Below are positions 1 through 32,230 of a DNA stretch of 32,230 bases, in pieces. A program made the translations under genes and the position numbers. The notes under the pieces are model-generated. The model was not told where the DNA came from. It saw only the letters and a program-made list of their open reading frames with translations, and did no database searches. How positions within the stretch are numbered: position 1 is the stretch's first letter; every line of letters begins with the position of its first letter. The stretch is taken from the IMG/VR virus record IMGVR_UViG_3300048925_000615, positions 1 to 32,230 of that record, one strand, 5' to 3'. This DNA is from a virus.

Positions 1-1311
1 ATGTCGCGGTTTCTGGGCAAGCGTGATGGGTGGTGGCATTACGTGCGCCGGGTGCCTGCGATTTATGCCGAGCACGATAAGCGCGGCATCGTCAAACAGT
101 CCACGAAGGTCCGGGTCGGAGATGATCCGCGCGGCGTGGTGGCGGCCAAGGTCGCGGCGAAGATCAATGCCGAGACTGAGGCTTTTTGGCGCGGTCTCTG
201 GCTTGGGCAGTCCGACCAGGCGGCCCAGCGCTATGAGGCGTCGAGGCAGTTCACGCGAGCCATCGGCTTCGACACAATCCCGGCTGCCGATCTACTGCGG
301 CGTCCCGACGAGGATATCGTGCGGCGCGTCGCCACCATCCGCGCCAAGGGCTACAAGCCTTCGTCGGACGCCGCCGATGCTGTGCTTGGCCTGATCGAGC
401 CGCCCGAATTGAAGCTCTCCGGGCTTCTCGATGTCTATGAAGCGACACAACGCGCCTCGCTTTCCGGCAAGTCCGAGGATCAGCTGCGGGTGTGGCGAAA
501 CGCCAAGCGCCGCGCCATCGACCTGCTAATCGAGGTCGTCGGCGATCTTCGCATCGACGCACTGACGCGCGGTCACGCGCTCGACTTCCGCGAGCATTGG
601 CAGGACCGCGTCGACGCCGAAGAGGTCGAGATCGACACCGCGAATAAGACGATCGGCCATCTCAACAAGATGTGGCGCGAGATCAATCGGCTGAAGCGGT
701 TGGGCCTTGATCCGATCTTCGCCGAGCTGCGCATCGCCGGCGGCGGCGCCGGCCAACGTGCCGCCTACGAAGCCTCCTATGTGCAGAAGGAGATGCTGAG
801 GGCGGGCGCCTTTGGCGATCTGAACGACGAGGCGCGTCGCGTCATCTTCATGGTCGCCGATACCGGCCTGCGCCCTTCCGAGGTCGTCAACCTGACCGCC
901 GCGACCATCCACCTCGATCACGCCGTGCCGCATGTCTCCATCGAGCCGGACGGCCGGCAGATGAAGACGGACGATTCACGACGCACAATGCCGCTGGTCG
1001 GCGTCGCGCTGGCGGCCATGAAGAAGCAGCCCGAGGGCTTTCCGCGCTACCGCGACAACGCCAGCAGCCTTTCCGCCCTGGTCAACAAGATCCTGACCGA
1101 CAAGAAGCTGCGCCCGACGCCGCGGCACACGCTCTATTCGCTTCGCCACTGCTTCGAGGATCGGCTCACCGCCGTCGAGGCGCCCGAGAAGCTGATCGCC
1201 GCGTTGATGGGGCACAAATACAGCCGGCCGAAATATGGGGCGGGACCGAGCCTGCAGCAGAAGAGGGAATGGCTGGAGCGGATCGCTTTCACGGCGCCTG
1301 ACGACGTTTAG
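1..1311 (+). CDS. int: Tyrosine-type site-specific integrase (phage integrase)
   Basis: A 436-residue tyrosine recombinase, expected to integrate and excise the prophage by recombining attP with attB. The N-terminus (about residues 1-35) matches the arm-binding start common in proteobacterial phage integrases. The catalytic domain shows the first arginine in TGLRPSE (R291), the second box YSLRH (R382, with Tyr in place of the first His, common in this subgroup), LMGH (H405) and a candidate nucleophile Y412. Length is normal for the family. The window opens exactly at its ATG, so its ribosome-binding site and promoter are not visible. Its TAG stop overlaps the stop of the convergent gene at 1308-2276. 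An integrase at the edge of the phage implies that one attachment site lies nearby, probably just left of the window; none could be identified inside it. Confidence 0.95.
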   Translation: MSRFLGKRDGWWHYVRRVPAIYAEHDKRGIVKQSTKVRVGDDPRGVVAAKVAAKINAETEAFWRGLWLGQSDQAAQRYEASRQFTRAIGFDTIPAADLLRRPDEDIVRRVATIRAKGYKPSSDAADAVLGLIEPPELKLSGLLDVYEATQRASLSGKSEDQLRVWRNAKRRAIDLLIEVVGDLRIDALTRGHALDFREHWQDRVDAEEVEIDTANKTIGHLNKMWREINRLKRLGLDPIFAELRIAGGGAGQRAAYEASYVQKEMLRAGAFGDLNDEARRVIFMVADTGLRPSEVVNLTAATIHLDHAVPHVSIEPDGRQMKTDDSRRTMPLVGVALAAMKKQPEGFPRYRDNASSLSALVNKILTDKKLRPTPRHTLYSLRHCFEDRLTAVEAPEKLIAALMGHKYSRPKYGAGPSLQQKREWLERIAFTAPDDV

Positions 1312-2276
1312 TCCTTCTCGTCGAACAAGCCAGTCTGGCGGGTAGGCGGCGCCGCAGGCACGAAGCGTGTGACCTCAGTAACCTTATACTTCGATGGTTT
1401 TCGATTCCCGGCGGCATCGACTTCCGTCGTGATCTCAAGCCTCACTTGATAGGCGTCATCCACCATGGCGCCGCCGCGCTGAATCGCCTCCTCGGCGATC
1501 GTGGTTGCAGAGATATCTGCATAGATAATGTCTTTGCCGAGCCGAAAGCGCCAGCTCGGAGCGGATGGGTCGTACACCGGCGAATAGACACTAAGCCATG
1601 CGGGGGTCTCTTCAACTTCAGACTCGTGGTCCCGCGCATCGTCGATGCCTGCGTTGCAGGAAGCTACGATATCCTTGACCTCCTCATGGGAGATCTCGTC
1701 CACGATCCTGTGCCCATTTTTCAACTGAACGGCGTCGAACCCGTCGCGGCCAAGCGGTAGGAATGCATCCTTCGTCGCCTTCAGCGCGGTGGCATTTTCA
1801 GAAAGCTTGTACACGCTCTGGTGGATGTGAACTGTGTTGCCGTTCCCGGCCACCCGGACCTCGACAAGCCCGGTTTCATCTGCGTCGGTTACTGGTGTCA
1901 CCGATTCAACCGGTCGCCCCTTCTTCCAACTCAAATACCGGAGATAGCCCATGCCGACGGCTGAGGCGGGTCCGCCAATCAAACCGACCCACTCCAATAC
2001 TTCCTTCGCGGATTTGACATTCTCTCCGCCGAGAAAAGCAGTAACTTGGTTGTACCAGCTAACGAGCAGCTCAAAGTTTACGTGAAAGCACTTGTGCTCA
2101 AAATCGGAAACGACAAGAACCTTGGATGTCGATTTCTTCCCATTGAACTCGTTATTCGCCTCTCTCAGCAGCTTACCGAACGCTAACAGCGCCGGCGCGA
2201 GTGTCTGCACGTCGATAGAGTGATCATCCTTGCGGTCTGTGCCTGCGTAGGCCACTGCGAATTCGTGCCTGCTCAT
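1308..2276 (-). CDS. Conserved hypothetical protein with a central membrane-like segment; accessory (moron) gene
   Basis: A 322-residue protein of unknown function. The N-terminal region, with the stretch HSIDVQTLAPALLAFGKLLREAN, resembles a family of hypothetical proteins I recall from mobile elements and prophages; this is recollection, not a search. A hydrophobic, glycine-rich segment at about residues 95-120 (WVGLIGGPASAVGMGYL) may be a membrane helix, and the C-terminal third is beta-rich. The ATG at 2276 is chosen because an AGAAGAG ribosome-binding site precedes it; an upstream TTG at 2300 is in frame but weaker. Base composition is less GC-rich than the flanks and the gene opposes the integrase, sharing four stop-codon bases with it. 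This fits late-acquired cargo expressed from the lysogen. Confidence 0.8.
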   Translation of the reverse strand: MSRHEFAVAYAGTDRKDDHSIDVQTLAPALLAFGKLLREANNEFNGKKSTSKVLVVSDFEHKCFHVNFELLVSWYNQVTAFLGGENVKSAKEVLEWVGLIGGPASAVGMGYLRYLSWKKGRPVESVTPVTDADETGLVEVRVAGNGNTVHIHQSVYKLSENATALKATKDAFLPLGRDGFDAVQLKNGHRIVDEISHEEVKDIVASCNAGIDDARDHESEVEETPAWLSVYSPVYDPSAPSWRFRLGKDIIYADISATTIAEEAIQRGGAMVDDAYQVRLEITTEVDAAGNRKPSKYKVTEVTRFVPAAPPTRQTGLFDEKD

Positions 2277-2368
2277 GGCTGGCTCTTCTGCTTCAACCAA
2301 TCCAACTCCCCCCAGTTTGGGGCAGAGGATTGCACAACCATGGGGCGAGGCAAAGTCATCGAAAGGGC

Positions 2369-2578
2369 TTAGCCTGAACGACCGCGTGCAGCGGCCTCAA
2401 GGATCGCTTTCGCCCTGGCGACCGGATCTTGACGGGTGAGGAGTCCGTCGCGGCCGGCGATGACCTTTTCGAGGAAGGGGGCGAAGCGCTCGCCATGCGC
2501 GACGACGCATTCGGCCAGGTAGATCACCGCGTCTTCGTAGTCCTGCAATGTCGGCCGGGGATGCGCGGCGCGGGCCAT
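2369..2578 (-). CDS. Small hypothetical protein, last gene of the leftward early operon
   Basis: A 69-residue protein. Its central part (LQDYEDAVIYLAECVVAHGERFAPFLEKVIAGRD) is predicted helical, with no recognised domain. The start ATG (2576-2578) overlaps the TGA of the upstream DUF4326 gene by one base, a translational-coupling arrangement repeated along this operon; a GAGG lies about 10 nt upstream. No terminator with a T-run could be seen between it and the next minus-strand gene ending at 1308, so the early transcript may read on. Function unknown. Confidence 0.65.
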   Translation of the reverse strand: MARAAHPRPTLQDYEDAVIYLAECVVAHGERFAPFLEKVIAGRDGLLTRQDPVARAKAILEAAARGRSG

Positions 2579-2979
2579 CAGTCGACAGCCTCGCAAACGG
2601 GGCGGTTCGCCAATTCGAGCAGCGCGTCGGCATGGCAGGGCGCGCCGGGCTTGCACCAGCAGGCCAGGTTCTTGCCGCGCAAATTCTGCAGGTGGCCGAG
2701 GATTGCAGCCTTTCGCGCATCGCTTTCCGGGCCCTGCCACCAGTCTCGTTGCGGCGCCGGAAGCGGGCGAAGCCAGTCGCTGAAACACTCGACGACGAAG
2801 GCCTGTGCGGTGTCCACCGTTGCATAGCCGCTCTGGATCGCGCGCTCGACCGTAAAGGGGTTTCCCCAGAACCCCGGCCTCGCGACCTTGACGGCCGGCA
2901 GGCCGTTTGTCGCCAGCGAGAGTGTCTGCAGGTTGAAGCCCTTACGGCGTGAGAGTTGAAGGCGGACGGGATCAGGCAT
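2578..2979 (-). CDS. DUF4326 domain-containing protein
   Basis: A 133-residue protein matching the DUF4326 pattern: an N-terminal RPGFWGNPF motif (residues 34-42), a helical middle, and a C-terminal LRGKNLACWCKPGAPCHADAL block (residues 100-120) with C107, C109, C115 and H116 that could bind a metal. The family is common in phages and has no established biochemical role. The ATG at 2979 has an AGGGG ribosome-binding site 7 nt upstream and overlaps the previous gene's stop by 8 nt. It is part of the leftward early operon. Confidence 0.88.
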   Translation of the reverse strand: MPDPVRLQLSRRKGFNLQTLSLATNGLPAVKVARPGFWGNPFTVERAIQSGYATVDTAQAFVVECFSDWLRPLPAPQRDWWQGPESDARKAAILGHLQNLRGKNLACWCKPGAPCHADALLELANRPVCEAVD

Positions 2980-3208
2980 CGCCGTTCCCCTGCCCGATTT
3001 GCTTGGCGTTCTTTTCGAGCACTTTGCGGACGTTCACGACCAGGCGGACGCCGTTCATGATCTGCTTCGCCAACTCGGCACGCGCCATCGCATCGGGCAC
3101 GCTGATCTTGCCGGCGCGGAGGTCCGTCAGGTCGGTGGCGAGCCCGCCGATCACATCCTCAAGCGAGAACCGATCCGAGATCGGCGTCGTGTCATCGCGC
3201 GCGCGCAT
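2972..3208 (-). CDS. Small hypothetical early protein
   Basis: A 78-residue, mainly helical, charged protein with a basic C-terminal half (ELAKQIMNGVRLVVNVRKVLEK). No domain recognised. The ATG at 3208 is chosen because GAGG lies six bases upstream; an in-frame ATG at 3220 lacks a Shine-Dalgarno sequence. It overlaps the upstream zinc-ribbon gene by 17 nt and the downstream DUF4326 gene by 8 nt, so it is embedded in the operon. A DNA- or protein-binding adaptor is possible but not shown. Confidence 0.7.
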   Translation of the reverse strand: MRARDDTTPISDRFSLEDVIGGLATDLTDLRAGKISVPDAMARAELAKQIMNGVRLVVNVRKVLEKNAKQIGQGNGDA

Positions 3209-3524
3209 GGCGGGCCTCATGACTGAGCTGATCGGTGATCGCAGCGAGGCGGCGCATGACATACAGATCGCCGCGGCTGATATTGAGGTTGTAGCCGACG
3301 CCCCGCGCATAGTTGACGCAGTAAACGCAGACGAGCTTTGCCGATGGCCCGTCGCCGCTACGCCGCCCTTCCTCGCGCGGCTCCTGGCAAACGACACAGG
3401 TGAAGTCGATCTGGGGCGGAAGCCGATGCGGCCGGCGCTGGGCGAGCTTCAGCTCGACACCGCGCAGGAAGGCCTTGCACTCGCCATCGACGAAGCGGAT
3501 CTGAATCTTATCCTCCTGCTTCAT
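3192..3524 (-). CDS. Small zinc-ribbon-like hypothetical protein
   Basis: A 110-residue protein with two CxxC pairs, CVVC (C43/C46) and CVYC (C66/C69), separated by about 20 residues. This is the spacing expected for a four-cysteine zinc ribbon. The C-terminal region is helical and basic. The ATG at 3524 overlaps the TGA of the DUF5131 gene as ATGA, with GAGG seven bases upstream. Zinc-ribbon early phage proteins often bind nucleic acid or host polymerase, but that is inference. Confidence 0.75.
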   Translation of the reverse strand: MKQEDKIQIRFVDGECKAFLRGVELKLAQRRPHRLPPQIDFTCVVCQEPREEGRRSGDGPSAKLVCVYCVNYARGVGYNLNISRGDLYVMRRLAAITDQLSHEARHARAR

Positions 3525-4612
3525 CGCCGTGCCTCGGGCATGGCGTTGTGCTCGGCACCGTCGAGGAGGCGGCCGGCGGATTTCTTGCCGTAGTGCTGGA
3601 CGATTGCACCGTCGGGAAAGCGGTGGAACGACGGGCCGCCGGCATCGAGCGTGGCCGGATCGAAGCCCCATTCTCCCCATTGCTTGAAGAAGAACGCCGT
3701 GCCGGCGGCTGCGCACTGGTCGCGGATCTGGCGCGGCCAGTCGGGATGCATCGGCCGGGCGCCCGGCCCGCTCTCGCCGCCGACGATGATCCAATCGAGC
3801 TTGGCGCACGGCGCGGTGAAGTCGTCGCCCGACTTACCGCCAACGGTATGCACGCCGGCCAAAGCATCGCTGTGGTAGTGAGCTTCCGCGCAGAGATCCG
3901 TGAGGCGCCCGAAGTTGATCGGCCCGAGCAGCGGCTCGGCGCTGACGAAGCGGATCGCCGCCTGCGTCGCCAACAAGTCGGGCACGCGCTCGTCGGCGCG
4001 CTTCTGATCCTCGGCGCTGACCCCGAGCCAGACGTTGGGGAGCGGCCAGGGCGGATTCCGATAGCCGCGTTCCAAGTTGAACCGGGCGGCGGCAGCGTTC
4101 CACTTGATGATTTCCTCCTGCGACGCTCGGCTCACCGATGATTTGCGTGCTGGCGCACCCTCCATGCTGCGCAGTGCAGCGACGACGCCTTCTTTGGCGG
4201 CATCCATGTAAGCCCGCATCCGCTCAGCCCGCTTCGTGAGCACCTGAAAGGTGTGCTGCGGGCACAGCGCCATGACCGCGACGACGCGATCGATCCATGC
4301 CTCGGGCGTGTCCTCGTGGAAGAGATCGCCCATGCTGTTGACGAAATAGGTGGTCGGCTTCCGACGACGCAGGGGCTCGGTCAGGATGCGATCCGGCGCC
4401 AGCGTCAATTGCCCGGTCCAGACGGCCTTGCCGTTGACGCGCCGCGTCATCGCTTCGGCCGGCGCACCGGCCCATTTCCGGCCGCGATAGACGCCCTTGA
4501 AGCGGTCGGCCATGCCCATGGCGTAGCAGTTCGTGCAGCCTGGCGAGACGACCGTGCAGCCGACGATCGGGTTCCAGCTGCGCTCGGTCCATTCGATCGA
4601 AGTATCGCCCAT
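3521..4612 (-). CDS. DUF5131 (phage Gp37/Gp68) family protein
   Basis: A 363-residue protein of the phage Gp37/Gp68 family (DUF5131). It begins with the family signature IEWTERSWNPIVGC followed by a cysteine cluster (C19, C26, C29) in a CX6CX2C layout suggesting an iron-sulfur or metal site. Family landmarks VLTKRAERM, NVWLGVS and WIIVGGESGPGARPMHPDW follow, and FFFKQWGEW lies near the C-terminus. Similar proteins occur in many phages and islands; biochemical function is not established, though a radical-SAM-like role has been suggested from the cysteine motif. Compared with the family's ~250-residue core there are inserted segments (about residues 135-175 and 235-265). The ATG has GGAGG five bases upstream. 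Confidence 0.92.
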   Translation of the reverse strand: MGDTSIEWTERSWNPIVGCTVVSPGCTNCYAMGMADRFKGVYRGRKWAGAPAEAMTRRVNGKAVWTGQLTLAPDRILTEPLRRRKPTTYFVNSMGDLFHEDTPEAWIDRVVAVMALCPQHTFQVLTKRAERMRAYMDAAKEGVVAALRSMEGAPARKSSVSRASQEEIIKWNAAAARFNLERGYRNPPWPLPNVWLGVSAEDQKRADERVPDLLATQAAIRFVSAEPLLGPINFGRLTDLCAEAHYHSDALAGVHTVGGKSGDDFTAPCAKLDWIIVGGESGPGARPMHPDWPRQIRDQCAAAGTAFFFKQWGEWGFDPATLDAGGPSFHRFPDGAIVQHYGKKSAGRLLDGAEHNAMPEARR

Positions 4613-4613
4613 A

Positions 4614-4856
4614 TCAGCCTCCGGACAGGACGCCGGGATAGGCGGATTGGATCGCCTCGCGCAGGTCGATCACGGACGCATCATCCGGGCAGTTTTCGAG
4701 GAAGCGCAGGGCGAAGCGGGCGGTCATGCGCTCGTCGTGGAGCGTCGGGTGCTGGCGGCTGCCGTTGAAGCGCTGGCCGGCCTCGCCGTTGCCGGCGAGC
4801 GCGCCGATGATCTCGTGCGCGTCGATGTCGGATTCGAAACTGTAGCGACTAGCCAT
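4614..4856 (-). CDS. Small hypothetical early protein
   Basis: An 80-residue protein starting MASRYSFESDIDAHE. No domain recognised; it is acidic and likely helical at both ends. The ATG at 4856 (rather than an in-frame GTG at 4874) is preceded by AAAGG at 9 nt and overlaps the stop of the upstream gene by 8 nt. Its TGA lies 1 nt before the DUF5131 start, so the two are probably translationally coupled. Confidence 0.72.
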   Translation of the reverse strand: MASRYSFESDIDAHEIIGALAGNGEAGQRFNGSRQHPTLHDERMTARFALRFLENCPDDASVIDLREAIQSAYPGVLSGG

Positions 4857-5103
4857 GGCCGGGCACCTTTCCAACTTCGATCATGACGGGCGGATGCTGC
4901 GTGCCGAGCACGCGCAGGATGATCGGCGCGCCCTGAACGATCGCGGCGATCTCGTCCGGGGTCGGGAGCCACGCGGTTTCCATGGCCGGCGTGCCCGGCC
5001 CACCGACCGTGCAGTTGATCACGACGTCGCGCAGCGGCAGGCCGAGATAGCCTTGGCTCTTGCCGAGCACGCGCGTGGCGCCTTCGATTATGCCGATCTG
5101 CAT
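4849..5103 (-). CDS. Hypothetical early protein (84 aa)
   Basis: An 84-residue protein beginning MQIGIIEGATRVLGK, with predicted beta-strands around GLPLRDVVINC and a helix-strand C-terminus. It seems conserved-looking but I cannot name a family. The ATG at 5103 has a strong GGAGG seven bases upstream; the start overlaps the preceding gene by 16 nt. Part of the leftward operon. Confidence 0.75.
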   Translation of the reverse strand: MQIGIIEGATRVLGKSQGYLGLPLRDVVINCTVGGPGTPAMETAWLPTPDEIAAIVQGAPIILRVLGTQHPPVMIEVGKVPGHG

Positions 5104-5360
5104 GGCTTCGCCTCCGGCGTCGGGTCCGGCCCGCGAACGTGGCCGATGATGAGGGTTGCGAGGTCGGCGCCGCGGCGCAGCACCGGAAAGGAGGGGCCGA
5201 GGTCGCGCTCGAAGCCGAGCGCCTGCCATTCGGCGTATTTGCTGCTCCAGCGCAGCAGCCACATGGCGCCTGTCGCATCGGTGCCCAGATACTGGCCGGG
5301 CGCGCCGGGCGCGGGCAGGCCGGGCGTCATCTCGATATGGACCGGGAGGGGCGTCGTCAT
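5088..5360 (-). CDS. Hypothetical protein, paralogue-like to the late gene at 29008-29307
   Basis: A 90-residue protein with the pattern GQYLGTDATGAMWLLRW...ALG...R...IIGH. The late-operon protein at 29008-29307 has a matching pattern (GLFLACDSAGGLWLLRW...ALGW...R...LITGH), so the two look like divergent copies of one small beta-rich domain. The ATG at 5360 overlaps the TGA of the upstream winged-helix gene as ATGA. Function unknown; the domain may be a small ligand- or DNA-contacting fold, but nothing in the sequence decides this. Confidence 0.75.
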   Translation of the reverse strand: MTTPLPVHIEMTPGLPAPGAPGQYLGTDATGAMWLLRWSSKYAEWQALGFERDLGPSFPVLRRGADLATLIIGHVRGPDPTPEAKPCRSA

Positions 5361-5656
5361 GCCTGCGCCCTCCGGTCGCTCAGCCGGTCGATCGCGCTCC
5401 CATTGATGAGATACTGGTTCGGCTGGCCGACCGAGGGTTTCCCGTGCGGGATGATAGATACGACGTCCGCAGCCAGGAGAGCGCGGAGGGCCGCCTGCAC
5501 GTCCTGCGTGGAATAGCCGGTCATCTCTGCCAGCCTCGCGAGCGTGGGCCACGCGAGGCCATCGCCGTCCGCAAAATCCGACAGCACCAGCAGAACAAGC
5601 TTCTGTTCGGGCGGGAGAGGCGCGCGCAGCGCCTTGAACAGGAGTGGAGCGCTCAT
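5357..5656 (-). CDS. Helix-turn-helix (winged-helix) DNA-binding protein
   Basis: A 99-residue protein with a winged-helix layout: [20 protein letters not shown] (helix 1), [31 protein letters not shown] (helix-turn-helix, about residues 36-66), then a short wing. This is the pattern of HTH_36-type replication or transcription regulators. It resembles in form the N-terminus of the putative replication protein at 13471. The start has GAGAGG four bases upstream and overlaps the GapR stop by 4 nt. Likely an early transcriptional regulator or a replication accessory protein. Confidence 0.82.
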
Positions 5657-5895
5657 GCGACCTCTCCCACGGCCTGCATGTAGAGATCGAGGATGGCCTC
5701 GTTTTCGCGCCGCTCGTCGATGTCGATCTTTCGGAGGCGAACGACCTGGCGGATGATCTTGGGGTTGTAGCCGTTGCCCTTGGCCTCGGCGTAAACCTCC
5801 TTGATATCGTCACCGATCGTCTTCTTCTCCTCCTCGAGGCGCTCGATGCGCTCGACGATGGATTTGAGCTGATCACCCTGGACCGGATCGTCCAT
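5653..5895 (-). CDS. gapR: GapR-family (DUF2312) nucleoid-associated DNA-binding protein
   Basis: An 80-residue protein with the highly conserved DUF2312/GapR core: [40 protein letters not shown], then [27 protein letters not shown]. In Caulobacter, GapR is a small dimeric/tetrameric protein that binds overtwisted, AT-rich DNA ahead of replication and transcription and stimulates topoisomerases. A prophage copy may aid phage replication or shape the nucleoid; that is inference. I chose the ATG at 5895 because GGAGG precedes it; an in-frame ATG at 5925 would give 90 residues and an ATGA overlap with the DUF4031 gene and is a serious alternative. The family is largely restricted to Alphaproteobacteria and their phages, which supports the host assignment. 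Confidence 0.9.
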
Positions 5896-5921
5896 GTCGC
5901 CTCCGGAATTGCTGGGATAGG

Positions 5922-6302
5922 TCATGGGGCCGCTTCCGCCGCCAAGCGCCGCTGAATGCGGCAATGCTCGATCTGGCGCAGCTTGCGCGTGCCGATGGCA
6001 ACCAGCACCTCATCGCCGGTCGCGATGTTGGCTCGCGCCTCAAACTCGACCGGGCCGAACTCGTCGGTCAGGACCGCGCCGGCCTCGATCGCCGTTGCTT
6101 TCATGGCGAGCGCGATATCGAAATGAACCCACGATGCATGGCGATGCTTGCCGAAGCTCAGCTCCGGGTGGCCCTGAATCCACTTGCGCGCGACGCCGAT
6201 GCGATCGGCCATGGCGAGCAATTCGTCGAGCGTGTCGGCCCACATATGGCACATGACCATGCGGCCGAACGGATGCCGGACGTCGTCGACATAGACGCTC
6301 AC
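5922..6302 (-). CDS. DUF4031 domain-containing protein
   Basis: A 126-residue protein with the DUF4031 signature near the N-terminus ([23 protein letters not shown], then [16 protein letters not shown] and [18 protein letters not shown], about residues 1-80). These are small proteins of unknown function found in phages and bacteria. The C-terminal 45 residues extend past the usual core with a beta-rich segment. Translation starts at GTG (6302), with GGAGG seven bases upstream and a GTGA overlap with the previous stop. Confidence 0.88.
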
Positions 6303-6889
6303 CGTCCCGCCTCCAGCATCACGGCGCCGATGCGCTCGCAGGTATGGGCGACGAGGGCGAGCAGCTCGGTGCGGCGGGCGTTCAGTGACTGGCGGGCGTG
6401 CTCGCGCTGCTCGAGGCGCTTTTCGGCGGCGGCAAGGCTGGCCTCGGCGCGGGCCAGCGCCTGGCGGCCATCGCGGATGGCGGCGCTGTCCTGCAGGATC
6501 TCGCTACGCAGTTTCTCGGCCTCGGCATCGAGCATGGCGAGCGCCGTCTCGACCTCGCGCAGCACGACCTCCGCCGCGACGGGCGGTGGCGGCGGCGCCG
6601 GCGCATAGTTGCGCCCGGCATTGAAGGCCTCGCCGAGTGGCGTCGGCACGGCGCAGCGGCGCTCATCGTCATAGAGGCCGCGATAGCTGGCGATGGCGGC
6701 GAAGCCGCGCTCGGCCAGCGCCTGCACCGTGCGCTCATTGACCGGCTGATGCGGAAAGGCGCGGCTATACCAGGCGCCATTGGCGGCGCGGATCAGGGCG
6801 CCGCTGCGCATGAGCCGCAAAGCCGTACGCTGCGGCGTGGTCAGCGGCGGCAAGGGCCGCCCTGCCCCGATCTGCGCCGCCGCCGTCAC
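6299..6889 (-). CDS. Hypothetical protein: N-terminal winged-helix-like domain plus C-terminal coiled coil
   Basis: A 196-residue protein. Residues about 13-85 (LTTPQRTALRLMRSGALIR ... VNERTVQALAERGFAA) look like a small winged-helix fold. A proline-rich linker (APAPPPPPV, ~95-105) leads to a long, charged coiled coil rich in Ala, Glu and Arg to the end. The start is GTG at 6889, overlapping the previous TGA as GTGA, with AAGG seven bases upstream. A role in DNA binding with oligomerisation through the coiled coil is plausible, but no family was recognised. Confidence 0.72.
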   Translation of the reverse strand: MTAAAQIGAGRPLPPLTTPQRTALRLMRSGALIRAANGAWYSRAFPHQPVNERTVQALAERGFAAIASYRGLYDDERRCAVPTPLGEAFNAGRNYAPAPPPPPVAAEVVLREVETALAMLDAEAEKLRSEILQDSAAIRDGRQALARAEASLAAAEKRLEQREHARQSLNARRTELLALVAHTCERIGAVMLEAGR

Positions 6890-7095
6890 TGGCGCACCTT
6901 GCTGGCGTTGCGAGCGATCTTCTTCGCCGCTTCCAGATGGGTGGCGATCTCCTCCTTCGTGAAGTCGATCAGGAGATCGTCCTCGGTCACGCCGCCGGCT
7001 GAGGCGGTATGATGGGCGAGGAAATCCGCCATGCGGGCCGAAACGGAGCGCTGCGGGGCAGAGCGGCAAACAGAGATCGGGGGATGGATCGACAT
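6886..7095 (-). CDS. Small hypothetical early protein
   Basis: A 69-residue protein: a flexible N-terminus with several Ser and Pro, then a helical, mixed-charge C-terminal half (EEIATHLEAAKKIARNASKV). The ATG at 7095 has AAAGGA six bases upstream. It is the second gene of the leftward early operon, just after a small membrane protein. No domain recognised. Confidence 0.72.
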   Translation of the reverse strand: MSIHPPISVCRSAPQRSVSARMADFLAHHTASAGGVTEDDLLIDFTKEEIATHLEAAKKIARNASKVRQ

Positions 7096-7106
7096 GGCTG
7101 GTCCTT

Positions 7107-7274
7107 TCAGGCGCCGGAGAGAACCGAAGACCAGATGAGGACCGCGTAGAGGAACGCGCCGAGCGCGCCGATCTCCGCCAGCGTGGCGAGGTTGCGCCGG
7201 CCGATCAGCCTCTCGGCATGCTCGGTCGGGGAGACATCATCGCTGGGGAGGTAGCAGGCCGGACGAACGCACAT
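7107..7274 (-). CDS. Small single-pass membrane protein, first gene of the leftward early operon
   Basis: A 55-residue open frame starting MCVRPACYLPSDDVSPTEHAERL and ending with one hydrophobic helix (about residues 33-52, LAEIGALGAFLYAVLIWSSV). The ATG has GATGAGG seven bases upstream, and the frame ends 11 nt before the next start, just ahead of that gene's ribosome-binding site, so it fits the operon cleanly. It would be the first protein made from the leftward promoter. Two N-terminal cysteines precede the charged region. Function unknown; a small early membrane protein could interfere with superinfection or host physiology (inference). Confidence 0.65.
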   Translation of the reverse strand: MCVRPACYLPSDDVSPTEHAERLIGRRNLATLAEIGALGAFLYAVLIWSSVLSGA

Positions 7275-7304
7275 GGCAACGCCTCATCGGGTTTCGATGG
7301 GCGC

Positions 7305-7333
7305 AACATGATGCGGAAAATGAACCGCGTCAA
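7305..7333 (-). promoter_or_regulatory. Leftward early promoter (PL-like)
   Basis: On the minus strand, TTGACG (7328-7333) and CATGTT (7305-7310) are separated by 17 bp, a sigma-70-like pair. The spacer is almost entirely the repressor operator at 7311-7330, so repressor binding would block RNA polymerase. Transcription would begin near 7298 and leave a leader of about 24 nt carrying GAGG before the ATG at 7274. Confidence 0.6.
7311..7330. promoter_or_regulatory. Repressor operator, left site 1
   Basis: The repeat ATGCGG-AAAATGAA-CCGCGT shares its arms and A-rich spacer with four other sites near the repressor gene. It lies between the -35 and -10 boxes of the leftward promoter. Confidence 0.72.
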
Positions 7334-7339
7334 TACAGA

Positions 7340-7359
7340 ATGCGGAAAATAAAACGCAC
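7340..7359. promoter_or_regulatory. Repressor operator, left site 2
   Basis: The repeat ATGCGG-AAAATAAA-ACGCAC is a 20-bp member of the operator family, its centre 29 bp from left site 1 and just upstream of the leftward -35 box. One arm has C to A relative to the consensus. Confidence 0.68.
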
Positions 7360-7439
7360 TACTGACAGAGGCCGGCCATCCAGTAGCGAGCCGGCGAGCA
7401 AACGGAACCGCAATGACTGGGAGCGGCGTTCATTGTCGG

Positions 7440-8138
7440 TCAGCTGCGCAAGGCCTTGCCCGACTTGATCTGCCTCAGCACCGATCTTCTCGCCTCGTTG
7501 GCGATCGAACGCACCTGCGCTGCAGGGATCGCTGCAATGACCTCGCTGAACAATACGACCGGGACATCCATCATCTCCGGGGCGTTGTAGCTCATGAGAT
7601 GATAGAAGCCGGGCTTGGTCCCTTGAAGAACACGCTTCAGATAGCGCGCGCCCTCTACCGTTTCGACAGCCGCGGTATGCCCGATTACGCCCCCAGGGTG
7701 ATCAGCAAAGCGCGAGCAGACAATTACATCGCCCGAATCGTACTTGGGCCACATGCTTTCGCCTTGAATCTGAAAGGCCAGCGCATCGTCAGGCAGCGGA
7801 AACGGCACCTGAACCTCAAAGAGCGGCTCATGATGGGCGACTTGAGCGCTCGACGTGTCAATCGATCCCCCGGCGCCGATGTATCCGTACACGCCGACGA
7901 CACTGAGCTCCGGCGCCGCGCCGGGGCCATCGCCGATTCCGTAGGCTAGCCACTCGGGCGATACGGAAAGCGCCCCCGCGAGCTTCCGAGTTGTGTCGAC
8001 GGTCGGCGAAGAATCAGGATTCCGCATGATACCTCTGATCGCATCCGGGCTCATGCCGGCGGCGAGCGATGCGGCGCGCGGCGTCAGTCCCTTTGCCAGA
8101 AGCGCCTGCTCAATCCTGTCAACAATGGTCTTTCCCAT
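7440..8138 (-). CDS. Prophage repressor: XRE-like helix-turn-helix plus S24 (LexA-like) peptidase
   Basis: A 232-residue CI/C2-type repressor that should maintain lysogeny. Residues ~7-65 form an XRE-like helix-turn-helix (TPRAASLAAGMSPDAIRG). Residues ~120-172 form the S24 self-cleavage domain, with Ser128 in QGESMWP and Lys168 in RYLKRV; Ala89-Gly90 in YIGAGG is the likely autocleavage bond. RecA-stimulated cleavage after DNA damage would induce the prophage; this is family knowledge. The ATG at 8138 is chosen because the domain starts there and an operator abuts it directly upstream; no Shine-Dalgarno is visible, so the message may be leaderless. Lower GC than the surrounding genes. It is flanked by left and right operator clusters. 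Confidence 0.93.
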   Translation of the reverse strand: MGKTIVDRIEQALLAKGLTPRAASLAAGMSPDAIRGIMRNPDSSPTVDTTRKLAGALSVSPEWLAYGIGDGPGAAPELSVVGVYGYIGAGGSIDTSSAQVAHHEPLFEVQVPFPLPDDALAFQIQGESMWPKYDSGDVIVCSRFADHPGGVIGHTAAVETVEGARYLKRVLQGTKPGFYHLMSYNAPEMMDVPVVLFSEVIAAIPAAQVRSIANEARRSVLRQIKSGKALRS

Positions 8139-8158
8139 GTGCGGAATTCTATCCGCAC
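8139..8158. promoter_or_regulatory. Repressor operator, right site 1 (abuts the repressor start codon)
   Basis: GTGCGG-AATTCTAT-CCGCAC has perfect six-base arms. It ends at the base before the repressor ATG (read on the minus strand) and contains a TAGAAT -10-like hexamer (minus strand, 8146-8151). Binding here would allow the repressor to control its own synthesis. Confidence 0.7.
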
Positions 8159-8172
8159 GCGAAAAGGCAAGT

Positions 8173-8192
8173 GAGCGGAAAATAAACCGTTG
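8173..8192. promoter_or_regulatory. Repressor operator, right site 2
   Basis: GAGCGG-AAAATAAA-CCGTTG is a less symmetric member of the operator family with the same A-rich spacer. It overlaps the -35 box of the rightward promoter and lies 24 bp centre-to-centre from right site 3. Confidence 0.62.
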
Positions 8193-8219
8193 ACAGATGC
8201 GGAAAATGAACCGCATCTA
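8190..8219 (+). promoter_or_regulatory. Rightward early promoter (PR-like)
   Basis: A consensus TTGACA (8190-8195) is followed 18 bp later by CATCTA (8214-8219), a modest -10 box. Right operator site 3 fills the spacer, mirroring the leftward promoter. Transcription would start near 8225-8227, directly at the ATG at 8228, giving a nearly leaderless message. Confidence 0.58.
8197..8216. promoter_or_regulatory. Repressor operator, right site 3
   Basis: ATGCGG-AAAATGAA-CCGCAT has perfect six-base arms, and its first 18 bases match left site 1. It lies between the -35 and -10 boxes of the rightward promoter. Confidence 0.72.
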
Positions 8220-8227
8220 TCGCCGCT

Positions 8228-8500
8228 ATGGCGAACCAAATCGAACAGCTGCTGACCGTCGTGGATGCGTACTGCGCAGCGCGCGGAATCTCCGAGGCTC
8301 GCGCCTCGACGCTGATCTTCAATGGCGGCGGCCGCATCAAGCAGCTGCGCGATGGGCGCGACATCGGGGTGCTGACTTCGCTGAGCGCACTGCGGTGGCT
8401 GTCCGACAATTGGCCGGAGGAGGCCGAATGGCCTTCTGACATTCCACGACCTTATTCGATCTCAAAAGCCGCCGAGGCCGTCTCGGCTTGCCACCCCTAA
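8228..8500 (+). CDS. Cro-position small DNA-binding-type protein
   Basis: A 90-residue protein encoded immediately downstream of the rightward operators, divergent from the repressor. The segment ISEARASTLIFNGGGRIKQLRDGRDIG (about residues 20-47) has helix-turn-helix character, followed by LSALRWLSDNWPEEAEWP. Similar small proteins occur beside repressors in alphaproteobacterial prophages (recollection). Position and size suggest a Cro-type lytic regulator competing for the five operators. No ribosome-binding site precedes the ATG at 8228, and the inferred start of transcription falls within three bases of it, so it may be translated leaderless. Confidence 0.72.
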   Translation: MANQIEQLLTVVDAYCAARGISEARASTLIFNGGGRIKQLRDGRDIGVLTSLSALRWLSDNWPEEAEWPSDIPRPYSISKAAEAVSACHP

Positions 8501-8515
8501 CCGCTGCCCTGTCCC

Positions 8516-8540
8516 GGCGCAGCGCGTATCGCGCGGCGCC
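8516..8540 (+). other. GC-rich stem-loop between the first two rightward genes
   Basis: GGCGC and GCGCC arms plus inner GCGCG and CGCGC arms, separated by an A/G mismatch, close a TAT loop. No T-run follows. It could slow transcription after the Cro-position gene, as tR1 does in lambda, but this is a structural inference only. Confidence 0.35.
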
Positions 8541-8560
8541 TCACAACCGAGGTTCCTTCG

Positions 8561-9028
8561 ATGCGGGATGCCCCGTTCTATCGTCTCAAGGCCGGCGCCG
8601 CCGATCTCGTCTCCCGCTGCGGCGGGCAGGCGCGGGCCGGCGAGATCATCGGCGTGTCGCAGCAGCAGATCAGCCGCATCTGCCAACGCGACGACGGCGC
8701 GATGTTCAGCATCCGCGCCAAGCTCGACCTCGAAAAGGAATGCGGCGCGCCCCTCCTGACCGCCGTCGAGGCCGATCTGCTCGGCTTCCGGCTGGAGCGG
8801 ACGGCGCCGCGCGCCCCGGAAGCCGCGCGGGGCACGCCGTTCTCGGCCCATGCGCAGGTGATGATCGAGGCGGCGGACGTCGCCCGCGTCTTCGCGCATG
8901 CCGTCGATGACGGGGTCTATTCGGCCACCGACGCCGTGAACTGCGGCAAGGCCCTGTCCGACCTCAAGCAGTCGATCGAGGCCTTCGAGCGGATCAACGC
9001 CAAGATTCAGGCCGGGAGCGCGACGTGA
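8561..9028 (+). CDS. Early regulator-like protein with N-terminal helix-turn-helix
   Basis: A 155-residue protein. Its N-terminal 60 residues (AADLVSRCGGQARAGEIIGVSQQQISRICQRDD) form a likely helix-turn-helix with recognition helix around VSQQQISRI. The C-terminal half is helical with no named domain. The position, second gene after the switch, is that of CII-like or early activator proteins in lambdoid phages, but no homology to CII is visible. The ATG at 8561 has GAGG eight bases upstream. Its stop overlaps a GTG start at 9025 as GTGA. Confidence 0.78.
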   Translation: MRDAPFYRLKAGAADLVSRCGGQARAGEIIGVSQQQISRICQRDDGAMFSIRAKLDLEKECGAPLLTAVEADLLGFRLERTAPRAPEAARGTPFSAHAQVMIEAADVARVFAHAVDDGVYSATDAVNCGKALSDLKQSIEAFERINAKIQAGSAT

Positions 9029-9141
9029 GCGCCCGCCCCTTCCCTTCCCCCCTGCCGGCTGCCGCGAACGCGGCCGGCCACCTGCCGCCGGCGCGGCCCA
9101 ACTTCGCGCCGGCGGTTCTTTCTCTTGGAGCGCGGCCATGA
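9025..9141 (+). CDS. Possible 38-residue linking ORF, Pro/Ala-rich
   Basis: A GTG-started frame of 38 residues rich in Pro and Ala. Its start overlaps the preceding TGA (GTGA), and its stop overlaps the next ATG (ATGA at 9138). Coupling at both ends is the pattern of real genes in this phage, but the composition is that expected of GC-rich noncoding frame, so it may be spurious. No function is proposed. Confidence 0.3.
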   Translation: MSARPFPSPLPAAANAAGHLPPARPNFAPAVLSLGARP

Positions 9142-9749
9142 CCGCTCGGCACGGCGACTGGATGCAGACTTTCACCGGGCGGCAGTTCTGGCCCATGGAC
9201 CCGCGACCGGAAGAGGTCGCGATTGCGGATATCGCGCATGCGCTCTCCTTGGCCTGCCGCTATGCCGGCCACTGCCGCCGCTTCTATTCGGTGGCGGAGC
9301 ATTGCGTGCTGATGGCGTGGGCAGTCGAGCCCCGGCACCAGCTCTGGGCGCTGATGCATGACGCCTCGGAAGCCTATCTCGTCGATGTACCGCGCCCGCT
9401 GAAGCCGTATCTGCCGGGTTACAAAGTGGCCGAGGCCGCTGTCATGCTGGCGATTTGCGCGCGCTTCGGCCTTCCTGCGGAGATGCCCGCGGCCGTGCAC
9501 GCGGCGGACAACCGCATCCTGCATGACGAGCTGGCGCAGGCTATGGCGCCGCCGCCGATGCCCTGGAACCTGCCGGGCGAACCGCTCGGCGTGACGTTGC
9601 AGTTCTGGGAGCCGCAAAGAGCCGAGTTCGAGTTCGTCAGCCTGTTCGACCGGCTGACGGAGCGCCGCTTTGCCGCGAACGGGCATTTCCCGGTTCAAGG
9701 AGGCGCCGGCGGCGGCGCGCGTCATATTGATGGCGCATCCCATGGCTGA
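9138..9749 (+). CDS. HD-domain phosphohydrolase
   Basis: A 203-residue protein of the HD superfamily, similar in layout to YfbR-type nucleotidases and phage HD hydrolases. The metal-binding residues are visible: His in YSVAEHCVLMA (about residue 55), the HD pair in ALMHDASEAY (about residues 74-75) and Asp in HAADNRILHDE (about residue 122). It could hydrolyse nucleoside monophosphates or related phosphates to feed phage DNA synthesis; the substrate cannot be told from sequence. The ATG overlaps the preceding short frame's stop, and its 3' end overlaps the methyltransferase gene by 20 nt. Confidence 0.88.
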   Translation: MTARHGDWMQTFTGRQFWPMDPRPEEVAIADIAHALSLACRYAGHCRRFYSVAEHCVLMAWAVEPRHQLWALMHDASEAYLVDVPRPLKPYLPGYKVAEAAVMLAICARFGLPAEMPAAVHAADNRILHDELAQAMAPPPMPWNLPGEPLGVTLQFWEPQRAEFEFVSLFDRLTERRFAANGHFPVQGGAGGGARHIDGASHG

Positions 9750-11049
9750 GATGATCGCCATCGCGAAGCTGAGGCGCGACGGCGGCACACAGCCGCGCGC
9801 CATGCTCGACCCGGCAACTGTCGATGCTTACGCCGACGGCGTGCGCGAGGGGGCGAGCTTTCCGCCCGTCATCGTCTTCCATGACGGCACGAACCACTGG
9901 CTGGCTGATGGCTTCCATCGCACCGAGGCGCATGCCGTCGCCGGCTGCGAGGAGATTGCCGCCGATATCAGGACGGGCACGCAGCGCGACGCCGTGCTCT
10001 TCGCCTGCGGCGCCAACGCCACCCATGGCCTGCGCCGCACGACCGAAGACAAGCGCCGGGCCGTCATCCTGCTGCTGTCCGATCCCGAATGGGTGCGCTG
10101 GTCCGACCATGAGATCGCGCGGCGCGCCCATGTCTCGCAGCCCTTTGTCGGCAAGATGCGCGGGCTCACTGAAAACGTTGTCAGTGAGCGCAGCTTCACC
10201 ACGAAGCACGGCACCGTCAGCACGATGGACACGGCGGCGATCGGCCGGAACGCCGCGCATATGGCGACGCTGCGCTCGGTGCCAGTCGCCGCCCTGCATC
10301 AGCTCGTCAGCGAGCAGCATCGGGCGAAGCAGGAGGCGAAGAAGGTCCGCCGCGAGGAGCGCGAGCTGCAGCTTGGCGCGAGGATTGCCGGCGGCAATGC
10401 CGAGCTGATCGCGGCCGGCGCAGCGGGCAAGCGCTACGGCGTGATCTATGCCGACCCGGAATGGCGCTTCGAGCCCTATTCCCGCGAAACCGGCATGGAC
10501 CGGTCGGCGGACAACCACTATCCGACCTCGCCGCTCGAGGTGATCAAGTCCCGCCCGGTCAACGAGATCGCGGCGCATGACAGCGTGCTGTTCCTTTGGG
10601 CGACGCGGCCAATGCTGCCGCAGGCGCTCGCCGTGGTCGAGGCCTGGGGCTTCGCCTACAAATCCTGCACCGTCTGGGGCAAGCGGCGCGAGGGCAACGC
10701 GCGCGGCCCCGGCTACATCTTCTCCGACGAAAGCGAGCTGCTGCTCTACGCCACGCGCGGCAATGTGCCTGCGCCGGCGCCGGGCGCGCAATGGCCCTCG
10801 CTGATCATCGCGCCGGTCGGCCGGCATTCGGAAAAACCGCACCGCTTCCGCGAGCTGATCGAGAGCTATTTCCCGAGCCTGCCGAAGATCGAGATGAACG
10901 CGCGGGCGGCCTATCCGGGTTGGGATGTGTTCGGGGCTGAGGCGCCGGCGGCGCAGGCTCCGGCGCTGCTCGGCCGGCCCGTTCCCGCTGAACTTGACGA
11001 TATCGCGGCTGTCTACCTGCCGGCGCTGCCGACTAGGAGGCGCGCGTGA
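9730..11049 (+). CDS. ParB-like/MT-A70 fusion: putative DNA N6-adenine methyltransferase
   Basis: A 439-residue two-domain protein. Residues ~10-115 are a ParB/Srx-like N-domain (QPRAMLDPATVDAYADGVREG, WLADGFHRTEAH), followed by a helix-turn-helix (HEIARRAHVSQPFVGKM). Residues ~235-410 are an MT-A70 S-adenosylmethionine-dependent methyltransferase with catalytic motif DPEW (242-245) in place of DPPW, then LFLWATRPMLPQAL and IIAPVGRHSEKP. Such fusions are frequent in alphaproteobacterial phages and probably methylate adenine in phage DNA, protecting it from restriction. Of the in-frame starts (TTG 9670, ATG 9730, ATG 9742) the ATG at 9730 is chosen; ribosome-binding evidence is weak for all. 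The downstream neighbours are on the opposite strand. Confidence 0.9.
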   Translation: MAHPMAEMIAIAKLRRDGGTQPRAMLDPATVDAYADGVREGASFPPVIVFHDGTNHWLADGFHRTEAHAVAGCEEIAADIRTGTQRDAVLFACGANATHGLRRTTEDKRRAVILLLSDPEWVRWSDHEIARRAHVSQPFVGKMRGLTENVVSERSFTTKHGTVSTMDTAAIGRNAAHMATLRSVPVAALHQLVSEQHRAKQEAKKVRREERELQLGARIAGGNAELIAAGAAGKRYGVIYADPEWRFEPYSRETGMDRSADNHYPTSPLEVIKSRPVNEIAAHDSVLFLWATRPMLPQALAVVEAWGFAYKSCTVWGKRREGNARGPGYIFSDESELLLYATRGNVPAPAPGAQWPSLIIAPVGRHSEKPHRFRELIESYFPSLPKIEMNARAAYPGWDVFGAEAPAAQAPALLGRPVPAELDDIAAVYLPALPTRRRA

Positions 11050-11054
11050 TGGCG

Positions 11055-11789
11055 CTACTGCATTTTACCTTCAACTTCAGCCAGATCAGCTCGTGCCTTC
11101 CGAATCTGAGGCTGGAGCGCGACCGCGAGGCCGTGAAAAATCCCTCGGAGGTCAGCAATCTCGCCATCAACTATCGGAAAGCAAGAGCGCCACGTTGTTC
11201 GTTCGCCAACTCGCCCGGCGCTCATCATTTTTCTGGCCGTGTTTATGTAATTGAAAAGCATGGCGTAAAGATTCTCCGGCGGCCGAACTTGGGCCGACTC
11301 GGTTATGAATTGTGTGAGAGACGCTCTCTCTGCGAGCGTTTTCAGTTCATCCAAGCGAGCAATTGCGGCATCGATCTCCTGCATGCTCACCATGGCCCAT
11401 GCGGAATTGCGACTGAGCAGCTTTTCAGTCTCGTGGACTTTCCGCGCGATGCTCATGTATTGCTCTGCTTCTGCCTCTACCCTCGCCAAACGATCCTGAT
11501 ATGCGGACCGCATTGCGACCGCACTCTGCCGCGTCATTTCGCGAAGTTGCTGGAACACGGGCCGGACAACGTAGAGAGCAACGGCCGCGCCAACGAGTGC
11601 CGCGAAGGTCGTCTGGTATCGGTTCAGCCAGAACTCAAGGCATCCGAAATCGAAGTCCTTTGCACCGCCGATCTGAGCTTTCGCGGCTTTGCACGCCGGG
11701 GCCGTAATATCGTTAGCGATTCCCAGGGCTATTGCACCACCGATCATTACCGCGAACAGCGCGACGGCAAGTCCTTCGTCCCGGCTCAT
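11055..11789 (-). CDS. Two-pass membrane protein with cytoplasmic coiled coil (accessory gene)
   Basis: A 244-residue protein of unknown function. Two hydrophobic helices (about residues 7-25 and 60-82) flank a loop with two cysteines and the pattern GCLEFWLNRYQT, which I recall from other alphaproteobacterial hypothetical membrane proteins. A long charged coiled coil (about 85-150) and a helical C-terminal domain follow. The ATG at 11789 has AAAGG seven bases upstream. It lies 21 nt after the membrane protein gene at 11811-12539 and is transcribed with it, against the phage early operon. Lower GC and opposite orientation mark it as a cargo module; superinfection exclusion is one reasonable guess, not evidence. 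Confidence 0.82.
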   Translation of the reverse strand: MSRDEGLAVALFAVMIGGAIALGIANDITAPACKAAKAQIGGAKDFDFGCLEFWLNRYQTTFAALVGAAVALYVVRPVFQQLREMTRQSAVAMRSAYQDRLARVEAEAEQYMSIARKVHETEKLLSRNSAWAMVSMQEIDAAIARLDELKTLAERASLTQFITESAQVRPPENLYAMLFNYINTARKMMSAGRVGERTTWRSCFPIVDGEIADLRGIFHGLAVALQPQIRKARADLAEVEGKMQ

Positions 11790-11810
11790 TGTCTTACCTT
11801 TCGCCGCAAT

Positions 11811-12539
11811 CTAGCGCGCCTCCGGCGACATGGCGCGCTGTGGCGCTTCAATGCCCTGCGCCTCTTGCTCGAAGCGGCGCACGTCGCTCCACTTCTGTCG
11901 GCTAAGCTGCTCCAAGGCCATCATGAAACTGATGGACTGCTCATCGGCTTTCTCCATGGCGGCTCTGGCCAGCGCGGCCTTGCGCGCCGCCGCATCGGCG
12001 CGAACAGCATTGCGCTGTTTCGAAGCTCCCATGATCCGCAGATCGTCGATGTAGCCGCTTACGGCCTGAGAGCAATGAGCGCTCGCCGCAGAGAACTGCT
12101 TTCGCAGATCGGAAAATGTAGCCTCACCGATCTGGCGTCGATCATTTTGGCGCACCGTTTCGCCGTGTCTGCGTTGGCTCTCGAAGTATGCCTGTGCCTC
12201 CGGAAGCAGATGCTCCGCCATCTCGTTATCTTCCGTGTGCATCTCGAAATCGTAGAGCGCCAGTGCAAGATGGTGGCGACCATCTGTGAGTCCGATCACC
12301 GCGCTGATTTCTCGGTCGATCGCTTCGGCAAAATCCTGCGCGAGATCTTTTGCGCCTCTGGACGATTGTTTCCGGGCTTCCAGCAGCTGTGCGATAGCAG
12401 CATCAGCCTGCGCTCGTGCCGCCGTCGCCTGATCTTCTGCCGCATAAGCAGAGCGTTTTGCCGCAACGGCCGACATAACGCCGTAGAAGGCAAGAACGAA
12501 CGTGATGATCTTAATCAGAGCGTCGAGCCAGTCCGGCAT
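11811..12539 (-). CDS. Single-pass membrane-anchored coiled-coil protein (accessory gene)
   Basis: A 242-residue protein, first gene of a minus-strand pair. One N-terminal membrane helix (about residues 8-28, LIKIITFVLAFYGVMSAV) leads into an Ala/Gln/Glu/Lys-rich coiled coil (about 33-75). A long helical domain without a named family follows. The ATG at 12539 is chosen because the membrane helix begins there and a GGGGGA ribosome-binding site precedes it; the frame is open upstream but overlaps the divergent PP-loop gene. It and its neighbour resemble each other in plan (membrane helix, then long coiled coil), suggesting a two-component complex at the inner membrane. Lower GC than flanking phage genes. 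Function unknown. Confidence 0.8.
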   Translation of the reverse strand: MPDWLDALIKIITFVLAFYGVMSAVAAKRSAYAAEDQATAARAQADAAIAQLLEARKQSSRGAKDLAQDFAEAIDREISAVIGLTDGRHHLALALYDFEMHTEDNEMAEHLLPEAQAYFESQRRHGETVRQNDRRQIGEATFSDLRKQFSAASAHCSQAVSGYIDDLRIMGASKQRNAVRADAAARKAALARAAMEKADEQSISFMMALEQLSRQKWSDVRRFEQEAQGIEAPQRAMSPEAR

Positions 12540-12558
12540 TTCATCCCCCAGAGATTGA

Positions 12559-12572
12559 CTGCTTCTAAGCAG
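12559..12572. promoter_or_regulatory. Small inverted repeat in the divergent intergenic gap
   Basis: CTGCTT-CT-AAGCAG, a 6-bp perfect inverted repeat with a 2-bp centre. It lies in the 59-bp gap between the divergent genes at 11811-12539 and 12599-13474, where the promoter of the accessory membrane pair should be. It could be an operator; no promoter boxes are convincing. Confidence 0.3.
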
Positions 12573-12598
12573 GTTGCCGCGCCTTTTGCGAGGGCGGC

Positions 12599-13474
12599 AT
12601 GACTGCGCAGCCGTTCCATCTTGAGCCGACGCCACCGCCGCGGACGCGCAGGCGGCGTGGCGGCTGGGCATGGGGAGCCGTCGACGCGGCGAAGCTTCGT
12701 GTTCTATCGCTTGGGGCTGGCGTCCAGTCGACGACGCTCGCACTGATGGCCGCCCATGGCGAAATTGGCCCCATTCCCGACCTGGCTATCGTCGCCGACA
12801 TGGAGGAGCTCGACGCCACCGAGGAAAATCTCCGTTTCCTTGCGTCTGGGAACGTCCTGCCGTTCCCCGTCGTGCGCGTCAACAAGGGGCGCCTCCTGTC
12901 TGACGATCTTCGCGCGCGCTGTGTGCCAGGCAATCGCGGCGTCTCGATCCCGTTCTTTACGTCCAAGGGGCAGGCGCAGCGACAATGTACACGCGAGTTC
13001 AAAGTAGAAGTCGTGGAGGCGGAAATCCGGCGGCAGCTGGGCTTCCGGCCGCGCCAGCGCATCCCGACCGCCTCTGCTGAGGTCTGGCTCGGGTATTCGA
13101 CGGACGAAGCAGTGCGAGCGGGTGCAGCCTTTTCGCCCTGGGTGGTCCATCGCTTCCCGCTCCTTGAGCGCGGAATGTCGTTTCAAGACTGCGTCGCATG
13201 GCTGCGGCGGCACGGATATCCTGTTCCGCAGCGGAGCAAATGCGTGTTCTGTCCGTTCCGCACAAACGCTGAGTGGCGGTGGATGCGGGAGCATGAGCCT
13301 GCGAGCTGGGCGAAGGCTGTCGCTGCCGATGAGGCGGTGCGGGCGCATGGCCAGTTACGGGTTCAGGGCTTTCTGCATCCGAGCCTGAAGCCGCTCCGTG
13401 CTGCCGACCTGTCAACTGCTGAAGAGCGCGGCCAAGGCACGCTGATGATCTGCGAAGCGGGGTGCGGTCTGTGA
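12599..13474 (+). CDS. PP-loop ATPase / PAPS reductase-like adenine nucleotide alpha-hydrolase
   Basis: A 291-residue protein with the PP-loop ATP-binding motif SLGAGVQST (37-45), typical of PAPS reductases, tRNA thiolation enzymes and DndC-type sulfur enzymes. Five cysteines fall in the second half: C130 in QCTREFK, CVFC (C215/C218) and CEAGC (C285/C289). These could hold an iron-sulfur cluster. The start to residue ~30 is a basic, proline-rich extension. Phage proteins of this group are usually labelled PAPS reductase but their reaction is unproven; base or tRNA modification by adenylation is as likely as sulfate reduction. It stands next to the methyltransferase apart from the inserted membrane gene pair, so a role in phage nucleic-acid modification is plausible (inference). 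Confidence 0.85.
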   Translation: MTAQPFHLEPTPPPRTRRRRGGWAWGAVDAAKLRVLSLGAGVQSTTLALMAAHGEIGPIPDLAIVADMEELDATEENLRFLASGNVLPFPVVRVNKGRLLSDDLRARCVPGNRGVSIPFFTSKGQAQRQCTREFKVEVVEAEIRRQLGFRPRQRIPTASAEVWLGYSTDEAVRAGAAFSPWVVHRFPLLERGMSFQDCVAWLRRHGYPVPQRSKCVFCPFRTNAEWRWMREHEPASWAKAVAADEAVRAHGQLRVQGFLHPSLKPLRAADLSTAEERGQGTLMICEAGCGL

Positions 13475-14646
13475 GCGCTGCCCTTCTCGGCCTCGCCCTC
13501 AAGGCCAAGCTGCATTCGCAGACGCGGAAGATGGTGCTGATCAAGCTCGTCGACTGCTGCCACGAGGACGGCACGCGGATCTATCCCTCGCTCGCGACCA
13601 TCGCAGAGGATGCCGAATGCTCGGTGCCGACCGCGCGCCGCGTGATGCAGACCTTCGTGCGCGTCGGACTGCTGCGCCTGGTCAAGGAAGGCGGCTCCGG
13701 CGCCAAGTCCACCAACCATTACGAGATGGATGTCGACCTGCTGGCTCGACTGCGGCGGCGCGAACTCTGGCCCGCGCTAGAGGCGGCGGCGGCGCATCAG
13801 CCCTTGCCCGATTGCGACGATGACGAGGCGCCCGACCATGCATCGGACGCCGGGGCCGGCCGGGTCCAGTCGGGTTCGTCATGCGAAAATAAGGGTATCA
13901 CGGTGGAAGGGTATCACGGTGATAGCCTTCCAAATCAGGCGGAAGGGTATCATCAGGGTGATACCCAACCCCTTAGTTATAACCCTTACTCTGAGAGAGA
14001 GGGTGCGCAGGGGCGCGAAGGCACGCCAGCGATCGAGCGCGAGCCCGAGCGCAAGCCGACCGCGACGCTCGACGACTTCCGCAAGGCGTATCCGCATGCC
14101 GGTGCCGACGATCAGGCGGCGCTGGCCTCGGCCTGGGAGGCCGTGCCCTTCGCCGAGCGGCAGGCGGCCATCGACGGCATTCCGGGCTTCGTCTCCGAAC
14201 GCAAGGCGGCGGGCTTCTCCAGCCGGCTTTCCGGCCCGAAATACCTCTCCGGCTTCAACTGGCGCCATGTGCCGAAGCAGGCCGCCGAACGGGCGGCACG
14301 GCAGGCGGCGGGCGCCTTCTGCGAGGTCAAGGGCTGGTCGAAGGATTGGTGGCTCGTGCTGCTGGCGCGCATCGCCGCCGGGCAGCGCGTCGGGTTCGTG
14401 GTGCAGCAGGCCGATGCCGGCAAGTCGCTCTCGGTCGCGGCCAGCGAGCTTGCGGCGGCAACCAAGCGGGTTGGCGAGCTGCGTAGCTTCCTCTGCGACG
14501 GGCCGGAGATCGACGCATGGCGGCCTTGGCTGGCGGCTCGCGGCGCCCGCATCCCGGTGTTCGAGGGGAATTTCCGCGTGTTTTTGCCGGGTGAGAGGCC
14601 GCCGGAAGGGCGCAAGGATGAAGGGGATGATCATGTCCGGTTCTGA
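13471..14646 (+). CDS. Replication initiator-like protein (lambda O-like plan) with in-gene iterons
   Basis: A 391-residue protein. Residues ~15-90 are a winged-helix domain (YPSLATIAEDAECSVPTARRVMQTFVRVGLLRLV), as in phage replication initiators. A hydrophilic, low-complexity linker (about 100-200) separates it from a conserved C-terminal region with DDFRKAYP and KYLSGFNWRHV. The linker DNA carries repeated GGGTATCA elements (13891-13966), the same plan as lambda O, whose gene contains the phage origin. Start chosen: GTG at 13471, overlapping the previous TGA as GTGA; GTG at 13462 is also in frame. I infer that the N-domain binds the iterons and the C-domain recruits host or phage replication proteins. 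No helicase or loader gene is recognised nearby. Confidence 0.85.
   Translation: MSAALLGLALKAKLHSQTRKMVLIKLVDCCHEDGTRIYPSLATIAEDAECSVPTARRVMQTFVRVGLLRLVKEGGSGAKSTNHYEMDVDLLARLRRRELWPALEAAAAHQPLPDCDDDEAPDHASDAGAGRVQSGSSCENKGITVEGYHGDSLPNQAEGYHQGDTQPLSYNPYSEREGAQGREGTPAIEREPERKPTATLDDFRKAYPHAGADDQAALASAWEAVPFAERQAAIDGIPGFVSERKAAGFSSRLSGPKYLSGFNWRHVPKQAAERAARQAAGAFCEVKGWSKDWWLVLLARIAAGQRVGFVVQQADAGKSLSVAASELAAATKRVGELRSFLCDGPEIDAWRPWLAARGARIPVFEGNFRVFLPGERPPEGRKDEGDDHVRF
13891..13987 (+). other. Candidate phage replication origin: iteron cluster inside the replication gene
   Basis: Five copies of an 8-bp element lie within 74 bp: direct GGGTATCA at 13893, 13909 and 13945, and inverted copies at 13920-13927 (TGATAGCC, one mismatch) and 13959-13966 (TGATACCC). 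The first two direct copies are 16 bp apart. The second copy is in a 27-bp near-perfect palindrome (13905-13931, arms GGAAGGGTATCAC and GTGATAGCCTTCC). The fifth pairs with the third across a 6-bp gap. An AT-richer stretch (13967-13987, around CTTAGTTATAAC) follows and could be the unwinding element. Confidence 0.65.
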
Positions 14647-15451
14647 GGCGGCGAAGGTTCTGGCACGGCAGGACAAGCTGTCCCGGGCCGAAGCCCGCAG
14701 GCTGCGGCAGGAGCGGCAGGAAGCACGCGAGGCGGCAGCGCGAGCGAAGATCGAGGCCGAGCAGCAGCGGCTCGTCACCGAGGCGAAGGCGGCGCGGGAG
14801 CGGGGCGAGATCCCGAACGCGGCTCCCTCCAAGAAATGGCAACCCAAGGGCAAGGCTGGCAAGGCGCCCGTGCTGGGCGAGCGATTGGTCGACGATCCTC
14901 TCGCGATCGAACCCGGCACGAAGATGAAGGCCATCGTCAATCTCGCCGAACATCCACTCGAGATGATGCTGGCGCGGCGGCGCCTCGACCAGCCGCTCTA
15001 TGAAGCCGGCGTGCGCTTCCGGCGCATCTACGAAGCAGCGGCGATCGGGCCGGGCCGGGGCATCGATCCGGCTCATATCAAGGTCGATGGCGGCAAGGCC
15101 GGCGATCCGCTGTCGGACAGCGTGGTGCATGCCCAGTTCGAGCTGAAGCGGCTGGCCCAGCAGCTCGGCCCGATCGGCGAGCGCATCGTCTCGGCCGTAG
15201 CCGGGCGCGGCATGACGATATCGGAGCTGGCCGAGCGGTGGCCGGGACCGGAGGCGACGCGCCAGAAGTTGGACTATCTGGGCATGCGGTTCCGGGAGGC
15301 ACTCGACTTCCTCGCCGGCGAGGTCTGGGGCGCGAAGGGGCCGGAGCGCGGGCGCATCGTCGGCATGCGGGCCGATGTCGTGATCTACGACGAGCAGGCG
15401 GTCGCGGTGGCGAACCAATCCTATCTGCGCAAGCGTGGGATAAGCCTGTAG
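14618..15451 (+). CDS. Hypothetical protein ending the early operon; candidate late-gene regulator
   Basis: A 277-residue protein. Residues ~15-65 are a highly charged coiled coil (Arg/Glu/Ala-rich). The C-terminal ~120 residues (VRFRRIYEAAA ... LGPIGERIVSAVAGRGMTISELAERW ... LGMRFREALDFLAG) resemble DUF6456-type regions and include a plausible helix-turn-helix (TISELAERW...ATRQKLDYL). The ATG at 14618 has GGAAGGG seven bases upstream; ATGs at 14627 and 14633 are also possible (AAGGGG before 14633). It overlaps the replication gene by 29 nt. As last early gene, just before a terminator-like hairpin and the late operon, it holds the position of lambda Q; a late activator or antiterminator role is inferred from position only. 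Confidence 0.75.
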   Translation: MKGMIMSGSEAAKVLARQDKLSRAEARRLRQERQEAREAAARAKIEAEQQRLVTEAKAARERGEIPNAAPSKKWQPKGKAGKAPVLGERLVDDPLAIEPGTKMKAIVNLAEHPLEMMLARRRLDQPLYEAGVRFRRIYEAAAIGPGRGIDPAHIKVDGGKAGDPLSDSVVHAQFELKRLAQQLGPIGERIVSAVAGRGMTISELAERWPGPEATRQKLDYLGMRFREALDFLAGEVWGAKGPERGRIVGMRADVVIYDEQAVAVANQSYLRKRGISL

Positions 15452-15528
15452 TATCGTCCTGGCAGATACGCCTTGACGGTTGACTACTGCGCAGTTGCGT
15501 GGCCTCTTTTGAATATCAGCACGAATCG
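15452..15528. other. Short early/late junction without a gene
   Basis: A 77-nt stretch between the early operon's last gene and the terminator-like hairpin. No open frame with a start and ribosome-binding site is visible. It is where a late promoter might lie; no convincing -35/-10 pair is seen. Confidence 0.3.
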
Positions 15529-15557
15529 CGCCCGCAGCCGGACACGGCCTGCGGGCG
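15529..15557 (+). terminator. Terminator-like hairpin between early and late operons
   Basis: A perfect 9-bp GC-rich stem, CGCCCGCAG with CTGCGGGCG, closes an 11-nt loop and is followed by TTGTCGTT, a weak U-tract. The position, 77 nt after the last early gene and 19 nt before the HNH gene, suits early-operon termination or a late-antitermination target. Confidence 0.6.
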
Positions 15558-15576
15558 TTGTCGTTGAGGGGTATGC

Positions 15577-15915
15577 GTGAAGCGGATCAAGACGTTCCGG
15601 ACCGCGCGCCACGTCCAGCAAGCAGCCGCCGCACAGCGTGAGTACGACCAGCGCCGGGCTCGCGAGAGCGAGACGCGCCGGCTCTATTGGACGGCGCGCT
15701 GGCGCAGGATCGCGAAGGCTCATCTCGACGAGCATCCGCTCTGCGTGATGTGCGAGGCGGAAGGTGTGATCGCGCCCGCGACCGTCTGCGACCACGTCAC
15801 CCCGCATCGTGGTGATGTCGATGCGTTCTGGTCCGGCCCCTTTCAGGGCCTGTGCAAGCGGCATCACGACAGCGCGAAGCAGCGCGAGGAGCGAACGGAC
15901 CGACGTCGAGGCTGA
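15577..15915 (+). CDS. HNH homing-type endonuclease (packaging module)
   Basis: A 112-residue HNH nuclease. The metal and catalytic residues are CVMC (C56/C59), CDHVTPH (D72, H73, H77) and LCKRHH (C93, H96, H97). HNH proteins at this position, immediately before the small terminase, are typical of HK97-like phages and assist terminase cleavage at cos; this is known for phages such as HK97. Translation starts at GTG with GAGGGG five bases upstream. It is the first gene of the late operon here. Confidence 0.92.
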   Translation: MKRIKTFRTARHVQQAAAAQREYDQRRARESETRRLYWTARWRRIAKAHLDEHPLCVMCEAEGVIAPATVCDHVTPHRGDVDAFWSGPFQGLCKRHHDSAKQREERTDRRRG

Positions 15916-16043
15916 CCGGGGGGGTGGTCGAAAGTGCCGGCCCCTCACCGCCTGCACCGGCCGCCCAGTGTTGTTCGTGGCGTCGCGAAATTTTCCAGCA
16001 ACATTTTTTTTGAGGAGGGTGAGGTCCGCCTCGCCGCGAGAAC
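15916..16043 (+). other. Intergenic region between HNH and small terminase; candidate cos region
   Basis: This 128-nt gap holds a run of seven Gs (15918-15924) followed by TGGTCGAAAGTGCCGGCCCC, and a T-run of eight near 16013-16020. A G-run with GTCGAAA between HNH and terS is a pattern I recall from HK97-like phages, where cos lies by the terminase genes. The exact cut site cannot be read from sequence. Confidence 0.4.
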
Positions 16044-16682
16044 ATGGGCAGGCGTAGCGATCCACCGGCGGTCCAGAAGGCGAAGGGCTATCCCGGCCGC
16101 CGGAAGGCGCAGACGGATGCCGAGTTGAAGGCCAAGGCTTCCGGCCCTTCGGCTGAGGATCAGTTGCTGGCCAGCATGGACTTCGCCGGCCTCCGCCCCC
16201 CTCCCCGTTTCGCCCGGAAGGAGTTCAAGGAAGAACGCGACGTCTGGATGGCGGTTGTGCCTCGCCTGAAGCAGACGCTCCGGGCTTCCGCTGAGTTTCA
16301 GGCTCCGCTCGTCGCCTATTGCGATGCCGTCGCTCGATACAACCGCTCGGTGCTGGAGCTTCGCCGCAAGGGCTACACCGTCAGCGTGAAGACGGTGTCG
16401 GGCGACAGCATGATGCGCGTGAACCCGTCCGAGAAGGTGCGCCAGCAGGCCCTGGCCGAGATCCTCGCGCTGTCGGACCGCTTCGGCTTCACGCCGCGCG
16501 ACAACTTCGCCCTGCTGATCGACCAGCGTCGCGTCCTCGAGGCGGGCGCCGGTCAGAGCCCGCAAGGCAATCTCGGTCTGAACGACGAGCCCGCGCCCGG
16601 CCAGACACCGGCCGCTGCGGCTGATCCGGTCGGCGGCATGGATCGCTTCGACTCGCCGCCTCCGGGCTCGCTGCCGAACTGA
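16044..16682 (+). CDS. terS: Terminase small subunit, P27 family
   Basis: A 212-residue P27-type small terminase, which recognises phage DNA at packaging initiation and hands it to the large subunit. It has the usual basic N-terminus (GRRSDPPAVQKAKGYPGRR), a helical core with LVAYCDAVARYNRSVLEL, the family motif MMRVNPSEKVRQQALAEILALSDRFGFTP (about residues 128-156), and an unstructured Ala/Pro-rich tail. The start codon has only a weak GAG upstream. It lies 8 nt before the large terminase gene. Confidence 0.9.
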   Translation: MGRRSDPPAVQKAKGYPGRRKAQTDAELKAKASGPSAEDQLLASMDFAGLRPPPRFARKEFKEERDVWMAVVPRLKQTLRASAEFQAPLVAYCDAVARYNRSVLELRRKGYTVSVKTVSGDSMMRVNPSEKVRQQALAEILALSDRFGFTPRDNFALLIDQRRVLEAGAGQSPQGNLGLNDEPAPGQTPAAAADPVGGMDRFDSPPPGSLPN

Positions 16683-16690
16683 TCACTGCC

Positions 16691-18451
16691 ATGCAGACGA
16701 GCGGGGCGGCGGTCGCTGCGACCGGCGCGCTCTGGCCGTTGCCGGACTGGCTCGCCGAGCATGAAACCGACCCGGCCTATGGTTGGGCGATCTCGGCATG
16801 GAAGCGGGCGGCAGCGCAGAAGGGCGCGTGGTTCGATGCCCGCAAGGCCGATCTGGTCGTCGCGAACTGGCCGCGCTGGTTCAAGCTGACGGCGGATCGC
16901 TTCGCCGGCGTGCCGTTCCGGCTGCTGAAGTGGCAGGAAATCGTCGTCAGGCTGCTGGTCGGGTGGAAGCGCCCGGCGGATCACATCGATCCGCATACCG
17001 GCAAGCCGGTCGTCTACCATGTACGGGTTTTCTCGCGGCTGCTGCTTTGGGTGCCGCGCAAGAACGGCAAGAGCGAGTTCCTCGCGGCGCTTTCGCTGCT
17101 GTTCTTCGTGCATGAGCGCCTCGTCGGCTCGGAGGGCTATTGCTTCGCCCGCGACGAGGACCAGGCGAAGATCACCTTCAGCCGCATGAAGAGCATGCTG
17201 CTGAAAGACCCTCTTCTCACCGGCGGCGCGACACCCCGTGTGACGATGACGGCGAAAGGCATCTATGTCGCGGAGACCGCCAGCGGCTTCCACCTCCTCT
17301 CGGGCAAGCCGGACGGCAAGCACGGGCGCATGCCGCAGGTCATCACCGGCGACGAGATGCACGAGTGGGAAACCCGCGACCTCGAGGACAACCTCCGACA
17401 GGGCACAGGCACGAGGCTTCAGCCGGTCGAGCTCTATGCCTCGACGGCGGGGCTGAAGAGCAAGGTCGTCGGTTTCGGCCTCTGGGAGGAAACGCTCGGC
17501 ATCCTCGATGGTACGATCGAGGACGGCTCGACGCTGGCGGTCATCTTCGCGGCCGATCCGGATGACGACTGGCAGGACGAAAAGATCTGGGCAAAGGCCA
17601 ACCCGACGATCGGGCTGACGCCGACCTGGGATTACATCCGCAAGGAAGCCGCGAAGGCAAAGGGCAATCCCCGCGCCGAGGCGGCCTTCCGACGCTACCA
17701 TCTGAACCAATGGGTCGAGCAGACGGTCCGCTGGCTCAATCGCGAGAAATGGCTTGCCTGCGCACCCGATCCGGAAGCGTGGCGGACGCGCCGCGAAGCG
17801 CTCAAGGGCCGGCACTGCCATATCGCGGTCGACGTTTCGGCGACGCAAGACATCACGGCGAAGGTCCAGATCTTCGAACCGGAGGCAGACGGCGAGCCTT
17901 ATCTGCTGCTGCCGCAGTTCTGGATTCCGGAAGGCACGCTCGCCGCCCGCAAAAGGCGGGACCGGGTGACACCTTGGGCGAAATGGATCGAGATCGGCGC
18001 CCTGGAGACAACGCCGGGCGATGCCGTCGACCAGAATTTCGTGATGAAGGCGGTCAAGCAGGATCTCGACGATTTCGAGGTCGGCGCGATCGGCTTCGAC
18101 CCGTGGAACGCCGCGAAGCTGATCGGCGACCTGCAGCGTGATGGTGTCGACCCGGAAGTGCTCGTCGAGATGCGGCAGGGCATCCTGACGCTGGGCGAGC
18201 CCTCCAAGGAATTCGAGCGCCTGGTCCTGACCGGGCTGATGGATCATGGCGGGCACCCCGTGCTCGCCTGGATGGCGGGGCATGTCCAAGTGCGCTTCGA
18301 CGAAAACATGAATTTCATGCCGGCTCGCAAGCGCTCGGCCGACAAGATCGACGGCATCGTCGCGTCAGTGATGGCGCTCGGGCTGACGATGGGCGAGCGC
18401 GAAGACGACAGCCTCGACGCCTATCTCGCGAGCCTGAGGAAATCCGCGTGA
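16691..18451 (+). CDS. terL: Terminase large subunit
   Basis: A 586-residue large terminase, the ATPase/nuclease that drives DNA into the prohead. The ATPase domain has a Walker A-like VPRKNGKS (121-128) and Walker B ITGDEMHE (218-225). The C-terminal RNase H-like nuclease has acidic residues at HIAVDVSATQD (about 377-387) and GFDPWNA. The length and order (HNH, terS, terL, portal) match cos-packaging HK97-like phages. Its final TGA overlaps the portal GTG start as GTGA. Confidence 0.95.
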   Translation: MQTSGAAVAATGALWPLPDWLAEHETDPAYGWAISAWKRAAAQKGAWFDARKADLVVANWPRWFKLTADRFAGVPFRLLKWQEIVVRLLVGWKRPADHIDPHTGKPVVYHVRVFSRLLLWVPRKNGKSEFLAALSLLFFVHERLVGSEGYCFARDEDQAKITFSRMKSMLLKDPLLTGGATPRVTMTAKGIYVAETASGFHLLSGKPDGKHGRMPQVITGDEMHEWETRDLEDNLRQGTGTRLQPVELYASTAGLKSKVVGFGLWEETLGILDGTIEDGSTLAVIFAADPDDDWQDEKIWAKANPTIGLTPTWDYIRKEAAKAKGNPRAEAAFRRYHLNQWVEQTVRWLNREKWLACAPDPEAWRTRREALKGRHCHIAVDVSATQDITAKVQIFEPEADGEPYLLLPQFWIPEGTLAARKRRDRVTPWAKWIEIGALETTPGDAVDQNFVMKAVKQDLDDFEVGAIGFDPWNAAKLIGDLQRDGVDPEVLVEMRQGILTLGEPSKEFERLVLTGLMDHGGHPVLAWMAGHVQVRFDENMNFMPARKRSADKIDGIVASVMALGLTMGEREDDSLDAYLASLRKSA

Positions 18452-19716
18452 GCCTGCTGCGCAGGGTGGTCGGGTTCTTCACCGCGCCGCGCCGGCTTGA
18501 CCTGCGCGACCCGGCGGGGTGGTCGGGGCTCGATGGCGACCTCGGCGAGTCCGTGACGGAATCGTCGGTCCTCGGCCAATCGGCCGCCTGGGCGTGCCTC
18601 AACCTGCTTGTCGGCACGGCGGCGTCGCTACCTCTGATGGTCTATCGCGATCTGCCGAACGGCGGTCGCGAGGTCGCGCGGGATCATGCGCTTTACCGGA
18701 TCCTGCACGACAGCCCGAACAGCGAGCAGACCTCGCTCGATTTCCTCGAGCAGATCTGCCTGTCGCTGGAACTGCGCGGCAACGGCTATGCCGAGATCGA
18801 CCGGATCGGCGACAGGATCGTCGCGCTGACACCGATTCATCCCGACGTGATGACCGTGCGTCGGGATTCCTCCGGCGACCTCGCCTATCGCTGGCGCGAC
18901 CAGGCCGGCCGCTACCAGAGCGGCGGCCAGCGCGAGATCTTGCATATCCGCGGCTTCGGTGGCGATCCGCTGGGCGGCATCTCGACGCTGACCCATGCTC
19001 GCAAGGTCTTCGGCCTCGGCGCGTCGATCAACCGGGCGGCGTTGCGGACCTTCGTCAACGGGCTTCGCCCATCGGGCATCCTGTCATTCGAGAAGACCTT
19101 CAAGACACCAGAGCAGCGCGACGAGCTGGAGCGCCTGCTCGTCGAGAAATTCGCCGGCGCGATGAACGCCGGCCGGCCCATGGTTCTGGAGGCCGGCGGC
19201 AAGTGGGAGCAGCTGACCTTCAATCCCGAAGAAGCGCAGATGCTCCAGTCGCGCGCCTTCTCGGTCGAGGAGATCGCCCGCATCTTCGGCGTACCGCCGC
19301 ACATGATTGGCCACACGGCCGGCAACACGAAGCTTGGCTCCTCGATCGCCGACATGACCGAGGGCTTCACGAAATACAGCCTGCGCCGCCGCCTCAGCCG
19401 GATCGAAAAGGCCCTGATGCAGCAGTTGCTCTCGCCTGCTGATAGGGCGGCCGGCGTGATCATCGAGTTCAACCTCGAGGGGCTGCTGCGCGGAGCGAGC
19501 GAAGCTCGGGCGCGATTCTATCAGCTCATGCTGCAGGCGGGCGTCATGACCATCAACGAGGTCCGCGCGCTGGAAAATCTGCCGCCCGTGGAAGGTGGCG
19601 ACGTTCCCCGCATGCAGTCGCAGAACATTCCGATCACGCAGGCCCCGGGTCTTTCCACGCAGATCGGCCACAACGGCGGCCCGCCGCTGGAGGATGACAA
19701 TGCTCAAAACGCATGA
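18448..19716 (+). CDS. Portal protein, HK97 family
   Basis: A 422-residue HK97-type portal, which forms the dodecameric DNA channel at one head vertex and nucleates assembly. Landmarks are SAAWACLNLLVGTAASLPL, the block RNGYAEIDR analogue (LRGNGYAEIDRIG), IRGFGGDPLGGIS and VEEIARIFGVPPHMIG. It starts at GTG overlapping terL. The 3' end overlaps the protease gene by 17 nt. Length is normal for the family. Confidence 0.95.
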   Translation: MSLLRRVVGFFTAPRRLDLRDPAGWSGLDGDLGESVTESSVLGQSAAWACLNLLVGTAASLPLMVYRDLPNGGREVARDHALYRILHDSPNSEQTSLDFLEQICLSLELRGNGYAEIDRIGDRIVALTPIHPDVMTVRRDSSGDLAYRWRDQAGRYQSGGQREILHIRGFGGDPLGGISTLTHARKVFGLGASINRAALRTFVNGLRPSGILSFEKTFKTPEQRDELERLLVEKFAGAMNAGRPMVLEAGGKWEQLTFNPEEAQMLQSRAFSVEEIARIFGVPPHMIGHTAGNTKLGSSIADMTEGFTKYSLRRRLSRIEKALMQQLLSPADRAAGVIIEFNLEGLLRGASEARARFYQLMLQAGVMTINEVRALENLPPVEGGDVPRMQSQNIPITQAPGLSTQIGHNGGPPLEDDNAQNA

Positions 19717-20332
19717 TTTCGCGCTGGAGACGAAGGCTGTCGGTGACGAAGGTCAGGTCGAGGGCCTTGCCGTAGGTTACGGCAACCTCGATCGGGGCGG
19801 AGATATCGTCCTGCCAGGTGCCATTACTGCTTCGATCGGCAGGAAATCCGCCTTGCCGATGCTGATGTATCACGATCAGAAGCGACCGGTCGGCGTGTGG
19901 AACTCGTTCACCGAAGTTTCCGATGGCCTGCTGGTCAAAGGCCGGTTCTCGATGTCCACTGAACTCGGTCGGGAGGCGCATGCGCTGGTCAAGGATGGCG
20001 CGTTGCGGGGCCTGTCTATGGGGTTCAAGCCCTTGAAAGAGAAGCAAGTCGGCCGCGCAAACCACCTGATCGAGGTGGATCTGCACGAGATCAGCCTCTG
20101 CACGATCCCCATGAACGAGAAGACGCTGATCACTGACGTCAAATCCATCTTGGACGCCGGCAAGCTGCCGACGATCCGCGAATTCGAGGAGTTCCTGCGG
20201 GATGCAGGCGGCTTCTCCAAAAGCCTTGCCGCGGCGCTCGCGGGCAAGGCGGCGCCGCATCTTCGGGGGGAGCCCGAGGCGAAGGCGAACGAGCCGGCCG
20301 CATTCCTGCGCGCCCTGCTCAATCAAGGCTGA
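19700..20332 (+). CDS. Prohead maturation protease, HK97 family
   Basis: A 210-residue HK97-type serine protease (herpes-protease-like fold) that cleaves the capsid delta domain during maturation. The catalytic His is in MLMYHDQ (H58) and the Ser in RGLSMGF (S106); a third residue of the triad is not assigned. The ATG at 19700 has a perfect GGAGG six bases upstream; ATG 19694 is in frame but lies directly after that sequence. It lies between portal and capsid genes, as in HK97. Confidence 0.94.
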   Translation: MLKTHDFALETKAVGDEGQVEGLAVGYGNLDRGGDIVLPGAITASIGRKSALPMLMYHDQKRPVGVWNSFTEVSDGLLVKGRFSMSTELGREAHALVKDGALRGLSMGFKPLKEKQVGRANHLIEVDLHEISLCTIPMNEKTLITDVKSILDAGKLPTIREFEEFLRDAGGFSKSLAAALAGKAAPHLRGEPEAKANEPAAFLRALLNQG

Positions 20333-20358
20333 TCCTCAACCCCTGAACGGAGAACAAC

Positions 20359-21786
20359 ATGACCCGTATCCTGTCGCTTCTGGCGATCGGGCTGCTGGCG
20401 CTCGCCGCCATGACGCCCGTCGAAGCCCATGCCTCGGTCGGCGCACTCGCTTCGACCACCTCCCTCGTGCCGGCCGTCATGGTCGGCGCGGCGACCGTCG
20501 CCCGCCTGCTGGCCGTGTCCGGCCCGCGCGCCTTCCGCCCCTGCATCATGTTCGACAAGCCCGAGAGTGGTGGCCTCGACGGCAAGTCCGTCGAAGAACT
20601 CGCGGCCGGCGTGAAGAAGATGGTCGAGGAGGCCGTCGGCAAGGTCAAGGAAATCGCGGAGGAGGCCCTTGGCAAAGCCAAGTCCGGTGAGCAGATCTCC
20701 GACGCCACCAAGACGAAAGCCGACGAGGCGCTCGTCAAGATGAATACGCTGACCGAGCAGCTCGCCACGCTCGAGCAGACCGTGGCGAAGCAGAAGAAGG
20801 GTGGCGGCGATGATCGGCAGAAGTCGCTCGGCGAACAGTTCATCGAGGGCGACGGCTTCAAGAGCTTTCAGGACAGCGGCTTCAGCAAGTCGGCGCGTGG
20901 CGGCGATCTCAAGGTCAAGGCAACCCTGACCTCGGCCACGACCGACGCCGCCGGTTCCGTGGGTGACGCGGTCCAGACCACGCGCCTGCCCGGCATTCTG
21001 GAGCTGCCCCAGCGACGGATGACGGTTCGGGACCTGATCTCGCCCGGCCAGATGGATGGCTCGACGCTCGAATACGTGGTCGAGACCGGCTTCACCAACA
21101 ACGCCGGCATGGTGGCAGAAGCGGCGGCAAAGCCGTCCTCCGACATCAAGCTCGATCTGCGCTCGACCTCGGCCAAGGTCATCGCGCACTGGATGAAGGC
21201 TTCCAAGCAGATCCTGTCCGACGTCAGTCAGCTGCGCTCGATGATCGACCAGCGCCTGCTTTATGGCCTCGCTTTCAAGGAAGAACAGCAGCTCCTGTCC
21301 GGCGACGGCACCGGCCAGAATCTGTATGGCATCATCCCTCAGGCGACGGCCTACGCCGCCCCGGTCTCGCTCGCTGGCCTGACGATGATCGACGTGCTGC
21401 GGCTCGCGATGCTTCAGGCTGCCCTGGCGGAGTATCCGGCAACCGGTCACGTCCTCAACCCGATCGACTGGACTGCGATCGAGCTGCAGAAGGACGATAT
21501 CGGCCGTTACATCATCGGCAATCCGCAGGGCGGCACGGCGCCGACGCTCTGGCGCCTGCCCGTGGTCGAGACCCAGGCGATGACCGTGCGCAAATTCCTG
21601 ACCGGTGCCTTCAAGCTCGGCGCGCAGCTCTTCGACCGTTGGGAAAGTCGCATCGAGGCCGGCTACGAAAACGACGACTTCACGAAGAACCTGGTGACCA
21701 TCCTCGGCGAGGAGCGGCTCGCCCTCGCCGTGTACCGACCGGAAGCCTTCATCTACGGCGACTTCGACGTCGCCCTCGGCGCCTGA
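20359..21786 (+). CDS. Major capsid protein, HK97 fold, with an unusual hydrophobic N-terminal extension
   Basis: A 475-residue HK97-type major capsid protein. Residues ~75-150 are a coiled-coil delta-domain-like region (VEELAAGVKKMVEEAVGK ... TLTEQLATLEQTV), normally removed by the protease. The mature part runs from ~155 with family features QLRSMIDQRLLYGLAFKEEQQLLSGDGTGQNLYGI. Oddly, residues 1-63 begin like a secretion signal (MTRILSLLAIGLLALAAM, then PVEAHAS) and include a second hydrophobic stretch. GGAG six bases before 20359 supports this start; the internal ATG at 20548 (MFDKPES, where ordinary capsid sequence begins) has no ribosome-binding site. Confidence 0.93.
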   Translation: MTRILSLLAIGLLALAAMTPVEAHASVGALASTTSLVPAVMVGAATVARLLAVSGPRAFRPCIMFDKPESGGLDGKSVEELAAGVKKMVEEAVGKVKEIAEEALGKAKSGEQISDATKTKADEALVKMNTLTEQLATLEQTVAKQKKGGGDDRQKSLGEQFIEGDGFKSFQDSGFSKSARGGDLKVKATLTSATTDAAGSVGDAVQTTRLPGILELPQRRMTVRDLISPGQMDGSTLEYVVETGFTNNAGMVAEAAAKPSSDIKLDLRSTSAKVIAHWMKASKQILSDVSQLRSMIDQRLLYGLAFKEEQQLLSGDGTGQNLYGIIPQATAYAAPVSLAGLTMIDVLRLAMLQAALAEYPATGHVLNPIDWTAIELQKDDIGRYIIGNPQGGTAPTLWRLPVVETQAMTVRKFLTGAFKLGAQLFDRWESRIEAGYENDDFTKNLVTILGEERLALAVYRPEAFIYGDFDVALGA

Positions 21787-21806
21787 TCTCGCTTCAGCTG
21801 AGCAAG

Positions 21807-21830
21807 GGCGGCGCGCTCCGGCGCGCCGCC
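21807..21830 (+). terminator. Strong stem-loop after the major capsid gene
   Basis: A perfect 10-bp stem, GGCGGCGCGC with GCGCGCCGCC, closes a TCCG tetraloop 21 nt after the capsid stop. It is followed by TCTCT rather than a true U-run. It may partly terminate transcription or protect the capsid message, giving high capsid dosage relative to downstream genes. Confidence 0.55.
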
Positions 21831-21853
21831 TCTCTGAGCCGAAGGAGAGAGCC

Positions 21854-22099
21854 ATGACGAGCAAGCTGCAGAATTACCGCGTGCTGCGCGGGCATGAGGG
21901 CGACCGCACCTACGCGGAAGGCGAAACCCGACAAGCCGATCCGAATGCGGTCGGCCATCTCGTCGGGCGTGTTCTGGAGCCGATGCCAGGCGGTCGAAAG
22001 GCGGAGCCTGCCCCGCGGAACAAGGCCGAAGGCGCCGCTCCGGCGAACAAGGCCTCCACCGGCCGCAAGGCCAAGCAAGGGCCGTCAGGTCCGCTATAG
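21854..22099 (+). CDS. Small hypothetical head-region protein
   Basis: An 81-residue protein with an ordered N-terminal half (NYRVLRGHEGDRTYAEGETRQADPNAVGHLVGRVLEP) and a basic, Ala/Lys/Pro-rich disordered tail. No family is recognised, but small proteins of this size and position follow capsid genes in many HK97-like phages. AAGGAGAGAG lies 4 nt before the ATG. It is separated from the capsid gene by the stem-loop. Confidence 0.75.
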   Translation: MTSKLQNYRVLRGHEGDRTYAEGETRQADPNAVGHLVGRVLEPMPGGRKAEPAPRNKAEGAAPANKASTGRKAKQGPSGPL

Positions 22100-22111
22100 G
22101 AGAGCAAGCCG

Positions 22112-22495
22112 ATGAAGCGCTACAAAGTTTCCGTCACCACGGCTGCCGATGGTTCGGCCGTGGCCTATTCGCCCCGAATTTCGGGCGAAATCCACCAGAT
22201 CGAGTATGTGAAGGACACGGCCTCCGCCGGCGCCAACGCCTTTGCCAATGGTGTCGACTTCGCCGTGACCGGAGAGGCGACCGGCATCAGCCTCTGGGCG
22301 GAGAACGACGTCAATGCCTCGGCGGTTCGCGCGCCGCGCCAGCCGACGCATTCGCAGGTTGGCGCCCCCTCCCTCTATGCCGCCGGCGGCACGGCCGTGC
22401 AGGCGCGCATCGCGCTCGCCAACGATCGGGTGAAAATCTCGGTCGCGTCCGGTGGAAACGCCAAGGTCGGCGCCTTCCACATTCTGGTGGCCTGA
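22112..22495 (+). CDS. Hypothetical head-region protein, possible capsid-associated beta protein
   Basis: A 127-residue, beta-rich protein without charged clusters (KVSVTTAADGSAVAYSPRISGEIHQIEYVKDTASAG ... VQARIALANDRVKISVASGGNAKVGAFHILV). Its place between the capsid and connector genes and its all-beta character suggest a capsid-decoration or head-completion protein; neither is proven. The ATG has AGGAGAG nine bases upstream. Confidence 0.78.
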   Translation: MKRYKVSVTTAADGSAVAYSPRISGEIHQIEYVKDTASAGANAFANGVDFAVTGEATGISLWAENDVNASAVRAPRQPTHSQVGAPSLYAAGGTAVQARIALANDRVKISVASGGNAKVGAFHILVA

Positions 22496-22500
22496 TACCG

Positions 22501-23112
22501 ATGCTCTGCCTTCCGCCTGCGCTGGTGACACCGCCGGATGGGATGCCGGTCAGCCTCGCGCGGGCGAAGGCGCATCTGCGTGTGGACCATAGCGAGGATG
22601 ACGACCTGATCACGGCGGCCATTGCCGCCGCGGTCAACCATCTCGACGGCTATGGCGGCATTCTCGGCCGGGCGCTAATGCCGCAGACCTGGTGCGAGTA
22701 CGGCGCCTTCTGGCCGGCTTCGCGTGCGATCGAGTTGCGTCTCGCGCCGGTCGCCTCGATCGTCGAGGTGAAGGCGCGCGCCGCCGATGGCGCGGATGTC
22801 GTTCTGGACCCGGTTTTCTATCGGCTGCTTGCCGGCAGGGCCTCACGCCCGATCGTCCTCTTCGGTATCGATGCTGCTTTGCCGGATCTCGCCAAGGCGC
22901 CCGACGCGCTCGCGATCAGCTATGCCGCCGGCTATCCGCTCGATGGCGACGACAAGCCGACCGTGCCGGCCGCGCTCCAGAGCGCCATCCTGCTCATGGT
23001 CGGCGATCTCTACCGCTTCCGCGACAGCGTCCAGATCGGCTCCTCCAGCGCCGTGCCGATGTCGACCACGGTCGACCGGCTGATCGCGCCCTTCCGCCGG
23101 TATCAGATCTGA
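22501..23112 (+). CDS. Head-tail connector protein, gp6-like
   Basis: A 203-residue head-tail connector of the phage gp6 family, which forms the ring below the portal. The family start is clear (VSLARAKAHLRVDHSEDDDLITAAIAAAVNHLDGYGG, about residues 17-53), ending with a helical segment (ALQSAILLMVGDLYRFRDSV). The gene starts 6 nt after the previous one, and its TGA overlaps the next ATG by one base. Confidence 0.88.
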   Translation: MLCLPPALVTPPDGMPVSLARAKAHLRVDHSEDDDLITAAIAAAVNHLDGYGGILGRALMPQTWCEYGAFWPASRAIELRLAPVASIVEVKARAADGADVVLDPVFYRLLAGRASRPIVLFGIDAALPDLAKAPDALAISYAAGYPLDGDDKPTVPAALQSAILLMVGDLYRFRDSVQIGSSSAVPMSTTVDRLIAPFRRYQI

Positions 23113-23465
23113 TGCTCGGCGCCGGACAACGCGCCTTCCGCGTCCGCTTCGAGCGGATGCCGCGTGGTGCCGATGACGGTGCCGGCAATGTGCAGCGCCT
23201 GCCCTGGGTCGGGCTCGTCACCTGCTGGGCCGGCTTCAAGCCGCAGTTCGGGCGCGAGCAGCTCGCAGCGGGCCGGCTGGAAAGCATGATGAAGGGCGTC
23301 TTGACCGTGCTCGCTTTTGCCGAGACGCGCTCGGTGACGGCCGAGGACCGCGTGGTTTTCGTCACCGGCCCCTATGCCGGCAAGGAATGCCAGATCCGTT
23401 CGATCGTGCCGACGCCGGATGCGCGGGAGATCGAGTTCACCCTCGAACATGGTGTTGCGACATGA
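23112..23465 (+). CDS. Head closure / head-tail adaptor protein
   Basis: A 117-residue protein in the position of the head closure (gp7-like) protein that seals the connector and joins the tail. It has the small beta-barrel pattern of that family: VRFERMPRG, GLVTCWAGFKP, QLAAGRLESMMKGVLTVLAFAETRSVTAEDRVVF, CQIRSIVPTPDAREIEFTLEH. The ATG overlaps the previous TGA by one base (TGATG), and its own stop overlaps the next ATG as ATGA. Confidence 0.85.
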   Translation: MLGAGQRAFRVRFERMPRGADDGAGNVQRLPWVGLVTCWAGFKPQFGREQLAAGRLESMMKGVLTVLAFAETRSVTAEDRVVFVTGPYAGKECQIRSIVPTPDAREIEFTLEHGVAT

Positions 23466-23677
23466 GCCGCGAAACCTTCGCGCTTGCCCGACGGATTGCT
23501 CGCCAGTTGCGGTCGAAGTCCGTTCCTGTCGTTCTTGCTGCCGTTGACCATGCTGGAGGCAGCACCGACCGAGATACCCTGCTCCAGTCCATCACGGTGA
23601 TGGGAGCGGCCTTTATTTCGGCGGGCTGGAAGCCGCGCGTGCGCGTCCCCTACGGCCGCCGCCAGTGGTCGCTCTAG
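23462..23677 (+). CDS. Small hypothetical tail-region protein
   Basis: A 71-residue basic protein (SRETFALARRIARQLRSKSVPVVLAAVDHAGG...) with no recognised family. It is embedded between the head-closure and HK97-gp10-like genes with ATGA coupling upstream. Its TAG ends in the base that begins the next GTG frame. Coupling at both ends argues that it is real. Confidence 0.65.
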   Translation: MSRETFALARRIARQLRSKSVPVVLAAVDHAGGSTDRDTLLQSITVMGAAFISAGWKPRVRVPYGRRQWSL

Positions 23678-23964
23678 TGCCCCGCGTCACCTTCATCCGA
23701 GATTTCGACTGCCACGCCAAGCCCGGCGTCTTCATCGCCTACAAGGCGGGAGGGCCGAAGCTGATCCCCCAGGCCCATGCCGCGCGCGCCCGCGCCGCCG
23801 GAGTGCTTCTCGATGCCCAGCCCGAAGACTGCAGCCTCGCTGTCGCGCCTGCGCAGGCGCCTGGAGAAGGTACCGCTGCAGGTGCGGGCGGCTGCGGCGG
23901 CGGAAGCGCTGCTGCGGGCGCGGCAGCTCGGCCGCGCGATCCAGTCGGCGGCGCCGAAGGATGA
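23677..23964 (+). CDS. Small tail-region ORF overlapping the gp10-like gene
   Basis: A GTG-started frame of 95 residues. The first ~50 (VTFIRDFDCHAKPGVFIAYKAGG...LIPQAHAARARAAGVL) resemble short conserved proteins placed here in related phages. The rest is Gly/Ala-rich and appears to be only the shadow frame of the next gene, which it overlaps by 152 nt. Either an ancestral stop was lost or the extension is tolerated. No ribosome-binding site is visible, so it probably relies on coupling. Confidence 0.5.
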   Translation: MPRVTFIRDFDCHAKPGVFIAYKAGGPKLIPQAHAARARAAGVLLDAQPEDCSLAVAPAQAPGEGTAAGAGGCGGGSAAAGAAARPRDPVGGAEG

Positions 23965-24229
23965 GGGCAAGTTGAAGGAGTCGGTGCGCATCGAGCCCGG
24001 CAGGTTCGGCGACCGCTTCTATGTGAAGGCCGGCGGCCTCCTCACCACGCGGCCCGTACGCGAGGGCATAAGCGCCACCTATGACTATGCGCTGGCCGTC
24101 GAGCACGGCACGCAGAAGATGAAGGCGCAGCCCTTCTTCTATCCGACCTATCGGCTGCTGCGGAAGGATATCCGCCGCGGCATCATCGACGCGGCGAAAC
24201 GCGCGGCGAAGCTCCAAGGTCCGGCCTGA
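23813..24229 (+). CDS. HK97-gp10-like tail component (tail completion)
   Basis: A 138-residue protein of the HK97-gp10 / minor tail type, probably acting at head-tail joining or tail termination. Features are a basic helical N-terminus (SLSRLRRRLEKVPLQVRAAAAAEAL), the family segment QSAAPKDEGKLKESV and the Y-x-x-x-V-E-H-G motif in YDYALAVEHGTQKMKAQPFFYPTY, then a C-terminal helix. The ATG at 23813 is chosen because the conserved region begins there; ATG 23777 upstream is possible but adds a non-conserved segment. Stop TGA overlaps the next ATG by one base. Confidence 0.85.
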   Translation: MPSPKTAASLSRLRRRLEKVPLQVRAAAAAEALLRARQLGRAIQSAAPKDEGKLKESVRIEPGRFGDRFYVKAGGLLTTRPVREGISATYDYALAVEHGTQKMKAQPFFYPTYRLLRKDIRRGIIDAAKRAAKLQGPA

Positions 24230-24627
24230 TGGGCGACCCGTCGCTCGCCCTGCAGATTGCCATCAATCTGCGCTTGCGGACCGATATCGCCGCCGTCGAC
24301 AGCCGAGTCTTCGATCGTGTGCCCGCCGATGTCGCCTTCCCCTATATCGAGCTGGGCGAGTTCCAGACGCTCGATGACGGGGCGCAGTGCCATGACGGCA
24401 TGGAGGTCTTCGCGACACTCCATGTCTGGTCGCGCGCGATCGGGCAGGTCGAGGTCAAGACGATCGCCGGCGCCGCGCGCGGCTCGATCCATGAGGCCGA
24501 GCTCGATCTCGGCGCCGCCTGGCAGTTCCTCGAAATCGCGCATCAGGACACGCGATATCTGAAAGACCCGGATGGCGTCACCAGCCATGCCGTCCTGACG
24601 TTCAAGGCGCTCGTCGCCGCAGCCTGA
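24229..24627 (+). CDS. DUF3168 tail completion protein (gp11-like)
   Basis: A 132-residue DUF3168 protein, the tail-terminator type that caps the tail tube and joins it to the head. It shows LQIAINLRLRTDIAAV, the RVFDRVPADVAFPYIELGEFQ segment and HVWSRAIGQVEVKTIAGAAR that mark the family. The start overlaps the previous stop as TGATG. Its place, just before the tail tube gene, matches HK97-like and gene-transfer-agent gene order. Confidence 0.9.
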   Translation: MGDPSLALQIAINLRLRTDIAAVDSRVFDRVPADVAFPYIELGEFQTLDDGAQCHDGMEVFATLHVWSRAIGQVEVKTIAGAARGSIHEAELDLGAAWQFLEIAHQDTRYLKDPDGVTSHAVLTFKALVAAA

Positions 24628-24648
24628 CACCCAGCAACGGAGGCCATC

Positions 24649-25116
24649 ATGGCACAGCCGACCGTCCTGCCTTTCGGCAAGGGCCTGTTCTTCCTTGGCG
24701 ACGGCGCGCTCGTCGACGAGGCGTTCCAGAAGATCTGCGGCTTCAACAGCATGTCGCTGCAGATCCAGAAGGACACCAACGACGTCACCATTCCGGATTG
24801 CGACGATCCCGACGCGCCGGCCTGGAAGGCGACGGACGTGCTCAACATGTCCTGGACCATGAGCTTCGAGGGCGTGATGGCGAAGGAGGCCGAGCCTTTG
24901 CTCTGGGCTGGCTCGAATCGCGGCATCTCGACCAATGTGCGTCAGCGCCTGCTCGGCTTCGGCACCGGCGCCGGCACGCCCGATCTCGAATTCTCCGGCA
25001 AAGGCCATGTCTCGCATGAGATCACCGGCCAGCGCGGGAACAAATGGGAGGTCAAGGTCACCGTGGTCGGTGACGGCGCCCTCGCCCGCGCCAGCGTGGC
25101 GGCGCTCGCGCCATGA
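24649..25116 (+). CDS. Major tail tube protein
   Basis: A 155-residue tail tube protein of the gene-transfer-agent type, stacking into hexameric rings around the tape measure. The pattern is FGKGLFFLGDGALVDEAFQKICGFNSMSLQIQKDTNDVTIPDCDDPDAPAWKATDVLNMSW and the C-terminal GNKWEVKVTVVGDG. GGAGG lies five bases before the ATG. The stop overlaps the chaperone start as ATGA. Confidence 0.88.
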   Translation: MAQPTVLPFGKGLFFLGDGALVDEAFQKICGFNSMSLQIQKDTNDVTIPDCDDPDAPAWKATDVLNMSWTMSFEGVMAKEAEPLLWAGSNRGISTNVRQRLLGFGTGAGTPDLEFSGKGHVSHEITGQRGNKWEVKVTVVGDGALARASVAALAP

Positions 25117-25520
25117 GCCGCTGCCGCATCGATCTGGAGTGGGCGGACGGGGTATATCCGTTCTGCCTGCCGCTCGCGCAGCTCGAGGAGCTGCAGACGC
25201 TGTGCGAGGCCGGGCCGCTCGTTATTGCGCGGCGCCTCGAGGCGGGCGAATGGACGCATCGCGACATCTACCAAACGATCCGTCTCGGGCTGATCGGCGG
25301 CGGGATGACGCCGATCGAGGCGATGAGGAAGTGCAAGCTCTACGTGCTGGAGCGGCCCTGGCTCGAAAACATCCCGTGCGCGGTGGCCATCCTGCAGGTC
25401 ACGCTGATCGGAAAGCCGGACGAGCCCGTGGGAAAATCCTCGGCGGTCGAGAGGGAGAGCGATCCGGCCGCCGAGACGGAAAGCTCGATTTCCGCGACAT
25501 CTACGGCTTCGGCGTCGTGA
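25113..25520 (+). CDS. Tail assembly chaperone, short form (gene-transfer-agent-like)
   Basis: A 135-residue protein in the position of lambda gpG: between tail tube and tape measure. The N-terminal ~100 residues match the gene-transfer-agent family tail assembly chaperone (SRCRIDLEWADGVYPFCLPLAQLEELQTLCEAGPLVIARRLEAGEW ... RKCKLYVLERPW). The last ~27 are Ser/Ala/Glu-rich and low complexity, as expected for the non-shifted tail of a frameshift gene. A GGGAAAA slippery heptamer (25430-25436) is in the correct frame near the end of the conserved domain. The long form continues in the -1 frame to 25690. Confidence 0.88.
   Translation: MSRCRIDLEWADGVYPFCLPLAQLEELQTLCEAGPLVIARRLEAGEWTHRDIYQTIRLGLIGGGMTPIEAMRKCKLYVLERPWLENIPCAVAILQVTLIGKPDEPVGKSSAVERESDPAAETESSISATSTASAS
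25430..25475 (+). other. Programmed -1 frameshift signal (GGGAAAA plus stem-loop)
   Basis: The heptamer G-GGA-AAA occupies 25430-25436, with GGA and AAA as zero-frame codons 107 and 108, the arrangement needed for tandem -1 slippage. Two bases downstream an 8-bp perfect stem begins, CTCGGCGG (25439-25446) with CCGCCGAG (25468-25475), extendable inward by one G-U and two G-C pairs. Lambda's tail assembly frameshift uses the related GGGAAAG. The gap to the stem is shorter than typical. Confidence 0.7.
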
Positions 25521-25690
25521 TGGGATTCACGCCCGAGCAGGTCGGGCGGATGTCGCTTTGGCAGTTCTTCGCCTGCGGCGATGGTTGGGCACGAGCGAAC
25601 GTGCCGGAGGCGGGCTCCCGCTCCAATGACGATGCCGATTACAGTGAGATCGAGGCCATCCTCGACGCTGCGCCGGACTTCATCTCCTAG
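25436..25690 (+). CDS. Tail assembly chaperone, -1 frame extension (gpGT-like T domain)
   Basis: This is the -1 frame reading of the chaperone locus, giving 84 residues after slippage and a 192-residue fusion in total. The section GKLDFRDIYGFGVVMGFTPEQVGRMSLWQFFACGDGW resembles phage tail assembly chaperone C-terminal domains, and the protein-like pattern begins before the ATG at 25520. That favours production by frameshifting. Alternatively the ATG at 25520, overlapping the short form's stop (TGATG), could start a separate 56-residue protein, as in gene transfer agents where the two chaperones are separate. The two are not exclusive. Confidence 0.7.
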   Translation: MLGGREGERSGRRDGKLDFRDIYGFGVVMGFTPEQVGRMSLWQFFACGDGWARANVPEAGSRSNDDADYSEIEAILDAAPDFIS

Positions 25691-26148
25691 ACGGGCGAAG
25701 CTCGCTCCGCGCTCGTGGCATGGCAGCCAACGCGATCGGCCTCCTGATCGACGAAGCCGAAGTTGATCTCACGCACGGTGACTGCCTTCTTGGGCGGAAA
25801 CTCCCGATAGGCCGTTCGGCTGGCTTGGCCGACCTTAGTGCCGCTGCGACCGAAGAATTCGCAGAGGATGACGGCGTCCTTCAGCCAGATGTCCGATGTG
25901 TTTCGCACGGTCAGCGTCAGAACAGCGACGCTGCTCATGCGCGACGCCTTGCCTTGGACCTTCATCTCAAGGTGGTCGGCGAGGCGCATCGATTCTGGAA
26001 TGACCGTGGGAGTCTGCGCCTGGGCAGGGGCAAATGCCGGGGCCCGACTCTGGCTGTTGGATGGCTGTCGGTCGATGGATGCAACAATGCCGATCAGGCC
26101 AAGAAAGCCGATGCAAAGCCATCCGATAAGCTTGGCGATCATCCCCAT
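25687..26148 (-). CDS. Membrane-anchored or exported accessory protein (moron) within the tail operon
   Basis: A 153-residue protein on the opposite strand, inserted between the chaperone and tape measure genes. The N-terminus has a signal/anchor-like hydrophobic stretch (about residues 4-24, IAKLIGWLCIGFLGLIGIVAS) followed by an Ala/Pro/Gln linker. A beta-rich domain follows (VAVLTLTVRNTSDIWLKDAVILCEFF, then AVTVREINFGFVDQ) with two cysteines, similar in style to small extracellular or periplasmic beta-sandwich proteins. Its stop shares CTAG with the chaperone's stop. It has lower GC than its neighbours. A role at the host envelope during lysogeny is inferred; no family is recognised. Confidence 0.8.
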   Translation of the reverse strand: MGMIAKLIGWLCIGFLGLIGIVASIDRQPSNSQSRAPAFAPAQAQTPTVIPESMRLADHLEMKVQGKASRMSSVAVLTLTVRNTSDIWLKDAVILCEFFGRSGTKVGQASRTAYREFPPKKAVTVREINFGFVDQEADRVGCHATSAERASPV

Positions 26149-26210
26149 TGCATCACCCGTCCGCCCCGTGCGGACCACCAATCCAACACAATTCCCTCCG
26201 GAACAAGCCC

Positions 26211-28109
26211 ATGAGCAATGATCTCGTCATCAGCGTCGGCGGCTCTATCCGCGATCTTGAGCGGCAACTGAAGTCAGCCGCTGACGTCGCGGCTCAACGT
26301 GCCGATGAGATCGAGAATGAGTTCAAGCGACGCAATCCGTCCTTTGCAGGTGATTTCGGGCTAGGAGTCCTGAAAGGTGCGATCGCGGCCCTCTCCTTCG
26401 AAAAGATCGTCAGCGGCATCGCCGCCGCCACCCGGGAGATCGCCTCCTTCGCCGATACCGCCCGCCGCGCCGGCATCGAGGTGGAACGCCTGCAGTCGTT
26501 GCGGCTCGCGGCGGGAGCCAAAGGCGTTGAGGGCAAGACCTTCGATGCTGGCGTCGAGGGCTTGGCCAAAGCACTCAACGACACGAAGAACGGCGAAAAT
26601 GAGCTGTCCAAGCTGCTCGACGCGAATGGCATCAAGTACAAGGACCGCAAGGGCGACATCATCTCGACCAATGAAGCCTTGGCCGTCGCCGCCGATCTGA
26701 TTTCGCGCGCAGCCTCTGAGCAGGACAAGATCGCCATCGCCGAAAAGCTCGGCATCCCGAGGGATTTCGTCCCTTTGCTGGAGGGCGGCGCGGATGCGCT
26801 GAATCGCTTGGCGGAGGAGGCCAGTAAGGCCGGAGTCATCCTCGACGCCGACGTCGTTCGTCGCGCGAAGGAGTTCGACGACGCTTGGAGCGCGGCCTGG
26901 AGCAGCTTTGTCACGAACACGAAGGCTTCTGTCGCTGAAGCCGCGACCGGCTTGGCAGGGCTGATCAAGCAGGCGATCGAGCTGCAGCAACGCGTCGAGA
27001 CCGCGCGGGGGGCGGGCTCGGCTCTTGGTAAGACGATCGCGACGCTGGCGGCAGGCGGAGAGCCGACAACCGCTCCGCTTCCCCCGGCCCGCCCCGATGG
27101 CACGCCCACCAATGCCCCGCTTCCGCCTGCGCGGCCCGGTCGAGGCCACATCGGTTCCGATGTGACGCGCATTCCCGCTTCAAAATCCGGCGGCGGGGGC
27201 GGTGGCGGCAAGTCCGAGGAGGAGCAGGCGCAGGATCGGCTCGACCGTTATATCGAGACGCTGATGCGCCAGAATTCGGTGCTCGACGCGCAGATCGCCA
27301 CCTTCGGCCGCTCCAATGCCGAGAAGCGCGCCGCGGTCGAGTTGGCGAAGGCGCAGGTCGATCTCGGCAAGCTCGACGAGGATTCGCGCGCCAAGGTCAT
27401 CGCCAGCCTGACGAAGGAGATCCAGCTTTCCGAGCAGAAGCGGACGCAGCTCGAAAGCCTGAAGCAGACGCAGAAGGGCCTCGTCGACGCGCAGAAGTTC
27501 TTCGGCGAAGCGGTGACCGACGGTCTGACCGACATGATCGTCAACGGTGCCAAGGCGCAGGACGTGCTGAAGAACCTGACCGCGACGCTGATCAAGGCGA
27601 CGCTGCAGGCGGCCCTGCTCGGCAACGGGCCGCTCGCCGGCATCTTCGGCACCGCCGGGACCAACGGCAATCTCGGCGGCATCTTCGGGCTGCTCGGCGG
27701 GCTGAAATTCGCCTCGGGCGGCTTCGTCTCCGGGCCGGGCTCGAACCGCAGCGATTCCGTGCCCGCGCGGCTCTCCAATGGGGAGTTCGTCGTCAATGCC
27801 GGCGCCACCCGCAAGCATCGCGACCTGCTCGAGGCGATCAACAATGGCCGCGTGCCGATGATGGCGGCGGGTGGCCTAGTCGGGAGCCTGCCGGCGATCG
27901 CGCCGCGTGCCGGCTCTGGCGGTGGCCTCATCGTCAATGTGCAGAACAACACGCCGGCGCAGGTCGAGACCAAGCCGCGCAGCGACGGGGGCGTCGATAT
28001 GATCATCCGGCAGGTCGAGGGCGCGATGGCGCAGCGCTTCGTGCGCGGGCAAGGCTCGCTCTCGCAGGCCTTCGGCGCCGTGCAGAACGGCCGGCAGTAC
28101 CGGGGCTGA
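26211..28109 (+). CDS. Tail tape measure protein
   Basis: A 632-residue tape measure protein, which sets tail length and probably takes part in DNA delivery. The N-terminal half is helical (LERQLKSAADVAAQRADEIEN), then a Pro-rich linker (PPARPDGTPT...) and a Gly-rich stretch (SGGGGGGG) near residue 325-335. A coiled-coil region follows, and the C-terminal part has the typical FASGGFVSGPGSNRSDSVPARLSNGEFVVNA motif (about residues 500-530). The ATG at 26211 is chosen because the tape-measure sequence begins there; only a weak GGA lies upstream, and the preceding gap holds the accessory gene's promoter region. Confidence 0.92.
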   Translation: MSNDLVISVGGSIRDLERQLKSAADVAAQRADEIENEFKRRNPSFAGDFGLGVLKGAIAALSFEKIVSGIAAATREIASFADTARRAGIEVERLQSLRLAAGAKGVEGKTFDAGVEGLAKALNDTKNGENELSKLLDANGIKYKDRKGDIISTNEALAVAADLISRAASEQDKIAIAEKLGIPRDFVPLLEGGADALNRLAEEASKAGVILDADVVRRAKEFDDAWSAAWSSFVTNTKASVAEAATGLAGLIKQAIELQQRVETARGAGSALGKTIATLAAGGEPTTAPLPPARPDGTPTNAPLPPARPGRGHIGSDVTRIPASKSGGGGGGGKSEEEQAQDRLDRYIETLMRQNSVLDAQIATFGRSNAEKRAAVELAKAQVDLGKLDEDSRAKVIASLTKEIQLSEQKRTQLESLKQTQKGLVDAQKFFGEAVTDGLTDMIVNGAKAQDVLKNLTATLIKATLQAALLGNGPLAGIFGTAGTNGNLGGIFGLLGGLKFASGGFVSGPGSNRSDSVPARLSNGEFVVNAGATRKHRDLLEAINNGRVPMMAAGGLVGSLPAIAPRAGSGGGLIVNVQNNTPAQVETKPRSDGGVDMIIRQVEGAMAQRFVRGQGSLSQAFGAVQNGRQYRG

Positions 28110-28110
28110 G

Positions 28111-28488
28111 ATGGCGCTCGCAGCATGGCCAAGCCAGGTGCCGGCCCGGCCGGTGCTTTCCGGCGCGCAGGTCGGCGCATCCTATGGCGAACCGATCCGG
28201 AGCGAGACCGCGGGCGGGCCGCCGCTGGTGCGCCCGCGCCCTGGGCCGCGCGTCACCGAGATTCCCTTCGTCTCGACGATGTGGACGCGCGCAGAATGGG
28301 CGGCTTTCGAGCAGTTCGCGCGCGACACGCTGTTTCGCGGCACGCAACCCTTCCGCATGCCAGTGTTCCGGCCGGATGGCGGCATGGTGATGCGCATCTG
28401 CCAGATCAGCGATGGCAAGTGGTCGACCGACATGTCGGCGGTCTCGCGCTACCGCGTCTCCTTCACCCTGATCGTCTTCAACTGGTGA
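28111..28488 (+). CDS. Minor tail protein, distal-tail position
   Basis: A 125-residue protein directly after the tape measure gene. Conserved-looking segments include FVSTMWTRAEWAAFEQFARDTLFRGTQPFRMPVFRPDGG and VSRYRVSFTLIVFNW, a compact beta-rich fold. By position it corresponds to lambda gpM or a distal tail component, but I cannot give a named family. It starts one base after the tape measure stop, so the two are probably coupled. Confidence 0.75.
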   Translation: MALAAWPSQVPARPVLSGAQVGASYGEPIRSETAGGPPLVRPRPGPRVTEIPFVSTMWTRAEWAAFEQFARDTLFRGTQPFRMPVFRPDGGMVMRICQISDGKWSTDMSAVSRYRVSFTLIVFNW

Positions 28489-28492
28489 AGCG

Positions 28493-29005
28493 ATGAGTGT
28501 TTCGGCCGCGCTTGCGGAGGCCTGGGCGTCGAACGACGTCTCGGGCGATCTGCTCTACACCCTTGAGATCGACCACATCTCCTTCGAGACGCCGCTGCGC
28601 TTCGTGCAGGGCACGCGGGTGCCTGAGCTTTACGAGACGGTCTCTTTGCCGGTCGCTGGCAATCCCGCCGCCGTCTTCACCGTGGTCGACTTCTCCTGGC
28701 AGCGGCCGGGGCAGGAAGAAGGCGGCGTGACCAAGGCTCGCATCCGCATCGACAATGTCAGCCGCCAGATCCAGGAGGCGTTGAAGGCGGCGGTGTCGGC
28801 CGACACGCCCTTCAGCGTGATCTACCGGGAATATTCGTCGAAGGACCCGAACCATCCGGAGGTCTTCGACGGGCTGCGCATGCGCTCGGCCAATCTCACC
28901 GCTACCTCCGCCACGGGCGAGCTCGGCTATGAGGAGATCGAGCTCAAGGGCTTCCCGGCACGGACTTACAGCAGCGACCTCTATTCGGCGCTTTACGGGC
29001 AATAG
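28493..29005 (+). CDS. DUF1833 tail protein
   Basis: A 170-residue protein matching the DUF1833 family of tail-tip proteins: EAWASNDVSGDLLYTLEIDHISFETPLRFVQGT (residues ~9-41), then FTVVDFSWQRPGQEEGGVTKARIRIDNVSRQIQEAL. The family occurs next to the NlpC/P60 peptidase and tail-tip genes and probably forms part of the baseplate. The gene starts 4 nt after the previous stop. Confidence 0.88.
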   Translation: MSVSAALAEAWASNDVSGDLLYTLEIDHISFETPLRFVQGTRVPELYETVSLPVAGNPAAVFTVVDFSWQRPGQEEGGVTKARIRIDNVSRQIQEALKAAVSADTPFSVIYREYSSKDPNHPEVFDGLRMRSANLTATSATGELGYEEIELKGFPARTYSSDLYSALYGQ

Positions 29006-29007
29006 CG

Positions 29008-29307
29008 ATGATCGAACCGCGTTTCAGCGATGGCCTCCCGCCCGATGGTGCGGAGGGGCTTTTCCTTGCCTGCGATTCCGCCGGCGGCCTGTGGCTGCTG
29101 CGCTGGGAGCCGACACGCTCGGCCTTCGCCGCGCTCGGCTGGCCCTCGGCCGGCCACCCCGAGCAGCGCCCGGTCCGGGATTATGCGGGGTGGCTGATCA
29201 CCGGCCACCAGGCGATCGAATGGACGCCGCCGGCGCCTCTCGAGGATGCCAGCTGGGCTGAAGTGGACCATGACGGACCCGCCGCGCTGCCGGCGCCGGA
29301 GGCGTGA
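29008..29307 (+). CDS. Small tail-region hypothetical, paralogue-like to 5088-5360
   Basis: A 99-residue protein with GLFLACDSAGGLWLLRW, ALGWP and LITGH. The early protein encoded at 5088-5360 shows the same order of motifs (GQYLGTDATGAMWLLRW, ALGF, IIGH). No family is named. It stands 2 nt after the DUF1833 gene, and its TGA overlaps the peptidase start by one base. Confidence 0.72.
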   Translation: MIEPRFSDGLPPDGAEGLFLACDSAGGLWLLRWEPTRSAFAALGWPSAGHPEQRPVRDYAGWLITGHQAIEWTPPAPLEDASWAEVDHDGPAALPAPEA

Positions 29308-29717
29308 TGGACGCGGCGGCCTTCGTCAACAGCGTCATCAGCCGGCCCTGGCAGGCCGATGGCCTGCATTGCTGGGAGCTGACGCGGCTGTGCCAGCGCG
29401 AGGTCTTCGGGCGCGATCTGCCGGCTGTGCTCGTGGCGCCCGAAAGCCTCCTCGCCAAGGTGCGGCTGATGCGCCGGCGCCATGATTTCGAGGGCTGGAC
29501 CGTGAGCAATCGGCCTTGCCATGGCGCGGTCTGCTTCCTCACCCGCAAGGGTCATGGCGACGCCGATGCCGCCTGCCATTCCGGCACCTGGCTCGCGCTC
29601 GATGGTCCCGGCGCCCTTCTCCATGTCGACCACCCGCAGGGCGTCGCCTTCGAAAGCCTCGCCGAGCTGAAGCTGCGCAACTGGTCCGAACCGAGCTTCC
29701 ATATCCCGATCCGATGA
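29307..29717 (+). CDS. NlpC/P60-like tail-associated cell-wall peptidase
   Basis: A 136-residue peptidase-like protein that would cut peptidoglycan during DNA injection. The catalytic Cys fits GLHCWELTRLCQREVFG (C22), and His is probably in GALLHVDHPQGV (about residues 104-107). The layout and length match phage NlpC/P60 proteins found before the tail-tip gene in gene-transfer-agent-like tails. The start ATG at 29307 has GGAGG four bases upstream; a GTG at 29304 is one codon earlier. Its stop overlaps the tail-tip gene's ATG as ATGA. Confidence 0.8.
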   Translation: MDAAAFVNSVISRPWQADGLHCWELTRLCQREVFGRDLPAVLVAPESLLAKVRLMRRRHDFEGWTVSNRPCHGAVCFLTRKGHGDADAACHSGTWLALDGPGALLHVDHPQGVAFESLAELKLRNWSEPSFHIPIR

Positions 29718-32230
29718 CGAACATCCTCTTCCAGCGCTGCGACGGAAAGCCCGCCGGCTCTCCGATCGAGCTTCCGCGCGCGCGCCGCCGGCTTTCGGCG
29801 CTCGTGCGCCGCCATGCCGATCACAGCCGGCTCCATATCGTCAGCGTGCATCGCCGCGGCGAATTGCCGGTTGTCACCGACATGTCCGTCAGGCTGCGCC
29901 GGCACTGGTCGCGCACGTTGGTCGGGCCGCGCGACATCGTCCTGATCACCTATCTGCCGCGCGGCGGTGGCAGCGCCTCCGGCTCGTCGCGCGGCGGCAA
30001 GGGCGCCTCGATCGGCCTGTTGGTTGCGACGATCGCGCTGGCGGCGGTCGGCCAGTTCTGGGCGATCGGCGCCATTGCGCCGCTGGTCGGCGGCAGCATG
30101 GCGGTTGCCGGCACGATCTGGGCCGGCGTCGCGGCGACCGCGCTGGCCGGCGGCGCCTATCTGATGTCGCGTGCGACGAAGTCGAAGGCCAACAAGACCG
30201 ATGACCGGCCGGTCTACGGCGTCAGCGGCGGCGGCAACCTGCCGCGCTCGGGCGATCGCATCCCGGTGATCTATGGCCGCTGCTGGACCTCGCCGGACCT
30301 CTCGCAGCCCGATTACACGGTCTATGTCGGCGATGACAGCCAGGAGCTCTACAAGCGCCTGACTGTCGGCTGCGGCAAATATCTGGTGAAGACCATCCGC
30401 GTCGCCGGGGCAGTGATGTGGACGCCTGAAGGTGGCATCACCCCGCCCTTCACCGGCTCGCAGATCGAGGTCATCAATCCCGGCACGGTCTCGGGTCTCG
30501 TTCCCGGGCAGGTCGCCAGCATTGCCGCCATCGGCAGCAACCAGCTTCCCTATGTCGACGACACGCCGAGCTTCGCCGGCCCCTTCAGCTTCGGGCCGGG
30601 CGCGCCGGCGCAGCGCGTCATCCAGATCGACTTCTCCTTGCCGGAGGGCTGCTTCGCCATCGTCAAGGGCGGCAAGTATGACGGCAAGCAATACGGCACG
30701 ACCTGGGGCGTGCTGTTCGAATACGCGCCCTGCGATCTCGATGGCAATCCGACCGGCCCCTTCCAGACGCTCTGGACCGAGGGCGGCAGCAACGTGCTCT
30801 CGACGCGGCCGATGCGCTTCACGCGCTTCACCGCCATCCCGGCGGAAGGGCAGTACACCTACCGTGCGCGCAACATCGGCGCGCCGAAGGAAGGCCACCA
30901 CGAGGCCGGTTTCATCGCGGAGGTGACCAACACGGTGAGATGGGAGGGCTTGCGCACCCATATTCCGCAAGCGGCGGTGCGTCCCGGCATCACCGAGCTG
31001 GCGATGAAGATCCATGCCGGGCCGGAGCTTGCCGTCACCTCCTTCGGCGATGTCGAGGTCGAGGTCTCGCGCATCCTGCCGGTCTGGGACGGCGCGGGCT
31101 GGACCGAACAGGAAACGCAAAGCGCGGCCTGGGCGGCGGTCGATGCCATGCGCGACGGGCTGCATGGCGGCGGCATCGCCGAAAGCGCGATCGAGCTGTC
31201 GACCTTCCGGCACTATGCGACGGCCGGAGCGCCCTTCAACACCTTCTCCGGCATCCTGCGCGGGCCGGTTTCGCTCTATGAGGCGCTCTCCACGATCCTC
31301 GGTGCCATGCGGGCCTCACCGCTGCGGCTGGGCCGTGCCTGGACCATGGTTCGAGACGAGCCGCAGGCGGTGCGCAAGCATGTCATCAGCCGCCGGCGCA
31401 TCCTGAAGGATACAACCGGGATCGAGTTCAACCTCGACCTGTCGGACGGCTCCGCCGACATCGTCGTCGAATGGTACACGGGCGGCGATCCGAAGCGCCT
31501 GCGCACGCATCGCGTCACCTTCGGCTCGCAGACGCCGAACCCGCGCCGCATGCAGGCTTTCGGCGCGACCTCAGCCGAGCATGCGATCCATCTCGCGACC
31601 TGGGCCGCGGCCATCGCCTATTTCCGCCGGCAGAAGCGCAGCTTCACCATGGAATTCGCCGGGCGGATGCTGAAGCCGAACGACTCGGCGCTGGTCGATG
31701 CCTGGTTCTTCGACCCGCTCGAAAGCCCCGGCATCGTTGACGCGGAGATCGACCGCGAGGCCGGGCGCTTCGCTGTGATCATCGACAGCGAGGTCAGGCT
31801 GCCGGAGGCGCCCTTCGCCTATCTGCGCGGGCGCGACGGTCTGGAATGGGGGCCGGTCGGCATCAGCCGCGACGGCGAATGGCTGCTGCTCAATGCCGAG
31901 GACGTCGAGCAGGCGGAATCCCTCACCGGCCTCGCGCTCGAGCAGGTGCTCAACACGCAAACGCAGAGCTTCACCGACCTCGTCATCGGCACCTTGCCGA
32001 CGTTGCAGGAAGCCTGGCTGATCCGCTCGATCCAGTTCGACGGCGAGACGCGGGTCAATCTCGCGGCGGTGCAGGATGCGCCGGAGGTCTGGACGGCTCT
32101 GGCCGAGCCGATCGTGCCGCCGCCGCCTCCGCCCTCCTCCGGGCTCGAAAACGAGGCCTCGGCGACGCTCGCCTATGTGCAGGGCAAGGCGGTGCAGCAG
32201 GGCGCCGCGGTCTATATGCGCTGGGCGGTC
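29714..32230 (+). CDS. Host-specificity tail-tip protein, TipJ/gpJ-like (partial, cut by window end)
   Basis: An open frame of 839 residues that runs off the window. It has the TipJ/gpJ plan: an N-terminal domain, a hydrophobic region (about residues 95-155, GLLVATIALAAVGQFWAIGA ... AVAGTIWAGVAATALAGGAYLM), and then the tail-hub landmark RSGDRIPVIYGR (about 175-195). Domains for receptor binding would follow to the right. A proline-rich run (IVPPPPPPS) near the window edge starts a linker. The protein is the likely central hub and host-recognition spike. ATG coupled to the previous gene. Confidence 0.9.
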   Translation, partial: MTNILFQRCDGKPAGSPIELPRARRRLSALVRRHADHSRLHIVSVHRRGELPVVTDMSVRLRRHWSRTLVGPRDIVLITYLPRGGGSASGSSRGGKGASIGLLVATIALAAVGQFWAIGAIAPLVGGSMAVAGTIWAGVAATALAGGAYLMSRATKSKANKTDDRPVYGVSGGGNLPRSGDRIPVIYGRCWTSPDLSQPDYTVYVGDDSQELYKRLTVGCGKYLVKTIRVAGAVMWTPEGGITPPFTGSQIEVINPGTVSGLVPGQVASIAAIGSNQLPYVDDTPSFAGPFSFGPGAPAQRVIQIDFSLPEGCFAIVKGGKYDGKQYGTTWGVLFEYAPCDLDGNPTGPFQTLWTEGGSNVLSTRPMRFTRFTAIPAEGQYTYRARNIGAPKEGHHEAGFIAEVTNTVRWEGLRTHIPQAAVRPGITELAMKIHAGPELAVTSFGDVEVEVSRILPVWDGAGWTEQETQSAAWAAVDAMRDGLHGGGIAESAIELSTFRHYATAGAPFNTFSGILRGPVSLYEALSTILGAMRASPLRLGRAWTMVRDEPQAVRKHVISRRRILKDTTGIEFNLDLSDGSADIVVEWYTGGDPKRLRTHRVTFGSQTPNPRRMQAFGATSAEHAIHLATWAAAIAYFRRQKRSFTMEFAGRMLKPNDSALVDAWFFDPLESPGIVDAEIDREAGRFAVIIDSEVRLPEAPFAYLRGRDGLEWGPVGISRDGEWLLLNAEDVEQAESLTGLALEQVLNTQTQSFTDLVIGTLPTLQEAWLIRSIQFDGETRVNLAAVQDAPEVWTALAEPIVPPPPPPSSGLENEASATLAYVQGKAVQQGAAVYMRWAV

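Follow-up and report, generated by a model that had tools for sequence, protein, structure and literature searches.

The DNA analysed here, referred to as the window, is the whole of a temperate-phage record of 32,230 nt (IMGVR_UViG_3300048925_000615). Its early region follows the order cI-cro-cII-O, matching that of lambda, and the terminase, portal and capsid genes come after a DUF6456-like gene. The genes and protein domains concerned are as follows.

1-1311: integrase
7443-8216, minus strand: CI-like repressor
8228-8497: gene in the cro position, unnamed PHROG family
8561-9025: CII-like activator
13471-14646, plus strand: O-like replication initiator gene (HTH_36; phrog_1032 and phrog_391, 'replication initiation O-like')
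13474-13749, plus strand: N-terminal winged-helix domain (predicted model, mostly confident over residues 1-110)
about 13624-13665, plus strand: predicted recognition helix (predicted model)
13807-14052, plus strand: linker, predicted to be disordered (pLDDT below 50, residues 112-193), bearing the candidate origin
14050-14643, plus strand: C-terminal domain, well predicted structure
14621-15451, plus strand: downstream gene in the place of lambda P / DnaB, DUF6456-like, below the Pfam cut-off

The initiator gene starts with GTG at 13471, in agreement with the conserved MSAALL start of its relatives, within a reading frame open from 13462. The N-terminal 210 residues of the product were covered by significant O-like profile matches (phrog_1032, E 7e-11; phrog_391, E 1e-10). 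In Pfam, HTH_36 alone passed its cut-off for the window protein, and the families listed for 14 members, at E values of 1 or below, included none specific to lambda O. Structure comparison of the N-terminal domain gave generic winged-helix matches only. The linker is of low complexity, with EGYH and GDT peptide repeats. The C-terminal domain, presumably the domain in contact with the replisome, gave no clear match in a fold search against solved structures (best E-value 2), which does not in itself indicate a new fold.

The DUF6456-like protein is possibly a replication partner or a late regulator; a homologue appears to come after the initiator in the relative L042 as well. No gene for a DnaB-type helicase or a recognised loader was identified in the part of the window's ORFs scanned. 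Directly 5' of the initiator lies a PAPS (phosphoadenosine phosphosulfate) reductase-like gene (12599-13474). Further upstream, the ORF at 9670-11049 matches the ParB-like partition family in its N-terminal part and MT-A70 methyltransferase in its C-terminal part. Near relatives of the initiator were found in viral contigs and in the genomes of Bosea lathyri and Bosea lupini, indicating that the host is probably a Bosea-like bacterium of the Hyphomicrobiales; the phage has relatives among the prophages of Bosea, which are soil bacteria. A search of plasmids gave no relative of the initiator.

Within the coding sequence of the initiator itself, between the N- and C-terminal domains, lie five GGGTATCA half-sites on both strands of 13893-13966, four exact and one with a single mismatch.

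13893-13900, plus strand: half-site 1, GGGTATCA, left arm of dyad i1
13909-13916, plus strand: half-site 2, GGGTATCA, left arm of dyad i2
13920-13927, minus strand: half-site 3, right arm of dyad i2; GGCTATCA, with a single mismatch that is absent from the relative L006
13945-13952, plus strand: half-site 4, GGGTATCA, left arm of dyad i3
13959-13966, minus strand: half-site 5, GGGTATCA, right arm of dyad i3, adjoining the AT-richer flank
13904-13932, no strand assigned: near-palindrome of 29 bp around i2 (arms 13904-13917 and 13919-13932, 93% complementary)

A preliminary description of this DNA had reported three direct and two inverted copies, one of them mismatched, over 74 bp in the linker of a winged-helix replication gene. 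Both the repeats and their setting, a predicted disordered linker of an O-like initiator, were confirmed, while the near-palindrome, described as 27 bp long, measured 29 bp. The five half-sites read naturally as three dyads, i1 (13893-13911), i2 (13909-13927) and i3 (13945-13966); the right arm of i1 is degenerate in the window, and i1 is a complete dyad in relatives. The half-sites fall in all three reading frames. The predicted placement of the array in a disordered linker between two folded domains may give this stretch more freedom to evolve into a binding site.

No further exact copy of GGGTATCA exists in the 32 kb window outside the array. When one mismatch is allowed, the whole-window count (11 observed, 10.1 by chance) is at chance level, indicating that the clustering is what is significant. 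Among viral contigs outside the initiator family, the 16-mer GGGTATCACGGTGATA was found as single copies only, and the DnaA-box pattern TTWTNCACA is absent from the window. Direct repeats resembling CI operators, GCGGAAAAT and ATGCGGAAAAT, were observed at either end of the gene for the CI-like repressor (7311-7350 and 8175-8207; GCGGAAAAT at 7311, 7340, 8175 and 8199) and are probable repressor operators. The iterons differ from them in sequence, as the preliminary description had held.

The significance of the cluster was evaluated with a base-composition-weighted score of exact direct and inverted matches of at least 7 bases within 100 bp. A simpler count of the best 8-mer (one mismatch, both strands) suffered from noise, given the GC-rich composition of the gene (the observed 5 was attained by 28 of 300 codon shuffles), and was therefore replaced by this score. 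The array scored 57.0, against a mean of 6.8 and a maximum of 33.3 in protein-preserving codon shuffles (0/1000 reaching the observed value), and about four times as high as the second-best repeat cluster of the whole window, which scored 14. As controls, lambda O scored 40, a value reached by none of 200 shuffles, with the peak window over the annotated iterons, and P22 gene 18 scored 34 (maximum 16 in 100 shuffles).

The array occupies an unchanged position in the linker of the window and of 14 homologues (L002-L008, L028, L031, L032, L036-L038 and L041), and is absent from no close homologue. In most of these, the half-sites are offset from the first site by 0, 11 or 16, 27 or 32-33, 52-55 and 66-69, the outer three being nearly fixed. 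The best 8-mer found de novo was GGGTATCA in 8 genes and of the GGGTGACA type in 9; in L038 its register is shifted by one base (AGGGTGAC). Among 17 genes, including L065 and L066, that are related to each other and carry only two iteron classes, differing at half-site positions 5-6, the half-site class tracked the identity of the N-terminal domain (partial Mantel r 0.58, permutation p 0.0002), in accordance with an expectation set beforehand. C-domain identity, given the N-domain, had no predictive value in the same 17 genes (r -0.24). Two natural swaps were observed. The window and L002 share 96% identity in the C-domain and 59% in the N-domain, and their half-sites differ; the window and L008 share 99% in the N-domain and 51% in the C-domain, and the half-site is identical. 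By inspection, the recognition helix reads xTARR in the AT class and xxVQR, xxVRR or HAQR in the GA class. The co-variation suggests that iteron specificity is set by the N-terminal domain.

Constraint at the DNA level was examined for same-residue pairs among genes sharing the N-type. The fraction of identical codons was 0.92 for the iterons and 0.90 for the flank; the values for the N- and C-domains were 0.72 and 0.62, so that synonymous conservation peaks exactly at the array.

Downstream of the last half-site lies the AT-richer flank noted in the preliminary description.

13967-13992, plus strand: candidate unwinding flank, degenerate tandem AACC(C)TTA units (AACC at 13967 and 13981)
13993-14003, plus strand: conserved purine tract GAGAGAGAGGG

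The enrichment is modest, the 30-mer at 13973 being 60% AT in a genome of 34% AT (top 0.45% of the window), and the AT-rich region is conserved in relatives. In the close family, the DNA 3' of the last iteron holds AACCCCTYA and AACCC-type units, followed by GAGAGAGAGGG or a near variant; the copy in the window is degenerate, with two AACC 14 bp apart.

Based on these observations, the array probably represents a phage replication origin built like that of lambda, with the N-domain, probably as a dimer, on three dyads, the flank as the site of opening and the C-domain recruiting helicase. We assign this reading a probability of about 0.88. As far as sequence comparison can tell, it is strongly supported by the presence of the array in all close relatives, by the tracking of the N-domain and by the conservation of synonymous codons. 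The lambda O-like architecture claimed earlier, with an origin in the initiator linker, likewise finds support in these features and in the cI-cro-cII-O order. GC skew adds weak support: a switch had been predicted near 13.9 kb, and the skew right of the array exceeded that on the left in 8/8 phages, but the cumulative minimum was located 0.2-3.8 kb upstream.

Instead of an origin, the array could be an operator for autoregulation, through which the initiator or another early regulator controls transcription through the gene. Palindromic sites bound by winged-helix proteins can act as operators, and many of the structural matches of the N-domain are transcription factors. The sites lie, however, within the coding sequence, about 420 bp from its start, and no gene diverges from them; the CI operator-like repeats differ in sequence and are located at the cI-cro boundary, and a downstream flank that is AT-richer and conserved is a trait of origins. 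We consider this reading improbable; autoregulation alongside origin function is possible. It is very unlikely that the repeats act in mRNA, as hairpins for the control of translation or attenuation. Although the fold of the RNA strand is unusually stable (-50.7 kcal/mol, z -5.0) and the dyads keep pairing via double changes, the same covariation is predicted by DNA dyads, and the minimum-energy RNA topology varies between relatives even though the half-sites are kept. No Rfam match was found at 13000-15000, and hairpins leave both the identity of the direct repeats and the tracking of the N-domain unexplained. That the repeats are a by-product of the low-complexity linker peptide with its EGYH and GDT repeats is hardly credible, since codon shuffles keeping the peptide never reach the observed score, the half-sites encode GYH, GDT or VIP depending on the frame, and synonymous conservation is highest at the array.

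Under the origin reading, the winged-helix N-domain, probably dimeric, would bind the three palindromic iterons in the DNA of its own linker. Once several dimers are bound, they would wrap the DNA around themselves and open the AT-richer stretch immediately 3' of the array (13967-14003). Single strands are most likely presented there by the purine tract together with the (G)AACC repeats, and the C-terminal domain would then recruit the helicase machinery. The site would also be crossed by early transcription running rightward from the cro-cII operon, which may aid opening, as in lambda. Binding, dimerisation, opening, helicase recruitment and transcriptional activation are all proposed by analogy.

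The closest parallel is the lambda origin in gene O (iterons 39034-39118 within O, 38686-39585), which likewise has an initiator gene after cro and cII, an iteron array in mid-gene, dyad iterons and a downstream AT-rich flank. The N-domain of lambda O is also a winged helix. In contrast, the iteron is of the GGGTATCA type in the window and ATCCCTCAAAACGAGGGA in lambda, the lambda flank is an A-rich tract of the ACAAAAGA type where that of the window carries AACC repeats, and no gene beside the initiator of the window was recognised as lambda P-like. Iterons and an AT-rich tract in the middle of O are common to lambda and Stx phages (PMC7466680), and O dimers bind the lambda iterons, with opening of the adjacent AT-rich tract (PMC5043065, PMC7466680). 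The gene 18 array of P22 was detected by the same method as that of the window, but the repeats of P22 and L differ from those of the window, and in P22 gene 18 is followed by the DnaB-type helicase gene 12. Each of P22 and L has its own, different repeats within gene 18, those of L having been called its likely origin (PMC8022706). Of the earlier claim of a new origin sequence, novelty of the iteron sequence therefore stands and novelty of the principle does not: the principle is already known from lambda, P22 and L, to which the window adds a further example with a new iteron. Initiators of the HTH_36 type (PHROG 391 / 1032), such as those of Mesorhizobium phage vB_MseS-P1, Pseudomonas phage PP9W2, Pectobacterium phage ZF40 and mEp460, share the winged-helix start, the repeat array in the linker and the downstream AACC repeats, and differ in iteron sequence; in ZF40 and PP9W2 an annotated DnaB-like helicase gene follows the initiator. 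Iteron plasmids of the RK2, F and P1 type also place an iteron array beside an A+T-rich opening region. As a rule, however, plasmid iterons lie outside the rep gene. They bind monomeric initiators, in contrast to the O dimers on lambda iterons (PMC5043065).

The arrangement is widespread among initiator genes. In 40 of 45 genes from viral contigs and Alphaproteobacteria (L041 and L057 being the same sequence, and three of the five failures short truncated frames), the top repeat cluster exceeded all 60 codon shuffles; for Pseudomonadota genomes and named phages, 37 of 45 genes exceeded all 25 shuffles. In the first of these sets, the top clusters were located nearly always just after the winged helix, L095 being exceptional in position. 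The iteron sequences vary widely, including GGGTGTCA, GGGGTTCA, CTGCCGA and GGGTGCA types.

Beside these unrelated iterons, tandem (G)AACC units, strand-specific and about every 12 bp, recur in the initiator genes of Pseudomonadota phages, seen 3' of the arrays in L065-L094 and L098-L166 and often followed by GAGAGA and CG-rich DNA. Across a non-redundant set of 55 genes, the 40 bp immediately following the array contained 1.82 AACC per gene, as compared with 0.06-0.38 in other 40-bp bins, and 0.05 GGTT per gene, with an AT fraction of 0.51 against about 0.38 elsewhere. AACC pairs spaced 10-13 bp apart numbered 56 in these genes (11.5 expected; maximum 16 in 40 codon shuffles). In both the first and the second 40-bp bin 3' of the array, GAGAGA averaged 0.15 copies per gene; it was nearly absent elsewhere. 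The motif, first noticed in the Hyphomicrobiales set, was retested in a largely independent phylum-wide set of 31 genes, giving 74 AACC (shuffle mean 39, maximum 53 of 500 shuffles) and 37 spaced pairs (mean 9.3, maximum 18), with 6 GGTT. Coding for E-P accounts for part of the AACC, one frame holding 41 of the 74, yet most genes use more than one frame. The lambda and P22 flanks are without AACC and have ACAAAAGACA-like repeats there instead. In literature searches that reached a minority of the subscription journals, no paper naming the repeat was found among those listed for GAACC repeat strings, and nothing relevant among those listed for iterons in rhizobial or Bosea phages.

Tentatively, and at slightly less than even odds, we propose that two codes exist in phage origins of the winged-helix class: lineage-specific iterons read by the N-domain, and a shared strand-specific (G)AACC element (about 12 bp spacing, often followed by GAGAGA) as the actual site of unwinding or single-strand loading, a phage counterpart of the bacterial DnaA-trio. 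What may be new is this shared element, with its putative role in unwinding.

The array provides a specific candidate origin in one group of temperate phages of the Bosea type. The relatives supply natural pairs of DNA-binding domain and cognate site two bases apart (GGGTATCA and GGGTGACA), and the window and L002 represent a natural domain swap on an almost identical C-domain. The survey also points to a shared downstream element without description in the literature searched, and suggests that the origins of many uncharacterised phages may be located from the initiator gene alone.

Follow-up and report, generated by a model that had tools for sequence, protein, structure and literature searches.

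Here, we asked whether a tail gene that closes in one reading frame is continued in another by programmed ribosomal frameshifting. The gene lies in the window, the whole stretch of 32,230 nt that we analysed (one strand, positions 1-32,230 of IMG/VR virus record IMGVR_UViG_3300048925_000615). The genes around it follow the usual siphovirus order, with a head-tail connector gene (22501-23112), a tail-completion-like gene (23777-24229), a tail terminator gene (24229-24627) and the gene for the major tail (tube) protein (24649-25116, plus strand; Pfam PF06199, 1.9e-7; PHROG 13196) on its upstream side and the tape measure protein gene (26148-28109, plus strand, start probably near 26211; PHROG 25241, 1.3e-43) on its downstream side. 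The open reading frame (ORF) between the tail tube and tape measure genes, at 25113-25520 on the plus strand, matches Pfam PF11836, Phage_TAC_11 (GTA-gp10, the family of RcGTA g10), at 3.8e-21 (75.4 bits against a cut-off of 27.8), and PHROG 8985 at 1.8e-38. We conclude that this is very probably a tail assembly chaperone gene of the GTA-g10 type with a programmed -1 frameshift of the lambda G/GT kind, as the original prediction had it and as both the slip site and the conservation of the -1 frame support. Comparison with relatives establishes the anatomy of the site, its conservation, a covarying stem, coding in the -1 frame upstream of an internal ATG and the existence of natural in-frame fusions.

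Read directly, the 0-frame codons at the candidate slip site are GTG GGA AAA TCC, with G at 25430, GGA at 25431-25433 and AAA at 25434-25436, so that the plus-strand heptamer GGGAAAA at 25430-25436 fits the X_XXY_YYZ phase as G_GGA_AAA. The 0 frame closes with the TGA at 25518-25520, and the -1 frame continues as far as TAG 25688-25690; a slip would therefore add an extension of 84 codons plus TAG (25436-25690, plus strand), and the predicted fusion of 192 aa would consist of 108 residues from the 0 frame followed by 84 read from 25436. The phase of the heptamer, the stem downstream of it and the end of the -1 frame at 25690 all proved correct as originally given. Past the heptamer, the first ATG, GTG or TTG of the -1 frame is GTG 25517, followed by ATG 25520, which overlaps the 0-frame stop as TGATG (25518-25522, plus strand) and is a possible re-initiation start that is not conserved. 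Upstream of the heptamer, we found no clear Shine-Dalgarno-like stimulator. The codons of the site are uncommon ones, GGA accounting for 6 of 167 Gly codons and AAA for 10 of 75 Lys codons in the structural genes of the window. The heptamer is identical in the 10 closest relatives, among which GTG GGA AAA is invariant, and 31 of the 37 columns with an invariant residue vary in their codon. The segment 25437-25520 is dual coding, in that it also encodes a 28-codon 0-frame tail whose length is constant, and whose sequence is similar, among close relatives; in other relatives (loci L079 and L041) the tail downstream of the slip site is shorter or different. The sole other in-phase canonical heptamer in the structural genes of the window that we examined is CCCTTTG at 26771-26777, within the tape measure gene, and it probably occurs there by chance.

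Relatives were drawn from annotated phage records, IMG/VR contigs and GTDB genomes, and 150 related loci in which a chaperone domain and a -1 domain occur together were compared. The second part lies in the -1 frame relative to the first in 147 of these and in the same frame in 3, and the +1 relation does not occur; merely overlapping genes are not expected to hold one frame relation so strictly. Removal of identical copies left 128 distinct -1 loci, in which slip motifs were scored from -9 to +27 nt relative to the end of the chaperone (TAC) domain. Every one of the 128 carries a slip motif at this fixed place, 43 of them a canonical heptamer (GGGAAAA in 21, GGGAAAG, GGGAAAC, AAAAAAG and AAAAAAA in 5 each, GGGAAAT and CCCAAAA in 1 each) and 85 a run of G followed by AG or AA (GGGGGAG in 76, GGGGGAA in 9). 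The background rate in the gene bodies is 23 motifs over 12,116 codons, which gives an expectation of 2.3% per 12-codon window. The overlap between the frames shrinks to 13 nt at three loci (L041, L049 and L061), where the slip motif is the sole candidate. Loss of the heptamer in close relatives would have spoken against a programmed slip; GGGAAAA is instead kept in all 10, and conservation of a slip motif reaches well beyond them, to the full set of distinct -1 loci.

The type of motif is itself labile. Labelled as canonical or GGGGGAR, it changes about 16 times on a tree of the chaperone domain, which was built on 109 columns and is uncertain in its deep forks, and 8-9 of these changes are forced by well-supported branches. 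That GGGAAAA/G/C, AAAAAAG and GGGGGAG/A have replaced one another in place is difficult to account for without selection for slipping. The G-run motifs take the place of a canonical heptamer at loci such as L041, L049, L014, L017 and L032, and slipping on GGGGGAG would leave the A-site tRNA with a G:U pair in the middle of its codon. That GGGGGAG/A, the motif of most relatives, is not a classical heptamer counts against the frameshift reading. The three in-frame loci are natural fusions of 187-190 aa, near the predicted 192 aa, and have lost the slip motif; they represent two independent events, one in Rhizobium phage RHph_X2_26 and the other in L118 and L125.

The heptamer is followed by a stem-loop on the plus strand, with its 5' arm CTCGGCGG at 25439-25446 and its 3' arm CCGCCGAG at 25468-25475. 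As originally described, the 8-bp stem is perfect and begins two bases past the heptamer in the window; what relatives retain of it is a 5-bp core (25442-25446 with 25468-25472), paired in 9 of 9 close relatives with one exchange of G-C for C-G. Between the heptamer and this core lies a spacer of ordinary length, 5 nt, and the three outer pairs, from which the 2-nt spacer arises, are mostly specific to the window. Over 13 stem pairs in these nine relatives, 79.5% of cells are paired compared with 35-46% in slid controls, an excess that is partly expected because one of the compared sequences supplied the structure; 6 of the 13 pairs have changed on both sides.

The -1 frame contains a conserved domain, hereafter the T domain (GKLDFRDIYGFGVVMGFTPEQVGRMSLWQFFACGDGWARAN; 25478-25600, plus strand; pattern GK.DFR.[IF]YG.G..MGFTP...), whose 3' part matches PHROG 18467 at 2.1e-10 and whose onset lies 14 codons upstream of the Met encoded by ATG 25520. 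At -1-frame codon positions 1, 2 and 3, the mean entropies upstream of this Met (0.85, 0.76 and 1.53) match those downstream of it (0.79, 0.65 and 1.44); conservation of the -1 frame upstream of 25520, on which the original prediction had staked itself, is thus evident both from the codon positions and from the early onset of the domain. In 83 of the 128 loci the -1 ORF contains no ATG, GTG or TTG before Val14/Met15, so that, barring an unusual start codon, the residues upstream of the Met can be reached only by a shift from the upstream frame. The PHROG 18467 model starts at Met 25520. Small coding sequences in L012, L014 and L017 are likewise called from at or near this Met and lose the first conserved residues. 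Both are probably artefacts of annotation, cut at the first start codon because the frameshift was missed, and, given the conservation upstream of the Met, we reject the reading of the small downstream ORF as an independent gene. The -1 part had no match above the curated cut-off in Pfam, including PF09550 (Phage_TAC_6). Profile comparison of the T domain with g10.1 (PF09550) gave a remote relationship, at a probability of 86% and a local E of 4.7e-6 for a single comparison.

Could the downstream part simply be a second gene, translated from ATG 25520 by termination-reinitiation at TGATG? The overlap in the window and the small ORF annotated at or near Met 25520, in PHROG 18467 and in several records, speak for such an arrangement, yet we regard it as very unlikely: codon-position bias is undiminished over the 14 codons by which the conserved domain precedes the Met, 16 of 128 relatives have Ile, Leu or Val in place of the Met, the 0-frame stop overlaps its site in just 28 of 128 loci, in-frame fusions exist, and re-initiation leaves the slippery heptamer in every locus unexplained. 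The same counts bear on the idea, raised by the original prediction, of an intermediate that uses both modes, making a free short T product from ATG 25520 in addition to the frameshift fusion. Extra re-initiation at TGATG may occur in this lineage, and 28 loci do have a stop at this place; against this, any -1 frame that encodes Val-Met creates the overlap automatically, no Shine-Dalgarno sequence is apparent by eye upstream of 25520, and re-initiation is not a conserved feature of the family. We consider the dual arrangement unlikely.

A fusion could also arise if the polymerase, rather than the ribosome, slipped, and runs of 7-9 A in some relatives (L009, L015, L016, L068 and L143) would suit such an event. 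The window and most relatives, however, have only AAAA or GGGGG, runs that are probably too short for efficient polymerase slippage. The shift is also to -1 without exception, in the codon phase expected of tandem tRNA slippage, and we regard transcriptional slippage as an extremely improbable source of the fusion. That the frames are joined in three relatives might instead suggest that the gene truly has a single frame, broken in the other records by faulty sequencing or assembly, but the same -1 relation and slip motif recur in 147 records from isolates, genomes and metagenomes, and the chance of such an error is negligible.

Under the programmed -1 frameshift that we favour, most ribosomes would read 25113-25520 and release a short chaperone of 135 aa, the N-terminal, or G, part. 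A minority would slip back one base on G_GGA_AAA, where the tRNAs on GGA and AAA would re-pair with GGG and AAA and the stem-loop just downstream would hold the ribosome. After the slip, translation would continue in the -1 frame to 25690 and yield the 192-aa fusion, whose extra C-terminal domain would correspond to the T part of GT. That slipping occurs, and at what rate, we infer from the sequence. By analogy with lambda, the short and long forms would together coat the tape measure protein, the long form would recruit tail tube subunits, and the slip rate would set the ratio of short to long chaperone; the chaperone function and the importance of the ratio are taken over from that analogy, and the position, family and two-product design of the gene point to a chaperone of the tape measure protein. 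The PHROG and Pfam annotations name the N-terminal part "tail tube protein", in our view a mislabel, since the gene for the tail tube lies upstream and g10 is named tail chaperone 1 in PMC11409702. An AlphaFold2 model of a natural fusion, computed from the fusion and N-terminal rows, reached a mean pLDDT of 76.5, with a confidently predicted N-terminal domain, a predicted disordered linker at the slip site and a less confident helical C-terminal domain. Searched against predicted viral proteins, the model hit, among others, a tail assembly chaperone at E 4.6e-4 and N15 GT at no better than E 0.1, and the PDB yielded no match by either sequence or fold.

Frameshifting in tail chaperones is textbook matter (PMC5009743), and the -1 frameshift of lambda G/GT at GGGAAAG, with its counterparts in other tailed phages, is credited there to Xu, Hendrix and Duda (2004). 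As in lambda, the gene studied here sits between the tail tube and tape measure genes, the shift is in the -1 direction, a GGGAAA-type heptamer lies near the end of the short ORF and the C-terminal extension is in the -1 frame. It differs in that its N-terminal part belongs to Phage_TAC_11, the GTA-g10 family, and not to the lambda G family, and in that its heptamer is GGGAAAA with a stem-loop downstream, most relatives having GGGGGAG/A. A "fivetwo" slippery site, GGGGGAA, has been described in tail assembly chaperones of actinophages (PRFect, PMC10274946; corynephage phi16, PMC5506516). The 85 relatives with G-run motifs have the same kind of non-canonical heptamer, but theirs is mainly GGGGGAG, they are phages of alphaproteobacteria, and the heptamer of the window itself is a different one. 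In RcGTA, g10 and g10.5 (also called g10.1) are tail chaperones 1 and 2 (PMC11409702), g10 belonging to PF11836 like the N-terminal part in the window and g10.1 being the family to which the T domain aligns remotely. In phage relatives of RcGTA, including Rhizobium phage 16-3, the two parts are treated as two genes and frameshifting is not mentioned (PMC11409702); a survey of Rhodobacter capsulatus phages does note a frameshift in most of its phages. Our searches, covering mostly open-access literature, found no description of frameshifting in gene transfer agents (GTAs) or in Phage_TAC_11. Measured against the open-access literature, the family-wide record, the GGGGGAG class and the extension to GTAs would be new to a specialist. 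The history of a single recoding site is unusually clear in this comparative set, with slippery sequences, the under-studied GGGGGAG among them, replacing one another repeatedly at a fixed place.

The lambda counterpart of the long chaperone is essential. The long chaperone is missing from databases for the whole Phage_TAC_11 family, and the expectation that annotation pipelines would usually lose the long product was borne out, as annotators show a "tail tube protein" with a stray small ORF, or nothing.

To ask how far this architecture extends, we collected GTA loci of Rhodobacteraceae and Hyphomicrobiales from PF11836 searches of whole genomes. In Rhodobacteraceae GTAs, g10.1 stands in the +1, -1 or 0 relation to g10; at 30 of 31 loci it is, unlike the T domain of the window, a separate gene that has a start codon of its own. 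The other 92 GTA loci come almost entirely from Hyphomicrobiales. In 42 of them g10.1 occupies the -1 frame and lacks any start codon within 70 nt of the stop of g10; in 32 of these 42, the -1 ORF has none at all before the g10.1 domain. The original assumption that GTA relatives use two separate genes thus holds for the Rhodobacteraceae GTAs examined but not for those of Hyphomicrobiales, many of which have a -1 g10.1 that lacks a start. At the 33 strict no-start loci of both groups, a canonical heptamer is present in 26 compared with 10 expected from synonymous shuffling; at the 56 -1 loci with a start, it is present in 12 compared with 7.6 expected. In six GTA loci g10 ends in G_GGA_AAG with the stop directly after, and A_AAC_CCT is found in many. 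One of the startless loci, L283, is a full RcGTA-like cluster (portal, capsid, DUF2460, NlpC/P60 and GTA_TIM) in which g10 ends ...CCG GGA AAG TAA and g10.1 (PF09550, 1.4e-16) lies in the -1 frame with no start before its domain. Further startless -1 copies occur among L153-L282, and the clearest cases are L283 (8687-9295), L227, L259, L262 and L274.

These data are good evidence that GTAs of Hyphomicrobiales also frameshift between g10 and g10.1, albeit weaker than that from the phages: TTTCCCT and similar motifs overlap the codons for the FPW motif itself, and nine no-start loci have no heptamer. Taken together, we think it likely that Hyphomicrobiales GTAs make g10-g10.1 as a programmed -1 fusion like their phage relatives, that the two-gene layout of RcGTA is derived, and that one architecture spans phages and GTAs with its slippery sequence (GGGAAAR, AAAAAAG, GGGGGAG, AAACCCT or TTTCCCT) swapped in place many times. 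If the extension to GTAs is true, some gene transfer agents depend on ribosomal frameshifting, and the g10.1 that appears to be "missing" from many GTA clusters would be explained.

Two further observations concern the chaperone genes and their surroundings. L016 (Nostoc phage Nsp-JY10) is a cyanobacterial phage according to its record, yet it carries an otherwise alphaproteobacterial chaperone pair, and its host assignment, or an origin from co-culture, may deserve a check. In the window, a possible gene with an N-terminal membrane-like stretch lies on the minus strand at 25687-26181, between the chaperone and tape measure genes; it has no match in Pfam, and its relatives occupy the same place in L023 and L079 (59-72% identity). 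Other minus-strand ORFs are annotated between the chaperone and tape measure genes in L012, L014, L020, L021 and L022.
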